A DNA stretch of 64,000 nucleotides from Candidatus Puniceispirillum marinum IMCC1322 (lineage in GTDB: Bacteria > Pseudomonadota > Alphaproteobacteria > Puniceispirillales > Puniceispirillaceae). The notes below the pieces were generated by a model. That model ran no database searches. It was not told the origin of the DNA and saw nothing but the letters and a program-made list of their open reading frames with translations. Position numbers and translations under genes: made by a program. Positions 1 through 64,000 of this stretch are shown in pieces. Each line of letters starts with the position of its first letter. Positions within the stretch are counted from its first letter, which is position 1. The stretch is taken from NCBI RefSeq assembly GCF_000024465.1, contig NC_014010.1:1116001-1180000 (forward strand). Reading direction: 5' to 3'.

Positions 1-3000
1 TGTGGCATCGGGTTTCACCCATAGCTCATGCTGGTTCCGCACCTCAAACTTAATTTCACTGCGGTCTCGGATGAGATCAGACACCAGATCATCATTAATC
101 TTATAGAGGAAAAACGCCGGTGCAAACGAAGGAGTAATGGTCGCGACGGCGGCGGTTGAATAGGTCATATTCTCCCCGAGGACGACCGCTGTGTTGTCAA
201 GTATTATATCATCGTCCCTATAGAAGAAGAATACTTTCTCCATTCTCAACACATTGGTGCCATCACTCACATCCAGCTCAAGCTTGTAACTTCCGGCTCT
301 CGGCGGGGTGAAGCTTGTGCTCGTAACCGGAGTACCGAGTGTCACTGTACCTCGCGGATCCCTGCTCCAAGTCATCCATTTGTATGTGAAGGTAAGCTCA
401 ACACCCTCAGGATCTTTGAAATTTTCCTCATTAATTGAATATTCAACCCCTGAAGGCAACAGTAAATCTGTATCAACCGGTACGCTGCTTCTGCCGGTTC
501 CTGTCATAAGTTCAAGACTGCCAAATGGAATTTCATTCGCCACATCAGTCAACTGGATCGGGACATGAAGCTTTGCCGTGTTACCTTCTCTGTCCCTAAC
601 GGTGATTCGCAATTCAATCAGGCCATTCGGATTATGCTCGCTCTCGAAATCCAGGCTTTTATTAGCCTTGACCGAAAGCTTGCCATTACTTCTAACCGAA
701 AATCGCGTATCTATGGCGAAAGAGCCATCCGCCTGACGACTTTCAATCGTCATCACATACCCGACATATTCGGTGCCACGCAAGGCCGTAAACAGATTGG
801 AAACGCTCGATGTTAGGTAAAAACCTGTACCCTTTCCACTGGCATTTCCATGTGTTTCCTGGATTTCTTTCTGGGTAGCGTCCGGGTCACTAAAACCAAG
901 GGTCAGATCGCTTTGCAACGCGGTGTCGACGGTGAATTCCCCGCTAAAGTACCGTGACGAGCTACCTGATGCAGTCTCTGTGACGCGCAAACGGTAGGTT
1001 CCTGCCTCTGTCGGTGTGAAACGCACACTGGTTGCATTCGGCACATCCTGCCAAACATTGTTCACCTTCTGCTCCCATCCATAAGTACGCTGTGTCGGGT
1101 TAGTGCTAGAACCAGCAGATTTCAATGGAGCTGTTAGTGTTTCACCAGTATACGCTCTGTTATTTTCAACACCAAACACGGACAGGATTTCCTGTCCGAC
1201 TGGCATTTCCTGTCCGACTGGCGGATCACCGATGTCAGGTGTAGACTGTTCCACCACCACATTGATCCGCATGGTATATTCGGCGCTGAGGAGGCTGTCA
1301 TTATAATAATCATTGTACCTAAATTTGAACCCAAAATCGTAGCTCGCAGTCGGTTGATAGGTCAGACTAGGCAGGTCATTAATCGCGATCACCTGCCCCT
1401 TTGTCACATCACTATTGTTCAGCAACAGCCTTGCATTATTTGTTGGCAGACGGCTGATTATTACAGCCGTGACAGTCAAATCAGAATTCGTCATACGCGT
1501 GCCAGCCGTGAAATCGACCAGAGTGAAGCTCGTCACCTCATTCCCCTGAACGCTGGATTTCACCTTTGCGACCTGAAATTCTATCTCTTCTTGTATGACT
1601 GTATCTGATTTGTCAGTGGCCTTAATGATCAGGGTGATCGGATCGTAGGACGTGATAGTATTACCCTGTTTCAAAAACAGGGAATAGGACTGTTTGGGCG
1701 GTTCACCATTGAAATTAAATCCCGTTGGTCTGTTAATGCTAAAAGGAGCAATTCCAAAACGGTCATCACTCAGTTCAACTTTAACACCGAATTTTTCTAT
1801 GTTATCGTGAATGCTCCGGATGTTGTCCGGATCGTAAATTTCCAGACGAATCCCGGTATAGAAATTCTGAGCCGCTTCGGTGGTGGTTGGCAACACGAGT
1901 TGGTTTCCATTAATATTGATAACCGGATCTTCTAGAACGTTGTCCACATTCAGCGTGAATGTAATATCTGTAGAGCTCTCATCATTAATCTGGTGACGTA
2001 ACACAATCTCGTAGCTATCTGCTACCGTGCTGTCATCACCTTGACTTTGAGGTTGGGGTCTTAGCCGATCGTACTCTAACTCGGCATCCTTCTTCAACCA
2101 CAACTCATTACCGTTGCGGATTTCAAAAAGGCTCTGCAACACAGGATAATCGAGATATCTCAATCCATCGACGCTGAGAATTTCAACCGATCTGTTCGAA
2201 GAAATGGGGAGCTCAATGATTGCCAGACGCTTTGCCTCTGACACCACACCTTCATCCATTCTGTGATTATTCGGATTAGCCTGCAATGAGGAGGACGGTT
2301 CTTCTGGCACGTCATTGACCGTAATGGTCAGCGTGGCCGTATTTGTGCCACCATCACCGTCTATAACGCGGTAGGTAAAGACATCCGTAACCGTACTAGA
2401 TACAGTGCGCGCAACATAGCCATAGCTGCCATCATTATTCAGCGTCAGGGTGCCGTGGACGGTTCGCACGATAAATTGACCATCGGCATTAGGGAGCAAT
2501 CCAGTTGTGGCTGTGCCATCACCTGTCCAGATATGTGTAATCCGCAGAGCCGACCTGGCGGTTTCGGCATCGCTGTCATTGCTGATGACATTGCCACTTA
2601 TACTCGTCCCTTCATTCACCGCGTTGCTATCATCGTTGGCATCTGGCAAATCATTAACGGCGGTGATCTGAACCTGCAATGTTTTGGGTGTCGATGTTTG
2701 CCCAGCAACAGTAACCGTTACAATAAAATAATAATTATAGTCTGTCGGTGCCGCGCTGTTAATCGCCGCGGCATCATAAGTGATTTTATAAGCCCCGCTG
2801 GTTTCATGAAACCATAAGGTGGCAAGGGGCATTGTGACTTTATGCGTGAATTCCAGATCCGTAACGGCCTCTGGGTATCTATCAACCTGATTATTAGCAC
2901 TCGCATATATAGAAAAAATTTTGTTACCCGCAACAGTGGATGTGAAAATGCCGGTAACGTCATCAAAACTACCTTCACCGTTAGGCGGGTCTGTCAAAGC

Positions 3001-6000
3001 GGTGGGTTGGTCAATGTTGTCCAGTGCATTTGTCCGGGTGGCTTCTTGAAAGGTTACATTAGGTTGTGGAGCAAAAATATTTTTGTGCCTAAAGTCATCC
3101 CCAAAAATATTATCAAAAACGAGCAGAATGTTATTTGAACCTACATGAGCCCCTAGATAAACAGTGACCTTATGCGCACGACCGTCATATTCGTAGCTAA
3201 TGATGGTGTCTGCTGGAAGGGCGCTGCCATCGGCAGATCTGAAGATGATTTTTTCATATGTATTAAAGCCACTCTCATGACCCTGACGCTTGAATCCAGT
3301 GATTATATCCGCCTGTTCCAACGTGCCGGGCGTTGCATCAATAATATAGGTTTCGCGAACGCCATCTGTGCCTGTTAGCGTATCCCTGCCAGCATTCGTA
3401 ACACCATCATGCACGAAAGTCGGTGTGACACGGCCTTCAGTGAAAGCATAATTAGCACCTGGTTTAAGGTTTTCAGCGGTTAATTGAACGCCTTGAAGAA
3501 TAGCAAAGACACCTTGCCTGCCGCCACCGGCAAGCGCATTTTCCAATGAATTATAGATAAGGGTATCATTCCCCTCTACCCGCACCCAGATATTGTAATG
3601 TTCTGGCACGGCACTATTAAAACGAGTGTCTCTGGCAGGGTCACCAATTCGGATTTTGTCATGCCTAATTTCAAAACCGACAATTTTATCAGCTCCGGTT
3701 TTGGGCGACACATAATTATCAACCTTGAATGTATCGGCTATAGATGCCTGTCCCAAAAGAGTTTGAGGGCCAGTGTCCACCGAACCATCGCGTGGATCAC
3801 CAACGACAAAGGTTAAATTTTTTTCGATTCTGGTGTTATCGCTAGATCTAGTTACCCTAACAGTAAGTCTAATGGTGTCGCCATCCGAGAATGCATTGGT
3901 CTGACTGGTTACGACTTTATAAAGATTACCCTCAATATGCTGAACAGCGAATGTATATCTATAATCACTTGTTATATTAAAAGGACTAGCCCCACCTGAT
4001 ACGGTGAATCTAATGCCGGTATCTGTACCATGTTGCACCGTGCCCGCCATCAGGGTCGAATGTGCGGTAAACGCTATCTCAACGGCTTCTTGTGGCTGTG
4101 GCTGTGGTTGTGTGGGGGCATCATTTACCTCAATGCTCAGTCGGGCCGTAGCCGTGCCGCCAGTACCGTCTGACACGCGGTAGGTAAAGTGATCATAAAC
4201 CAAAGGAATTAATCTGGCGAAATCTATATCGTCGTTCGCTTGATAACTATAGGCGCCCTTATCATTCAGTGTCAGGGTGCCATATTGACCTTGTAAGCTA
4301 TTGCCAATGGTGCCCGCCGTCCCGCCTGTGCCATTACCTGTCCAGATATGTGTAATCCGCAGAGCCGACCTGGCGGTTTCGGCATCGCTGTCATTGCTGA
4401 TGACATTGCCACTTATACTCGTCCCTTCATTGACCGCGTTGCTATCATCGTTGGCATCTGGCAAATCATTAACGGCGGTGATCTGAACCTGCAATGTTTT
4501 GGGTGTCGATGTTTGCCCAGCAACAGTAACCGTTACAATAAAATAATAATTATAGTCTGTCGGTGCCGCGCTGTTAATCGCCGCGGCATCATAAGTGATT
4601 TTATAAGCCCCGCTGGTTTCATGAAACCATAAGGTGGCAAGGGGCATTGTGACTTTATGCGTGAAAGTTGGATTACTGGTTCTTTCGGCTCCGGTTAGGC
4701 GCACTTCGTTAGCAACGCTGTAGGTTTTGGTACCCGAATCGGGGGATGTGAACGTGCCGGTAACGTCAGCAAAATTATCAGTCTCAGATGTGTCAACAAT
4801 AGGTCTTGGATTGGCAATGGTGTTCAATGTTGGCACTTGCAGTGGCGGGGTGGTAACGGTGAACGGATCCGAATGAAAGGGGGCGCTGGTGGCGCTGAAC
4901 ACACTATCACGCGCCGTCACCTCTAGCCGATAGGTGCCTGCCTCACTCGGGGTGAAATTTGCGCTGGTTGCATTCGGCACATATTGCCATTGGCCATTCA
5001 CCTGCTGCTTCTGCCATTTATAGTCAAAGTCCAATGAACTGTCATCAGGGTCAGTTAGCCCATCCGTCTGCGCCGTGACCCCCTCGCCGCCTATCTCCAC
5101 ATTACCATTTGTCAGACCGCTAACCGAAACCGTACCTGTCGTCGGACGATCCTGTGGCGGGGTGGTAACGGTGAATGTCGCCGAATAAAAGGGGGCGCTG
5201 GTGGCGTTGAACACACTATCACGCGCCGTCACCTCTAGCCGATAGGTGCCTGCCTCACTCGGGGTGAAATTTGCGCTGGTTGCATTCGGCACATATTGCC
5301 ATTGGCCATCCGCCTGCCGCTTCTGCCATTTATAGTCAAAGTCCAATGAACTGTCATCAGGGTCAGTTAGGTTAGTAACCGCCGTGACCGCGGTGCCTGT
5401 ATCCACATTGCTACCTGCCAGATTGCTACTGCTAACCGAAACCGTACCTGTCGTCGGACGATCCTGTGGCGGGGTGGTAACGGTGAACGGATCCGAATGA
5501 AAGGGGGCGCTGGTGGCGTTGAACACACTATCACGCGCCGTCACCTCTAGCCGATAGGTGCCCTCCTCACTCGGGGTGAAACGCACACTGGTTTCATTCG
5601 GCACATATTGCCATTGGCCATTCACCTGCTTCTGCCATTTATAGTCAAAGTCCAATTCATCGTCATCAGGGTCAGTTAGCCCATCCGTCTGCGCCGTGAC
5701 CGCGGTGCCTGTCTCCACATTGCTACCTGCCACATTGCTCCTTGCCAGATTGCTAACCGAAACCGTACCTGTCGTCGGACGATCCTGTGGCGGGGTGGTA
5801 ACGGTGAATGTCGCCGAATAAAAGGGGGCGCTGGTGGCGTTGAACACATCATCATCCACCGCCGTCACCTCTAGCCGATAGGTGCCCTCCTCACTCGGGG
5901 TGAAATTTGCGCTGGTTGCATTCGGCACATATTGCCATTGGCCATCCGCCTGCCGCTTCTGCCATTTATAGTCAAAGTCCAATGAACTGTCATCAGGGTC

Positions 6001-7620
6001 AGTTAGCCCATCCGTCTGCGCCGTGACCCCCTCGCCGCCTATCTCCACATTACCATTTGTCAGACCGCTAACCGAAACCGTACCTGTCGTCGGATCGTTT
6101 TGGTTCGTGATGTGAACAGTGACTGTTTTTGACACAGAACGTGTGGGATCGCTTGCCGTAATGCGCAATGTGATGACACCATTCGGGTTGTCAGCATGTT
6201 CATAATCGAATTGCTGACCAGCCTTGACATAAAGCTTGTTATTTTTAACTTCAAACCGCGTGTCACGGACAAAGCGATTACCCACCTGCCGCTCAATAAC
6301 AATGGGCTGTAAATTCCCATCAGCATCATCTGCCCGCACATCTATGTTCAAATTAATCTCTGAAGGGGTGCGTGCATTGCCGATGGTTTCGTTCAGTGCG
6401 GCCTGCGGACGTGCCTGCGAGACAGTCAAAGTTGGCGGATATTCAATATCACCAACGGTGAAGCTGACATCCTTGGTAATGCGGTTGCTGGTGTTGCCGT
6501 CAATGACGGTGATCCTTAAGTCAATCGTCTCACCCGAGGTAAAGGTAGCGCGCGCGTTGGCGACGATTTGGTAGCCGCTAGCCAGATCACCCGTAAGCTT
6601 GAAACGATTATCACCGGATATAGCGACCCTAGGCGTACGGTAGCCCGACTCACCACTGTCAGCGTCAGTCACACTAAAGCTAACACCAATATTGGTGTCG
6701 CCCGCGAGCGTGCCTTCATCCAAATTGGCGTTATTCGTTACGGCCACCACAGGATCATATTCGATTGCCTCTACTTGACGCGCAACCTCCTGCTTCAACG
6801 CAGTAAGTGCAGCTTTAAGTTCAGCTCTTAATCGGTCTATTTCTTGTGCGTTCTGCTGAATATCATTCTGATTCCGTGCAATATTATCCTCATTCTGCTT
6901 AATTTGAGAGGAAATACGGGGCAATATTTTTTCGACAGCCTTGCGGACGGCTTTCCTGATAGGGTCATTGGTTTCTTCATAGATGTTTTGCTGTAAAGGA
7001 TTGTATTGCTCAGGCAAATCTTCCCGATTTATGCTTTTCCTAGCAAGGCCATGTGTGATCGGTGAAACAATGTTGGCATTAGGCACAGACAAAAGGGTGT
7101 CTGGTAATTGACCTGCATATTTAGTGTTTCTTGTATCGACCATCACGGCTTTGTTTTGATGCTCGGCTGGCACTTGACCGCTATACCTACCTTGTTCGTT
7201 GGTCTGGCCAGGGATGCGATAATCATCTTCATCAATTCTTTGGTTGTTGTTCACATCCAGCCACGCAACGCCACCGCTGAATGGTTTGTTATGTACAAAG
7301 CCTGATTTTTGCACCATAGCCGGTGCGGCCGGTGCGGCCGGTGCGGCCGGTGTGGATGGCGTACCGCTGGTCGCTGGCCCACCGCCACCGCCACCACCGC
7401 CGCCGCCACAGGCTGCCAGCATCAGCACCAATGGCCAGAAACCGGGGGATAAAGAAGGTGCCACACGAGACGCCAGAGGATAAGATGTGGAAGCGGAAAC
7501 AGCAGACAGGCTGGAACCCGATAAAAGCGCACGCGAAATCACAGATAATGATGCCGCATCGTGACGGCGCATATCCGCGTTATTCTTATCAACGTTATTT
7601 AGGCGATAATCATCAGGCAT
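1..7620 (-). CDS. Giant repeat-rich putative surface lipoprotein/adhesin, 3' end outside window
   Basis: The minus frame is open from the ATG at 7620 to the window edge, at least 2540 codons with no stop found. A GGAG lies about 7 nt upstream of the ATG. After about 55 residues comes a hydrophobic stretch ending LMLAAC (Cys71), then ten glycines and an Ala/Pro linker; this resembles a lipobox placed unusually far from the N-terminus. Then follow a DVNNNQ-type carboxypeptidase-regulatory-like segment (about 115-145), a coiled coil (about 230-285), cadherin-like repeats, four tandem Ig-like modules (about 511-930), two VCBS-like domains (DANDDSNAVNEGT) and serralysin/RTX-like segments (about 1280-1500). 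The Asp-rich motifs suggest calcium binding. Family knowledge suggests an exported adhesin or surface protein; substrate and secretion route are unknown because the C-terminus is missing. Confidence 0.85.
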   Translation of the reverse strand, partial: MPDDYRLNNVDKNNADMRRHDAASLSVISRALLSGSSLSAVSASTSYPLASRVAPSLSPGFWPLVLMLAACGGGGGGGGGGPATSGTPSTPAAPAAPAAPAMVQKSGFVHNKPFSGGVAWLDVNNNQRIDEDDYRIPGQTNEQGRYSGQVPAEHQNKAVMVDTRNTKYAGQLPDTLLSVPNANIVSPITHGLARKSINREDLPEQYNPLQQNIYEETNDPIRKAVRKAVEKILPRISSQIKQNEDNIARNQNDIQQNAQEIDRLRAELKAALTALKQEVARQVEAIEYDPVVAVTNNANLDEGTLAGDTNIGVSFSVTDADSGESGYRTPRVAISGDNRFKLTGDLASGYQIVANARATFTSGETIDLRITVIDGNTSNRITKDVSFTVGDIEYPPTLTVSQARPQAALNETIGNARTPSEINLNIDVRADDADGNLQPIVIERQVGNRFVRDTRFEVKNNKLYVKAGQQFDYEHADNPNGVITLRITASDPTRSVSKTVTVHITNQNDPTTGTVSVSGLTNGNVEIGGEGVTAQTDGLTDPDDSSLDFDYKWQKRQADGQWQYVPNATSANFTPSEEGTYRLEVTAVDDDVFNATSAPFYSATFTVTTPPQDRPTTGTVSVSNLARSNVAGSNVETGTAVTAQTDGLTDPDDDELDFDYKWQKQVNGQWQYVPNETSVRFTPSEEGTYRLEVTARDSVFNATSAPFHSDPFTVTTPPQDRPTTGTVSVSSSNLAGSNVDTGTAVTAVTNLTDPDDSSLDFDYKWQKRQADGQWQYVPNATSANFTPSEAGTYRLEVTARDSVFNATSAPFYSATFTVTTPPQDRPTTGTVSVSGLTNGNVEIGGEGVTAQTDGLTDPDDSSLDFDYKWQKQQVNGQWQYVPNATSANFTPSEAGTYRLEVTARDSVFSATSAPFHSDPFTVTTPPLQVPTLNTIANPRPIVDTSETDNFADVTGTFTSPDSGTKTYSVANEVRLTGAERTSNPTFTHKVTMPLATLWFHETSGAYKITYDAAAINSAAPTDYNYYFIVTVTVAGQTSTPKTLQVQITAVNDLPDANDDSNAVNEGTSISGNVISNDSDAETARSALRITHIWTGNGTGGTAGTIGNSLQGQYGTLTLNDKGAYSYQANDDIDFARLIPLVYDHFTYRVSDGTGGTATARLSIEVNDAPTQPQPQPQEAVEIAFTAHSTLMAGTVQHGTDTGIRFTVSGGASPFNITSDYRYTFAVQHIEGNLYKVVTSQTNAFSDGDTIRLTVRVTRSSDNTRIEKNLTFVVGDPRDGSVDTGPQTLLGQASIADTFKVDNYVSPKTGADKIVGFEIRHDKIRIGDPARDTRFNSAVPEHYNIWVRVEGNDTLIYNSLENALAGGGRQGVFAILQGVQLTAENLKPGANYAFTEGRVTPTFVHDGVTNAGRDTLTGTDGVRETYIIDATPGTLEQADIITGFKRQGHESGFNTYEKIIFRSADGSALPADTIISYEYDGRAHKVTVYLGAHVGSNNILLVFDNIFGDDFRHKNIFAPQPNVTFQEATRTNALDNIDQPTALTDPPNGEGSFDDVTGIFTSTVAGNKIFSIYASANNQVDRYPEAVTDLEFTHKVTMPLATLWFHETSGAYKITYDAAAINSAAPTDYNYYFIVTVTVAGQTSTPKTLQVQITAVNDLPDANDDSNAVNEGTSISGNVISNDSDAETARSALRITHIWTGDGTATTGLLPNADGQFIVRTVHGTLTLNNDGSYGYVARTVSSTVTDVFTYRVIDGDGGTNTATLTITVNDVPEEPSSSLQANPNNHRMDEGVVSEAKRLAIIELPISSNRSVEILSVDGLRYLDYPVLQSLFEIRNGNELWLKKDAELEYDRLRPQPQSQGDDSTVADSYEIVLRHQINDESSTDITFTLNVDNVLEDPVININGNQLVLPTTTEAAQNFYTGIRLEIYDPDNIRSIHDNIEKFGVKVELSDDRFGIAPFSINRPTGFNFNGEPPKQSYSLFLKQGNTITSYDPITLIIKATDKSDTVIQEEIEFQVAKVKSSVQGNEVTSFTLVDFTAGTRMTNSDLTVTAVIISRLPTNNARLLLNNSDVTKGQVIAINDLPSLTYQPTASYDFGFKFRYNDYYNDSLLSAEYTMRINVVVEQSTPDIGDPPVGQEMPVGQEILSVFGVENNRAYTGETLTAPLKSAGSSTNPTQRTYGWEQKVNNVWQDVPNATSVRFTPTEAGTYRLRVTETASGSSSRYFSGEFTVDTALQSDLTLGFSDPDATQKEIQETHGNASGKGTGFYLTSSVSNLFTALRGTEYVGYVMTIESRQADGSFAIDTRFSVRSNGKLSVKANKSLDFESEHNPNGLIELRITVRDREGNTAKLHVPIQLTDVANEIPFGSLELMTGTGRSSVPVDTDLLLPSGVEYSINEENFKDPEGVELTFTYKWMTWSRDPRGTVTLGTPVTSTSFTPPRAGSYKLELDVSDGTNVLRMEKVFFFYRDDDIILDNTAVVLGENMTYSTAAVATITPSFAPAFFLYKINDDLVSDLIRDRSEIKFEVRNQHELWVKPDAT
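1187..1222 (-). repeat. 18-bp tandem duplication inside the giant gene
   Basis: Two exact copies of an 18-bp unit (1187-1204 and 1205-1222) encode a doubled PVGQE(M/I) hexapeptide. In-frame; looks like slippage or a short duplication. Confidence 0.8.
2521..2850 (-). repeat. 330-bp duplicated VCBS-adjacent segment, copy 2
   Basis: Copy 2 of the direct repeat described at 4336-4665. Flanking sequence diverges sharply at both ends, so the identity is limited to this block. Confidence 0.92.
4336..4665 (-). repeat. 330-bp duplicated VCBS-adjacent segment, copy 1
   Basis: Copy 1 of a direct repeat, 1815 bp (605 codons) from copy 2 at 2521-2850. I found one difference over 330 bp (g at 4432, c at 2617), which leaves the encoded Val unchanged. 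The segment codes for the end of one cadherin-like fold and the start of a VCBS-like domain. Confidence 0.92.
4831..6090 (-). repeat. Four tandem Ig-like coding modules of 312-321 bp
   Basis: Four consecutive in-frame units run 6090-5776 (315 bp), 5775-5455 (321 bp), 5454-5143 (312 bp) and 5142 to about 4831. Each starts TTGTVSVS, contains DFDYKWQK and ends FTVTTPP. Long stretches are identical at the nucleotide level. All lengths are multiples of three, so copy number can change without breaking the frame. More diverged relatives of the module lie near 940-1110 and 240-460. Confidence 0.9.
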
Positions 7621-7687
7621 CTACGACTCCAAACACAACTTCCAAGAATCAAACTTCGATTCTGAAAATTATATTCGGGGTCGGTTA

Positions 7688-7716
7688 ATTATACGTTAAT
7701 TAGCAGCAATTAATTT
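7688..7716 (-). promoter_or_regulatory. Possible promoter of the giant surface-protein gene
   Basis: On the minus strand a perfect TATAAT lies at 7693-7688, about 68 nt upstream of the ATG at 7620. The hexamer 17 nt upstream (AAATTA) is a poor -35. The surrounding 7621-7756 is AT-rich and holds no gene. Confidence 0.35.
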
Positions 7717-7756
7717 TGATGATTTATATGTGGTGTAACAAACTGGCAAATGGGGG

Positions 7757-8926
7757 CTATTTGGCCAATTCGGTTTCAACAAGGCACGCCCAGTAGCTGG
7801 CACCCAAGGGCAGAAGCTCGTCGTTAAAATCATAGCGCGCATTATGCAGATTGCCATCGGCCTCAGGTTGACCCGCACCAAGCCAGATATAAGCACCGGG
7901 CTTTTCTTCAAGCATGAAGGCAAAATCCTCGGACGCCATTGATGGTTCGATATCGGTAACGATTTTATCAGCACCCAAAACAGACGCGGCAACAGACGCA
8001 GCGCGATCAGCCTCAGCCAGATGATTGACTGTTGGTGGATAACCCGCGATCCAGTCAAGCTCAAGCTCACATCCATGCGCCGCGGCGGTGGTGGCGGCAA
8101 TTTCGCGAATGGACGCTTCCAATAAAGCCCGCACATCTGCCGAAAAGGCGCGTGCCGTCCCCGCCAGACGCGCGGTGCCCGGAATAACATTCATCGCACT
8201 GCCCGCTTCGAAAATTGTTACCGACACAACCGCCGGTGACAAAGGTGACACCCGGCGTGAAACAATGCTTTGCAATGATTGCACCAAGGCAGAACCGCAA
8301 ATAATCGGATCAACCCCCTGATGCGGCATAGCACCATGCGCACCAACGCCATTCAGGCGAATGTCGAACATATCAGCCGCCGCCATACAAGCACCCCGAT
8401 GCACCCCGACAGTCCCCACATCAACCCCCGGCCAATTATGCATACCCCAGACGGTTTGCATGTCGAACTGGGTGAACAGACCATCATCGGCCATGGCTTT
8501 GGCACCGGCGCCTTCTTCTTCGGCAGGCTGAAAAATGAAATAGACAGTGCCGTCAAAATTCCGTGTTTCAGCCAGATATTGCGCCGCCCCCAATAACATT
8601 GTCGAATGGCCATCATGCCCACAGGCATGCATGCGTCCATCTATCTGCGAGGCATGTTCGAATTCGTTCAATTCCTGCATCGGCAAGGCATCCATATCGG
8701 CGCGCAATCCTATCGCCGCATTGCTGTTTCCATTACCACGCAAAACACCCACAACACCGGTTTTACCCATGCCACGATGCACCTCGATACCAAAGGATGC
8801 GAGCTTGTCAGCGATAAAATCCGACGTCCAGACTTCCTCATAGGCGATTTCAGGATGCGCATGCAGAAGATGTCGCCAGCCACGCATATCATCATGTCGG
8901 TCAGCGATCGAATTTATAACAGCCAT
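7757..8926 (-). CDS. M20 family amidohydrolase (hippurate hydrolase/aminoacylase-like)
   Basis: 389 residues, the usual length for the M20D amidohydrolase family (HipO, IAA-amino-acid hydrolases, N-acyl amino acid deacetylases). Visible metal-site motifs are RADMDALPM (about 75-83), HACGHDGH (100-107), PAEEEG (about 134-139) and His163 in MHNWP. A dimerisation-domain motif AHGAMPHQG lies near 216. Binuclear zinc or manganese hydrolysis of an N-acyl amide bond is expected, in the cytoplasm. The start is well supported by GAGGAG 9 nt upstream. The gene is divergent from soxBDAG, so its substrate may be an N-acylated or N-methylated amino acid, but nothing in the sequence fixes it. Confidence 0.9.
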   Translation of the reverse strand: MAVINSIADRHDDMRGWRHLLHAHPEIAYEEVWTSDFIADKLASFGIEVHRGMGKTGVVGVLRGNGNSNAAIGLRADMDALPMQELNEFEHASQIDGRMHACGHDGHSTMLLGAAQYLAETRNFDGTVYFIFQPAEEEGAGAKAMADDGLFTQFDMQTVWGMHNWPGVDVGTVGVHRGACMAAADMFDIRLNGVGAHGAMPHQGVDPIICGSALVQSLQSIVSRRVSPLSPAVVSVTIFEAGSAMNVIPGTARLAGTARAFSADVRALLEASIREIAATTAAAHGCELELDWIAGYPPTVNHLAEADRAASVAASVLGADKIVTDIEPSMASEDFAFMLEEKPGAYIWLGAGQPEADGNLHNARYDFNDELLPLGASYWACLVETELAK

Positions 8927-9338
8927 AGGGCGCTCCTCATATCATTTACCATTACATCATTGAATGCATCATAGGACGACGGGGTGATGCTGGCCATGCC
9001 CAATAATGGCATAATCGCAACCAGCGTCAAGCACGAGCAACTTTACGCATAGCGGCAGCTTGAATTTATATTCTGCTTGCGGGGATTTTAAGTTTTTGGT
9101 GTCAATTTCATAACGGATTTTACTATTCTTCGGGTGTGGAAATTGGTATTGACTGTGAGATTGCGCCAAAATCTAGGCTATTAGAGCTACGTTTGGTGCG
9201 CATGTCGAAAGAAACAAAACCCGCGTCGCTGACAAGACAGGGATCGACCTGACCAAAGCGCAGTGTGTGACGCTACATTTAGCATCGAATGTTCCGGCTC
9301 AATATCGGGGCAGAGATGGTTATTTAGGAGTAGATGAC
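8927..9338. other. 412-bp divergent intergenic region, no gene
   Basis: The region separates the divergent M20 hydrolase and soxB. I see no credible small gene, tRNA or riboswitch (in particular no glycine-riboswitch core). It presumably carries both promoters. A TTGACT at 9149-9154 is a possible -35 toward soxB, but the -10 at the right spacing (TCTAGG) is poor. Confidence 0.5.
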
Positions 9339-10637
9339 ATGGCCGGAAACCAGCCTGATCGGGGCAATCGCGGACTGCCTGGCGGCAAACCAAGATATTC
9401 TGCCTTTGCCCTTGCGCGGCAATCGATGAGTTACCACCAAGACTGGCAACGCGCCTGGCGCGACGCCGAACCCAAAGCCGAATATGATGCGGTGATTATC
9501 GGTGGCGGTGGGCATGGCCTAGCTACAGCCTATTATCTGGCGGCTGTGCATGGCATGACCAATATCGCGGTCATCGAAAAAGGCTGGCTTGGGGGTGGTA
9601 ATACAGGTCGTAACACCACCATCATCCGGTCGAATTACCTGTGGGATGAGTCAGCTGCGATCTATGAACATTCTATGAAACTGTGGGAAGGCATGTCGCA
9701 GGATCTCAATTTCAATGTGATGTTTTCCCAACGTGGCGTTCTGACCATCGCGCATAGCGAACATGAAGTCCGCGAAATGTCACGCCGGGTGCATGCAATC
9801 CGTCTGAACGGTATTGATTCAGATATTCTAGGTCCTGACGAAATCAAGGCATTTGTCCCCTGCATCAATATTGACCAGTCAATCCGCTATCCGGTTATGG
9901 GTGGGTTTTTACAGAAACGTGGCGGTACCGCACGACATGACGCGGTGGCGTGGGGATATGCCCGCGCGGCAGATGATCTGGGCGTTGATATCATCCAGAA
10001 ATGCGAAGTTACCGGATTGCGTCGCCAGGGACGCAAGATTGTCGGTGTCGAAACAACGCGTGGCTATATCAAAACCGGCAAGGTTGGCTGTGTTGTCGCT
10101 GGCCATTCAAGCGTTGTTGCCGAAATGGCCGGCATCCGTCTGCCATTGGCAAGCCGTCCTTTGCAAGCATTGGTATCCGAGCCGATCAAGCCGATACTCG
10201 ATACCGTAATAATGTCAAACGCGGTGCATATGTATATCAGTCAGTCTGATAAAGGCGAAATGGTGCTAGGTGCGGGTGTCGATAAATATAATTCATATGC
10301 CCAGCGGGGATCATTTCCAGTACCCGAGCATATGCTGGCCGCCGCCGTTGAGCTGTTTCCGGTATTGTCGCGTCTGCGTATGCTCCGGCATTGGGGTGGC
10401 ATCGTCGATACCTGCCCTGATGCGTCGCCAATCATTTCAAAAACCGATATTGACGGACTTTACTTTGATTGTGGTTGGGGTACTGGCGGCTTTAAGGCCA
10501 CACCCGGATCAGGCCATGTTTTTGCCGACCTGATTGCCAATGACCGTCCCAACAAGATTGCAGCACCCTATTCGCTTGACCGCTTCCAGACCGGATTGCT
10601 GATTGACGAACATGGCGCAGCTGGCGTGGCGCATTAG
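9339..10637 (+). CDS. soxB: Sarcosine oxidase beta subunit
   Basis: Catalytic flavoprotein subunit of heterotetrameric sarcosine oxidase, which demethylates sarcosine to glycine and passes the methyl carbon to tetrahydrofolate as 5,10-methylene-THF, releasing H2O2. From the chosen start the protein has 432 residues. The FAD-binding GGGGHG motif is at 55-60 and GNTGRNTT follows. His200 in the family motif RHDAVAW matches the residue that covalently binds FMN. An in-frame codon upstream (9267) would add 24 residues, but AGGAG at 9326-9330 lies 8 nt before ATG 9339, so the later start is preferred. First gene of soxBDAG. Confidence 0.93.
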
Positions 10638-10654
10638 GGAACAGGAGACCAACG

Positions 10655-11041
10655 ATGCTGATTATTGATTGTCCCCATTGCGGCCCTCGCGAAGAAGCCG
10701 AATTTGCCTGTGGCGGTGAAGCGCATATTGCCCGCCCGCTGGCCGAAAACAGCATCACCGATGCCGAATTCGCTGATTATCTGTTTCTGCGCGATAATCC
10801 CAAAGGATTGTTTCTGGAACGCTGGCGCCATACTGCCGGATGCCGACGCTGGTTCAATGTTGCGCGCGATACGGTAAGCCACGAGATCGTTGAAATCTAT
10901 CCAATGGGTGCCTTACCCAAAAGCAAGCCTGCGGCTAGTGTCTTTAAAAATAGCTGGCGGCGGCAAAGCCCAGCCGAAAAAGCGGCATCACCAAATGCTA
11001 CGTCATCAAAGGCATTAGGCAGCAAAGGGAGAGTCCGGTAA
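10655..11041 (+). CDS. soxD: Sarcosine oxidase delta subunit
   Basis: Small zinc-binding subunit of heterotetrameric sarcosine oxidase. Cys6, Cys9, His59 and Cys63 are all present at the positions known for the zinc ligands of this subunit. The protein has 128 residues; the last 30 or so are low-complexity Ala/Ser/Lys and longer than in many homologues. A CAGGAG precedes the ATG. The stop overlaps the soxA start by one base (TAATG at 11039-11043), indicating translational coupling. Confidence 0.92.
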   Translation: MLIIDCPHCGPREEAEFACGGEAHIARPLAENSITDAEFADYLFLRDNPKGLFLERWRHTAGCRRWFNVARDTVSHEIVEIYPMGALPKSKPAASVFKNSWRRQSPAEKAASPNATSSKALGSKGRVR

Positions 11042-14000
11042 TGGCGTTTGGAAAATCAAAGTCCCCTGCGGCGCAAACAAGCCGTAACGCCACTATGGGG
11101 CGTGTCAACCGCGCCAAACCCATCAGCTTTACCTTTGATGGCAGGCTTTATCAGGGTTATGAAGGCGATACGCTTGCTTCGGCCTTGCTAGCAAATAATG
11201 TGCATCTTGTTGGGCGTTCGTTCAAATATCACCGTCCACGTGGCATTCTGTCTGCCGGATCGGAAGAGCCGAACGCGCTGATCCGCCTTGGCAAAGGTGC
11301 CTATGCCGAACCAAATCTGCGCGCGACGCAGATCGAATTATTCGATGGGCTTTACGCCGAAAGCCAGAATCGCTTTCCATCTCTGGATGTTGATGTGGGC
11401 GCGGTGAATTCGCTTCTTGCCCGGTTTTTTCCAGCTGGCTTTTACTATAAGACCTTTATGTGGCCTGCTTCATTATGGATGACCTATGAGCATGTGATCC
11501 GCAATGCCGCTGGCCTTGGCAAGGTTGCCGATGACCATAATGACCCTGATCGCTATGAAAAAACCAACGCCCATTGCGATGTGCTGATCGCTGGTGGTGG
11601 CGCCAGCGGCCTGATGGCAGCGCTGCAAGCTGGACGCAGCGGCGCCCGTGTTATTCTGGCCGATGAACAGAATGAATTTGGTGGTTGGTTGCTTAGCGAG
11701 AATGATGTTGAGATTGATGGCGACCCAGCCAGCACATGGATTGCCAAGACAGTGGCCACATTAACCACTATGCCCGAAGTGACTTTGCTTCCGCGGACAA
11801 CGGTTTTTGGCTATATGGACAGCAACTATCTGACGCTGAATGAACGTGTGACCGATCATCTGGAAGAACGACCAGCGCATTTGCCGCGCCAGCGCCTGTG
11901 GAAAGTTCGTGCCAAGCAGGTGGTTCTGGCACAAGGTGCGCATGAGCGTCCATTGGTCTTTAGCGGTAATGATCTGCCAGGCGTGATGATGGCGGGTGCC
12001 GTGCGTAGCTATATCAACCGTTACGGTGTTGTGCCAGGGAACCGCACAGCTGTCTTTACCAACAATGACGATGCCTATAGGACCGCGCTGGCACTGCATG
12101 AAGCAGGTGCCTATGTGACCGTGGTCGATCTGCGGCCTGAGCCACGTGGTGCCTTGATAACAGCCGTAAAACGTGCTGGCATTGATGTGCTGACAGGACA
12201 TGCCGTGACAATCGCACATGGCGGCAAGCGGATCGCCCGCATTGAAGTCGCACCGGTCAATAAAGATGCCACCAAAGTGGTTGGCGATCAGGACTATTTT
12301 GATGTCGATCTGCTGGCGATGTCTGGGGGGTTGTCGCCGGCTGTGCATCTGCATTCGCAGGCGCGCGGCAAATTACAGTGGGATGATACAAAACTGTGTT
12401 TCAAGCCATCAAGCGTACATGAAGCCTGTTTCAATGCCGGTGCCTGTAATGGCAATTTTGATCTGGTCACGGCGATGAAAGACGGTATGCGTAACGGCAC
12501 CAAGGCGGCACTTGCTGCCGGTTTCAAATGTAAAGACGCCGACATGCCGGATGTTGCAACATTCAAACAAAGCTGGCGGCCTCTGGCCGCATGGAAAATC
12601 ACCAATGGCAGTGATGCCGGAAAAGGCCCTAAAGCCTTTGTTGATTTTCAGAATGATGTCACCGCGACCGATATCGGTATTGCCGCGCGCGAAGGCTATC
12701 AGTCAGTCGAGCATCTGAAGCGTTACACCACAATGGGTATGGGCACTGATCAGGGCAAAACATCAAATATCAATGCGCTGGCCATTCTGGCCGATGCGTT
12801 GGAAAGTGAAATTCCCGAAGTTGGCACCACAACATTCAGAATGCCCTATACGCCAACGAATATCGGTGCCATTGCCGGCCGCGATATCGGCGCGCTGTTT
12901 GACCCGGTCAGATTGACCCGCATGGATGATTGGCACCGCAACGCCGGTGCCAGATTCGAGCATGTCGGGCAATGGATGCGCGCCTGGTATTATCCGAAAG
13001 ATGGTGAGAGCATGTCTGACGCGGTCAACCGCGAAGTGCGTGCCGCCCGGGTGAGTGCGGGCCTACTAGACGCATCGACGCTTGGCAAGATTGATATCCA
13101 GGGCAAGGATGCTGCCGAATTTCTGAACCGTATTTATACCAATAGCTGGTCAAAGCTGGCGGTTGGCAAATGCCGCTATGGGCTAATGCTCAAGGATGAT
13201 GGCATGGTCATGGATGATGGCGTGACCACGCGACTTGGCGAGAACCATTTTCATATGACCACAACAACCGGCGGTGCAGCTGGTGTTCTGGACTGGATGG
13301 AAGAATGGTTGCAGACCGAATGGCCGGAACTGGATGTGTATCTGACCTCGGTCACCGAGCAATGGGCCGTGGCAACATTATCAGGCCCAAAGGCAGCTAA
13401 AATTCTCAAAGATGCGCAGATCGATATTGACCTTTCGGCAAGCAATTTCCCGTTTATGTCGATGCAGGATTGTCATATTGGCGGCATTCCGGCGCGGATT
13501 TTCCGTATTTCCTTTACCGGTGAATTATCGTTTGAAATCAATGTTCATGCCCGCCATGGTCTGGCACTGTGGACGCATCTGATGAAGGCTGGCAAAGCGC
13601 ATGATATAACCCCCTATGGCACCGAAGCGATGCATGTGCTGCGCGCCGAAAAGGGCTTTATCATTGTCGGACAGGAAACTGACGGGTCGGTGACACCAAC
13701 CGATCTGAATATGGACTGGATCGTTTCCAAACAGAAACCCGACTTCATCGGCAAACGCGCATTGGCGCGGCAATCAATGGCGCTGGAAAACCGCAAACAG
13801 CTTGTCGGGCTGCAAACAAAGGATCCAAAACGGGTGATCGTTGAGGGTGCGCATGTCGTGGTCGATCCTGATCAACCTATGCCTATGGAAATGCTGGGTC
13901 AGGTTACTTCGTCCTATTATTCGCCAAATGTAAACCGGTCGATCGCCATGGCGATGCTGAAAGGCGGTCATAAGATGATGGGACAGACGGTCTATCTGCC

Positions 14001-14082
14001 TATGCTGGACGGAGACGTTATCGAGGCCGAAATAACCGATACCGTGTTTTTTGATCCGAAAGGAGAACGCATCGATGGCTAA
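11041..14082 (+). CDS. soxA: Sarcosine oxidase alpha subunit
   Basis: 1013 residues, full length for the alpha subunit. The N-terminal part (about 20-110) has the ferredoxin-like fold of the family, followed by a dinucleotide-binding domain with GGGASG at 185-190 that binds NAD. The C-terminal third (about 610-1010) is a GcvT/aminomethyltransferase-like domain that binds tetrahydrofolate and captures the methyl carbon. It acts with SoxB, SoxD and SoxG in the cytoplasm. It overlaps soxD by 1 nt and soxG by 8 nt, so the four genes are one translationally coupled operon. Confidence 0.94.
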   Translation: MAFGKSKSPAAQTSRNATMGRVNRAKPISFTFDGRLYQGYEGDTLASALLANNVHLVGRSFKYHRPRGILSAGSEEPNALIRLGKGAYAEPNLRATQIELFDGLYAESQNRFPSLDVDVGAVNSLLARFFPAGFYYKTFMWPASLWMTYEHVIRNAAGLGKVADDHNDPDRYEKTNAHCDVLIAGGGASGLMAALQAGRSGARVILADEQNEFGGWLLSENDVEIDGDPASTWIAKTVATLTTMPEVTLLPRTTVFGYMDSNYLTLNERVTDHLEERPAHLPRQRLWKVRAKQVVLAQGAHERPLVFSGNDLPGVMMAGAVRSYINRYGVVPGNRTAVFTNNDDAYRTALALHEAGAYVTVVDLRPEPRGALITAVKRAGIDVLTGHAVTIAHGGKRIARIEVAPVNKDATKVVGDQDYFDVDLLAMSGGLSPAVHLHSQARGKLQWDDTKLCFKPSSVHEACFNAGACNGNFDLVTAMKDGMRNGTKAALAAGFKCKDADMPDVATFKQSWRPLAAWKITNGSDAGKGPKAFVDFQNDVTATDIGIAAREGYQSVEHLKRYTTMGMGTDQGKTSNINALAILADALESEIPEVGTTTFRMPYTPTNIGAIAGRDIGALFDPVRLTRMDDWHRNAGARFEHVGQWMRAWYYPKDGESMSDAVNREVRAARVSAGLLDASTLGKIDIQGKDAAEFLNRIYTNSWSKLAVGKCRYGLMLKDDGMVMDDGVTTRLGENHFHMTTTTGGAAGVLDWMEEWLQTEWPELDVYLTSVTEQWAVATLSGPKAAKILKDAQIDIDLSASNFPFMSMQDCHIGGIPARIFRISFTGELSFEINVHARHGLALWTHLMKAGKAHDITPYGTEAMHVLRAEKGFIIVGQETDGSVTPTDLNMDWIVSKQKPDFIGKRALARQSMALENRKQLVGLQTKDPKRVIVEGAHVVVDPDQPMPMEMLGQVTSSYYSPNVNRSIAMAMLKGGHKMMGQTVYLPMLDGDVIEAEITDTVFFDPKGERIDG

Positions 14083-14683
14083 TAATGCTGTGCAAATTCC
14101 CGGACGTACACCAATGTCCGGCCGCGATGACATAACGATACCCAACCCCGATGGGGGTAAAATCGGGCTTCAGATGCGTGAATTAAAGCATCTTGGTAAA
14201 TTGAATATGCGCGGTGGCAAGGGGATCAACCCCATTGTCAATACAGCGACTGGTTGCAATCTGCCACGTAAAGCCAATAGCTATGTGTCGGCTGGCGAAC
14301 GCCATGTTATGTGGCTGGGACCAGATGAATTCCTGATCCTTTGCGAAGCTGGCAAGGAAAGTGATCTGCACGGCATTATTTCAGCAGAAATCAAGAACGG
14401 CCAGCGTGCTGCTGTCACCAATGTCACCGATAGCCTTTGTGCGTTTCGCCTATCCGGGCCCGCCTTGTTAAAGGTGCTGGCCAAGGGCTGTGCGCTTGAT
14501 CTGCATCCAAGCCAGTTCACCGCAGGCCAGACAGCGCAAACCATGCTGTCACATGCCGCGGTCACGATGATGGCGATGCCGGATGGCAGTATGACCATTT
14601 TGTGCCGGACAAGTTTTGCCGCCTATCTGCTCGACTGGATAGCAGATGCGTCGCTGGAATATGGTTTTAATTTCAAAGCCTAG
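14075..14683 (+). CDS. soxG: Sarcosine oxidase gamma subunit
   Basis: 202 residues, a SoxG-family protein with a fold related to the GcvT domain; it completes the heterotetramer. The start at ATG 14075 is preferred over 14051 because AGGAG lies at 14061-14065 just upstream. It overlaps the end of soxA by 8 nt. Its stop is only 9 bp from the convergent stop of the MttB-like gene, leaving no room for a separate terminator. Confidence 0.9.
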   Translation: MANNAVQIPGRTPMSGRDDITIPNPDGGKIGLQMRELKHLGKLNMRGGKGINPIVNTATGCNLPRKANSYVSAGERHVMWLGPDEFLILCEAGKESDLHGIISAEIKNGQRAAVTNVTDSLCAFRLSGPALLKVLAKGCALDLHPSQFTAGQTAQTMLSHAAVTMMAMPDGSMTILCRTSFAAYLLDWIADASLEYGFNFKA

Positions 14684-14692
14684 ATAAATGCC

Positions 14693-16246
14693 CTAGAAGT
14701 CGCTGTCGGGCAGGCCTTCCATGCGGGTGGCGATATAGGCGCGCAATTCTTCATCCTTGGCTGGATCAAGCACTGGTGCCTGATAGGACTCCAGCATTTC
14801 GGCAACACGTTTGCGCGCGCGTTCGTTGCTTTCGGCCGCGCCTTCGGCAGACCATTGTTCAAAGGTCGTATTATCAGCCAGCTCGGAACGCCAGAAAGCG
14901 GTTTCAAAATTAGCCTGTGTATGGCTGGATCCCAGAAAATGCTGACCAGGGCCAGTTTCGCGCAAAGCATCCATGGCCTGACCATTTTCACTGACATCAA
15001 TAGCACTTACAAGATCCTGCATCATGGTGAGCTGGTCGGCATCAAGCAATAGCTTGGCATAATCAGCAACCAGACCACCTTCCATCCAGCCAGCCGCATG
15101 CAGGACAAAATTCACCCCACCCATAACGGTTGGAATAATCGTATGTGTTGATTCATAAGCCGCTTGTGCATCAGCTGTCTTTGATCCAGTCAACGAGCCA
15201 CCAGACCGGAATGGTACATTCAGCCGCCGCGCCAGCTTGGCACAGGCATAAAGAACCTTGGCCGGTTCCGGTGTGCCAAAGGTTGGCGCACCTGTTTGCA
15301 TCGACATCGAGCTGGCAAAGCTACCAAAGATTACCGGTGCCCCCGGATTAACCGCCTGGGTAAAGGCAATACCGCTCATCGCTTCGGCCAGTGTCTGAGT
15401 CAAGGTTCCCGCAACCGAGACTGGCGACATCGCCCCCGCCAGAATAAACGGCGCGGTAATCACTGCCTGATTATTGCGCGCATAAACTTTAAGCGCGCCC
15501 AGCATCGTATCATCCCATGTCATCGGTGAATTGGCATTGATTAGGCTGGTCACAACGGTATTTTTTGCAACAAAATCAGCCCCAAATAATATTTTCGACA
15601 TCTCGACCGTATCGGCAGCGCGGCTTGGCGCGGTGACCGACCCCATATAGGGCTTATCCGACAGGCTTTGATGCGCATAAATCATTTCCAAGTGACGCTT
15701 GGTAATCGGCAAATCAACAGGTTCGCAGACAGTGCCACCCGAATGATGGAATCCCGGGTGCATATAAACCAGCTTCACAAAATTACGGAAATCTTCCATC
15801 GTCGCATAACGACGCTCGCCTGCGAGGTCGCGAACAAAGGGTGGGCCATAGACCGGCGCAAAGACCGTCTTATTGCCGCCAATTTCAACCGAACGTTCGG
15901 GATTGCGCGCATGCTGTGTAAAGCTGGCTGGCGCGGTCGCACATAGCTGACGGGCAAGCCCGCGTGGAAAGCGTACACGTTCACCTTTGACGTCAGCACC
16001 TGCATTGCGCAGAATATCAAGTGCCTCTGGATCATCACGAAAATCAATGCCAATTTCTTCAAGGATGGTTTCGGCATTATATTCGATAATTTCAGTAGCT
16101 TCCTCGCTGAGAATATCTACCGGAGCAATCTCGCGTGTGATAAAGGGAGCCGACAAGCCTGCAGCCCCTGCCGCGCGCATCTGACGGCGTGCATCACGAC
16201 CACCACCACGGCGGCTTTTTCTTTCACTGGTCTGTGTTTCAGACAT
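14693..16246 (-). CDS. MttB-family corrinoid methyltransferase (non-pyrrolysine type)
   Basis: 517 residues with clear similarity to trimethylamine methyltransferase MttB over its length. The frame is uninterrupted and needs no in-frame UAG, so it belongs to the large non-pyrrolysine branch, whose characterised anaerobic members (MtgB, MtpB and relatives) demethylate quaternary amines such as glycine betaine or proline betaine onto a corrinoid protein. The substrate here is unknown. The N-terminus (about 8-25) is unusually Arg/Gly-rich, SRRGGGRDARRQ. GAGG precedes the ATG. It lies 39 nt downstream of the dimethylglycine dehydrogenase-like gene on the same strand and converges on soxBDAG, which argues for a methylated glycine-type substrate. 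Its corrinoid partner is probably the protein at 46083-46787. Confidence 0.85.
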   Translation of the reverse strand: MSETQTSERKSRRGGGRDARRQMRAAGAAGLSAPFITREIAPVDILSEEATEIIEYNAETILEEIGIDFRDDPEALDILRNAGADVKGERVRFPRGLARQLCATAPASFTQHARNPERSVEIGGNKTVFAPVYGPPFVRDLAGERRYATMEDFRNFVKLVYMHPGFHHSGGTVCEPVDLPITKRHLEMIYAHQSLSDKPYMGSVTAPSRAADTVEMSKILFGADFVAKNTVVTSLINANSPMTWDDTMLGALKVYARNNQAVITAPFILAGAMSPVSVAGTLTQTLAEAMSGIAFTQAVNPGAPVIFGSFASSMSMQTGAPTFGTPEPAKVLYACAKLARRLNVPFRSGGSLTGSKTADAQAAYESTHTIIPTVMGGVNFVLHAAGWMEGGLVADYAKLLLDADQLTMMQDLVSAIDVSENGQAMDALRETGPGQHFLGSSHTQANFETAFWRSELADNTTFEQWSAEGAAESNERARKRVAEMLESYQAPVLDPAKDEELRAYIATRMEGLPDSDF

Positions 16247-16285
16247 TGTCTATCCTCGGTCTTAATAAATTACCAACACTATAAT

Positions 16286-18724
16286 CTAGGCGCGCAATTT
16301 TTCATTATTCGGATCGTATGGCGACTCATCAATTACAGTTGCTTTCAGGCGTTGATCCAGCACATCAATGAGTAATTTCGTACCCACAGCCGCCAGATCA
16401 GGTCGCACCATAGCAATTGCAAGTGATTTATCAAGGCGGAAGCCATAACCACCACTTGTAGCGCGCCCAATAACGGTGCCATCGGGCGTCATAATCGGGT
16501 TATTGCCAATCGCATCGGCGTCCGTTGTGTCATGCACCTGTAATGTAACAAGCGCGTTGCTAAAGCCATCAGCCTGCCAAGCGGCCAGATTTTTCTGACC
16601 TTTGAAATCGCCTTTGTTGAGATGAACAAAGCGCTGTAAACCACTTTCAAGTGCCGCATATTCAATCGACAATTCAGTGCCAACAAGACGGTATGATTTT
16701 TCCAGACGCATCGCATCCATCGCGCGAATGCCAAACGGCTTGATGCCAAATTCAGCACCAGCTTTCATGATCGCATCAAAGATGTGATTTTGATATTCGA
16801 TCGGATGATGCAATTCCCAACCAAGTTCGCCAACAAAATTCATCCGGAAAGCCATTGCCGGTGCCAGCCCGACATCGATCATCCGTGCTGACAGCCACGG
16901 AAACGCTTCGTTGCTGAGATCGGAACGGGTGATTTTGGCAAGAAGATCGCGTGATTTTGGCCCGGCAAGAACCAGAACGCCAACCGCATTGGTGATATTT
17001 TCAAAACGCACCGACCCATCGTCAGGCATATGCTTTTTAAGCCAGTCATGATCAAGACGCTGGTTTGCACCCGCCGAAACAAGATAGAAGCTGTCGGCAC
17101 TCTCACGCTGGATGGTGAATTCAGAATGAACGCCGCCACGGTCAGTGAGCGCATGGCACAAAGCAACACGACCAACTTTCTTGGGCAATTTATTGGCAAT
17201 CATGTAATCGAGAAAGGCTTCGGCACCAGGCCCAGAAACGCGCGCCTTGGCAAAGGCACTCATATCAAGAACACCGACATTTTCAGCTACATTTCTGACT
17301 TCATTACCAACATGCTCAAACCATTTGGAACGGCGGAATGACCAGTCATCAACGGCCTCGACCCCTTCGGGTGCAAACCAGTTCGCACGTTCCCAGCCAA
17401 ATTTCTGACCAAATACGCCACCAAGCGCCTTTAGCCGGTCATAGCATGGCGCGGTGCGTAATGGACGCCCCTCTTCACGCTCTTCATCCGGATAATGGGT
17501 GGTAAAGACATTCGCATAGGCTTCTTCATTCTTAACCTTGAGGTAGGATTGCGTTGTGTAACTGCCATAACGGCGCGGATCAACGCCAAGCATATCGATA
17601 GTAGGCTCACCCTCGACAATCCATTCGGCAAGCTGCCAACCCGCCCCACCAGCGGCGGTGATACCAAAGCTGTGGCCTTCATTGAGCCAGAAATTCGGCA
17701 CATCCCATGCAGGGCCAATGATCGGATTACCATCAGGTGTATAGGCAATCGCGCCATTATAGACCTTTTTGACACCAAGCTCGCCAAAAATAGGCACGCG
17801 ATGCATTGCCCATTCAATATGCGGTTCAAGCCGTTCCAAATCTTCTTGAAACAGTTCATATTCGGAATCATCACTTGGCCCATCGACGTAACAGGCAGGC
17901 GCATTTTTTTCATATGGTCCCAAAATCAGACCACCAGCCTCTTCACGCATATACCATTGCCCATCGGAATCACGCAGGACGCCCATCTCTGGCTCACCAG
18001 CGTCATGCCGTGCTTTGATGTCTGGATGCGCTTCGGTCACGATATATTGATGTTCAACCGGAATCACAGGGATATTCAAGCCAACCATCTGGCCTGTTTT
18101 GCGCGCAAAATTACCTGTTGCCGATACAATATGTTCGCAGGTGATCTCGCCTTTATCAGTGGTGACTTTCCATTCGCCAGAAGCTGTCCGCGAAATAGCC
18201 GTTACCGTTGTATTGCGGTATATTTCTGCACCACGGTCACGGGCACCACGCGCCAGCGCCTGGGTCAAATCGGCAGGCTGGATATAGCCATCTTCGGGAT
18301 GACGGATCGCGCCAATCAGACCTTCGGGGTTACATAACGGCCAATATTTGACAATGTCTTCCGGGGTCAGAAAATCAACATCAATACCTATTGTACTAGC
18401 AACTCCAGCATATTGCCGATATTCATCCATCCGGTCACGCGTTGTGGCCAGGCGGATATTCGACACTTTGCGGAAGCCGACATTCATGCCGGTTTCTTCC
18501 TGTAACTGCTGATAAAACGCGACAGAATATTTATGAATCTGACCGACTGAATAGGACATGTTGAAAAGAGGCAGCAAACCGGCTGCATGCCATGTCGATC
18601 CGGAAGTCAGTTCCTTGCGCTCAATCAGAGCCACATCAGTCCAGCCTTTTTTGGCCAGATGATAAAGCGTGCTGACACCGACAACACCACCACCAATTAC
18701 AACAACACGAGCATGTGATTTCAT
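16286..18724 (-). CDS. FAD-dependent dimethylglycine/sarcosine dehydrogenase-like protein
   Basis: 812 residues from ATG 18724, chosen because AGGAGG lies a few nt upstream; an upstream in-frame codon at 18760 is less likely. The N-terminal FAD domain has GGGVVG at 11-16. GSTWHAAG contains His46, the position that covalently attaches FAD in mammalian dimethylglycine and sarcosine dehydrogenases. A DAO domain (to about 390), an FAO middle domain and a C-terminal GcvT domain (about 450-800) follow, as in DMGDH. The expected reaction is oxidative N-demethylation to methylene-THF. Dimethylglycine is the most natural substrate given soxBDAG next door; sarcosine or a related amine remains possible. 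Probably co-transcribed with the MttB-like gene. Confidence 0.88.
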   Translation of the reverse strand: MKSHARVVVIGGGVVGVSTLYHLAKKGWTDVALIERKELTSGSTWHAAGLLPLFNMSYSVGQIHKYSVAFYQQLQEETGMNVGFRKVSNIRLATTRDRMDEYRQYAGVASTIGIDVDFLTPEDIVKYWPLCNPEGLIGAIRHPEDGYIQPADLTQALARGARDRGAEIYRNTTVTAISRTASGEWKVTTDKGEITCEHIVSATGNFARKTGQMVGLNIPVIPVEHQYIVTEAHPDIKARHDAGEPEMGVLRDSDGQWYMREEAGGLILGPYEKNAPACYVDGPSDDSEYELFQEDLERLEPHIEWAMHRVPIFGELGVKKVYNGAIAYTPDGNPIIGPAWDVPNFWLNEGHSFGITAAGGAGWQLAEWIVEGEPTIDMLGVDPRRYGSYTTQSYLKVKNEEAYANVFTTHYPDEEREEGRPLRTAPCYDRLKALGGVFGQKFGWERANWFAPEGVEAVDDWSFRRSKWFEHVGNEVRNVAENVGVLDMSAFAKARVSGPGAEAFLDYMIANKLPKKVGRVALCHALTDRGGVHSEFTIQRESADSFYLVSAGANQRLDHDWLKKHMPDDGSVRFENITNAVGVLVLAGPKSRDLLAKITRSDLSNEAFPWLSARMIDVGLAPAMAFRMNFVGELGWELHHPIEYQNHIFDAIMKAGAEFGIKPFGIRAMDAMRLEKSYRLVGTELSIEYAALESGLQRFVHLNKGDFKGQKNLAAWQADGFSNALVTLQVHDTTDADAIGNNPIMTPDGTVIGRATSGGYGFRLDKSLAIAMVRPDLAAVGTKLLIDVLDQRLKATVIDESPYDPNNEKLRA

Positions 18725-18870
18725 GCCGTTCCTCCTAAAAACCGGTAAATCTTTTATCAAAACCGCCTGCCATGCGGCTTAGAATATCACCCATGTATGT
18801 TATGCATAGGCTGGGCGAAAAGCATTTTTCATCCGACAGAATTTACCCAAATTTAGGCTAAAATCGAAAA

Positions 18871-18925
18871 AACAGACATCCAATACACGTAATGAGGCTA
18901 TCAAGTTCGTGATCGGGTGTCTGTT
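18871..18925. repeat. Inverted repeat upstream of the DMGDH-like gene
   Basis: Arms AACAGACA (18871-18878) and TGTCTGTT (18918-18925) are perfect complements 39 nt apart. Three further bases inward match except for one position. It lies in the 226-bp gap between pdxH and the DMGDH-like gene, both minus-strand. It may be a structure at the end of pdxH or a site upstream of the next gene; there is no T-run to call it a terminator. Confidence 0.4.
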
Positions 18926-18950
18926 GCTGTCACAAAAGTGTTTCAGATGG

Positions 18951-19541
18951 CTATGGATTTAAGCGCTGAATATCCCAGCCAGCTTTACCATTGGCGGTGA
19001 ATCTGAAACGGTCATGCAGACGATGTTCGCCATCTGCCCAAAATTCGATTTCCTGTGGATCAATCGAAAATCCACCCCAATGCGGCGGGCGCGTCACAAT
19101 ATCCGGAAAACGGTCTTCAACAACGCGCACCTGGGCGGCCAAATCATCACGACTGGTAAGTGGGCGTGACTGGGCTGATGCCCAAGCACCAATCTGGCTA
19201 CCTCGTCCACGAGATGCAAAATAGGCATCCGACTGTACCGGGTCAGCCTTGGAAACAGAACCAACTACACGTACCTGACGCCGCAGGCTTTTCCAATGAA
19301 TGCAAAAGGCGGCCTTGCCCGTTGCCAGCAACTCATCGGCCTTACGGCTTTCGTAATTTGTATAAATCACAAAACCGGCAGGTGACCATTCCTTGAGCAG
19401 AACAATTCGAACCGACGGCATGCCATTAGCATCAACCGAGGCCAGCGCGACAGCATCTGGGTCGTTGATTTCGGCTTTTACCGCCTCGTCAAACCACGTT
19501 TGAAACAAGCCAAACGGATCAGTTCCAGCAACAATTTCCAT
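18951..19541 (-). CDS. pdxH: Pyridoxamine 5'-phosphate oxidase
   Basis: 196 residues, slightly short for PdxH but complete. It catalyses FMN-dependent oxidation of pyridoxine or pyridoxamine 5'-phosphate to pyridoxal 5'-phosphate. Characteristic segments are MPSVRIVLLK, YTNYESRKADEL, FHWKSL-like CIHWKSLRRQVR, SRGRGSQIGAWAS and the C-terminal FWADGEHRLHDR. AGGAG lies 11 nt upstream of the ATG. It sits upstream of the amine-demethylation genes, but a functional link is not shown. Confidence 0.94.
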   Translation of the reverse strand: MEIVAGTDPFGLFQTWFDEAVKAEINDPDAVALASVDANGMPSVRIVLLKEWSPAGFVIYTNYESRKADELLATGKAAFCIHWKSLRRQVRVVGSVSKADPVQSDAYFASRGRGSQIGAWASAQSRPLTSRDDLAAQVRVVEDRFPDIVTRPPHWGGFSIDPQEIEFWADGEHRLHDRFRFTANGKAGWDIQRLNP

Positions 19542-19764
19542 CTATATGCACTCCTTAAAAGGGTCTTTATTAACCAGTAAATAAATCACTATATAAATAG
19601 TATGTTAGCGTCGGGACAACAATAGGTGCGGCGCATTGCCACCTGTCACGCATCAAGGTCAACAATTAGCTATTAAAAATTTGGCCAAAACATATAATTG
19701 CCATATTTTAATATCATACATAATTATAGCATATTGACGTGGGCTAACAGATCAGGATCGTAAA

Positions 19765-20352
19765 ATGTTTAAGCTAGTAACACAAAAACGCCGCCACAAT
19801 GTTTTGTTCATGTCGGCCGTTTTTTCTCTTTTAGTGGCTGGTTCGCTTGTCGCACCGACAGCATCTGCCGAGACACGGATCGAAACCGCCATTGGCACGG
19901 TGACACAATCGGATGCGCTAACCACAAGCTATATAAGAGAAACACCAACCGACCAACGCACTTGCCGCAATGAAAATGTGCCAATCTATGGTGAAGCGCA
20001 GGGTGAAAGCTCGGATCTGGGTGCCATGATTATTGGCGGTCTGATAGGATCAGCCGTCGGTAACAAAATGTCGGATAATGATGGCGCAGGTGCCGCTGGT
20101 ACCGTTGCCGGGGCTATACTTGGCCGAGAACATGCCAAAAAGAACAAAAAAGGCCAAAAGATTGTTGGCTATAACCAACAGGAAGTCTGTTCAGTGCAAA
20201 CCGTGATGATTAAGGAAAATATCGAAAAGGTAACCGGTTATCGCAACACAATAGAAGTGGACGGACGTATTATTACGCTAGAAACAAGCACCCCTTTGAC
20301 AACTGGGGCTCGTGTCGAAATCCGCAAAAGCATTACCTATTCTATTCGCTAG
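19765..20352 (+). CDS. Exported glycine-zipper (17-kDa antigen-like) protein
   Basis: 195 residues. Residues 1-35 form a signal peptide with a basic start, a hydrophobic core and a likely cleavage after TASA. A glycine-zipper segment (about 86-121, GGLIGSAVGNKM and AGTVAGAILG) matches the glycine-zipper 2TM / Rickettsia 17-kDa antigen family of envelope proteins. There is no lipobox Cys at the cleavage site, so it is probably a periplasmic or outer-membrane-associated protein rather than a lipoprotein. Single gene, divergent from pdxH, with CAGGA upstream of the ATG. Function unknown. Confidence 0.8.
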   Translation: MFKLVTQKRRHNVLFMSAVFSLLVAGSLVAPTASAETRIETAIGTVTQSDALTTSYIRETPTDQRTCRNENVPIYGEAQGESSDLGAMIIGGLIGSAVGNKMSDNDGAGAAGTVAGAILGREHAKKNKKGQKIVGYNQQEVCSVQTVMIKENIEKVTGYRNTIEVDGRIITLETSTPLTTGARVEIRKSITYSIR

Positions 20353-20492
20353 ATATGATGCTTTGCTAGGCACGATGCGGTAACGCACGCGATAATTATA
20401 ATAATATCAAGGGTGGAAACTGTGTTTCTGCCCTTTATTTATGTCTAGAAGATATGCTGATGCACCGAAGCGCATAGCCTAGGGATGTTTTT

Positions 20493-20527
20493 AAAGCCTT
20501 GCTATTGCGCTTGTTTCGCAAGGCTTT
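20493..20527. repeat. Perfect 10-bp inverted repeat between glycine-zipper gene and fabI
   Basis: AAAGCCTTGC (20493-20502) and GCAAGGCTTT (20518-20527) flank a 15-nt loop. It lies 140 bp after the glycine-zipper stop and about 105 bp before fabI. The stem could stop transcription but no T-run follows on either strand. Confidence 0.45.
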
Positions 20528-20632
20528 ACAATAGCGGTCTGACCCAAAATATGCTATGAACTGGCACAAATCATTATAAAGGCACTAGGGGCACCCGGAG
20601 CCGCACGAATTTTAGTCAGAGGGATAAGGGTA

Positions 20633-21451
20633 ATGAACAATCAAACCACAACAGGTTTCATGCAGGGAAAACGTGGCCTGATTATGGGCGTGGCTAACGA
20701 ACGTTCAATTGCATGGGGGATTGCCTCCAAGCTGGCTGAACAAGGCGCAGAACTTGCCTTCACCTTTCAGGGTGAGGCCTTGCAAAAGCGCGTGGTACCG
20801 CTGGCCGCCTCGGTTGGCAGTGATATTGTTCTGCCATGTGATGTTACCGATGAAGCCAGTATGGACGCGTTATTCGCGACACTTGCCGACAAATGGGGCA
20901 AGTTTGATTTTGTGCTGCATGCAATTGCCTATTCGGATAAGGAAGAGCTGAAAGGTGGCTATGTTGATACCAGCCGCGATAATTTCAGCCGGACGATGGA
21001 TATTTCAGTCTATTCCTTTACCGACGTTGCGCGCCGCGCTACCGATATGATGAATGATGGTGGGGCATTGCTGACACTGACCTATTATGGCGCCGAACGC
21101 GTGATGCCACATTATAATGTCATGGGTGTTGCCAAAGCCGCACTGGAAGCATCTATCCGCTATCTGGCTGTTGATCTGGGCGGACGAAATATCCGCGTCA
21201 ATGGCCTGTCTGCCGGCCCAATGAAAACGCTGGCCGCATCCGGAATTGGCGATTTCCGCTATATTCTGAAATGGAATGAATATAATTCACCATTGAAGCG
21301 CAATGTAACGCTTGATGATGTTGGCGGTGCCGGTGCCTATCTGTTGTCAGACTTATCGTCTGGTGTGACCGGTGAAACGCATCATGTAGATTGCGGCTAT
21401 CATGTCGTCGGCATGAAGGCGGTTGACGCGCCAGATATTTCTGTAGTGTGA
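20633..21451 (+). CDS. fabI: Enoyl-[acyl-carrier-protein] reductase [NADH]
   Basis: 272 residues, classic FabI length. It reduces the trans-2 double bond of enoyl-ACP in the last step of each fatty acid elongation cycle. The Rossmann start [14 protein letters not shown] is present. The catalytic set Tyr151, Tyr161 and Lys168 has the FabI spacing Y-x9-Y-x6-K, which separates it from ordinary short-chain dehydrogenases. The next gene, aroC, starts one base after the stop, so the two are translationally linked. Confidence 0.95.
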
Positions 21452-21452
21452 C

Positions 21453-22547
21453 ATGAGCGATAATAGCTTCGGCAAACTTTTCAATTTTACCAGCTTTGGC
21501 GAAAGTCATGGCCCAGGTATAGGTTGTGTTGTTGATGGCGTGCCGCCAAATCTGACATTGTCTGAGGCTGACATTCAACCCTATCTTGACCGACGCAAAC
21601 CAGGGCAAAACCGCTTTGTTACCCAGCGCAAGGAAGATGATATAGTTGAAATTCTATCTGGCGTTTTCGAAGGCAAGACCACCGGCACGCCAATCGGGCT
21701 TTTGATCCGAAACAAAGATCAGCGGTCAAAGGATTATGGCGATATCGCCACCCAATTCCGCCCAGGCCATGCTGATTACACCTATCAGGCAAAATACGGT
21801 ATCCGTGATTATCGTGGCGGCGGCCGGTCATCAGCCCGCGAAACCGCCGTTCGCGTTGCGGCTGGTGCAATTGCTGATATATTTCTGAAACAGGCGCTAG
21901 GCGCTGATTTCCGCGTTAAAGGCGGGGTTGTGCAGATTGGCCCGCACAAAATTGACCGCGGGAATCTTGACTGGGATGAATGCGATAATAACCCGTTTTT
22001 CTGTCCCGATGCTACGGCAGCTGTTGCATGGGAAACCTATCTTGATGATGTTCGCAAAGCCGGATCATCAGCAGGGGCGATTCTGGAAATTGTCGCTGAT
22101 GGCATTCCAGCCGGATTAGGACAGCCTGTTTATGGCAAGCTTGATACTGAGATTGCCGCGGCGATGATGAGCATCAATGCGGTCAAAGGTGTTGAAATTG
22201 GCACTGGCTTTGATCTGGCTTCAATGGATGGTAGCCATGCTGGCGATCAAATGCATATGGAAGATGGCAGCCCTGCTTTTGACAGTAATCACGCTGGCGG
22301 TATATTGGGTGGCATTTCGTCAGGTGCGCAAATCGTTGCACGCGTGGCGATCAAACCAACATCATCGATACTAACACCTCGCAAATCAGTCGATAAGGAT
22401 GGCAAGGATGTTGAAATCACAACCAAGGGTCGGCATGACCCCTGTGTTGGTATTCGCGGGGTGCCCGTTGCCGAAGCGATGATGACGCTGGTGCTGGCCG
22501 ATATGCTGATGCGCCACCATGCACAATGCGCGATTCTGCCGCGCTAG
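21453..22547 (+). CDS. aroC: Chorismate synthase
   Basis: 364 residues. It converts EPSP to chorismate at the end of the shikimate pathway, using reduced FMN as cofactor. Diagnostic segments are the N-terminal [25 protein letters not shown] and, near the C-terminus, GRHDPC. It starts 1 nt after the fabI stop. Its TAG stop (22545-22547) shares the palindrome CTAG with the TAG stop of tlyA on the other strand. Confidence 0.96.
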
Positions 22548-23341
22548 GTCGGTTTTTGCGCCGCTATCAGAAATTCCTTATTCCCGTCAGGCCCGTCTAT
22601 TGGTGAATGTGTAACCCCAATTAGCCGCCAGCCCATATCGACACAAAGCCAAGCTTTAACAGCGGTGACAACTTTGTCATGCAAGGCGCCGTCTCGCACG
22701 ATACCGCCTTTGCCAACCAACCCCTTACCAACTTCGAATTGTGGCTTAATCAGCGCAATCAACACGGCATCGGGGGCAGCTAGTGCCAGTGCTGCGGGCA
22801 AGACCTTGATCAGCGAAATGAATGACGCATCACAGGTGATCATATCAGGTGCGAAAGGCAAATCAGCCGCTTTCAGATGGCGGGCATTGGTAGCATCCAT
22901 TACTGTGACGCGGGGATCGTTTGCCAGTGTGTCATGAAGTTGGTCGCTACCAACATCAAGCGCAACAACATGCGCCGCCCCATGCGCCAACATGACCTCG
23001 GTAAAACCGCCGGTGCTGGCACCAATATCTAGTGCCTTTTTATCCGCCAGCGAAATAGCGGTAAAGTGATCAAGTGCACCAACAAGTTTCAACCCCGCGC
23101 GGCTGACCCATTTTATGCCAGTCGAGCGCACGTCAAAGACGCAATCAGGCGAGAGGAGCTTGGCGGCTTTGGAAACCAATAGCCCGTCGGCAAAAACGCC
23201 ACCTTCGTCAATCAGACTCTGGGCACGCTCACGCGAAGTGGCGTAGCCAGCCTCAACCAACAGCGCATCAGCACGGCGTTTTGACGATTTCTGCTGGATG
23301 GGGCGGCTGGCCGCATAATGTTTAGACTTGGCTTTGGACAC
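22544..23341 (-). CDS. tlyA: TlyA family rRNA 2'-O-methyltransferase/hemolysin-like protein
   Basis: An S4 RNA-binding domain near the N-terminus ([20 protein letters not shown]) is followed by an FtsJ-like methyltransferase domain with the SAM motif [14 protein letters not shown] and the catalytic-type KPQFEVGKG. Characterised TlyA proteins methylate 16S and/or 23S rRNA ribose. No ATG fits: I take GTG 23341 (265 residues); a TTG at 23359 would add six. Neither has a good ribosome binding site. It is the last gene of xseB-ispA-dxs-tlyA, a common alphaproteobacterial order. Confidence 0.88.
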
Positions 23342-23412
23342 AAAAACAAACTGTAACAATAAAAGTAAACAAACATGGCTAAGACAGCCAAAATCTAAAT
23401 CGAATAAGCCTT

Positions 23413-25335
23413 TTACAGCGTGCTAGCCTTGCCCGAGGCCGATGCGCTGGACAGAGATGTTAGCATCCGTTCGATACCTGCCGCATCTATGCCCGCAAGC
23501 GCGAGTTGGCCTGCCTGGCTGTCATGTTCAATATATATATCCGGCAAGGTCATAAGCCGCACCTGCAACCCTGTATCAAGCAAGCCGTGATTGGCCAGAT
23601 ATGTCATCACATGCGCCGAAAAACCACCCGGGCTGTTTTCTTCGACGATTACAAGTTTGCGATAATTTGTTGCCAGATGCGCCAGCAAATCAGTATCAAG
23701 CGGCTTGGCAAAACGGGCATCAGCGACCGCAACGTTCACCCCTTGTACCGCCATTGCATCAGCTGCCGCCAGACAATCAGTTAGCCGCGTTCCCAATGAC
23801 AGGATAGCAATATCGTCGCCTTCACGAATCATCCGCCCTTTGCCAATCGGCAAAATTTCGGCTTCATCAGGCAATTCACAGCCGACACCCTCACCACGTG
23901 GATAGCGTAACGCTGATGGCCCATCATCATAGGCAACCGAGGTTGCCACCATATGTATTAATTCAGCCTCATCCGACGGACACATGATCACCATATTCGG
24001 CAAACAGGACAGATAGGCTACATCATAGATACCTGCATGCGTTGCGCCATCAGCGCCAACAACACCTGCCCGATCAATCGCAAATCGTACCGGCAGATTT
24101 TGCAAACATACATCATGGATCAACTGATCATAGCCACGTTGCAGAAAGGTCGAATAGAGCGCACAGAAAGGCTTCATGCCTTCGCTTGCCATACCGGCGG
24201 CAAAGGTCACCGCATGTTGTTCGGCGATACCAACATCAAAAACACGACTAGGGAATTTTGCCTTGAGCTTATCAAGCCCGGTACCTGACGGCATCGCCGC
24301 TGTTATCGCCACAATTTTACTATCGGCTTCGGCCGCCTTAATAAGGCTATTAGCAAAAACCGAGGTATAGTTTGGTACATTGCCAGCCGACTTTTGCTGG
24401 GTACCGGTGATGATGTCAAATTTTGGAACCGCATGATATTTTTCATGTGATTGATCTTTGAAAGGGTGTCCATGCCCCTTTTCCGTAACCACGTGCAAAA
24501 GAACAGGTCCGTTTGTATGGGTATCACGCAAATTTTTCAAAATCGGTAGCAGCTGGTTCACATCATGCCCGTCAAGCGGCCCGATATGCATAAACCCAAG
24601 CTGGCTGAAAACCGAATTGACGCCAATAAGATCGCGGGCAACATCTTTTGCACGGCGCGCTGTACGCTCTATTTCGGCTGGAAACTTGCTGGTCACTTCG
24701 CGGACAAGATCACGAATGGAATGGAAAGGTTCAGATGTAATCAGACGGGACAGATAACTGCTCATCGCGCCCACTGGCTGTGAAATCGACATATCATTAT
24801 CATTCAGAATGACGATCAGGCGGCTTTCGGACGCACCCGCATTATTCATCGCTTCATATGCCATGCCCGCGCTCATCGCACCATCGCCAATAACCGCAAT
24901 GACATTGCGCGGTGTTGATTGCAGATCACTGGCAACAGCCATGCCCAGACCGGCCGAAATGGACGTTGACGAGTGCCCAGCTCCAAAGGGATCAAATTCA
25001 GATTCATCGCGCTTGGTAAAGCCCGACAGACCATCGCGCTGGCGCAAGGTTTCAATACGATCCCGCCGACCTGTCAGTATCTTGTGCGGATAGGCCTGAT
25101 GCCCGACATCCCAGATCAGGCGATCATCAGGCGTGTTAAACACATAATGCAAGGCAACAGTCAGTTCGACAACACCAAGGCCCGCGCCAAGATGCCCCCC
25201 TGTTTTGGCAACCGCGCGGATCGTTTCATGACGTAATTCAGCAGCTAGACGTTGTAGATCCGATTCAGGGATACGCCGTAAATCCTTGATGGCCGAAATC
25301 TTATCAAGCAAAGGTGTCTTATTATCATCGGTCAT
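23413..25335 (-). CDS. dxs: 1-deoxy-D-xylulose-5-phosphate synthase
   Basis: 640 residues, full length. This thiamine-diphosphate enzyme condenses pyruvate with glyceraldehyde 3-phosphate in the first step of the MEP isoprenoid pathway. Visible motifs are [15 protein letters not shown], the ThDP motif [18 protein letters not shown] and [15 protein letters not shown] of the transketolase-like pyrimidine domain. It lies downstream of ispA and upstream of tlyA on the same strand. Confidence 0.96.
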
Positions 25336-25487
25336 CTATATCAGTCCATTCATGTCAGGCAGCTTACATGCTTGCATTACTATATTGGGTTGCCGCCAGC
25401 TTTTGAAGACTAGACATTATTATCTTTACCGCATTTTTGGCCGGAGTCAAATTTTCGACATTCATCAGATTATCAGATCATCAGACC

Positions 25488-26396
25488 CTAGGATCGGCGG
25501 GCGACAGCAAAGCCAGCCAAAGCCCGAAGATAGGCCGCAGCATCCTGCCATGGTGCCAATGCCATCTGCGCATTATCAACCAAGCTGGTAGCTTCGGTTT
25601 TGGCCTTGGCCACACCCATAAGCGTTACAAAGCTGGCTTTGCCTTTGATCGCATCTTGTCCCACCGGCTTGCCCATTCCATCAGAATCACCGTCATAATC
25701 AAGCAGATCATCGGCAATCTGAAATGCCAAACCCAATTTATCAGCATAAGCCACTATCGCATTGACCAAGGTCGATGACGCCTCCCCAACAAGCGCACCA
25801 CAACTAGCCGCACAGACAATAAGCGCACCTGTTTTCATCATCTGCATCTGTTCTGTTTCGGCCAGCGTCAGGGTGCGCGTTTCAGCCTGCAGATCAAGCA
25901 TCTGCCCCCCCGCCATACCTGCCAGACCAGAGGCGCGCGCAAGCGTTGTAACAAGCGCAACACGCACGGCTGGATCAGGATGCGTCGCGTCATCTGCCAG
26001 AATTTCAAAAGCAAGTGTTTGCAAGGCATCACCAGCCAGTATCGCCGTCGCTTCGTCATAGGCTATATGACAGCTAGACTTACCACGTCTTGTATCGGCA
26101 TCATCCATGGCCGGTAAATCGTCATGAATCAGTGAATAAGCATGCAAACATTCCAGTGCCGCCGCCACGCGCAAAGCGCGGCTATCGATATATGTGCTGG
26201 CATCACTTTCAGTTGCGGCAAGCCGCGCCGCACCCAGCACAAGCCCAGCACGCATTCGTTTACCACCATTCAGCACGGCATAACGCATGGCATCGACAAG
26301 ACGGGGTGCCTGCATGGATTGCGCATTAAAAATCATATCCAGCATGTCGGCGCACTGATCCGCATCAGTGGCAAGCTGCGCTGTAAAATCAGTCAT
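25488..26396 (-). CDS. ispA: Farnesyl diphosphate synthase (polyprenyl synthetase)
   Basis: 302 residues from ATG 26396. Both aspartate-rich prenyltransferase motifs are present: DDLPAMDD (starting near residue 92) and DDLLDYD. It makes farnesyl diphosphate from IPP and DMAPP. An alternative GTG at 26408 overlaps the xseB stop (GTGA); I prefer ATG 26396 because the GAAGGG before it is at a usable distance, while it directly abuts the GTG. The xseB-ispA-dxs order places it firmly in isoprenoid synthesis. Confidence 0.92.
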   Translation of the reverse strand: MTDFTAQLATDADQCADMLDMIFNAQSMQAPRLVDAMRYAVLNGGKRMRAGLVLGAARLAATESDASTYIDSRALRVAAALECLHAYSLIHDDLPAMDDADTRRGKSSCHIAYDEATAILAGDALQTLAFEILADDATHPDPAVRVALVTTLARASGLAGMAGGQMLDLQAETRTLTLAETEQMQMMKTGALIVCAASCGALVGEASSTLVNAIVAYADKLGLAFQIADDLLDYDGDSDGMGKPVGQDAIKGKASFVTLMGVAKAKTEATSLVDNAQMALAPWQDAAAYLRALAGFAVARRS

Positions 26397-26404
26397 TAAG
26401 AAGG

Positions 26405-26671
26405 TCACCCTTCGCCAGATGCGAACGGTGTCGTTTCAGTGGGCACCGCGCCATCAGCAGGCAATTTAATCTGCTCTACCTTCATCCGCGCTTCTTCAAG
26501 ACGCGCCTGACAATGCGCCTTTAGCTGTGTGCCACGTTCAAAAGCCTTGATCGCATCATCAAGCGACACATCACCACGTTCCAGAGATGTCACAATCGTC
26601 TCTAACTCTCGCAGTGCGTCTTCAAAACTTATTGTTTCAAAATTGGCGGTTTTGGTTTCGTTCTGGCTCAT
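26405..26671 (-). CDS. xseB: Exodeoxyribonuclease VII small subunit
   Basis: 88 residues. The segment SFEDALRELETIVTSLERGDVSLDDAIKAFERG is diagnostic of XseB in outline (FEDAL, LE-IV--LE-G, AF-RG). It partners with XseA in degrading single-stranded DNA. First gene of the xseB-ispA-dxs-tlyA operon, with AGGGG upstream of the ATG. Confidence 0.92.
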   Translation of the reverse strand: MSQNETKTANFETISFEDALRELETIVTSLERGDVSLDDAIKAFERGTQLKAHCQARLEEARMKVEQIKLPADGAVPTETTPFASGEG

Positions 26672-26698
26672 TCACCTACCCCTTGCTATGACGGTATG

Positions 26699-27166
26699 TT
26701 ACTCGCCAGCAAGGGTTGTGGCAATGGATTTGACCATTTCCGAAATGCGTTTTCGCACAAGTGGTTTTTCAATTGAATAATAGCTACGCACTAGCTCCAG
26801 CGTCTCACGACGTGCCATGGGATCCTTGATTTGTTCATCCACCAGATCCAGAATTTCGCCACCACGCGATATCCGCCGCGGCGAACTTTGCATTGTATTT
26901 TCTGTCATGTCGTCAAAGAAATAATTAATCGGCACATCCAGAATCTGTCCAATATCCCATAGGCGTGATGCACTGATCCGGTTCGCGCCTCGCTCATATT
27001 TCTGAACCTGTTGAAAGGTTATATTCAGCTCGGTGCCAAGTTGTTCCTGGCTCATGCCAAGCAAGGTTCGGCGCAGACGAACACGTTTGCCTACATGCAT
27101 ATCAACAGCGTTATTGTTCGTTATACGAAAATTTCGTTCTGTGCGTTCTTCATCTAGATTGGCCAT
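26699..27166 (-). CDS. XRE-family HTH regulator (PraR/SinR-like)
   Basis: 155 residues from ATG 27166. The helix-turn-helix region VGKRVRLRRTLLGMSQEQLG (about 26-45) continues into ITFQQVQKYERGANRIS and PINYFFDD, a layout conserved in alphaproteobacterial PraR-like regulators, which in rhizobia affect quorum sensing, biofilm and symbiosis genes. A TTG at 27172 is in frame but too close to AGGAG; the ATG has better spacing. It stands alone between pip and xseB. Confidence 0.85.
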   Translation of the reverse strand: MANLDEERTERNFRITNNNAVDMHVGKRVRLRRTLLGMSQEQLGTELNITFQQVQKYERGANRISASRLWDIGQILDVPINYFFDDMTENTMQSSPRRISRGGEILDLVDEQIKDPMARRETLELVRSYYSIEKPLVRKRISEMVKSIATTLAGE

Positions 27167-27308
27167 GGACAATAATCTCCTAGGATGATTCCGTTTACAC
27201 CTGATGAATTAAATTTGTTACTCGCGGTTGTATCGGGCAGGTGCCAATGTTCAAAACTATTAAAGTTTATACTAATTTACTTTTTTGACTGCCTGGAAAA
27301 TAACCCTT

Positions 27309-28253
27309 TTAAATATACGCGTCCAAGGCAGATAAAAGTGCCTGAGCAATACCCGACTCGAATGTCGAGTGTCCGGCGTTATCAACAAGTTGCAACTTAG
27401 CCTTTTTGCCCCAATGATGCGCCAAACTAGCAGCTGTCATCGGCGGGCAAATCACATCATGTCGGCCTTGTATTATATCGATTGGTAAATGCTGCACAAG
27501 CTTGATGTGATTCATGATATGCCCATCAGGCATAAAACAACGATTCATAAAGTAATACGCCTCAAGCCGCGCCATGGTCAATGCCGATTTTCCACTGACA
27601 TAACGTTGTTCGGCGCGCAAGGTCGAACAGGATGTTTCGTAGGATGACCAGCTATTCGCTGCCGGTTGATGGACCATATTATCATCACTCATCAGGCGAT
27701 GATAATAATTCTCTAACAGGTTGCCACGTTCATTCAGCGGCAGAAAATTGACAAAACGTGCATGCGCTTCGGGAAAAAAACGTCCCATTTCGTAGAGAAA
27801 CCAATCCACTTCGGCGTCACTACCCAGAAAAATGCCCCGCAGAATCAACCCCTGAACATGTTCCGGATAGGCGATGGCATAAGCCAATGCCAAGGTGCTG
27901 CCCCATGACCCACCAAACAATAGAAACTGATCAATGCCAAGCTGTTTGCGCAGTGTTTCAATATCTTCAATTAAATGCAGGGTTGTATTATCGGCAGTTT
28001 CGCCCAATGGGGTTGATCGGCCTGATCCACGTTGGTCAAACAAAATTGTCCGAAACTTATTTGGATTAAACAGCCGCCGGTGAACTGGCGAAATGCCGGC
28101 ACCTGGCCCCCCATGCAAAAACAGAACCGGAATGCCATCAGCATTGCCACATTGTTCAAAATAGATTCGATGCTGTTGCTGTTCCAGCCAGCCTGTTTGA
28201 AAAGGCATAACCGGATCGAAAAGGTCAATGTCCTGAATAAACGCGTTTGTCAT
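27309..28253 (-). CDS. pip: Proline iminopeptidase
   Basis: 314 residues from ATG 28253 (a GTG directly precedes it). It is an alpha/beta hydrolase of peptidase family S33, releasing N-terminal proline. Motifs: oxyanion HGGPGAG, DQRGSGRS, the nucleophile elbow GGSWGS, GRHDVICPP near the catalytic Asp, and the His in DNAGHST. It is presumably cytoplasmic, since no signal peptide is visible. Confidence 0.92.
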   Translation of the reverse strand: MTNAFIQDIDLFDPVMPFQTGWLEQQQHRIYFEQCGNADGIPVLFLHGGPGAGISPVHRRLFNPNKFRTILFDQRGSGRSTPLGETADNTTLHLIEDIETLRKQLGIDQFLLFGGSWGSTLALAYAIAYPEHVQGLILRGIFLGSDAEVDWFLYEMGRFFPEAHARFVNFLPLNERGNLLENYYHRLMSDDNMVHQPAANSWSSYETSCSTLRAEQRYVSGKSALTMARLEAYYFMNRCFMPDGHIMNHIKLVQHLPIDIIQGRHDVICPPMTAASLAHHWGKKAKLQLVDNAGHSTFESGIAQALLSALDAYI

Positions 28254-28327
28254 CACTTGATGTTGATCATTCTCACCATTTACATAGCTAACAGCAGGGC
28301 GGAATAATACGCCACAACCAAAGGACG

Positions 28328-28834
28328 TTACGCGGCCTCAGCCATCATATCTTCGAGTTTTAATGCCGCCGCATCCTGATCAATCTTTTCAATCGCAGCA
28401 TATTCACGCGCCAGACGCTCTAGCGCGGCCTGATACATCTGTCGCTCCGAATAGGATTGTTCAGATTGATTTGTTCGCCGGTGCAAATCACGGACAACCT
28501 CGGCAATCGAAACTGGATCACCTGATTTGATTTTTGTTTCATATTCAGCCGCCCGACGCGACCACATGGTCCGGCGCACGCGCGCTTTGCCCTGCAAAGT
28601 GGTGATAGCCTGATCCATTTGCTTGCTTGAGCTAAGCGTCCGCAGTCCAAGTGTCTTGGCTTTTTCCATCGGCACACGTAATGTCATGCGATCCTGTTCA
28701 AAGCGTACCACAAGCATTTCCAGTTCAATGCCCGCAACTTCACGTGTTTCGGTTCCAAGAATTCTGCCAACACCATGGGTTGGATATACAACAAAATCGC
28801 CTTCTTCGAAGGCGGCGTCTGATTTACGTGCCAT
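28328..28834 (-). CDS. carD: CarD/CdnL family transcription regulator
   Basis: 168 residues. The N-terminal CarD-CdnL-TRCF domain (FEEGDFVVYPTHGVGRI, VVRFEQDRMTLRVPM) binds RNA polymerase beta; the C-terminal helical part (WSRRAAEYETKI) contacts promoter DNA. Family members stabilise open complexes at rRNA and growth-related promoters. AGGGA lies upstream of the ATG. A strong sigma-70 type promoter lies about 165 nt upstream (29003-29031). Confidence 0.93.
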   Translation of the reverse strand: MARKSDAAFEEGDFVVYPTHGVGRILGTETREVAGIELEMLVVRFEQDRMTLRVPMEKAKTLGLRTLSSSKQMDQAITTLQGKARVRRTMWSRRAAEYETKIKSGDPVSIAEVVRDLHRRTNQSEQSYSERQMYQAALERLAREYAAIEKIDQDAAALKLEDMMAEAA

Positions 28835-29159
28835 TTTGTTTCCCTAATGTCTGCCATGAGACAATTGTAGCCATGAGCCACTAAGTTATATCGATATACA
28901 AAATCCATATGCTGTCCGGCGATGTGCAAACCAACCCTCTAGGGCCAGTCAAACCAACATTGCCAAGACAACATTAAAATTTATCCTGTATGTGCAGACG
29001 GTATTATACACAAATCTGGCTCATATGACAATTGCATCTATATACGACGTCCGCCGCATCAATCGCCGCATCCAGAAATCAATATATTTGTTATTAACTG
29101 GATCATGCCACAATGACTGGTACTGGAAGATTAACTAGCTTTTGGGTTGTCAGCTGTTA
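28835..29159. other. 325-bp intergenic region carrying the carD promoter
   Basis: Between carD and the upstream ferredoxin gene, both minus-strand. Apart from the promoter at 29003-29031 I see no gene, tRNA or clear terminator. The long leader could hold regulatory structure but no known riboswitch core is recognisable. Confidence 0.5.
29003..29031 (-). promoter_or_regulatory. Strong sigma-70 promoter for carD
   Basis: On the minus strand TTGTCA (29031-29026), a 17-nt spacer and TATAAT (29008-29003) form a near-consensus promoter facing carD. The predicted 5' untranslated leader is about 160 nt. Confidence 0.75.
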
Positions 29160-29498
29160 CTAGTTACCTTTTCCCGGCGCTTTGGTAAAATATTTATCAA
29201 ATTTACCAGTTTCGCTTTCGGCCGCTTTGGCATTCGGCATTTCATCAATCTTTTGACCGATATTTGGCCAGATTTCAGACATGTCACGATTTAGATCAAG
29301 CCATTTTGTGGCTTCTGGCTCACTATCAGGCAAAATAGCTTCGGGCGGACATTCAGGCTCACAAACACCGCAATCGATACATTCATCTGGATGAATGACC
29401 AGCATATTTTCACCTTCATAAAAACAATCGACCGGACATACTTCGACGCAGTCGGTATATTTACAATTGATACAGTTTTCATTGACGATATAAGTCAT
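29160..29498 (-). CDS. fdxA: 7Fe ferredoxin (FdxA type)
   Basis: 112 residues from ATG 29498; an in-frame TTG at 29507 would add three. The N-terminal cluster region has Cys9, Cys12, Cys17 and Cys21 in [17 protein letters not shown] and a second set in [15 protein letters not shown], the pattern of [3Fe-4S][4Fe-4S] ferredoxins. The C-terminal extension ending in KAPGKGN is usual for alphaproteobacterial FdxA. It transfers electrons in the cytoplasm; partner unknown. Confidence 0.94.
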
Positions 29499-29572
29499 GT
29501 CGGTCAATCCCGTAGGCTTAGTGCTATTCTGCTGTGGTGTTTACAAGTGGCTAAGATGTAGCCTAGATAAGA

Positions 29573-30034
29573 TTAGGCTTCAAGACCCAGACGCGCGCGG
29601 GCGCTATTTGCCGCATGTGCAGAGGCGACATCATCAATATAGAGCAAACCGGCAAGCCGCCGCATGAGTTGGGCTTCGTAATCATGCAACACGCCATCAG
29701 CCAGCACCACCATCCAGATCATTTCCATGATAATAGCGCGTTCTTCGGCATCGGTATCATTGCGGATCTGGCGGGTAATGCCAGAAATCTCAACACGATC
29801 ATCATAGTCTTGACGTGCTTTCTCGATCATTTCGTCAATGACATCCGGTGTCATCGATAGCTGGTGTTCAAGCGCGGTGGCAATTGCCATACGCTCGGCA
29901 TCACCAAGTGTACCATCGGCCATTGCCGCTTCGATCAAAAGTCCGGCAACCGTTGCCGCCCATTCGGAATCATCATCCGGCGTTTCGGCAATTTCATTAT
30001 AGGTTTTTACCCAGCTTGTTAGTTTATTCAGCAT
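29573..30034 (-). CDS. TerB-family (DjlA N-terminal-like) protein
   Basis: 153 residues, all-helical, with two acidic repeats AMADGTLGDAER and VLADGVLHDYE typical of the TerB/tellurite-resistance fold. The family binds metal or partners at membranes, but standalone alphaproteobacterial members have no defined role. Its ATG directly abuts the stop of the S4-domain gene, so it is the third gene of the helicase-S4-TerB operon. A short inverted repeat AGCCTA/TAGGCT (29560-29579) overlaps its end. Confidence 0.8.
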   Translation of the reverse strand: MLNKLTSWVKTYNEIAETPDDDSEWAATVAGLLIEAAMADGTLGDAERMAIATALEHQLSMTPDVIDEMIEKARQDYDDRVEISGITRQIRNDTDAEERAIIMEMIWMVVLADGVLHDYEAQLMRRLAGLLYIDDVASAHAANSARARLGLEA

Positions 30035-30457
30035 CTAATCCTCGTCTGCCAGATGAATGGCTTTTAATTGATCGGTTTCGCGGCGCAGTCTTTTGGTGGG
30101 GCGGCCGCTACCCCTTGTCCGGTTTTCAAAATCGCGTCCGGTTTTATCAACAGTCTTGGCTGTGACAACAGGCGGCGACAGATCATTATAAAGCGTAACC
30201 GCTTCGCTTGCTGGCCCACGGCGTTGTCCCAGCGCCACAATCTCGATAACCCGCACATCATTCTGTTGCACAAAGGTCAATATCTGTCCCACCACCACCG
30301 CGCGATGCGGCTTGTTCATGACTTCGCCATTCAAGCGCAATTTGCCGCTGGCAATGAGCCGTGTCGCCAAACTGCGGGTTTTGAAAAAACGCGCATACCA
30401 AAGCCATTTATCTAGCCGAAGGGCCTTTGTATCATCCGCCAATGGATTGTCTTTCAA
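30035..30457 (-). CDS. S4 domain RNA-binding protein (Hsp15-like)
   Basis: 140 residues. The S4 domain begins LRLDKWLWYARFFKTRSLA and continues SGKLRLNGEVMNKPHRAV, matching the Hsp15/YrfH family, which in E. coli recycles stalled 50S subunits carrying peptidyl-tRNA. The C-terminus is basic. The only usable start is TTG 30457, with AAAGGA about 11 nt upstream inside the end of the helicase gene. It lies 7 nt after the helicase stop and abuts the TerB gene. Confidence 0.85.
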   Translation of the reverse strand: MKDNPLADDTKALRLDKWLWYARFFKTRSLATRLIASGKLRLNGEVMNKPHRAVVVGQILTFVQQNDVRVIEIVALGQRRGPASEAVTLYNDLSPPVVTAKTVDKTGRDFENRTRGSGRPTKRLRRETDQLKAIHLADED

Positions 30458-30464
30458 TCAGCCA

Positions 30465-33440
30465 TCAGTCCTTTAGTTTCAGATTTGCAAGCACCGCAAA
30501 GGGCGAATTCGGATCTGCCTGTTTTTCGGCTGGACGCCGGTTTTGCGGTTGATTTCGAGATTGCTTTGGTGGCCGTTTTTTGGCCCCGCCCCTGTCAGAT
30601 TTGCTGCGCCCTTGCTGCGCTTTTGCGTTTTTGGGCTGGCCGTTACCGCGATCTGCATCGGCTTTGGTATCCGCATGCGCACCATTTGATGTCTGTTTGG
30701 CACGGCTAGGTGTGCGTTGAGGGCGGGCTTTGCGTTTACGCTCAAATAACTGGATCGCCGGTTTTTCCGGATCTTCCGATGCTTCTTCACCCACAATGAC
30801 ACAACCAAGATCAAGCAACATCGCGCCCATCTGTTCACGCGTTGCCCCGGCCAGCGACAGCATGTCCTCAGTCAGTTTGAAGCTACCAACACGCGCGGCG
30901 GTGCGCACCAGCATTGCCACACGCTCAACCATATCAACCCGCATCACACGACCACCAAGCCGGCGATAACCGACCGCCAGCCAGAAATTATCATCAACGC
31001 CTTCAGGTGCATCAATGGCAACGCGGCCTGCGGGCGGCTCGGCGGCAAAATCATTGCTGGACAGAAACCCCTGATCCAGATTCCAGAGCAAAGCACGTAA
31101 AGCAATCGGCGCTGGCTTCAGCATTTCCGGCATATAAAGGCTTTCAACGCCAAAGCGGATGCCTAGACGCGCCAAACGTGGCTTGTCAGCCTCATGCATT
31201 GCCCGCGTCAGATGCCCCACTTCGGCTGTCGGTAGCGAACCCAAACGCTCGAACAGCATATAGGCAATGCCTCTGGCCGCACCAGTCAGACCTGTGGGCG
31301 CTGACGGCGTTGCGTCAGCAGCTTCAGAAACATGCGCAGAAACGGGCGCAGAAACGGGCGCAGAAACGGGCGTAGAAACGGGCGCAGACGCAGAGTCTGA
31401 TACGGCTTCTGCTTTCAAATCCGAATCGGCTGAAGCCTCGCCTGCCGAAGCCGAAGGCACTGCTTCAGATGACGGCGGTGCTTCATTGTGTTTTTCTGCT
31501 GGCTCAGCAATTGTCATTGACGGCGCTGCATCTGGTGTCGCCAGAATGGTCAATCGGCCAAGCACTGTATCAATATGTGCATTAATAAAATCGGTCAGGC
31601 GCGCCACAAGACGTGTTGTCTGGTCAATCGAAAGAAGGTCACTGCTCAGCAGTTCAGTACGCGGACTATACAGGCTGTCGCCCTTGACCAGTCGCGCCAC
31701 TATGGATTCACGCCAGCTGATATTGCCCTTTTCATCCAATTTGAATGCCAGATCAGCCGATCCGGTAAAGGCACGAACACGGCGCTCTATTTCATCGGGA
31801 AGTCCCCGGCGGGCGGCGGCCAGAATTGTTGCCTTTTCTTCGCCCTCGGACAAGGTCGGCATGAAGACAAACCCATCAAGCTGTCCTACATTTTCACCTT
31901 CGACAAGAACCGTACCGTCGGCCTTAACTGATGCCATCAAATTCTTAGTTTCCTTCAGTCTTCTACTCAAATGGGCCGCGCGTTTATCAACAAATCGCTC
32001 AGATAGTCTTGAATGCAGACAATCAGACAAGCGATCCTCAATTTTACGAGCACGATCCTGCCATTCTGCGGGGTCATCTGTCCAGTCAGAACGGTGCGTA
32101 ATGTAAGTCCAGGTACGAATATAAGCAAGCCGCGTCATCAAAGTGTCAATATCGCCATCAAGCCGATCAAGCTGGGTCATCGCTTTGGCCACCATATCCG
32201 TGCCAAGCACACCATCCTCGACCAGCGCCAGATAGATCGATGCGAGCATTTCATAATGATTTTCATTCAGGCTCTGGCGAAAATCGGGAATGCAGGCGAC
32301 CTCCCATAACAGACGTACCTGCCGCGCACCCGACACGGCGTCTTTGATCTCGGGACGACCCGCCAGCGCCAGAAGCGCGCGATGATCCAGCGCATCACCT
32401 TTACGGAACAAAAACGGTAATGGCGGCGGCGCTTCGAGTGATCCAAGCAGCATATCAACCGAGGCAAAATTGAGATCACGGCTTCGCCAGTAAAAGGCTC
32501 GCAAAGGCGGAAAACGGTGCTGTTCAATCGCTTCGATCAATTCAGGTTCCAGCGCGTGACATCCATCGGTGACGCCAAATGTACCATCATTTATATGCCG
32601 TCCGGCACGTCCAGCGATCTGTGCCATTTCCGAGGCAGTCAGCTTGCGCATCTTGCGGCCATCATATTTGACATCAGCCGCCAGCGAGACATGCGACAGG
32701 TCAAGATTGAGCCCCATGCCAATGGCATCAGTCGCAATCAGGAAGTCAACCTCGCCATTCTGGTATAATTCGACCTGTGCATTGCGCGTACGCGGGCTAA
32801 GACGCCCCATGACAATGGCCGCACCACCGCGCTGACGCCGGATGAATTCAGCAATCTGATAGACATCAGCCGCCGAAAAAGCCACCACCGCCGCACGCCG
32901 TGGCAAACGGGTGAGCTTTTTGGGGCCACTATAGGATAGTTTCGACATACGCTGGCGGTAATCGATCTTGGCATCGGGCAATAATTGCCGCAACAGGGGT
33001 GCCGCCGTTTCTGCGCCCATGAACATCGTTTCAAACAGACCGCGCGCATGAATGATCCGGTCGGTAAAGACATGACCCCGTTCACGGTCGCCAGCAAGCT
33101 GTATTTCGTCAACACCCACAAATTCAAAACGCCGGTCAGGCAGTTCCCCTGCTCCATCGCCAAGTGCCGACAAAGTCAGAGATTCTGGCATCGATTCAAC
33201 GGTCGCGCAGATATAGCGCGCTGATGCCGGAATGATACGTTCTTCGCCTGTTATCAAGCCAACTTTGGCCGCACCAAGCCGCGCCACCAAGCGGTCATAA
33301 TTTTCACGCGCCAAAAGCCGCAGAGGAAAGCCAATGATACCACTGGCGTAACCTGTCATCCGTTCAAGCGCGAGATGCGTCTTGCCCGTATTGGTTGGCC
33401 CAAGAACCAAAGTTACATTTTCGGCTGAACGACGCGCCAT
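30465..33440 (-). CDS. SUV3-like DEAD-type helicase with disordered linker
   Basis: 991 residues. Walker A GPTNTGKT is at 14-21, motif II reads DEIQ rather than DEAD, and motif VI is QIAGRAGR, all as in mitochondrial Suv3 and its alphaproteobacterial homologues, which unwind RNA and work with ribonucleases. A Ser/Ala/Pro-rich linker at about 650-715 contains tandem VSAP repeats, then a conserved C-terminal domain and a basic tail rich in Lys/Arg/Gln. No clear ribosome binding site precedes the ATG. It leads a three-gene operon with the S4 and TerB genes, consistent with an RNA-related role. Confidence 0.9.
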   Translation of the reverse strand: MARRSAENVTLVLGPTNTGKTHLALERMTGYASGIIGFPLRLLARENYDRLVARLGAAKVGLITGEERIIPASARYICATVESMPESLTLSALGDGAGELPDRRFEFVGVDEIQLAGDRERGHVFTDRIIHARGLFETMFMGAETAAPLLRQLLPDAKIDYRQRMSKLSYSGPKKLTRLPRRAAVVAFSAADVYQIAEFIRRQRGGAAIVMGRLSPRTRNAQVELYQNGEVDFLIATDAIGMGLNLDLSHVSLAADVKYDGRKMRKLTASEMAQIAGRAGRHINDGTFGVTDGCHALEPELIEAIEQHRFPPLRAFYWRSRDLNFASVDMLLGSLEAPPPLPFLFRKGDALDHRALLALAGRPEIKDAVSGARQVRLLWEVACIPDFRQSLNENHYEMLASIYLALVEDGVLGTDMVAKAMTQLDRLDGDIDTLMTRLAYIRTWTYITHRSDWTDDPAEWQDRARKIEDRLSDCLHSRLSERFVDKRAAHLSRRLKETKNLMASVKADGTVLVEGENVGQLDGFVFMPTLSEGEEKATILAAARRGLPDEIERRVRAFTGSADLAFKLDEKGNISWRESIVARLVKGDSLYSPRTELLSSDLLSIDQTTRLVARLTDFINAHIDTVLGRLTILATPDAAPSMTIAEPAEKHNEAPPSSEAVPSASAGEASADSDLKAEAVSDSASAPVSTPVSAPVSAPVSAHVSEAADATPSAPTGLTGAARGIAYMLFERLGSLPTAEVGHLTRAMHEADKPRLARLGIRFGVESLYMPEMLKPAPIALRALLWNLDQGFLSSNDFAAEPPAGRVAIDAPEGVDDNFWLAVGYRRLGGRVMRVDMVERVAMLVRTAARVGSFKLTEDMLSLAGATREQMGAMLLDLGCVIVGEEASEDPEKPAIQLFERKRKARPQRTPSRAKQTSNGAHADTKADADRGNGQPKNAKAQQGRSKSDRGGAKKRPPKQSRNQPQNRRPAEKQADPNSPFAVLANLKLKD
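31335..31394 (-). repeat. 12-bp minisatellite in the helicase linker
   Basis: Five tandem 12-bp units starting at 31335: three are identical (gcgcagaaacgg), the fourth has one change and the fifth is diverged. They encode VSAP-type tetrapeptides. Being in frame, copy-number change would only lengthen or shorten the linker. Confidence 0.85.
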
Positions 33441-33546
33441 GGAAATATCGACAGAAACTAAGTTAGGAACAGATTAGACATATTCAAACAGGCAAAGCCT
33501 ACAGGGGTTTAAGCATTTGTACATGTGAAATCGGTTATAGCCCTGA

Positions 33547-33578
33547 ACAAAACCCCGCCGGAAATGCCAGCGGGGTTT
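33547..33578 (-). terminator. Rho-independent terminator of acnA
   Basis: On the minus strand AAACCCCGC+TGG pairs with CCG+GCGGGGTTT (stem 33550-33561 with 33567-33578, 5-nt loop), followed by TTGTT. It lies 44 nt past the acnA stop. Confidence 0.85.
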
Positions 33579-33621
33579 GATAGCTTGTCTCAAATGTAAG
33601 ACTTTTGGTTATGATGCTGGT

Positions 33622-36297
33622 TTAGGCCGCGGCCAGTTGACGAAGAACGTAATGCAAAATACCACCATTTTTGAAATAGGTGGCTTCGCCATCGGTATCG
33701 ATTCGTGCCAGAAGCGTTACAGACTGACTTTTGCCATCAGCACTTGTAAAGCTCGCCTGCACTTCCATGCCTGCCGAAATGCCGCCAGCAAGGCCAGTCA
33801 AAGACACACTTTCAGTTCCATCAAGACCAAGGCTTTCGCGGCCGACGCCTTCAGGGAACTGCAACGGCAGAACACCCATGCCAATCAGGTTGGAACGGTG
33901 AATACGCTCAAAGCTTTCGGCAATCACGGCCTTTACGCCCAATAGGCGCGTGCCTTTGGCCGCCCAATCACGGCTAGAGCCCGTACCATATTCCTTGCCG
34001 CCAATGACAATCAGCGCCGTGCCTTCATCAGCGTAACGCATTGCCACATCATAAAGCGGTGCCACATCACCCGACGGCACATGCTGGGCAAAACCGCCGG
34101 TAGTGCCTGTTGCCGCCATGTTTTTCAGCCGGATATTGGGAAAAGTGCCCCGCATCATGACCTTGTGATTGCCCCGACGCGAGCCAAAGGAATTGAAATC
34201 AACCGGACGCACCTGATGCTCGGTCAGGAAGTCTGCCGCTGGCGTATCACGGGCAATCGAACCTGCCGGCGAAATATGATCGGTGGTGATCGAGTCGCCC
34301 AGCAAGGCCAATATACGGCCATTTTCAATATCGCTGGCACCAGCTGGTACATCGCGGCTCATGCCTTCAAAATAAGGCGGATTCTGCACATAGGTCGAAC
34401 TATCATCCCAGTCAAAGGTGAGGCCAGCCGAGGTCTTGATCGCCTGCCATTCGGCGGTACCCTTGAACACGTCTGCATAGCGTTCACGGAACATTTCAGC
34501 CGAAATGACCTGATCAACAACCGTACGGATATCGTCATTTGATGGCCATAGATCGCGCAGATAGACATCATTGCCATCTTTGTCCTGACCTAATGGATCA
34601 TCATTCATCACCTTGCTGACCGATCCGGCAAGCGCATAGGCAACAACCAAAGGCGGCGAGGCCAGATAGTTTGCCGCAACATGCGGGCTGATCCGGCCTT
34701 CAAAATTCCGGTTGCCCGACAATACCGACGTAACCGTCAGGCCACCCTCTTCAACCGCTTTGGCAAGCGGCGCGGCAATGGGGCCCGAATTACCGATGCA
34801 GGTTGTGCATCCATAGCCGACCGTGTGAAAGCCAAGCGCATCAAGATGCGAGGTCAGACCCGCCTTATCAAGATAGGCCGACACCACCTGACTGCCAGGT
34901 GCCAGTGAGGTCTTAACCCACGGCTGAACTGTCAACCCGCGTTCATGTGCCGCCTTGGCCACCAGGCCGGCGGCAACCAGAACCGACGGGTTCGAGGTAT
35001 TGGTGCAAGACGTGATCGCCGCAATGACGACATCACCATCGCTGAGGCTGTAATCTGTACCGTCAATGGCAACTGATTTAGGCGCTGTCCGCCCTGTGGA
35101 TTCGGCAAGCGTAGCCGCAAAAGAGGCCGCCACATCCGGCAAAGCCACACGATCCTGCGGCCGTTTTGGGCCTGCCATTGATGGCACAACCGTGGCAAGA
35201 TCAAGCGACAATATGTCGGTGAAATGCGGATCAGCTGCATCGCTGGCACGCCACATGCCCTGCGCTTTGGCGTAAGCCTCGACAAGCGCTACACGGTCAT
35301 CATCACGACCTGTCAGACGCAGATAGTTCAGAGCCTCATCATCGATTGGGAAAAAGCCACAAGTCGCACCATATTCAGGTGCCATATTGGCAATTGTCGC
35401 ACGATCCGCCAAAGATAGCTGATCCAGACCAGGGCCAAAGAATTCGACAAATTTGCCAACAACGCCGCGCTTGCGCAGGGCTTCGACAATCATCAGCACC
35501 AGATCCGTCGCTGTCGCGCCTTCGGGGAGTTTGCCATCAAGACGGAAGCCGATCACATCAGGCACCAGCATCGAAATAGGCTGGCCAAGCATGGCGGCCT
35601 CGGCTTCGATACCACCAACACCCCAGCCCAATACGGCCAGACCATTGACCATGGTCGTGTGGCTGTCAGTGCCAACAACCGAATCCGGATAGGCAACCGT
35701 TTCGCCATCTTCATCGCGTGTCCAGATTGTCTGCGCCAGATATTCAAGATTGACCTGATGACAGATACCTGTTCCCGGCGGCACAACGCGGAAATTATCA
35801 AAAGCACCCGCGCCCCAGCGCAAAAATTCATAGCGTTCCTTGTTACGGGTGAATTCTAGCGCGGTGTTTTTGGCCGCCGCGTCAGCCCCGCCTGCATGAT
35901 CAACCATGACCGAATGATCAATCACCAGATCAACAGGTGATAGCGGATTGATTTTTTCAGGATTACCGCCAATCGTTCCCATCGCATCGCGCATGGCTGC
36001 CAGATCGACAACTGCCGGAACGCCGGTAAAATCCTGCATCAGAACGCGCGATGGACGAAAGGCAATCTCGCCGCCCTCGCCGCTTTCAGCCCAGTTTGCC
36101 AGCGCGCCGATATCGGCGGCCGTGACCGAACTTTCGTCCTGATTACGAAGCAGGTTTTCCAGCAAAACCTTGAGTGAAAATGGCAGACGTGCCAATGACG
36201 GATAAGTCTCGGCAAGGCTGGCAAGCGAGTAATAGCGGTATGTTTTGCTGCCGACAGTCAGATTAGCACGGCACGCGTCACGCAATGTCTTTGACAT
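33622..36297 (-). CDS. acnA: Aconitate hydratase A
   Basis: 891 residues from ATG 36297, chosen because AAAGGGG lies just upstream; the frame is open 32 codons further but without signals. It interconverts citrate and isocitrate in the TCA cycle. The iron-sulphur ligands are visible as AITSCTNTSNP and GYGCTTCIGNSG. The C-terminal swivelling domain has EYGTGSSRDWAAKG. It ends at a strong terminator (33547-33578) and is divergent from ccmABCD, a common alphaproteobacterial arrangement. Confidence 0.96.
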   Translation of the reverse strand: MSKTLRDACRANLTVGSKTYRYYSLASLAETYPSLARLPFSLKVLLENLLRNQDESSVTAADIGALANWAESGEGGEIAFRPSRVLMQDFTGVPAVVDLAAMRDAMGTIGGNPEKINPLSPVDLVIDHSVMVDHAGGADAAAKNTALEFTRNKERYEFLRWGAGAFDNFRVVPPGTGICHQVNLEYLAQTIWTRDEDGETVAYPDSVVGTDSHTTMVNGLAVLGWGVGGIEAEAAMLGQPISMLVPDVIGFRLDGKLPEGATATDLVLMIVEALRKRGVVGKFVEFFGPGLDQLSLADRATIANMAPEYGATCGFFPIDDEALNYLRLTGRDDDRVALVEAYAKAQGMWRASDAADPHFTDILSLDLATVVPSMAGPKRPQDRVALPDVAASFAATLAESTGRTAPKSVAIDGTDYSLSDGDVVIAAITSCTNTSNPSVLVAAGLVAKAAHERGLTVQPWVKTSLAPGSQVVSAYLDKAGLTSHLDALGFHTVGYGCTTCIGNSGPIAAPLAKAVEEGGLTVTSVLSGNRNFEGRISPHVAANYLASPPLVVAYALAGSVSKVMNDDPLGQDKDGNDVYLRDLWPSNDDIRTVVDQVISAEMFRERYADVFKGTAEWQAIKTSAGLTFDWDDSSTYVQNPPYFEGMSRDVPAGASDIENGRILALLGDSITTDHISPAGSIARDTPAADFLTEHQVRPVDFNSFGSRRGNHKVMMRGTFPNIRLKNMAATGTTGGFAQHVPSGDVAPLYDVAMRYADEGTALIVIGGKEYGTGSSRDWAAKGTRLLGVKAVIAESFERIHRSNLIGMGVLPLQFPEGVGRESLGLDGTESVSLTGLAGGISAGMEVQASFTSADGKSQSVTLLARIDTDGEATYFKNGGILHYVLRQLAAA

Positions 36298-36462
36298 GGC
36301 GGTTTCCCCTTTACGGTTGAACTTCACAAATAACAGAGCTGGCCAGCATGAGGAGCGCCTCAACGCGGTCACCCATCTTATAGCGCGTTTCACTTAATTT
36401 TTCCAGATGGAATTTTGGAAAACCTCTAGACCAAAGGCTGGTTTGACAGGTAAACATGCGGC

Positions 36463-37146
36463 ATGGCTAGTGATGCGGCATCTATGAACGGGCAACCGGG
36501 GAACGTACAACCGGGGCTTTGGCTTGACGCGGTGACGGTTCTGCGTGGCATCAGGCCGGTCATTCATGAATTCAGCAACCATCTTGATTGTGGCCAGCTT
36601 GGCCTTGTGCATGGCGCCAATGGCGCGGGTAAAACAACCTTGCTACGCGCGATTGCTGGACGGCTTCCTCTGGCAAGCGGTGCAATCACATGCACAGCAG
36701 GTTCGGGCAGGCTAGTTAACGGCGAAGAGGCGCGGCTTTATGTGGGGCATCAGGATGGCCTATCCAGCCAGATGAGCGGGCGTGAAAATCTGCATAGCTG
36801 GGCGGCGATGACTGGCTATGGTGATGCACAGCGGATCGAGGCAGCTCTTGCGGCGCTTGGCTGTCTGGGATTTGCCGACAGCATGGTGCGGCTGTTGTCA
36901 CGCGGACAAAGGCGACGGCTGGCACTGGCGCGGTTGAGGCTGGGCCCGAAAACGGCCTTATGGCTTCTGGATGAGCCGAATGTAGGGCTTGATGATGATG
37001 CACGCACAGCGCTGGATCGCATCATTTGCGCGCATATAGACAATGGCGGCATGGTGCTGGCAGCAACGCATCTTGATCTGGGTGCAACGCTTGGCAAGAC
37101 ACGGCAGATATGGACGCTAGGACACAAGGCGCATAAAGATGCATAG
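36463..37146 (+). CDS. ccmA: Haem exporter ATP-binding protein CcmA
   Basis: 227 residues. ABC ATPase with Walker A GANGAGKT, signature LSRGQRRRLALARL and Walker B LWLLDEP. With CcmB, CcmC and CcmD it powers release of haem-loaded CcmE during system I cytochrome c maturation. The first 18 or so residues are an extension beyond the conserved domain. It overlaps ccmB by 8 nt. Confidence 0.93.
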   Translation: MASDAASMNGQPGNVQPGLWLDAVTVLRGIRPVIHEFSNHLDCGQLGLVHGANGAGKTTLLRAIAGRLPLASGAITCTAGSGRLVNGEEARLYVGHQDGLSSQMSGRENLHSWAAMTGYGDAQRIEAALAALGCLGFADSMVRLLSRGQRRRLALARLRLGPKTALWLLDEPNVGLDDDARTALDRIICAHIDNGGMVLAATHLDLGATLGKTRQIWTLGHKAHKDA

Positions 37147-37867
37147 TGTTTACGCGCAGATAAAACGTGACCTTACCATCGCCTGGCGTAGCCGACAGGA
37201 TGTCGCTGTCATGCTGATTTTCTTTGTTATCATTATCGCCTTGTTTCCGCTGGCTTTTGGCCCGTCGGCGGCAACGCTAGAGCCACTGGCCGTACCGATC
37301 ATCTGGATCGCGGCACTGTTGTCGATTCTGGCCGGATTTGACGGGCTGTTTGCCGATGATGTGCGTGAGGGCTGGCTTGATCAGATCAGCATGCCAGTCA
37401 TCAATGAAACACCTGGCGACCCTCCAACTGGCGGGTTTTACCAATTAGGGCTTTATGCGCTGGCCAAGGCGGTAGCGCATTGGGTAAAAACCGGCGTGCC
37501 TTTATTGCTGACAACACCTTTGATGGCGATCATGCTTGCCATGCCACTGCATCAACTGGGCGCGTTACTGGTGGCACTGGCTGTGGGAAGCTGTTGCCTG
37601 ACCTTGCTGGGGATCATAGGCGCGGCATTGGCGCAAGGCGCACGGCGCGGCGGCGGGTTGATGGCCTTGCTGGTTCTGCCTCTGGCCGTACCCGTTCTGA
37701 TTTTCGGGGTGATGGCATCACAACCTGATATGACCATGCCCGGTACCTATATAATCGTAACCCCGCATCTGATGTTATTGGCGGCACTGGCGTTGCTGTT
37801 GCTGGCACTGGCACCGCCGGTGGCGGCGATGGCGCTGATCGAAAGCGACGGGGGTAGCGGATCATGA
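37139..37867 (+). CDS. ccmB: Haem exporter permease CcmB
   Basis: 242 residues with about six hydrophobic segments, as in CcmB. Motifs LAGFDGLFADDVREGWLDQ and the Gly/Leu-rich C-terminal half match the family. It overlaps ccmA by 8 nt, indicating coupled translation. Confidence 0.92.
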   Translation: MHSVYAQIKRDLTIAWRSRQDVAVMLIFFVIIIALFPLAFGPSAATLEPLAVPIIWIAALLSILAGFDGLFADDVREGWLDQISMPVINETPGDPPTGGFYQLGLYALAKAVAHWVKTGVPLLLTTPLMAIMLAMPLHQLGALLVALAVGSCCLTLLGIIGAALAQGARRGGGLMALLVLPLAVPVLIFGVMASQPDMTMPGTYIIVTPHLMLLAALALLLLALAPPVAAMALIESDGGSGS

Positions 37868-37912
37868 GGCTAGACATTGCGATTTCAACAAAAAGGGCTA
37901 TATCACACGGGC

Positions 37913-38650
37913 ATGTTTGATTTTCTGGCAAATCCGACGCGTTTTATGCGCATCGCCGACTGGCTGTTTCGCCCGCTGTTATTGATAACAGCGGTGACGA
38001 TGGCCTATGGGCTGTATCTGGGATTATTTGCCTCGCCGCCCGATTACCAGCAAGGCGAAACCGTGCGGATCATCTATATCCATGTGCCCGCTGCATGGCT
38101 GGCTTTGTTTGGCTATGTTGGGCTGGGATTATGCGGCCTGTTCTATATCGTCTGGCGGCATCCACTGGCAGATATTGCGGCGCGTGCGATAGCGCCTGTT
38201 GGGGCGATGTTTGCCTTTCTGACACTGGTTACCGGTGCCTTATGGGGTAAGCCCATGTGGGGCGCATGGTGGGTCTGGGATGCACGATTGACCTCGATGC
38301 TGATTCTGTTTTTCTTCTATCTGGGCGTGATCGCATTGGCGAATGGCTTTGACCGCCCTGAGCGCGGTAGTCGCCCCGCCGCCTTGCTGGCGCTGGTTGG
38401 GTTGATCAATGTGCCGATTGTTAAATTTTCGGTTGATTGGTGGCATACATTGCATCAACCTGCCAGCATCCTGCGCAGTGGTGGCCCCGCCATTGATCCG
38501 TCAATGCTGACGCCGCTTATTCTGATGCTGATTGCCTGTCATGGCTATTTTGCTCTGGTCGTTATTATGCGGATGCGGGCGCTGATCACCGCACGGCGTA
38601 TCGCCACGCTTGCCTTAAAGCGCCTTGGCAATAATGGTGGCATATCATGA
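37913..38650 (+). CDS. ccmC: Haem-handling protein CcmC
   Basis: 245 residues from ATG 37913; a TTG at 37877 is in frame but less likely. Six transmembrane segments and the periplasmic tryptophan-rich motif WGAWWVWDARLT identify CcmC, which loads haem onto CcmE. Conserved His residues appear in IYIHVPAAW and WWHTLHQP. Its stop overlaps the ccmD start (ATGA). Confidence 0.93.
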   Translation: MFDFLANPTRFMRIADWLFRPLLLITAVTMAYGLYLGLFASPPDYQQGETVRIIYIHVPAAWLALFGYVGLGLCGLFYIVWRHPLADIAARAIAPVGAMFAFLTLVTGALWGKPMWGAWWVWDARLTSMLILFFFYLGVIALANGFDRPERGSRPAALLALVGLINVPIVKFSVDWWHTLHQPASILRSGGPAIDPSMLTPLILMLIACHGYFALVVIMRMRALITARRIATLALKRLGNNGGIS

Positions 38651-38832
38651 ACAGCCTATTCGAAATGGTACAATTTGGCGGGTTTATCTGGGCCAGCTAT
38701 GCGATTGCCGCGCTGGCACTTATGTGGATGTTTGTGGCAAGCTGGGCAAGGGCAAGAACGCTTGCTAAAAAACTGCGCGCAATGATGCAAGAAGATGCCA
38801 GTGATAACAACGATAATGACAAGATCACATAA
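38647..38832 (+). CDS. ccmD: Haem exporter protein CcmD
   Basis: 61 residues with one transmembrane helix (about 13-32, GFIWASYAIAALALMWMF) and a charged C-terminus, the standard CcmD layout. Starts in the ATGA overlap with ccmC. The operon ends here: ccmE, ccmF, ccmG and ccmH are not in the window. Convergent with the RACo-like gene 18 bp away. Confidence 0.85.
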   Translation: MNSLFEMVQFGGFIWASYAIAALALMWMFVASWARARTLAKKLRAMMQEDASDNNDNDKIT

Positions 38833-38850
38833 GATATTGCTTACAGCAAT

Positions 38851-40920
38851 CTAGCTGGAACGCCGACGGCCACCCCGCCGACGGCCGCCTTCAAGCGCAG
38901 GGGCATCTTGTGCTGTCAGAATGCGTTCAGGCAATGGAACCATTGCCGACAGTTTGGCATAGGGATCGCTTTTGTGCGGGATCGCCATCGCCTTGACGAA
39001 ATGATCCTGAAATGAGGGCTCAATCGCGGTTTCGATTTTTTCGATATTGCGCACGGTCTGTTCAATTTCAGCGCGAGCACCTTTATTCAGCAAGGCCATG
39101 CGCGCACCTGCACCTGCCGAATTACCTGCCGCCCTCACATTTTCAAGCTCGCAATCGGGGATCATACCAAGCACCATGGCATATTTAGGGTCAATATGCG
39201 TACCAAAGGCCCCCGCCAGCACAACCTTGTCGATATGGTTGATATTGATCTTATCCATCAATAAACGGAAACCAGCATATAGCGCGGCTTTGGCCAGCTG
39301 GATCGCGCGTACATCATTCTGGGTGACGGTTACATTGTCGCTGACACGATAGCGGAATGTACGGTCATCAGCCTCAATGCGCGGGCTGATCAAAGCTTTG
39401 CCACCATCAATCACACCATCCATCGTGATGATGCCGGATAAATACATTTCACCCAGAATTTCAATGATTCCCGATCCGCATATGCCGGTAATGCCAGTGG
39501 ATTTTACCGCTTCGTCAAAGCCATCTTCATCCGACCATTGGTCAACGCCGATAACGCAAAAGCGCGGCTCCAGCGTTACCGGATCAATACGCACCCGCTC
39601 GATCGCCCCGGGAGCCGCACGCTGGCCAGATGAAATCTGCGCCCCTTCAAAGGCAGGCCCTGTTGGCGAGGATGCGGCCAGAAGCCGGTCACGATTACCA
39701 ACGACAATCTCGGCATTGGTGCCCACATCAATAAGCAATGTCATTTTATCGGTTTTCTGCGGCGCTTCGGCAAGCACGACACCGGCGGCATCAGCCCCAA
39801 CATGCCCAGCAATACATGGCAGGATATAGGCGCGTGCGCCCTGGTTCAAAGCAAGGCCAAGGTCGCTGGCTTTCAGACTGAGGGCGCTATCAACAGCCAG
39901 TGCAAAGGGGGCACCGCCAAGCTCTAGCGGATCAATGCCCAAAAGCAGGTGGTGCATAACCGGATTACCGACCAGAACAATTTCGATCACGTCATCACTC
40001 GACATGCCAGCCTGTTCGGCGGCACCATCAATCAGCTGCTGCAAGCCTGCGATGACAGCCTTGGTCATTTCAGCAGGCCCATCAGGATTCATAATGCCAT
40101 AAGACACCCGACTCATAAGATCTTCGCCAAACCGAATTTGCGGATTCATCGCGCCCGTTGAGGCAAGTACCGCGCCCGTTGCCATATCGCAAAGATGCGC
40201 CGACATGGTTGTCGAGCCCACATCGATAGCGACGCCAACGACATTTTCTTTCAGCCCCGGCCAGATGCCTGTTATGTGACAGCCATCACGCAAGGCAACG
40301 GTCACATGCCATTTGCCCTCGCGCAGAACAGGCTGTAACTGCTGAAGGATATGTAAATCACAGGTGATTTCACCTGATACACGATCTGGCCATTGCTTTG
40401 CCAAAGCTTCGGCCAGACGACGAAAATCACCAGATGGTTCATGCATATCGGGTTCGCGCACCTCGACAAGGCATAGCCGCACAACTGGATCCATTTCGAT
40501 CTGACGTTCATCCGCCGCCTTGCGAACAAGCTGGTTATGCACCTGGCTTTCAGGTGGCACATCGATCACCGCATCGGCAAGCAGGACAGACTGACATGAT
40601 AGCCGCCGACCATCAGCCAGACCGCGTTTATCCGCATAACGGGTTTCAACCGCCGTTACCGCACCAAGACTTCCAGCCCCTGAGACGATACCATGTTTCG
40701 CAAATTCACCAGTACCAACATTAATCTGGCACCGTCCACACATCGCCCGGCCACCACAAACAGAGTCTATATCAACACCAAGTTCGCGCGCGGCCTGCAG
40801 CACAGTTGTTCCCTGCGCGACTTTAGCCTGACGGCCTGATGGCGTGAAAACAACTTTGATATCAGTTTTGCCGTTCAGGTTTGCATCGGGGACATCGGCG
40901 ACGGTTGGATCTGTGCTCAT
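38851..40920 (-). CDS. RACo-like corrinoid activation protein (2Fe-2S + ASKHA ATPase)
   Basis: 689 residues. The N-terminal plant-type 2Fe-2S domain has Cys55, Cys61, Cys64 and Cys109. The rest is an ASKHA-type fold (AIDVGSTTMSAHL, LLIDVGTNAEIVVG, GICGSGIIEILGEM), the DUF4445 architecture of RACo, the ATP-dependent activator of corrinoid proteins. Known members reduce inactive Co(II) to Co(I) so that the corrinoid can accept methyl groups. The last 13 residues are GGRRRGGRRRSS-like. It follows the methyl-THF:corrinoid methyltransferase gene by 30 nt, so its partner is probably the corrinoid protein at 46083-46787. Confidence 0.88.
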   Translation of the reverse strand: MSTDPTVADVPDANLNGKTDIKVVFTPSGRQAKVAQGTTVLQAARELGVDIDSVCGGRAMCGRCQINVGTGEFAKHGIVSGAGSLGAVTAVETRYADKRGLADGRRLSCQSVLLADAVIDVPPESQVHNQLVRKAADERQIEMDPVVRLCLVEVREPDMHEPSGDFRRLAEALAKQWPDRVSGEITCDLHILQQLQPVLREGKWHVTVALRDGCHITGIWPGLKENVVGVAIDVGSTTMSAHLCDMATGAVLASTGAMNPQIRFGEDLMSRVSYGIMNPDGPAEMTKAVIAGLQQLIDGAAEQAGMSSDDVIEIVLVGNPVMHHLLLGIDPLELGGAPFALAVDSALSLKASDLGLALNQGARAYILPCIAGHVGADAAGVVLAEAPQKTDKMTLLIDVGTNAEIVVGNRDRLLAASSPTGPAFEGAQISSGQRAAPGAIERVRIDPVTLEPRFCVIGVDQWSDEDGFDEAVKSTGITGICGSGIIEILGEMYLSGIITMDGVIDGGKALISPRIEADDRTFRYRVSDNVTVTQNDVRAIQLAKAALYAGFRLLMDKININHIDKVVLAGAFGTHIDPKYAMVLGMIPDCELENVRAAGNSAGAGARMALLNKGARAEIEQTVRNIEKIETAIEPSFQDHFVKAMAIPHKSDPYAKLSAMVPLPERILTAQDAPALEGGRRRGGRRRSS

Positions 40921-40950
40921 ATAGCTTGCCTAACATAATTGGGCATACCC

Positions 40951-41853
40951 TTAGGCACTCCGGCTACGACGTGTCTGACGACGTTCGCGACCACCAGATC
41001 CTGCGGCAACCGGTTCACGAAAACGCTTGATCCAATTACGACATTCAGGGTCATTACCATTCATAACATTTGCACCCATTATACCCGTCATTTCTTCAGA
41101 ATGAAGCGGATTCATGATCGCCGATGTCATGCCTGCACCTGCTGCCATCGATAAAAAGGCAGCATTCATGCCATGCCGGTTTGGCAAACCAAAGGAAATG
41201 TTGGAAGCCCCGCAGGTTGTGTTCACCTTAAGCTCATTACGCAACCGAATAATCAGGTCTAGTGCCGAACGCCCCGCCATATTGATGGCGCCAACCGGCA
41301 TGATCAGCGGATCAACAATGACATCTTCGCGCGGGATACCGTAATCCTCGGCGCGCTCTACAATCATTTTGGCAACCTCATAACGAACATTCGGATCTTC
41401 GGAAATGCCGGTTTCGTCATTCGAAATTGCAACAACAGCCGCACCATATTTCTTGACTAGCGGTAAAACAACTTCAAGACGCTCTTCTTCGCCTGTTACC
41501 GAATTTACCAACGGCTTACCTTTATAAACAGATAGGCCAGCTTCAAGCGCGGCAACAATCGAACTATCAATCGCCAGCGGCACATCGACAACATCCTGAA
41601 CCAGCTTGATTGACTCAGCCAGAATGGCCGGTTCGTCAGCCATAGGGATACCCGCATTCACATCAAGCATCGTTGCGCCAGCTTCAACCTGTGCCACGGC
41701 ATCTGCAATAACCCGCGAATAGTCACCAGCCGCCATTTCGGCTGCTAGTAATTTACGACCTGTTGGATTGATCCGCTCGCCAATGACGCAAAAGGGCGCC
41801 TCAAAACCAATGGTAATTTCCTGTTTATCGGATGAAATAAGTGTTTTGGTCAT
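40951..41853 (-). CDS. Methyltetrahydrofolate:corrinoid methyltransferase (AcsE/MeTr-like)
   Basis: 300 residues, a pterin-binding TIM barrel of the MeTr/dihydropteroate synthase superfamily: GERINPTGRK, DVNAGIPMADEP, AIDSS, NSVTGEE and the folate-site region MPVGAINMAGRS. It moves a methyl group between N5-methyl-THF and a corrinoid protein. The C-terminal tail (about 283-300) is Arg-rich, SGGRERRQTRRSRSA. It is probably co-transcribed with the RACo-like gene. Alternative: it could feed methionine synthesis, but no methionine synthase is in the window. Confidence 0.88.
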   Translation of the reverse strand: MTKTLISSDKQEITIGFEAPFCVIGERINPTGRKLLAAEMAAGDYSRVIADAVAQVEAGATMLDVNAGIPMADEPAILAESIKLVQDVVDVPLAIDSSIVAALEAGLSVYKGKPLVNSVTGEEERLEVVLPLVKKYGAAVVAISNDETGISEDPNVRYEVAKMIVERAEDYGIPREDVIVDPLIMPVGAINMAGRSALDLIIRLRNELKVNTTCGASNISFGLPNRHGMNAAFLSMAAGAGMTSAIMNPLHSEEMTGIMGANVMNGNDPECRNWIKRFREPVAAGSGGRERRQTRRSRSA

Positions 41854-42056
41854 GTGCCTAACTTTCTAAATATGGCTTACCAATTCTAGTGTTAAATTTT
41901 TGTAGCGTTGGAGTGTTTCTAGCTTTTGTTTTTTTTCGACAGTAAATGATATTAGGACACACAAAAGAAAGCCGAAGACAATCAGCTGTATCAAATCAAG
42001 CAACAATTCTTCCGTCATCAGATTGTCGCATTCATCAGAACATCTAGATTCGTTTA

Positions 42057-42977
42057 TTAGGCTGATTTACGCGCATCACTGGTAATATTGTCTGACCTGA
42101 AGTTTGCATGAATCAAATTGTCTTTCAAAGGTTGAATACCAAGTGCCAAACAGACATCGCGTGTTATAAATGGCTTGTTCAAAGTGTAGAAATGAAACTG
42201 ATCGACACCTTCATCCATTAAATCGACACAAATATCAGTTGCCACGACAACCGATAATATATCCTCTACGTTGTTTCGCTTTGCCATATCAAATTCATGC
42301 GCCAGACTATCTGGAATGCTGGCACCACATCGGGCAGCAAATAGTTTGGTCTTTTCCCAGTTTTCGATGGGAAGAATACCTGGCACAATCGGTGTATCAA
42401 TGCCCGCCTTAACAGCGCGGTCACGAAATCGCAAAAACATGTCAGAGTCAAAAAAGAACTGCGTAATAGCCCCTGTTGCCCCTGCATCAATCTTGCGTTT
42501 CAGCCAATCAATATCAGCCCCATCATAAGCGGCATCAGGATGCGGTTCCGGATAAGCGCCAACCCATATCTTGTCAAAATTACGTTTTGCCAGTGCGGCA
42601 ACAAGCTCAACCGCGTCTGCAAAGCCATCAGGCGTGGGGGTAAATCGACTGGCACCCCCGGGGGCATCGCCACGAAGTGCCACGATCTGTTTTACCCCCA
42701 CGTCAAGATAGCCTTTTGCAACATTCATCACCGCATGACGCGTGGCATCAACGCATGTTAAATGTGCCGCCACATCCACATGCCATGTCTGCGCAATCGT
42801 TTTTGTCATATCCCTTGTCAAATCGCGCGTACTGCCATTAGCCCCATATGTGACCGACACAAATTCAGGATGCAACGGAAGTAGCATATGCAGGGTTTCC
42901 CATATGGCAAAACTTGCGCTCAGCGATTTTGGCGGGAAAAATTCAAATGATATTTTAGGTTTTTTGTTATCCACCAT
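42057..42977 (-). CDS. metF: 5,10-methylenetetrahydrofolate reductase
   Basis: 306 residues from ATG 42977 (TTG 43007 would add ten). Family motifs SFEFFPPKS, FVSVTYGANGS, ALRGDAPGG, VGAYPEPHP and TQFFFD are clear. It reduces methylene-THF to methyl-THF with FAD; in a demethylation pathway the same step could run in the oxidative direction. It is divergent from a MetR-like regulator gene and shares a 102-bp intergenic region with it, the classic metF/metR arrangement. Confidence 0.94.
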   Translation of the reverse strand: MVDNKKPKISFEFFPPKSLSASFAIWETLHMLLPLHPEFVSVTYGANGSTRDLTRDMTKTIAQTWHVDVAAHLTCVDATRHAVMNVAKGYLDVGVKQIVALRGDAPGGASRFTPTPDGFADAVELVAALAKRNFDKIWVGAYPEPHPDAAYDGADIDWLKRKIDAGATGAITQFFFDSDMFLRFRDRAVKAGIDTPIVPGILPIENWEKTKLFAARCGASIPDSLAHEFDMAKRNNVEDILSVVVATDICVDLMDEGVDQFHFYTLNKPFITRDVCLALGIQPLKDNLIHANFRSDNITSDARKSA

Positions 42978-43045
42978 GTGCTTGTCCAATTGATAAATCA
43001 GTTTCAACAGACGCGATTGTCACATAGTCAAAAAAATGACACAAT

Positions 43046-43071
43046 CTCATAATAATCATATTAATTATGAG
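43046..43071. promoter_or_regulatory. Candidate MetR operator between metF and metR
   Basis: A perfect dyad CTCATAAT (43046-43053) / ATTATGAG (43064-43071) with a 10-nt centre lies just before the regulator ATG. A second, shorter dyad GATTGT (43015-43020) / ACAATC (43041-43046) lies alongside. Inverted repeats in a divergent LysR promoter are the expected operator form. Confidence 0.55.
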
Positions 43072-43079
43072 GAATAATC

Positions 43080-44018
43080 ATGAATATTGAATTACGTCAC
43101 TTGCGAAGCATAATGGCCATTCACAATACCGGATCGCTTCAGGCGGCGGCAACGCAGTTGCATGTGACACAATCGGCATTATCGCATCAGATAAAAGCGA
43201 TACAGGATCAGGTTGGTGTTGATCTGTTTATCAAGAACGTAAAACCAATGCGGCTATCGCCAGAAGGTATGCGCTTTCTTCATGCCGCCGAAAAGATACT
43301 GCCCGAGATTGAAGCTCTGAAAGCTAAATTTACAGATATGCAAGACGGAAAGTCTGGTCGGCTTCATATCGCGATTGAATGTCATGCCTGTTTTGAATGG
43401 CTGTTTCCGGTGATAAATATATTCCGCGAGGATTTCCCCGACATAGATGTAGATATTCGCCCCGGCTTTGCATTTCGCGCCCTACCCGCATTACATGAAG
43501 GTGAGATAGACGTTGTCATTTCATCGGATCCCGAGACCATCAATAATATCGAATTTCTTGATCTTTTTTCATACGCCCCTACCTTCATCGCCGCAAAAAG
43601 CAATCCGCTTGCCAAAAAACGATACATCGAAGCAAGTGATTTTGCCGATCAGGTGCTTATCAGCTATCCGGTAGAACGCAACAAACTTGATATTTTCAGT
43701 CAGCTTTTGATTCCTGCAAAGGTTGAACCAAAAGCAATAAGACAGGTCGAGCTAACCGCAATCATTTTGTTGCTGGTGGATGCCAATAAGGGGGTTTCGG
43801 TGCTTCCCGATTGGGTTATTAGATCAGCCGAAATGAGCAAAGGCACCGTCACCAAGAAGATCACGAAACAAGGCCTTAGACGTAAACTTTATGCTGCTAC
43901 CCGCAAAAGCGACCTTGATAAAGCATTTATTCAGCGATTCATTGAGCTAAGCCGTAACGGCAAGGCATTCATCAAACCTAGCCAGAGCGGACAATCAGCA
44001 CTTATTCATGCCGACTGA
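43080..44018 (+). CDS. metR: LysR-family regulator, MetR-like
   Basis: 312 residues. The N-terminal winged HTH (about 1-60) reads LRSIMAIHNTGSLQAAATQL and HVTQSALSHQIKAIQ. The effector domain has the MetR-type segment AIECHACFEWLFPV and DVVISSDPE. MetR uses homocysteine as co-effector to control met genes. GAGGA lies upstream of the ATG. Placement opposite metF and inside the corrinoid cluster suggests it may also control neighbouring C1 genes; that part is inference. Confidence 0.88.
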   Translation: MNIELRHLRSIMAIHNTGSLQAAATQLHVTQSALSHQIKAIQDQVGVDLFIKNVKPMRLSPEGMRFLHAAEKILPEIEALKAKFTDMQDGKSGRLHIAIECHACFEWLFPVINIFREDFPDIDVDIRPGFAFRALPALHEGEIDVVISSDPETINNIEFLDLFSYAPTFIAAKSNPLAKKRYIEASDFADQVLISYPVERNKLDIFSQLLIPAKVEPKAIRQVELTAIILLLVDANKGVSVLPDWVIRSAEMSKGTVTKKITKQGLRRKLYAATRKSDLDKAFIQRFIELSRNGKAFIKPSQSGQSALIHAD

Positions 44019-44020
44019 AA

Positions 44021-44920
44021 TCACGCAACAAGCGCTTCAAAGCCACCTTTAGGCAAGCTTTTGATCTGGCCATCAGCGATAGCCTGTGCGTAAGCCGCCG
44101 TTTTGGCAAAACCACCAAACGGATAAAAATGGAAATGCTTGATCATGCAATCTTTGTCAGCCGCCATACCTTCGGCAAGGTCATCAAGAAGGATATGCGG
44201 TGATTGTACAGTCATCAATTTAGCTACATTCTTGGCCTGTTTGGCGATAAAGCGCATTGATGGGCCAATGCCCGATACCTGGGCAAAACGGAACAAGGTC
44301 TTGATTGTGGCAGGCCCCGGAATACCGACGCGGATTGGCAGATTATTGCCAGCGTCGCGGATCGATTTTTCCCAAGCCAGAACAATATCGGCTTCGAAAC
44401 AAAACTGGGTTTCGATATAAAGGTTCAAGCCATCGCGCTTGGCCAGCTCATTTTTAAGCATAAGCGCTTCGACGATTTCTTCGTCGCTTATGTCAGGACT
44501 ACCTTCAGGATGGCCAGCTACACCGATATCAGTGATGCCATATTTCTGAATCAAGCCAGTGTTGAGCACTTCGATGCTAGAGGCAAACTGGCCAACCGGA
44601 CTGTCAACACCACCGCCAATGACCAGAACTTCGCTAACACCTGCTTTCTGGGTGAACGCCGACAACAATGCGTCAAGCTGGTCAGTATCTTTCAAAGACC
44701 GGGCAGCCAGATGGGGTACCGGATTCATGCCATCATTATGCAAACGTTGGGCAACCGCAACCGTATCCATTGGATCACTGCCAGGCAGGAACGTAACATT
44801 GACTGTCGTGCCGGGTGCCAGACAATCAGCAAAGCTGTCGATTTTTGACGCTCCATTAGGCGTCACTTCGATTGACCAGTCAGACGCGGCGGCTTGGATT
44901 TGTTCGATAGTTGCGGACAT
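44021..44920 (-). CDS. Divergent methylenetetrahydrofolate reductase-like protein
   Basis: 299 residues, a MetF-superfamily TIM barrel distinct from metF at 42057. Recognisable pieces are NVTFLPGSDP, VPHLAARSL, VLVIGGG, GVAGHPEGSPD, TQFCFEAD and VGIPGPA. The usual FFPP start and FFF motif are altered (TQFCF). Members of this branch tend to lie beside corrinoid methyltransferase genes, so it probably oxidises methyl-THF made from a methylated substrate. GAGG precedes the ATG. It converges with metR, 2 bp apart. Confidence 0.8.
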   Translation of the reverse strand: MSATIEQIQAAASDWSIEVTPNGASKIDSFADCLAPGTTVNVTFLPGSDPMDTVAVAQRLHNDGMNPVPHLAARSLKDTDQLDALLSAFTQKAGVSEVLVIGGGVDSPVGQFASSIEVLNTGLIQKYGITDIGVAGHPEGSPDISDEEIVEALMLKNELAKRDGLNLYIETQFCFEADIVLAWEKSIRDAGNNLPIRVGIPGPATIKTLFRFAQVSGIGPSMRFIAKQAKNVAKLMTVQSPHILLDDLAEGMAADKDCMIKHFHFYPFGGFAKTAAYAQAIADGQIKSLPKGGFEALVA

Positions 44921-45117
44921 TGGTAACCCTCAAAACTCATATATTATTGAAACTACATACGACAATTATTGATCGCATGAACAGTTAAGCAGAATGACAA
45001 TCGTCTTTTAGCATCAATCAGGATGGCTTGGCGACGCCTTTCTATTTTCCATTTGCGACATCTAAAACAAGTAAGGTTTAGGTGATACGCCACGTAAGCT
45101 TAGTCCGTTTACCGTGC

Positions 45118-45435
45118 CTAATTATTGGGCTGAAAACCGCCATTTTCAACCAGAAGCTTGACCCTTTCGGATGGATAATCATGTTCGAGCTTTTCAGCAT
45201 GCATGCGGGCTTCTGCATCAAGATCCTCGCCGCATGTAACTGGGTCAGCCCGACGCCATTCGGCCAGATAATCATCAGTCCCATCAGCCCCATCGCGCAT
45301 CGCCGCCGCGTCAATCGCAATCGAAAACCGCTTGGGAAGTTCAATTTTTGCCTGTTCACGATTCCGGCCACGTCCACGTTCGGCAATGACCTGTGCAGGA
45401 ATATCGCGCCAATACAGCGTGATTAGATTAGCCAT
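45118..45435 (-). CDS. Small PF13769-like (virulence factor) protein
   Basis: 105 residues, no signal peptide or membrane segment. Start LITLYWRDIPAQVIAERGRGR and the acidic second half resemble the Virulence_fact family, a name with no established biochemistry. CGGGAG precedes the ATG. It sits between the DUF1638 and MTHFR-like genes of the corrinoid cluster, so a role in the same methyl-transfer pathway is more likely than virulence. Confidence 0.7.
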   Translation of the reverse strand: MANLITLYWRDIPAQVIAERGRGRNREQAKIELPKRFSIAIDAAAMRDGADGTDDYLAEWRRADPVTCGEDLDAEARMHAEKLEHDYPSERVKLLVENGGFQPNN

Positions 45436-45451
45436 GTTAGCTCCCGTCGAG

Positions 45452-46045
45452 TTAACTATTTACCGCATTAGCCGTCTGGCTGGCGGTCGAAATGAAATCT
45501 GTAAATGCACCATATCCAGCAAAACGATAGTCAAAATCAAGTGCTAACATCGCTGCCGCTGCGCGCGCCTTGGCCAGCAAGGCCGGATCCTCAGTCTGGG
45601 CAATATACAATACACGTTTGTAATTACCAAAATACATATCTCGTAACTGCGGGTGCTGGCGCAATCCCATACCCTTCATAACCAGACGTTCAAAATGGCG
45701 CACCATATAATCAGTCAGGAAAAAGGTGCCAAGCTCGGCTTCCATTTCGGCGTCAAAATCAGATTTACCTAAAAACATTTCATAGCAGTGTGGCCCCGGA
45801 ACACGCGGAATTGATTCAGATTCCAGATAGGCGTCAATAGCACCACCTGTTCCACAATCACCATATATCACAACGATATTACGACCAGTTTTCTTGGCGG
45901 CATCAATTTTCCGCTTCAGACCTGGCACTATTTTTTCTGGATGGTTATGCCATATCGCTGGCAAGCATGTGAGTTCGACGGCACCAGTCGGTAACTGTTT
46001 GGTGATATCAAGAATTTCACGCGCCAACGCACCGCAGGCAATCAT
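45452..46045 (-). CDS. DUF1638 protein of the corrinoid cluster
   Basis: About 197 residues from ATG 46045. The frame is open back to a TTG at 46120, but that would overlap the corrinoid-protein gene by 38 nt and has a basic, unconserved start; GTG 46069 is another option. The protein has four Cys, in IACGALARE, TCLPAIWHNHP, YGDCGTGG and GPHCYEMF, with nearby His residues. Such a set could bind a metal or corrinoid. DUF1638 has no assigned function; members are known near MttB-type methyltransferases. The product is probably made with the corrinoid protein. Confidence 0.78.
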   Translation of the reverse strand: MIACGALAREILDITKQLPTGAVELTCLPAIWHNHPEKIVPGLKRKIDAAKKTGRNIVVIYGDCGTGGAIDAYLESESIPRVPGPHCYEMFLGKSDFDAEMEAELGTFFLTDYMVRHFERLVMKGMGLRQHPQLRDMYFGNYKRVLYIAQTEDPALLAKARAAAAMLALDFDYRFAGYGAFTDFISTASQTANAVNS

Positions 46046-46082
46046 CAAAACGCCTGCCGGTGCCTCCACATGCGTTGATGGG

Positions 46083-46787
46083 CTAGCCAGCCGCCTGTTC
46101 TTTCGCACGACGCGCCGCAATCATTTCTTTAGCCGTTTCGACAGCCACCGCCGCATCACGGCAATAGGCGTCAGCACCAACCGAGTCGGCAAAGGCTTCG
46201 TTCAAAGGTGCACCGCCAACAAGCACGATATAATCATCGCGAATGCCTTTTTCGATCATCGCATCAACGACAACTTTCATATATGGCATGGTTGTTGTGA
46301 GCAAAGCCGACATGCCAAGAATGTCAGGCTTATGTTCTTCAAGCGCTTCAAGATAATTTTCAACCGGATTGTTAATACCAAGATCAATCACGTCAAAACC
46401 GGCACCTTCAAGCATCATCGATACAAGGTTTTTACCAATGTCGTGAATGTCACCCTTGACCGTGCCAATAACCATTGTGCCGACACGTGGCGCACCGGTT
46501 TCAGCCAGAAGCGGGCGTAGCACAACCATGCCAGCCTTCATGGCGTTTGCCGCCATCAAAACTTCGGGCACAAACAAGATACCATCCCGGAAATCAATGC
46601 CGACAATAGTCATGCCTTCGACAAGCGCCTTGGTCAGAACTTCATATGGTGTCCATTTGCGCGCCAGCAGAATGTTAACACCTTCAACGATTTCGTCCTG
46701 CAGACCATCATAAAGATCATCATGCATCTGTTGGACAAGTTCGTCATCATCTAGGTCAGCAAGGATAATTTCGTCTTCGTCAGCCAT
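46083..46787 (-). CDS. Corrinoid-binding methyltransferase protein (MtbC/MttC-like)
   Basis: 234 residues. An N-terminal four-helix cap (about 15-95, KALVEGMTIVGIDFRDGILF and FVPEVLMAANAM) is followed by a Rossmann B12 domain with the cobalt-ligand motif DIHDIG (Asp113-x-His115-x-x-Gly118), then GMSALLTTTMPYM and VGGAPLNEAFADSVGAD. It carries the methyl group on cobalamin between a substrate methyltransferase (probably the MttB-like protein) and the MeTr at 40951. AGGAG lies 8 nt before the ATG. First gene of the corrinoid operon; no cobalamin riboswitch is visible upstream. Confidence 0.9.
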   Translation of the reverse strand: MADEDEIILADLDDDELVQQMHDDLYDGLQDEIVEGVNILLARKWTPYEVLTKALVEGMTIVGIDFRDGILFVPEVLMAANAMKAGMVVLRPLLAETGAPRVGTMVIGTVKGDIHDIGKNLVSMMLEGAGFDVIDLGINNPVENYLEALEEHKPDILGMSALLTTTMPYMKVVVDAMIEKGIRDDYIVLVGGAPLNEAFADSVGADAYCRDAAVAVETAKEMIAARRAKEQAAG

Positions 46788-47004
46788 TACGTGACTCCTG
46801 CATCAGGCTTTCGCCTCTGATTGATCAAATGTCGTATGATACAAAGCATATTATGCGCTTTTACACCGCATCACTCTGAATTCTTGCGATATTCATGTGT
46901 TATAGTTTGAAGCTAACACGACTTTTTATGCTGTTTTTACGACATCATGTCTGAATCAGCTTCACATTTAGATTTTTTGTCCAGCAAACAGCCGGATATC
47001 ATGT

Positions 47005-47592
47005 CTAATCTTCGATCTGATGTTTCTGCAAAAGCGGCACACTGATAATAACAAAAATCAATGAAATGCCAGTGATGCCAAAAACTTTAAAGGTAATCCA
47101 GTCATCCGTACTAAGAACACGCCATGCAATTTCATTTGCCAGCCCCGTGGTCAAGAACATGAGCGCCCATAACCAGGTAATCAGCCCCCAGCCTTTGTCG
47201 GTCAGCTTCATCTGCCCGCCCATAATGGCCGCTAGAGGGTTGCGCCCCATAAGCCGGCCTCCGGCAATCGCCGCCGCCAGGAGGAACGTTACCACCGTTG
47301 GCTTGATCTTGATAAACAGCTCATTATCAAAATAAAGTGACAAGCCACCAAAAAAGACCAGCGCCAGACAGCCAAAGGCTGCCATCATCGGAATCCGGCG
47401 TTCAAGCCGCCAACTTATGGCCAGTGCAACAAGCGTCGCGCCAACCAGAACTTTGATGCTGAACATCAGATCATGATAAAGATAATTCGCACCAAAGAAT
47501 AATAGCAATGGCCCCATATCAAGCATAAAGCGGCGGCCAGAATGCGCTGGCTTTTCATCGTGGCTGTCGGTGGATAGTTTGGGTTCGGTCAC
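47005..47592 (-). CDS. yciB: Septation protein A / inner membrane protein YciB
   Basis: 195 residues with about five hydrophobic helices. IspZ/YciB family features: DMGPLLLFFGANY, IKPTVVTFLLAAA, LTDKGWGLITWLWALMF and NEIAWR. It is linked to cell envelope maintenance and division. The start is GTG 47592 with AGGA upstream. About 40 nt from dusA on the same strand. Confidence 0.9.
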   Translation of the reverse strand: MTEPKLSTDSHDEKPAHSGRRFMLDMGPLLLFFGANYLYHDLMFSIKVLVGATLVALAISWRLERRIPMMAAFGCLALVFFGGLSLYFDNELFIKIKPTVVTFLLAAAIAGGRLMGRNPLAAIMGGQMKLTDKGWGLITWLWALMFLTTGLANEIAWRVLSTDDWITFKVFGITGISLIFVIISVPLLQKHQIED

Positions 47593-47633
47593 AATTTTTT
47601 CCTATTGAGTCAGTGGATAAGGCACGGGATAGA

Positions 47634-48647
47634 TCACGCGGCAAGTTGCGTAGCAAGCGCTTCGCAGGCGGTTACAGTTTCACGGATAAGCTGGCCACCA
47701 TCAGCTGAACGCGAACGCGCATCTTCGCCTAGGCTCCGACGCCAAAGCTTGGCACCGCGCTGCCCATTATAAAGCCCAAGCATATGTCGGGTAATAGCAT
47801 GAAGGGGAACATCTGCCGCGGTTTTAATATCCGCATAATCAGCCATGCTAGCGGCAATATCAGCGCGACTAGGCGGCTTAGTACCGTATAATTCATAGGC
47901 AATCTGCGGCAAAATCATCGGCGTTTTATAAGCCGCACGCCCCAGCATCATGCCCGCGAAATCTGGCGCTAATTCCCGCGCTGTATCAAGCGCTACTATG
48001 CCACCATTGATATGGATATCAATCGCAGGAAAGGCGCCAACAAGGCGTTTGACGCGGGCATAATCCAAAGGCGGAATATCCCGGTTTTCCTTGGGGCTAA
48101 GACCTTTTAGCCAGGCTTTACGGGCATGAACATATAACAATGTGACACCAGCATCAGCCACCGCATGGGTAAAGGCATCAAGCCCAGTTTCAGAATCCAT
48201 ATCATCAATGCCAATCCGGCATTTAACCGAAACAGGCACGTCAAAAGCTGTCGTCACCGATGCCATGGCACTACAACATTCGGCAACCAAGGCTGGCTCG
48301 GCCATAAGACAAGCACCAAAGCGGCCAGATTGCACACGATCCGACGGACAGCCAACATTGAGATTAATTTCGGCAAACCCGTAATCCATCGCAATTCTTG
48401 ATGCTTTTGCCAGTTTTTCTGGATCACTTCCGCCAAGTTGCAAAGCCAAGGGATGCTCAGCCAGATCATGCCCTAGCAAACGTTCACAATCGCCATGGAT
48501 GATGGCATCCGCTGTCACCATTTCAGTGAATAGCAATGCGTCAGGCGCAACAAGACGGAGGAAAAAACGGCAATGCCGGTCCGTCCAATCCATCATCGGC
48601 GCCACCGACAGGCGGCGATCAATATGCTGTCGGTTATGGTTCGTCAT
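47634..48647 (-). CDS. dusA: tRNA-dihydrouridine(20/20a) synthase
   Basis: 337 residues from ATG 48647 (in-frame TTG 48665 rejected). Flavoenzyme with the DusA start SVAPMMDWTDRHCRFF, the active-site Cys in LNVGCPSDRVQ, VKCRIGIDD and HARKAWLKGLSPKENR, all typical of DusA. It reduces uridines in the tRNA D-loop. Confidence 0.94.
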   Translation of the reverse strand: MTNHNRQHIDRRLSVAPMMDWTDRHCRFFLRLVAPDALLFTEMVTADAIIHGDCERLLGHDLAEHPLALQLGGSDPEKLAKASRIAMDYGFAEINLNVGCPSDRVQSGRFGACLMAEPALVAECCSAMASVTTAFDVPVSVKCRIGIDDMDSETGLDAFTHAVADAGVTLLYVHARKAWLKGLSPKENRDIPPLDYARVKRLVGAFPAIDIHINGGIVALDTARELAPDFAGMMLGRAAYKTPMILPQIAYELYGTKPPSRADIAASMADYADIKTAADVPLHAITRHMLGLYNGQRGAKLWRRSLGEDARSRSADGGQLIRETVTACEALATQLAA

Positions 48648-48709
48648 GTTTGCCTTATACGACAAAAAATCGAAAAAATCTAACCTTGAGAGGGCGCGGG
48701 GCTAGGGCT

Positions 48710-49036
48710 CTAAATAACGTCAAACGGATTGCGGCCTTTGGGGTCATCCACTGCTAGCACAAAAGCGTCAGGATCACGGCTAATTTCCTTATCAAGACGT
48801 GCGCGTGCCGTATCAGCATCAACCCAACCGGTACCCGTGATCGCCTGCCAATTATAGGCACCGTCAAAATCGAGAATACGTGCCAGAATTTTATGCTGAT
48901 CACGACCTGCATTTACATGAATGTATATGGCACCTGCATCCGCATCACCGCGGCGCACCAGAACGCAATCAATCAGTTCCTGGCTGGCATAGCGCAATGC
49001 CGCCGCAACCAGCATGCCCGACTTCAGCCGCGCCAT
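48710..49036 (-). CDS. DUF1491 family protein
   Basis: 108 residues from ATG 49036 (MARLKSGM); an upstream start at 49060 would add eight. The family is found in Alphaproteobacteria and has no known function. Characteristic stretches are LVRRGDADAGAIYI and the C-terminal DPDAFVLAVDD. No signal peptide. Encoded upstream of dusA and downstream of the DUF1674 gene. Confidence 0.8.
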   Translation of the reverse strand: MARLKSGMLVAAALRYASQELIDCVLVRRGDADAGAIYIHVNAGRDQHKILARILDFDGAYNWQAITGTGWVDADTARARLDKEISRDPDAFVLAVDDPKGRNPFDVI

Positions 49037-49080
49037 ATCAACCAGCCCTTGGCCACGCAAAACGAAAATCGGAAGATAGC

Positions 49081-49254
49081 CTAAAAGTCACTACAGCGGC
49101 CTTTTTGTTCCCAATCGCCATATCGGGTGGGTTCGGGGCCTTTGGGACCATTGCGTTCAACTGGCACCAAAGTTTCGGCCGCCACATCAGGCGGGATGGG
49201 CTTTTTATCATCCGGAGATGGCGCGCTAGACGTGTTTTTCTTGTCTCGTGTCAT
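49081..49254 (-). CDS. DUF1674 / SDHAF4-like small protein
   Basis: 57 residues from ATG 49254. The C-terminal GPEPTRYGDWEQKGRCSDF is the conserved signature of DUF1674, the bacterial relative of succinate dehydrogenase assembly factor 4, which in eukaryotes helps mature the flavinated SdhA subunit. The rest is Pro/Lys-rich and probably disordered. The same frame is open far upstream, but that extension lies antisense to rsmB and looks non-coding, so the short start is preferred. Confidence 0.82.
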   Translation of the reverse strand: MTRDKKNTSSAPSPDDKKPIPPDVAAETLVPVERNGPKGPEPTRYGDWEQKGRCSDF

Positions 49255-49388
49255 ATTAAAGTATATGCCCCTTATCACTGCCAAAAACAAGGCGGCTCGG
49301 TACATTGCCGGGGATACCGCATCACATACGGTGATGCAGGCTGTTTGACCGACAGTTCGTGAAGCACCTTTTGAAGATGGAACACCCA

Positions 49389-50852
49389 ATGAGTGATGAC
49401 GCAACCAAGCCTGAAGCACCAGCATTGCCCACCTTAAAACTAAAGCCAAAAGCACCCAAGCCAGTAGCAAGAGCGCAAAAGCCAACCAGCAAACGGGGGG
49501 CAAAACCAGATATGGGAAAGGCAAACGCCAAACCCAAAACGGCAAACCAACCCAAACCTGACACACAATCGATTCTAAAAAGCCGGCAAATCTGCTATGA
49601 ATTGTTGTGCGCTGTCGAAGCGGGTAGCCAGCTTGACCATGCGCTTAAAGCCCAAGAAGATATCAGCAAACTCGATGATCGTGACCGCCGCTTTGTTCGT
49701 TTGCTGGCAACCACATGCCTGCGTCGCCGTGGACAAATTGAGAAGGTCATCGCGCCGATGATATCGCGGCGACCTTTTGGCGCACAAGCCAATGCAAATT
49801 TGATTCTTCTGATGGGCGCAGTGCAGTTGCTTATTCTAAAAACGGGGGCACATGCCGCCGTCGATAGCACCGTTGAGCTTATGCGCCAATCAGGTTTTGA
49901 TCGGCTATGTGGTATGGCCAATGCGGTTATGCGGCGGCTAACACGCGAGGGCGATACCCGTTTTGAAACGACGACGCCTATTGACAATCTTCCTGACTGG
50001 CTCTTGCAAAGCTGGAACGAACATTGGGGGCAGGATGCCACCAGCAAACTTGCCGAAATAGCGATGAATCCACCACCGCTTGATATTTCAGCAAAGGCCA
50101 ATCCCGAAGCCATGGCAAGCACGCTAGAAGGTACATTGATCGATAATTACACGATCCGCCGTGCCTTTGATGGCGACCCATCGCGCCTAGCCGGATTTGC
50201 CGATGGCGAATGGTGGGTTCAGGACGCCGCCGCCGCCCTGCCGGCAAGGCTTCTTGGTGATGTCAAGAGCAAGGACGTTATTGATCTATGCGCGGCACCA
50301 GGGGGAAAAACAGCCCAGTTGATCGCCGCTGGCGCCACTGTCACCGCGATTGACAGCGGTCGCAAACGCATTGACCGATTACGGCGCAATCTAGGGCGAT
50401 TGGGTATGAAAGCTAGCTTAAAACAGGTTGACGGACGACAGTTCGTACCTGATATGCCGGTTGATGCCATTCTTCTTGATGCGCCTTGCTCGGCAACCGG
50501 CACCTTGCGTCGTCGCCCCGATATTCTGGGACGACGCCAACCTGAAGACATCGAGTCCTTGCAAAATCTGCAATGGGAGCTGGCAACAACCGCGTTGGGC
50601 TGGTTAAAGGCTGGTGGGCAACTTGTCTATGCGACATGTTCACTGCAACCCGAAGAAGGCGAGGAGATGATCAGTGCCATTATCGACGCTGGTGAGGACA
50701 AGGTAGTTATTGACCCCATCACCCCTGATCAAGCCGGTATTTTTGCGCGGTCGCTGACCAAAGAAGGCACTTTGCGTATCCTGCCACATCAGTATGATGA
50801 TATCGGTGGGGTGGATGGATTTTTTGCGGCACGTCTTATTGCGCTGGTGTAA
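49389..50852 (+). CDS. rsmB: 16S rRNA (cytosine-967-C5)-methyltransferase
   Basis: 487 residues from ATG 49389; GTG 49359 and ATG 49377 are in frame upstream. After a Lys/Pro/Ala-rich N-terminal tail (to about 60) comes a NusB-like RNA-binding domain, then the Rossmann methyltransferase with SAM motif DLCAAPGGKT, the catalytic Cys pair in LDAPCSATG and YATCSLQPEEGE. It methylates C967 of 16S rRNA. Divergent from the DUF1674 gene. Confidence 0.92.
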   Translation: MSDDATKPEAPALPTLKLKPKAPKPVARAQKPTSKRGAKPDMGKANAKPKTANQPKPDTQSILKSRQICYELLCAVEAGSQLDHALKAQEDISKLDDRDRRFVRLLATTCLRRRGQIEKVIAPMISRRPFGAQANANLILLMGAVQLLILKTGAHAAVDSTVELMRQSGFDRLCGMANAVMRRLTREGDTRFETTTPIDNLPDWLLQSWNEHWGQDATSKLAEIAMNPPPLDISAKANPEAMASTLEGTLIDNYTIRRAFDGDPSRLAGFADGEWWVQDAAAALPARLLGDVKSKDVIDLCAAPGGKTAQLIAAGATVTAIDSGRKRIDRLRRNLGRLGMKASLKQVDGRQFVPDMPVDAILLDAPCSATGTLRRRPDILGRRQPEDIESLQNLQWELATTALGWLKAGGQLVYATCSLQPEEGEEMISAIIDAGEDKVVIDPITPDQAGIFARSLTKEGTLRILPHQYDDIGGVDGFFAARLIALV

Positions 50853-51012
50853 CCGGATTTTAACGGTCATGTGTTAAGCTTAGGTTGATCTTGTGATTAG
50901 GACATGACCCAACCCAAATGATCTCAATACAATTTGCTGAATGACAGCTCTCTGCATTAAGGTTCTCAAAGGCAATCTAAGGCAATCTCTGGATAGAGCG
51001 TAAATTTACTGA

Positions 51013-52614
51013 ATGGCATCGCATGAAAACCATATAAAGCCGGGGCAAAGTAAGGCATGGAAGGTGGGCAGGCTGGAACAGCTGTTTCGCCGCAGCGGTC
51101 TGTTCCGGTGGCCATTAGCACGTCATGAGCGTGCTATAATCAATGGCGGTTTGCAGGATAACTGGCGTGGCAATGCGGCTGATGGTGCGGTGTTTTTAGG
51201 CGCGGCACATGCTGATAGCGTTCAAAGCCACTCATTTCACAATTTCAACTGGCTACGCGATTTGCGCGCACGCGGCGGTAATGACGCCCGCACAGCCGCC
51301 CGCAGGCTTATTGAAAGCTGGTTGGATAAAAATCACAACTGGCATCCAGAATACTGGCAACCCGATATCATGGGCACGCGTATATCCAACCTGTTGTTCT
51401 GTTATGGCTGGTATGGCGAATCTGCTACTGAAGAATTTCAGAACAAACTGGCCGCATCGGTTGCCCGGCAAGCACATTGTCTGGCCTTGGACTGGCGGCG
51501 GCTTAACAGTAACGATAGAAAAATCACCGCGCTAAAGGGGCTGGCTATTGCCGAGGCTGCGCTTGGCTGTTCGCAAGATGAGATGCAAGCGTTATTAAAC
51601 ATCGCAATGCCACGAATCGAAGCCCAGATTTTTGATGATGGCGGCCATAAAAGCCGGATGCCGGAAACACATTTCTATATGTTACGCGACCTGATAGAAT
51701 TAAGAAGTGCATCAGCCTTTGCCGGATTGGGCGAAGATAAGACGCTGGATCGTATTATTGCCAAAATGGGCACCATCTGTCGTATGTGGCGACATGGGAG
51801 TGGTTCATTTACGCATATGAATGGTGCGGGCATCGTACCGGCTGATCTTATCGACGAAACTTTAGCCCGCGCCGGATCACGCGGCAAGGTTCTGCAACAT
51901 GCCCCCTATTCCGGTTTCATGCGCTTTTCATCGGGTCGTTCAACCATCATCATGGATATTGGCACCCCATGTAATGAGGCCAACATCACCGGATTTGGCA
52001 CATTGGGGTTTGAATTTAGTTTCGGGTCAAATTTATTGATTGTTAATCCGGGGCAACCGCCTGTTGCTGAAAATCTTCATCGATTGCTTTGTTCAACATC
52101 GGCGCATTCAACGCTGAGTCTTGATGGACAAAATTCGTCGTCACCTGCCGATAATCGCACGGCCAGTACAAGTGATATTGAATTTGGTCAGGTTGATGGC
52201 GGCTTTATGACAACAGCCAGTCATAGCGGTTATGAAAAATCACATGGCATTGTGCATCAGCGGACATTATATCTGGCTACAAATGGCGGCAATCTGCGCG
52301 GAGCTGACCGGCTGGAATATACTGGCGCGCCTGGCGAATTACCGCGTCAGGCGATTATCCGCTTTCACCTACATCCAAAGGTAAGCGCCGCCATTTTGGG
52401 TAATGGCCGTGTGCTGATGAAAATCCGGGGCAACCGGATAGGTTGGATCTTCAAAGCTGGACAATGTAGCGTTTCGATTGACACATCTATCTATTTTGAC
52501 GCTGGCGTGCGCCAGGCAGCACAGCAGATTGTTCTGACCGCGCCGATGACGAATATCCGCTCGGTTGGCAGTCAAGACATCAAGTGGGCGTTCCAGCGTA
52601 ACGATACGGTTTGA
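51013..52614 (+). CDS. Heparinase II/III family protein
   Basis: 533 residues. An alpha/alpha toroid-like half (FNWLRDLRARGG, RLIESWLDKN, DIMGTRISNLLF) precedes a heparinase II/III-like beta domain (SGFMRFSSGRSTIIMDIG and AHSTLSLDG). No signal peptide is visible, so it probably acts in the cytoplasm or is exported by another route. The family includes polysaccharide lyases, but the cytoplasmic alphaproteobacterial member beside rsmB and purH has no known substrate. Confidence 0.85.
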   Translation: MASHENHIKPGQSKAWKVGRLEQLFRRSGLFRWPLARHERAIINGGLQDNWRGNAADGAVFLGAAHADSVQSHSFHNFNWLRDLRARGGNDARTAARRLIESWLDKNHNWHPEYWQPDIMGTRISNLLFCYGWYGESATEEFQNKLAASVARQAHCLALDWRRLNSNDRKITALKGLAIAEAALGCSQDEMQALLNIAMPRIEAQIFDDGGHKSRMPETHFYMLRDLIELRSASAFAGLGEDKTLDRIIAKMGTICRMWRHGSGSFTHMNGAGIVPADLIDETLARAGSRGKVLQHAPYSGFMRFSSGRSTIIMDIGTPCNEANITGFGTLGFEFSFGSNLLIVNPGQPPVAENLHRLLCSTSAHSTLSLDGQNSSSPADNRTASTSDIEFGQVDGGFMTTASHSGYEKSHGIVHQRTLYLATNGGNLRGADRLEYTGAPGELPRQAIIRFHLHPKVSAAILGNGRVLMKIRGNRIGWIFKAGQCSVSIDTSIYFDAGVRQAAQQIVLTAPMTNIRSVGSQDIKWAFQRNDTV

Positions 52615-52750
52615 GTTCGATTACCATTACGTCTTTACGCAAATTATTAACACCCCTATTTTGCTTTTAAGAGGTTTTGCAGACACCTCGTGAGGCGCCA
52701 GCCAAAGCTTGCATCCACTTGTTTCATTTTTAATAATGGAGGGATGTATT

Positions 52751-53560
52751 ATGGCGTCACCAGCTGAAATAACTATTCAACAATTGAACCGATTAATTGG
52801 CACCCCAGCGGCACCAATGATAATTGATGCGCGTATAGAAGCGGATTTTGATGAAGACCCGCGCGTCATTCCCAGTGCAATTCGTCACCCGCATGACTCG
52901 ACTGAAACACTGTTAAACCAGATTAATGACCGTTCTGTAGTCGTTTACTGCCAGAAAGGGCACAAAATCAGTCAGGGAATGGCTGCATTGCTAAGGTCAT
53001 ATGGCGTCAAAGCCGAATTTCTTCAGGGAGGACAGATGGGATGGGCTAGCAATAATTCACCGTTAGTAGAATGGACAAAAATTCCGTTAAATGCCAACGG
53101 GCATAGTTTATGGGTCACACGACATCGCCCAAAGATTGACCGTATCGCTTGTCCATGGCTTATTCGCCGTTTTGTTGATGCAAAGGCACAATTCCTTTTT
53201 GTAGCCCCAGACGAAGTTATGAATGTCGCCACAAAATTTAATGCAACACCATTCGATATAGAGGATGTGTTCTGGAGCCATCGTGACGAATTCTGCACAT
53301 TTGACGTCATGGTCAAGGAGTTTGGACTTAATATCGAAGCCCTGAAAGAATTAGCAAACGTTATCCGAAGTGCCGATACTAACCGTCATGATCTTGCACC
53401 TCAGGCGGCTGGTTTATTAGCTTTTTCTGTTGGAATGTCACGAATGTTTCGCGAAGATATTGTACAGCTTGATAAAAGCATGCTTCTTTATGACGCCCTG
53501 TTTCGCTGGGCACGGGATGGCATGAATGAAAGTCATGACTGGCCTACAAGCAAGGGATAG
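52751..53560 (+). CDS. Rhodanese-ChrB fusion, chromate-resistance regulator/sensor
   Basis: 269 residues from ATG 52751, with GGAGG 8 nt upstream. Residues about 1-110 are a rhodanese domain with active-site Cys67 in YCQKGHK. Residues about 119-265 are a ChrB C-terminal domain (WVTRHRPKIDRIACPWLIRRF). ChrB-type proteins accompany ChrA transporters and are implicated in chromate or sulphur oxyanion sensing. It lies next to chrA and 5 bp separate the stop from chrA's GTG start. Confidence 0.88.
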   Translation: MASPAEITIQQLNRLIGTPAAPMIIDARIEADFDEDPRVIPSAIRHPHDSTETLLNQINDRSVVVYCQKGHKISQGMAALLRSYGVKAEFLQGGQMGWASNNSPLVEWTKIPLNANGHSLWVTRHRPKIDRIACPWLIRRFVDAKAQFLFVAPDEVMNVATKFNATPFDIEDVFWSHRDEFCTFDVMVKEFGLNIEALKELANVIRSADTNRHDLAPQAAGLLAFSVGMSRMFREDIVQLDKSMLLYDALFRWARDGMNESHDWPTSKG

Positions 53561-53564
53561 TATC

Positions 53565-54854
53565 GTGAAACAAGCAAGCCCAACGATTACAGATAGCTTC
53601 TGGCTCTGGCTAAAAATCGGACTATTATCCTTTGGTGGCCCTGCAGGGCAAATGGCATTGATGCATCGCGAAATTGTCGAGCGCAAAGGCTGGTTAAGCG
53701 AAAAACAATATCTCAATGCGCTAGGATTTTGCATGCTGTTGCCTGGCCCCGAAGCGATGCAGCTAGCCACCTATGCCGGATGGCGTCTGCATGGTGTTAT
53801 GGGCGGGTTGATTGCCGGATTATTGTTCGTCATTCCGGGGGCGCTGGTAATACTGGCACTGGCAACCGGATATGTGATGTTTGGAACGAACAGCCTTGTT
53901 GCGGCGTTGTTTCTGGGTATCAAATCAGCTGTTGTCGTCATTGTCATTCAGGCCTTGATAAAGGTCGGGCGGCGCGCTTTATCAGGCTGGCATCACTGGC
54001 TGATCGCACTGGGTGCGTTTCTTGGTATTTTTGCCCTTAATCTGCCCTTTCCCCTGATTGTCGGCATTGCCGCCATCATCGGCTTCATACAGGGGCAATC
54101 ATTGCCAAACACGGCCACCATAGAGCATCGCGCTAGAGTGGCATCAATGCGGCCAAAATTGACAGAAGCCGCGCGTCCGGCGGTGTTATGGCTTTTCATC
54201 TGGCTGTTACCTCTGGTGCTGGTCGGGTTGATCGATGACCGTGAGATACTGGCAGCGATAGGTGTGTTTTTCTCGAAATTGTCGGTGGTGACATTTGGCG
54301 GTGCCTATGCTGGCCTTGCCTATCTTGGTCAAGATGTAGTTGATAAATTTCACTGGCTGACCACAACCGAAATGATGGATGGCTTGGGGCTGGCTGAAAC
54401 CACACCAGGCCCACTGATTCTGGTCACTGAATTTGTTGGTTTTATTGCCGGATATCGCAGTGGCGGCGAAACCAACTTTGCCTATGGTGTGGCAGGCGCG
54501 ATGGTTGCGCTATGGGCGACATTTGCTCCCTGTTTCTTATGGATATTCGTTGGCGCCCCCTATATCGAATGGATCACCGCACAACCGCGATTGCAATCAG
54601 CACTAGCCGCGATAACGGCGGCTGTTGTCGGGGTGATTGCCAATCTGTCAATCTGGTTTGCCGCCCATGTGTTTTTTGCCGATGTGGTCACCCAGTCCTT
54701 TGGCTTTGTGCGCATCATTGTGCCATCAACGCCCGATGTCATAGCCATAATTATGGCTGGCGCCTCGGCATTGATGCTGTTCCGGCTGAAATGGGATGTC
54801 TGGTATATTGTGTTGGCGGCGGCGATCATGGGCTGGGCCACGAGCTTTATCTAG
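53565..54854 (+). CDS. chrA: Chromate transporter ChrA (two-domain, CHR family)
   Basis: 429 residues from GTG 53565, preferred because AAGGGA lies about 8 nt upstream; ATG 53526 and 53535 are in frame but inside the ChrB gene. It has two homologous halves: each has an FGG motif (LLSFGGPAGQ; VVTFGGAYAGL) and a PGP motif (LLPGPEAMQ; TTPGPLILV). About ten membrane helices. The family exports chromate; sulphate or another oxyanion is possible. Confidence 0.9.
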   Translation: MKQASPTITDSFWLWLKIGLLSFGGPAGQMALMHREIVERKGWLSEKQYLNALGFCMLLPGPEAMQLATYAGWRLHGVMGGLIAGLLFVIPGALVILALATGYVMFGTNSLVAALFLGIKSAVVVIVIQALIKVGRRALSGWHHWLIALGAFLGIFALNLPFPLIVGIAAIIGFIQGQSLPNTATIEHRARVASMRPKLTEAARPAVLWLFIWLLPLVLVGLIDDREILAAIGVFFSKLSVVTFGGAYAGLAYLGQDVVDKFHWLTTTEMMDGLGLAETTPGPLILVTEFVGFIAGYRSGGETNFAYGVAGAMVALWATFAPCFLWIFVGAPYIEWITAQPRLQSALAAITAAVVGVIANLSIWFAAHVFFADVVTQSFGFVRIIVPSTPDVIAIIMAGASALMLFRLKWDVWYIVLAAAIMGWATSFI

Positions 54855-54994
54855 CGCATGATGAGGGAGCATAGTCCGGATAATTCCAGTGGTCAGGTAA
54901 TTGCCTTTTTGGCTGGCTTGGGTCATAACCTAGCCTTGCTGGATCTTTGATCCAGAATTCGTCTATCCCCTGTTTCATTGCTGGACATGTGACT

Positions 54995-56563
54995 ATGATA
55001 CGCCCTATCCGCCGCGCCCTTTTATCGGTTTCAGACAAGACCGGCCTTGCCGCCTTTGCCGCCACTTTGGCAGCAGCAGGAATCGAGCTATTATCGACCG
55101 GAGGCACGGCAAAAATGCTACGCGAAGCCGGACTAGATGTGACCGACGTTTCGGCTGTTACCGGCTTTCCCGAAATTATGGATGGACGTGTCAAAACCTT
55201 GCATCCGAAAATCCATGGCGGATTGCTTGCACGGCGCGATAATGACGCCGATCTTGCCGCGATGAAAGCCGAATCCATCGACAATATCGATTTGCTGGTG
55301 GTGAATCTATATCCTTTTGAAGCCACTTTAAAACGCACCGATGACCGCAGCGAACTAATCGAAAATATTGATATTGGTGGACCCGCGATGATCCGTGCAG
55401 CCGCAAAAAACCATGATTTTGTGACTGTGATCTGCGATCCGGCTGATTATGAGGTAGCAGGATCAGAAATCATAACCCATGGTGGCACCAGCCTTGCGCT
55501 ACGCCAGAAGCTAGCGATGACTGCCTTTGCCCGTACCGCCGCCTATGATAGCGCAATTGCTAACTGGATGGCATCAGATGAAGCTAATCTGCCCAAGAGT
55601 GCGAGTCTTGCTGGTACCCGTGTCAACGCGCTACGTTATGGCGAAAACCCGCATCAGCAAGCCGCCCTCTATAGCCATGGCGACGACCGTCCGGGCGTGA
55701 CCAACGCACGCCAGCTTCAGGGCAAGCCTCTATCCTATAACAATATCAATGACACGAATGCCGCCTTTGAACTTGTCGCCGAATTTGATGCGCCAACAGT
55801 GGCGATTATCAAGCACGCCAATCCGTGCGGAGTGGCCAGTGCCGGCAGCATGACCGACGCATGGCAACACGCGCTGGCTGCCGATCCAGTAAGTGCCTTT
55901 GGCGGGATCGTTGCGTTGAACCGGCCACTTGACGAAGCGCTTGCCCATGCCATCACCAGCATTTTCACCGAAGTTGTGATTGCGCCAGACGCGTCGGATG
56001 CAGCAATCGCCGTAATGCAGGCCAAACCCAATCTGCGGCTTTTGCTGACCGGGGCGATGCCTGATCCGGCGGTCTCTGCGCCTGTTTTCAAATCAGTGGC
56101 AGGCGGATTTCTGGTGCAAACACGCGATAATGGCATCATCACCCGCAATGATCTGAAGATCGTGACGCGACGAATCCCGTCTGACGCCGAGATTGACGAT
56201 ATGCTGTTTGCGTGGAAAGTCACCAAGCATGTCAAATCCAACGCGATCGTATTTGTCAAAGACGCGATCACTGCCGGTGTCGGGGCTGGCCAGATGAGCC
56301 GGATCGATTCGGCGCGTATCGCCGTGCAAAAGGCGGCAGATATGGCCAAGTTGAACGGCTGGGACACCCCGCGCACCACAGGGTCGGTAGCCGCATCGGA
56401 CGCATTTTTCCCGTTTGCCGACGGGCTGGAAGCGATTGCCAAGGCCGGTAGCACGGCGATTATCCAGCCTGGCGGATCAATGAAAGATGACGAGGTCATC
56501 GCGGCGGCGGATGAGGTCGGTCTGGCGATGGTCTTTACCGGCATGCGGCATTTTAATCATTAG
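54995..56563 (+). CDS. purH: Bifunctional AICAR transformylase/IMP cyclohydrolase
   Basis: 522 residues from ATG 54995 (an in-frame TTG at 54947 is rejected). The IMP cyclohydrolase domain starts [13 protein letters not shown] and has [14 protein letters not shown] and [14 protein letters not shown]. The AICAR transformylase part has [23 protein letters not shown] and [10 protein letters not shown]. It carries out the last two steps of purine synthesis, using 10-formyl-THF, so it draws on the folate pool the amine-demethylation genes may feed. Its stop overlaps that of convergent mutY. Confidence 0.96.
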
Positions 56564-57678
56564 GGGTAGTGGGGCTGAACCGCCTTTAGCACCTTGCGCA
56601 TCAGGCTAGGCAGGTCGGCAGCGCGCGGGGTGACCCAGTTGGCATCAATCCCGTCAGGCAGATCAGGACTTATGCCTGTATCAAGGCGTGTCACGGCAAC
56701 CTGCATATCGAGGGCAAAATGCGTGAAAACATGCTGTACCGGATCATCCAGAATCACCCAGTCAGCCGCAAAAGGTGCATCATCAAGACTAGCGACACTG
56801 TCGGGGGCACGGTGATCCCATCCGACTGAGGGAAACGCCAGCATCCCGCCAAGCAACCCTTTATCCGGACGTTTGACCAGCAGACAACGCCCCTCGGCAT
56901 CAAACGCGACAAAGGCAATGCCGCGACGTGCCGGCTTTGGCTTTTTAGCGGTCTTTACCGGAAAGCTGGCGGCGGTACCTTGCCGCCCCGCAATGCAGGA
57001 TGTGGCTAGCGGACAGCTACTGCATCCGGGGGCTTTGACCGTGCAGACGGCATTGGCAAAATCCATCAATGCCTGTGGAAAATCGGACGGGCGCTGATCT
57101 GGACGGATAGCTGCATAAATTGCGCTGATTTCCACCTTGGCCGCTGGTAACGGCGTGGTAACAGCATATTGGCGCGCCAGCACACGTTCGATATTACCAT
57201 CAACAACGGTTGAGTGCTGACCAAAGGCAATGGCACTGATGGCCCCGGCGGTATAGGGGCCGATGCCGGGTAAATCACGCAAACCGCCTACATCGGCTGG
57301 AAATATACCGCCAAGCTCAAACGCGACTTTGTTAGCCGCTTTATGCAAATTGCGCGCCCGCGCGTAATAGCCAAGCCCCGCCCATGCCGCCAGCACATCA
57401 TCAAGCGGCGCGCTGGCAAGGGCTGTCACGTCAGGCCAGCGGCGCGTGAAATCAAGAAAATAGGGAATCACAGTTGCCACAACGGTCTGCTGTAGCATGA
57501 TTTCGGATAGCCAGACATGATAGGCAGGTGCCAAGGCTGGCCAGCGGTGGCGCCATGGCAAATCGCGTCCATGACGATCATACCATGCAAACAAAGCCAC
57601 CGGGTCAAAGGCACTATCATTTACACTTATGTCACTATTGTGGGTAACCATTTGTGTATCGGCATGATTATTAGGCAT
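56560..57678 (-). CDS. mutY: A/G-specific adenine glycosylase
   Basis: 372 residues from ATG 57678 with AAGG upstream; ATG 57651 is another option. The helix-hairpin-helix is [16 protein letters not shown]; catalytic Glu and Asp are in SEIMLQQT and VVDGNIERV. The [4Fe-4S] ligands fit C-x6-C-x2-C-x5-C in [23 protein letters not shown]-like C-terminal domain reads the opposite 8-oxoG. It removes adenine mispaired with 8-oxoguanine. Confidence 0.94.
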
Positions 57679-57744
57679 AATGACCTTGTTGCCCTCTGTT
57701 AAGGGGTTACATACACCGCCCACCTGTTAGTGATTGGCATTTAT

Positions 57745-57766
57745 TTAACTACATTATTGTGGTTAA
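57745..57766. promoter_or_regulatory. Dyad in the mutY/DUF721 divergent region
   Basis: TTAACTAC (57745-57752) and GTGGTTAA (57759-57766) are complementary at 7 of 8 positions around a 6-nt centre. It lies between two divergent genes, where a repressor or activator could control both. No known regulator consensus is matched with certainty. Confidence 0.45.
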
Positions 57767-57842
57767 GCATGCCAGACTGTTAAAGATTCATATGACATCT
57801 GATCGATAGATCATAAAACCCATAGTCCAAATATAAGCCAGT

Positions 57843-58340
57843 ATGCCAATGAGCGAACCGAAGCAACCACACCGCAAAAACCGTATGTCCAGACTGTCAA
57901 CGATGGTCGAAGATATGGTAGCACCAAGCGCACAGGCACGCGGGTTTGTTATCAGCCGCCTGATTTCGCATTGGCCAGACATTGTCGGGGATATTGCCGA
58001 ATGGTGCCAGCCTGCCAGCTTATCCTTTGATCGTGGCAAACAAAATGACGGAGTGCTAAAACTGGCGATCACTTATGGGCGGGGCCCCCAAGCGCAAGCC
58101 ATGAGTGCGCAGATCATAGACCGTGTAAATGCGGCCTTTGGTTATAATGCGGTTGGCCGGATCACGCTGGTACAAAGCCTATCGCCGCCAGCAAAGACCG
58201 AATCGAGCGAGCAAGGCATATCTTCGGACGATGCCAATGCGCCTGATATATGGTCGCTGGATGAAAAGCTGAAGAAGGTGGCCTCGCCCGAATTACGCGC
58301 AGCCTTGCGCCGACTTGGGACACCGCTTGATAAATCCTGA
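57843..58340 (+). CDS. DUF721 (DciA-like) protein
   Basis: 165 residues. The DUF721 core is at about 25-115 (HWPDIVGDIAEWCQPASLSF, VLKLAITYGRGPQAQAM, RVNAAFGY). DciA, the characterised DUF721 protein, loads the replicative helicase in bacteria lacking DnaC; this member may do the same, with a short extra C-terminal helical part. ATG 57849 is an alternative start. Divergent from mutY and followed by a DsbA-like gene. Confidence 0.78.
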   Translation: MPMSEPKQPHRKNRMSRLSTMVEDMVAPSAQARGFVISRLISHWPDIVGDIAEWCQPASLSFDRGKQNDGVLKLAITYGRGPQAQAMSAQIIDRVNAAFGYNAVGRITLVQSLSPPAKTESSEQGISSDDANAPDIWSLDEKLKKVASPELRAALRRLGTPLDKS

Positions 58341-58448
58341 ATTCAGGCATGTCTTTGTCCTTAATCATGCCATATTCTTGCGAAATATATAGCCCATAGC
58401 TAGATTCATCGATTGCTCACCTTTAACCCTTGGATTACAATCAGACCC

Positions 58449-59120
58449 ATGACAAAGACTGACATCACATACAAATCTATTACAACCAGCATCTCGCGGC
58501 GGCATTTTTCCTCAGGCCTGTTTGGTGCCGCTATCACCGTGGCAAGTCCGTTTGTGGCAAGCATGCAAGCATTGGCAGCTGACGATGATATTATTGCCCA
58601 TATCAGTGCCCCACGTATTATGGGCAATGCCAAGGCACCGATCAAAGTTGTCGAATATTTCTCGATGACTTGTGGGCATTGTGCCAATTTTCACAATGTC
58701 ACCTTTCCAAAGGTCAAAAGCGATATGATCGAACGTGGGCTTATTCAGTTTGAAATGCGCCCTTTCCCGCTTGACGGGCTTGCTTTGCGCGGACATGCGC
58801 TAGCACGATCATTGCCAGCAACCAGATATTTTCCGATGGTTAAGGCGTTGATGTCACAACATAAACAATGGGTGCGCGCCGAAGATCCATTGGCTGCACT
58901 TATGAAAATTGCCCGCCTTGCTGGTATCAGCGGCGCCGAATTCAACAAAATTATGAGTAATCGGGCTTTGCTGGAAAAGCTTGTCGAAATGCGTCAAGCA
59001 GCGCTGGATGACTGGAATGTCAGTTCAACGCCAAGTTTTGTTATCAATGATGACAAGCTGTTATCAGGCAATATGAATTATGAAACATTTGCCGAAGAAA
59101 TAAACGCTTATGGCGCTTAA
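58449..59120 (+). CDS. DsbA-family thiol:disulfide interchange protein
   Basis: 223 residues from ATG 58449 (in-frame TTG 58413 rejected). The N-terminus has ISRRHFSSG followed by a hydrophobic stretch, a signal resembling a Tat motif, with likely cleavage after ALAA. The thioredoxin-fold active site is Cys75-Gly-His-Cys78 in MTCGHCANFH and the cis-Pro loop is STPSFVI. Oxidative folding of periplasmic proteins is expected; the DsbA-like subgroup common in Alphaproteobacteria could also reduce. Confidence 0.88.
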   Translation: MTKTDITYKSITTSISRRHFSSGLFGAAITVASPFVASMQALAADDDIIAHISAPRIMGNAKAPIKVVEYFSMTCGHCANFHNVTFPKVKSDMIERGLIQFEMRPFPLDGLALRGHALARSLPATRYFPMVKALMSQHKQWVRAEDPLAALMKIARLAGISGAEFNKIMSNRALLEKLVEMRQAALDDWNVSSTPSFVINDDKLLSGNMNYETFAEEINAYGA

Positions 59121-59151
59121 GTTCCTATAGACATTTGATGAGCGCAAACAC

Positions 59152-62100
59152 GTGATTTTCCGCACCCTGAAAATGGCAGGTTTCAAATCTTTTGCCGAAG
59201 TGGCCGAAGTTGAAATCGAATCCGGGTTGACTGGCATTGTCGGGCCGAATGGCTGTGGCAAATCCAATGTCGTCGAGGGTTTGCGCTGGGTAATGGGTGA
59301 AAGTTCGGCACGGCAGATGCGTGGCGGCGAAATGGATGATGTGATTTTTGCCGGCACCGACCAGCGGCCAGCCCGTAACCTTGCTGAAATCACCTTGAAG
59401 CTGGATAACAGCAAGCGTCGCGCGCCCGCCGAATTCAACAATGACGATGAATTGGAAATCACCCGTAAAATCGAGCGTGGCAAAGGCAGTAGCTATTATG
59501 TCAACGCCAAACCAGCCCGCGCTCGTGATGTGCAACTGCTATTTGCCGATACCGCGACAGGCGCACGTTCATCTGGCATTGTCAGTCAGGGACGTATTGG
59601 GGCGATTGTGGGGGCGAAACCGGTGGATCGACGTGCCTTGCTGGAAGAAGCGGCCAATATCCGCGGCTTGCATGCCCGCCGTCATGAAGCCGAATTACGT
59701 CTGCGGGCTGCCGAAACCAATCTTGAGCGGCTCGATGACGTTATTGCCGGCCTTATCGAACAACGCGATTCATTAAAGAAACAGGCGCGTCAGGCGGCGC
59801 GTTACCGTTCGGTTGCCGATCGCATCCGACAAGCCGAAGCACAATTGCTTTTTGCCCGTTGGACAAGCGCCCAGAATGATCTGGCCGGCGCCGAAGCCGA
59901 TCTAAATCAGGCAAAATTGTTAGTCGCAAGCAGAACCTCAGAGGCAGCCACTATTGCCACAACACGCAGTGAGCTTGCGGCGCAATTGCCCCCACTTCGG
60001 AATGCCGAAGCCGCGCGTGCTGCTGAATATCAACGCCTCGCCATCGGCCATGACGAACTTGACCGCGAAGAAGCCCGCCTGAAAGAGGCGCTGCATCAGC
60101 TAGACGCCCAGCAGGCACAGATTAACGCCGACATCAATCGTGAAAATGGTTTACGCGAAGACGCCAAGATTGCCATTGAAGCCCTCACCAGCGAAACCGA
60201 AACGCTTCAGCAACAGATTGATGACGCCGCGCCGCGCCGTGAAGCCGCGCGCACCGGACTGGAAGCCGCCCGCGCCCATGCAAACACTGCCGAAGTAGCG
60301 CTTGCCGATGCTAGCGCTTTATTGAGATCAGCGGCAACATCACGCAATGGCCTGACAACACGGCTAAATGATCTACTTGCCAGACGGCAAAAAGCGACAC
60401 AAAGTCTTGCCGATCTGTCACTGGACGCGCTTGGGGCTCAAACCAAAGTATCAAGTGCCGGACTTGTTGAGGCCGAGGCCAATTTTGCCAACGCACAAAA
60501 AGCGTTGGAAAAAGTCGAAGCCACTCTTGGAGATGCACAGACGCTTGCTGATACGACCAAAGCTGATGAACGTGAAACCGAAGCGCAAATCACCCGCATT
60601 CAGGCTGAAATCGACGCGCTTGAATATCTGCTTGCCGATAATGGCGAAAATCAAGATACGCCAATTGTTGATCAACTTTCGGTTAAAGATGATATGGAAA
60701 CAGCCTTGGCCGCCTATCTGGCTGATGAATTGACCGCCCCAGCCGATACAGGCACGCATAGCTATTGGCGTGATGGCATGGCACATAGCGATCTAACACC
60801 GCCTGAAGGTACTTTGCCGCTAGCTGATTTTGTCAGCGGGTCAAATGCACTGAACAGTGCCCTTGCCGGTGTTGGCGTTGTCGAGGATGAAGCCACAGCC
60901 GAATCCATACAGTCATCGCTTCGCCCAGGACAGGCGGTTACCACCAAAAGCGGACATCTATGGCGATGGGACGGATTTGTCCGGCATGCCAACCAGAATG
61001 ACCGAAGTGCCGAACGAATCCGCCAGCGCCGTCGTCTTGAAACGTTGCAGACAGATGCCATAAAACTGGGTAAAGATGCCGAAGCGATGGCCGAAAAAAC
61101 CGCATCTGCACAGCAGGCTCTCGATACAAACCGCGCGGCTGTTCAACATGCCCGTCAGGCATCTATTGCCAGTGAACAGTCTTTTGGTGAAGCACGCCGT
61201 CGTGCCGAATCAGATGCCCTCAAACTATCTGCTGGTAAGGAACGCGCAACCGAACTGGCCGCAAATCTTGATACGCTTATTGCCGATATAAAGGTCTGCG
61301 AAACACAACTGGCCGAACTTGGTGACGAAACCATGCTTGCCGATCAAGAGACATCATGCCGCAATATGGCCGAACAGGCCCGACAGACGCTAAACCAAGC
61401 GATGCAGGCAGATACACGACTTGAAGAAATTCTGCGCACTGCTGACGAACGATTGACATCATCCAGCACCGAGCAGACCGCATGGCAACGCCGACTTGAT
61501 GGCGCCGCAAGCCGTGTCGCCGAATTAGAAACACGGTTTGAAAATGGCAAGCAGGAACAGCAACGCCTTGAGCAGATGCCCGCCGATATTGAAAAGCGCC
61601 GTCTGGAAATGGGGGATCGGCTGGAAGCTGCCAATACCGCCCGTCAGGAAGCCAGCGACCTGCTGATCAAAGCCGAAACCCAACTTGGCGAGGTCGAAAC
61701 CGCCCAGCGGATCGCCGAAGGGGCACTTGGCGAAGCCCGGGAAAGCCAAATTCGTGCCGAGGGCGCGCAAGAGCGTGGCAAAGCGCTGTTGCATGATATT
61801 AAAGACCGTATTCATGAAAAACTAGACTGCACACCCGATCAGATTGCCGAGATTGCCAATGTAGAATCAGCTGATGCCTTGCCACCAGTGGCCACATTGG
61901 ATGATAAGGTGCAGCGGCTTTTGCGCGAGCGTGACAATATTGGCCCCGTTAATTTGCGCGCCGAAGTCGAAATGGAAGAAGTCGCCAGTCGCATCGCCAA
62001 CATGGAAGCGGAAAGTGAAGATTTGCTAGCCGCCATAGCAAAATTACGCGCCGCGATCAGCCAGTTGAACCGTGAAGGCCGTGAACGATTACTGGCCAGT

Positions 62101-62571
62101 TTTGCCGAAGTGAATGGCCATTTCAAAGAATTATTCAAAAAGCTATTTGGCGGTGGCACTGCCGAATTACAGCTTACCGAAGCCGACGACCCCCTTGAAG
62201 CTGGGCTGGAAATTATGGCTAGCCCGCCAGGCAAACGCCTGCAATCACTGTCGTTACTATCTGGCGGCGAACAGGCTTTGACAGCATTAGCCATCATTTT
62301 TGCTGTATTTTTGACCAATCCAGCGCCAATTTGTGTGCTTGATGAGGTTGATGCCCCGCTTGACGATTCGAATGTAGCGCGTTTCTGCGACTTGCTTCGT
62401 GATATTGTCGGCAAAACCGAGACCCGATTCCTTGTAATCACTCATCACCGTATGACCATGGCCCGTATGGATCGTCTATTCGGAATTACGATGGAACAGC
62501 GTGGGCTGTCAAAACTGGTATCTGTCGATCTTCAAGCTGCCGAAAGAATGCGTGATACGGCGGTAGCTTAG
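59152..62571 (+). CDS. smc: Chromosome segregation protein SMC
   Basis: 1139 residues, full length. Walker A GPNGCGKS is at 31-38, followed by coiled coil (about 165-500), a hinge near 510-660, a second coiled coil and the C-terminal ATPase half with signature LSGGEQALTALA (near 1036) and Walker B CVLDEVDAPLDD. With ScpA/ScpB it forms the bacterial condensin. The start is GTG 59152: the sequence from there (MIFRTLKMAGFKSF) fits the conserved N-terminus, and the ATG at 59173 would cut the first strand. Confidence 0.95.
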   Translation: MIFRTLKMAGFKSFAEVAEVEIESGLTGIVGPNGCGKSNVVEGLRWVMGESSARQMRGGEMDDVIFAGTDQRPARNLAEITLKLDNSKRRAPAEFNNDDELEITRKIERGKGSSYYVNAKPARARDVQLLFADTATGARSSGIVSQGRIGAIVGAKPVDRRALLEEAANIRGLHARRHEAELRLRAAETNLERLDDVIAGLIEQRDSLKKQARQAARYRSVADRIRQAEAQLLFARWTSAQNDLAGAEADLNQAKLLVASRTSEAATIATTRSELAAQLPPLRNAEAARAAEYQRLAIGHDELDREEARLKEALHQLDAQQAQINADINRENGLREDAKIAIEALTSETETLQQQIDDAAPRREAARTGLEAARAHANTAEVALADASALLRSAATSRNGLTTRLNDLLARRQKATQSLADLSLDALGAQTKVSSAGLVEAEANFANAQKALEKVEATLGDAQTLADTTKADERETEAQITRIQAEIDALEYLLADNGENQDTPIVDQLSVKDDMETALAAYLADELTAPADTGTHSYWRDGMAHSDLTPPEGTLPLADFVSGSNALNSALAGVGVVEDEATAESIQSSLRPGQAVTTKSGHLWRWDGFVRHANQNDRSAERIRQRRRLETLQTDAIKLGKDAEAMAEKTASAQQALDTNRAAVQHARQASIASEQSFGEARRRAESDALKLSAGKERATELAANLDTLIADIKVCETQLAELGDETMLADQETSCRNMAEQARQTLNQAMQADTRLEEILRTADERLTSSSTEQTAWQRRLDGAASRVAELETRFENGKQEQQRLEQMPADIEKRRLEMGDRLEAANTARQEASDLLIKAETQLGEVETAQRIAEGALGEARESQIRAEGAQERGKALLHDIKDRIHEKLDCTPDQIAEIANVESADALPPVATLDDKVQRLLRERDNIGPVNLRAEVEMEEVASRIANMEAESEDLLAAIAKLRAAISQLNREGRERLLASFAEVNGHFKELFKKLFGGGTAELQLTEADDPLEAGLEIMASPPGKRLQSLSLLSGGEQALTALAIIFAVFLTNPAPICVLDEVDAPLDDSNVARFCDLLRDIVGKTETRFLVITHHRMTMARMDRLFGITMEQRGLSKLVSVDLQAAERMRDTAVA

Positions 62572-62667
62572 CCTGATTTTGGTGTCTGAAAGACTGGTTA
62601 AGTTAGCAACTTTTGCACCCCCCACAACACCCCCAGAAGCTGCGTCAATTTTGGCTCTATTGAATGC

Positions 62668-62697
62668 TTGACAAAAGCCGATGCAGTCCCCTATTTT
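62668..62697 (+). promoter_or_regulatory. Promoter of the ATP synthase F0 operon
   Basis: Perfect -35 TTGACA (62668-62673), an 18-nt spacer and -10 TATTTT (62692-62697), about 170 nt upstream of atpI. Confidence 0.7.
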
Positions 62698-62795
62698 GAG
62701 CGCGTTTTAAGCGTGGCTGAACCATGTGCGTAATTGCATGAATTTGGCTACTCCCAAGCGAAAAGGTGCATTAGACAAACGACAGGAAACCTTCC

Positions 62796-62812
62796 TTATC
62801 CAAGTTGGATAA
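62796..62812. promoter_or_regulatory. 17-bp perfect palindrome in the atp leader
   Basis: TTATCCAA (62796-62803), a single G, then TTGGATAA (62805-62812). With a 1-nt centre it cannot form a normal RNA hairpin loop, so a protein-binding site on DNA is more likely. It lies about 100 nt downstream of the -10. Confidence 0.5.
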
Positions 62813-62865
62813 CGGTACAAACCCGCCTCTGTAATAGTGATGAGTCGGGGATCTGGAACTGCTGA

Positions 62866-63240
62866 ATGAGCGTTGATGATAATGAAGGCGGTGATAAGCG
62901 CCTAAAAGATATCGAACGCCGCATCAATGCGATGCAACAGGAGACTCAGAAAGGTGACCAACCAAGCCGGTCTGCCCTTCCGAAAGGAATGGGGGCAATT
63001 ATGGGCCGGGTAGCAACCGAACTGGTTGCTGGTGTCATAGTCGGGGCTTTTATCGGATGGGCACTGGATAAATGGCTGGATACATCACCATTATTTCTAT
63101 TGGTGTTGTTTTTCTTAGGCGCCATTGCCGGCATGCTTAATGTGTGGCGTATTTTTACCGGTCGCGGTCTAGCGGCAGGTTATTTCGACGAGCATAAGCA
63201 GACGTCGGATACAGATAAGGAGCGAGAGAGGAATGAGTAA
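62866..63240 (+). CDS. atpI: ATP synthase subunit I (AtpZ/AtpI family)
   Basis: 124 residues. A charged N-terminal part (about 1-45) precedes two transmembrane helices (about 46-66 and 72-93) with the glycine-rich VAGVIVGAFIGWALDKWL. AtpI assists assembly of the c-ring of F0 and possibly Mg2+ supply. It overlaps atpB by 8 nt, so the genes are coupled. Confidence 0.88.
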   Translation: MSVDDNEGGDKRLKDIERRINAMQQETQKGDQPSRSALPKGMGAIMGRVATELVAGVIVGAFIGWALDKWLDTSPLFLLVLFFLGAIAGMLNVWRIFTGRGLAAGYFDEHKQTSDTDKERERNE

Positions 63241-63994
63241 CTCTCAAGGAATGCATTCACCGGTCGCGCAATTTGAGATCAAGCCTATTTTTGATCTTTC
63301 AATTGGTGGTCAAGACGTCTCCTTTACCAATTCAAGCCTTTTCATGTTGCTCGCAATTGTGGTGAGCTCGGTTTTTCTGATTTCGGCGATGCGTAAGCGT
63401 GAACTGATCCCTGGCCGTATGCAGGGACTGGCCGAGATGATGTATGAGTTTGTCGCTGATATGGTGCGCAGCAATGTCGGTAATGAAGGCCGTCCTTACT
63501 TTCCATTTATTTTTACGCTGTTTGTGTTTTTGCTGTTCGGCAATTTGCTTGGTCTGATTCCCTATTCATACACATTCACATCACAGATAGTTGTGACATT
63601 CGTTATGGCAGCCTTCGTTTTCCTGGCGTTGACTGTACTCGCGCTGTTTAAGCATGGTCTGCATTTCTTCAGCTTCTTTGTACCTGCAGGTGCACCAAAG
63701 GCGCTGATACCGTTTCTGATTATTATTGAGGTGATCTCGTATTTTGTGCGCCCTGTCAGCCTTTCGGTTCGACTGTTCGCTAATATGCTTGCTGGTCACA
63801 CTATGCTGAAGGTATTTGCCGGTCTGGCAGTGATGATTTCAGGTGTTGGTGGCGCTGCTATGGCAGGGTCTATCTTCCCGTTTATCGCCCTGATTGGCCT
63901 GACCGGACTTGAAGTATTGGTGGCCGTGCTACAAGCCTATGTATTCACCATTTTGACATGTATGTATTTGAATGACGCTTTGCATCTTCACTAG
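63233..63994 (+). CDS. atpB: ATP synthase F0 subunit a
   Basis: 253 residues, complete, ending 6 bp before the window edge. About six membrane helices. The essential proton-path Arg is in SLSVRLFANMLAGH (near 179), and the C-terminal helix reads GLEVLVAVLQAYVFTILTC. It forms the proton half-channels next to the c-ring. The operon should continue with atpE and atpF outside the window. Confidence 0.95.
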   Translation: MSNSQGMHSPVAQFEIKPIFDLSIGGQDVSFTNSSLFMLLAIVVSSVFLISAMRKRELIPGRMQGLAEMMYEFVADMVRSNVGNEGRPYFPFIFTLFVFLLFGNLLGLIPYSYTFTSQIVVTFVMAAFVFLALTVLALFKHGLHFFSFFVPAGAPKALIPFLIIIEVISYFVRPVSLSVRLFANMLAGHTMLKVFAGLAVMISGVGGAAMAGSIFPFIALIGLTGLEVLVAVLQAYVFTILTCMYLNDALHLH

Positions 63995-64000
63995 AAGATG

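Follow-up and report, generated by a model that had tools for sequence, protein, structure and literature searches.

Arginine-rich tails on four unrelated enzymes of a split corrinoid methyl relay, a candidate docking tag for the carrier protein MtgC

How a split, oxygen-exposed B12 relay keeps four enzymes on one carrier is the question raised by a locus of Candidatus Puniceispirillum marinum IMCC1322 (complete genome, 2.75 Mb). The window, i.e., the whole 64,000-nucleotide stretch of DNA analyzed here, carries on its minus strand, from position 46787 down to 38851, the genes mtgC, DUF1638, a PF13769 gene, an MTHFR-like gene, metF2, mtgD and ramA, in this order, with one divergent LysR-type gene (assigned by eye) inside the cluster. 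MtgBCD and RamA, as encoded in the window, form an aerobic split corrinoid system that is already known (PMC12478193, PMC5764234). In Ruegeria and Phaeobacter, these two papers describe the system both as a split methionine synthase and as a glycine betaine demethylase; methyl groups pass from MtgB to the cobalamin of MtgC, are exchanged with tetrahydrofolate through MtgD and are handed to homocysteine by MtgE, and RamA re-reduces the cobalamin. PMC12478193 further reports that deletion in R. pomeroyi led to methionine auxotrophy and loss of growth on betaine, and that the MtgBCDE system is highly expressed in the ocean. The DUF1638 protein is also required for reactivation (PMC5764234).

The components were assigned by their domains. 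MtgC (46083..46787, minus strand) combines B12-binding and cap domains (PF02310, PF02607) with a DxHxxG motif, located within KGDIHDIGKN, as is typical of a corrinoid carrier; with the anaerobic MtgC models, it does not reach the cut-off scores. The ramA product (38851..40920, minus strand) has a 2Fe-2S ferredoxin (Fer2) domain together with RACo linker, middle and ASKHA domains (PF14574, PF17651, PF17650, PF00111), which identifies it as a RamA/RACo-like reductive activator of corrinoid. It is not AcsV itself, as that model aligned to residues 22-650 with 394 bits, compared to a cut-off of 800. MtgD (40951..41853, minus strand), the methyl-tetrahydrofolate:corrinoid methyltransferase, was recognized by the pterin-binding domain PF00809 and by NF005719, above cut-off. 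The MtgB/MttB-family methylamine:corrinoid methyltransferase (14693..16246, minus strand; PF06253, E 2.6e-233) is one of seven paralogues in the genome; it scored 269 bits, compared to a cut-off of 525, with the equivalog model of the pyrrolysine MttB (TIGR02369), its open frame has no in-frame amber codon, and it is a non-pyrrolysine member of the MttB superfamily. MtgE, the homocysteine partner, was located through a family search at genome positions 2088282-2089400 (2.088 Mb), approximately 0.93 Mb from the cluster. A search of the host genome gave no match to classical MetH, and only one pterin-domain match and two B12-binding matches genome-wide. With a separate corrinoid carrier, MttB-family and pterin-binding methyltransferases, a separate homocysteine methyltransferase and no classical MetH, the genome has the composition of a split system. 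The remaining neighbors, also on the minus strand, are the DUF1638 protein (PF07796; 45452..46120), the methylene-THF reductase MetF2 (PF02219; 42057..43007), the MTHFR-like protein (PF02219; 44021..44920) and the small PF13769 protein (45118..45435). The MTHFR-like protein, encoded beside a full MetF2, is a weak match to its family (43 bits). The PF13769 protein, labeled "virulence factor" in Pfam, carries a conserved YWRDIPAQV, and its location inside the operon suggests a role in corrinoid metabolism.

An earlier note on this DNA had described arginine-rich tails on the RamA-like, MtgD and MttB-like proteins, and the letters and coordinates were correct on re-reading of the sequence. RamA ends in EGGRRRGGRRRSS, with its Arg/Gly tail (GGRRRGGRRRSS) at 38854..38889 on the minus strand and the Pfam match stopping at residue 653, 36 residues short of the end, and MtgD carries a C-terminal Arg tail (GGRERRQTRRSRSA; 40954..40995, minus strand). 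In the MttB-like protein, whose gene sits 22 kb outside the range given by the earlier note, the tail is N-terminal; the protein starts with MSETQTSERKSRRGGGRDARRQMR and its Arg/Gly stretch (RKSRRGGGRDARRQMR; 16175..16222, minus strand) carries the family motif GGRxARRxxR. The set is also larger than the three proteins originally named, as MtgE, encoded outside the window, is a fourth member, with a C-terminal end (GGRRGRRGRRRS / GAGGRRGRRGRRRS) of the same kind as those of RamA and MtgD. A second homocysteine methyltransferase of the host genome does not have such a tail. All seven MttB paralogues of this genome have an Arg-rich N-terminus, and the Pfam profile of the MttB family itself starts within the Arg stretch (match from residue 13). 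Residues 1-34 of MtgB are disordered in a monomer AlphaFold model (pLDDT <50); this disorder is the sole feature taken from that model (mean pLDDT 70, ten sequences). Tails of this kind are above chance, since among the 405 proteins called in 464 kb sampled from this genome, only 6 of the 403 others (1.5%) have at least six Arg within their 25 C-terminal residues. A whole-genome search for RRxRRR as a DNA pattern with CGN codons gave 15 matches, MtgE among them.

Orthologues were taken from 42 alphaproteobacterial genomes and 80 named loci; the latter represent Alpha-, Beta- and Gammaproteobacteria, Acidimicrobiia, one Planktophila and one Chloroflexi MAG, and MAG labels may hide contamination. 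With a tail defined as at least five Arg in the last 25 residues, and distinct ends counted, tails were found in 122/122 MtgD, 100/106 RamA and 30/31 MtgE orthologues (bit-score threshold for MtgE, 250). Among MttB-family proteins, 96 of 98 had at least five Arg within the 40 residues that precede the core, a stretch that in some rows may take in a few codons upstream of the true start. Of the six RamA sequences with fewer Arg, L179 has no tail, L235 and L250 have weak ones, L082 and L175 continue for some residues beyond the Arg block, and the frame of L194 is cut. Two weaker MtgE homologues (L169 and L171), below the 250-bit threshold and outside the 30/31, have no tail; they represent two small genomes (L071/L169 and L171; G078, G058) whose MtgD keeps its tail. 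Thus, the earlier question of whether the tails are absent from most orthologues can be answered in the negative, as they are nearly universal in four non-homologous partners of MtgC. They extend from Alphaproteobacteria to Actinobacteria, which rules out a restriction to SAR116 and shows retention across phyla. The linker before the Arg block varies and the Arg block itself is constant. Arginine is preferred over lysine, with R/(R+K) in the tails of MtgD, RamA and MtgE of 0.95, 0.86 and 0.92, compared to 0.57, 0.69 and 0.63 in the respective cores.

The tails are not a general property of the operon. The five-Arg threshold was reached by 5/95 homologues of DUF1638 and by 2/88 homologues of the PF13769 protein (six Arg by none), and tails were found in 0/28 MetF2 and 0/35 MTHFR-like proteins; a comparison of the tailed partners with these operon-mate controls gave a Fisher p of ~5e-125, a value that ignores phylogeny. 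These counts rule out tails on every operon protein. MetF2 acts on free methyl-tetrahydrofolate and does not need contact with MtgC. Homologues that serve other partners were also mostly tailless. MetH1 of the two-part MetH, the homocysteine half, which catalyzes the same reaction with another partner, had an Arg tail in 0/25 sequences. In the genome G184, which carries the tailed system, another corrinoid protein is encoded elsewhere together with dedicated MtgD-like, RamA-like and URO-D-type enzymes, and none of these enzymes is tailed. Dedicated corrinoid systems with URO-D-type methyltransferases, additional to the tailed MtgC system, were observed in this genome at L355 (3914-8822) and L356 (6738-12118). 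URO-D-family methyltransferases were rejected as extra clients, those beside their own corrinoid protein being tailless. The divergent MttB L357, which adjoins its own corrinoid protein, has no tail, and neither has L164. Two very divergent MttB proteins beside their own corrinoid protein (L358, 5028-6629; L359, 1274-2959) do have Arg near the N-terminus, which counts against a docking tag. In anaerobic homologues, solved structures only, at most ~9 residues extend beyond the conserved core, compared to 20 to 42 here. A search for further clients among the neighbors in the 80 loci passed 22 of 767 other genes, mostly spurious frames in GC-rich DNA when inspected by eye. Judged from the sequences, the tag appears to be present in all enzymes that need MtgC and absent where MtgC is not needed, with the exceptions given here. 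The earlier suggestion of a shared signal tied to the corrinoid system is supported, as the tails are nearly universal in the MtgC partners and missing both in the operon mates and in most paralogues with a different corrinoid protein, and as the acidic N-terminus of MtgC is equally conserved.

The carrier itself is acidic. The earlier note had called attention to the acidic N-terminus of the corrinoid protein (start MADEDEIILADLDDDELVQQMHDD); this segment is present and, with a net charge of -6 to -12 over ~24 residues, is conserved in 84/84 orthologues with a proper start (86 rows in total, two of which start inside the protein and were left out). The putative tail receptor, defined by orthologue charge count and a model, comprises residues 1-26 (46710..46787, minus strand); in the MtgC model, residues 1-8 are flexible and the cap domain opens with a helix at residues 14-26. 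In alignments with solved corrinoid proteins, the match starts at MtgC residue 16-20, so that most of them have no counterpart of the first ~13 residues; MtaC (2i2x) has its own, longer N-terminus. The enzyme cores have net charges of -15 to -23 and MtgC of -24; since both are net negative, positive tails would offset their repulsion. MtgC acidity and MtgD tail charge covary weakly (rho -0.26, p 0.04, phylogeny-uncorrected), and for the RamA tail the correlation is -0.10 (p 0.48).

Taken together, we slightly favor a role of the tails as a common electrostatic tag by which the enzymes dock on MtgC, in place of the covalent links between the modules of MetH. MtgB, MtgD, MtgE and RamA, which belong to unrelated families, have to reach the cobalamin of a single carrier one after the other. 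The flexible Arg/Gly tail of each enzyme is predicted to bind MtgC at its acidic N-terminus and the first helix of the cap, through a weak and interchangeable contact, which would raise the local concentration of the partners and still leave them free to swap. Such docking would be expected to speed methyl transfer or protect Co(I); a role of the tails as a shield for the Co(I) corrinoid, as proposed in the earlier note, is possible from sequence considerations. The tails probably hold the otherwise separate methionine-making and betaine-degrading enzymes together. As they occur on four unrelated families, three times at the C-terminus and once at the N-terminus, common descent of the tails is excluded. 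A docking tag explains their occurrence in four unrelated families, the free position of the tag, the variable linkers and the absence of tails in non-clients. On the other hand, the DUF1638 protein, which is also needed for reactivation, is tailless, and the tail is missing or weak in the RamA sequences L179 and L250 and in the MtgE sequences L169 and L171; these observations, like the weak covariation of charges, count against a docking tag. Overall, the interpretation in the earlier note is partly supported.

Both Arg tails and acidic segments are compatible with other partners, and the docking tag competes mainly with the idea of a common partner such as RNA, a membrane or a condensate. 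The tails could gather the four enzymes through another polyanion (RNA, the nucleoid, anionic membrane or polyphosphate) or a condensate, which MtgC would join by other means; the pathway would then be clustered by a tag that is not read by MtgC itself. Poly-Arg/RG tails are generally known as generic binders of nucleic acids and lipids, the variable tail position and linker length fit a non-stereospecific tether, and the weak covariation of the tails with MtgC is also in line with such a partner. This reading, which we consider rather unlikely, does not account for the conserved acidic N-terminus, which no operon protein but MtgC carries, or for the restriction of the tags to enzymes that must meet MtgC, to the exclusion of MetF2. 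It is less likely still that each tail has a separate job, such as solubility, oligomer contacts or binding of folate polyglutamate, with the likeness due to convergence and no shared partner. The poly-Arg of the other tails is less defined than the MtgB motif GGRxARRxxR, which is modeled with a low-confidence helix (15-25), and MtgD could bind polyglutamyl-folate via its basic tail. However, four unrelated families of the same pathway are tailed, MtgB, MtgE and RamA do not bind folate according to general knowledge of these families, and homologues serving other corrinoid proteins lack the tail.

A link of the tails to the system could also be regulatory, e.g., through a degradation or assembly-quality signal that acts when MtgC is absent. 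Flexible terminal segments are, in general, often recognition elements, but the location of the tails at opposite chain ends and the additional residues that follow the Arg block in L082 and L175 speak against a strict terminal degron, and we regard this explanation as very improbable. With regard to composition, all six Arg codons, including AGA and AGG, are used in the tails, and this mixture of synonymous codons indicates that the tails are not a DNA repeat; over a GC range of 0.32-0.72, Arg count and GC are not significantly correlated (rho -0.05 for MtgD, 0.07 for RamA and 0.26 for MtgE). Hence, even though CGN codons are common in GC-rich genomes, there is next to no chance that the tails have no function and simply reflect high GC content or a triplet repeat, an origin that is contradicted by the GC independence, the codon mix, the retention of Arg in low-GC members (e.g., MtgE at GC 0.32), the tailless neighbors in the same genomes and the own-genome background of 1.5%.

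Passages on MtgBCDE of Ruegeria pomeroyi and Phaeobacter inhibens (PMC12478193, PMC5764234) describe the same MtgC, MtgD, MttB-family MtgB, MtgE, RamA, DUF1638 and MetF2, and no biological difference from the system described here is known. The passages on MtgBCDE in PMC12478193 make no mention of tails or a docking signal, and neither tails nor arginine came up in a term search of PMC12366255; the tails are undescribed in the open-access literature searched, and they may have been noticed elsewhere. Classical MetH and the two-part MetH (MetH1 and MetH2) run the same methyl relay through a B12 module. The modules of classical MetH are covalently linked, unlike the separate tailed enzymes found here; the two-part MetH is split, but its MetH1 (L281-L305) has no Arg tail and instead a conserved end, MRLSGLEPF, which is a candidate docking end for MetH2. 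The anaerobic MttB/MtgB-corrinoid-MeTr-RamA/RACo systems of Methanosarcina, Desulfitobacterium and Carboxydothermus have homologous catalytic domains, but the chains of their solved members are too short at the ends to hold tails, and most of the corrinoid proteins have no acidic extension. Acyl carrier protein, too, is generally known as an acidic carrier on which several enzymes with positively charged docking sites act one after the other; those sites are surface patches, whereas the tag proposed here is a disordered tail, and there is no homology. RGG/RG-motif proteins are likewise Arg/Gly-rich, of low complexity and flexible, whereas the tails described here are short terminal poly-Arg segments with few true RGG repeats.

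A wider generalization can be offered only tentatively, namely that any enzyme given a tail joins the clients of the B12 carrier. Arg tails and an acidic carrier would then form a common, interchangeable code without covalent tethers, the tailed MttB paralogues (seven in this genome) would be clients of one MtgC, and a tail would predict new clients. If a docking tag is indeed present, a sequence tag would mark the clients of the carrier and account for how the split relay keeps its four enzymes at work on it, clients among the many MttB paralogues could be named, and the tag could be borrowed for the designed assembly of B12 enzymes.
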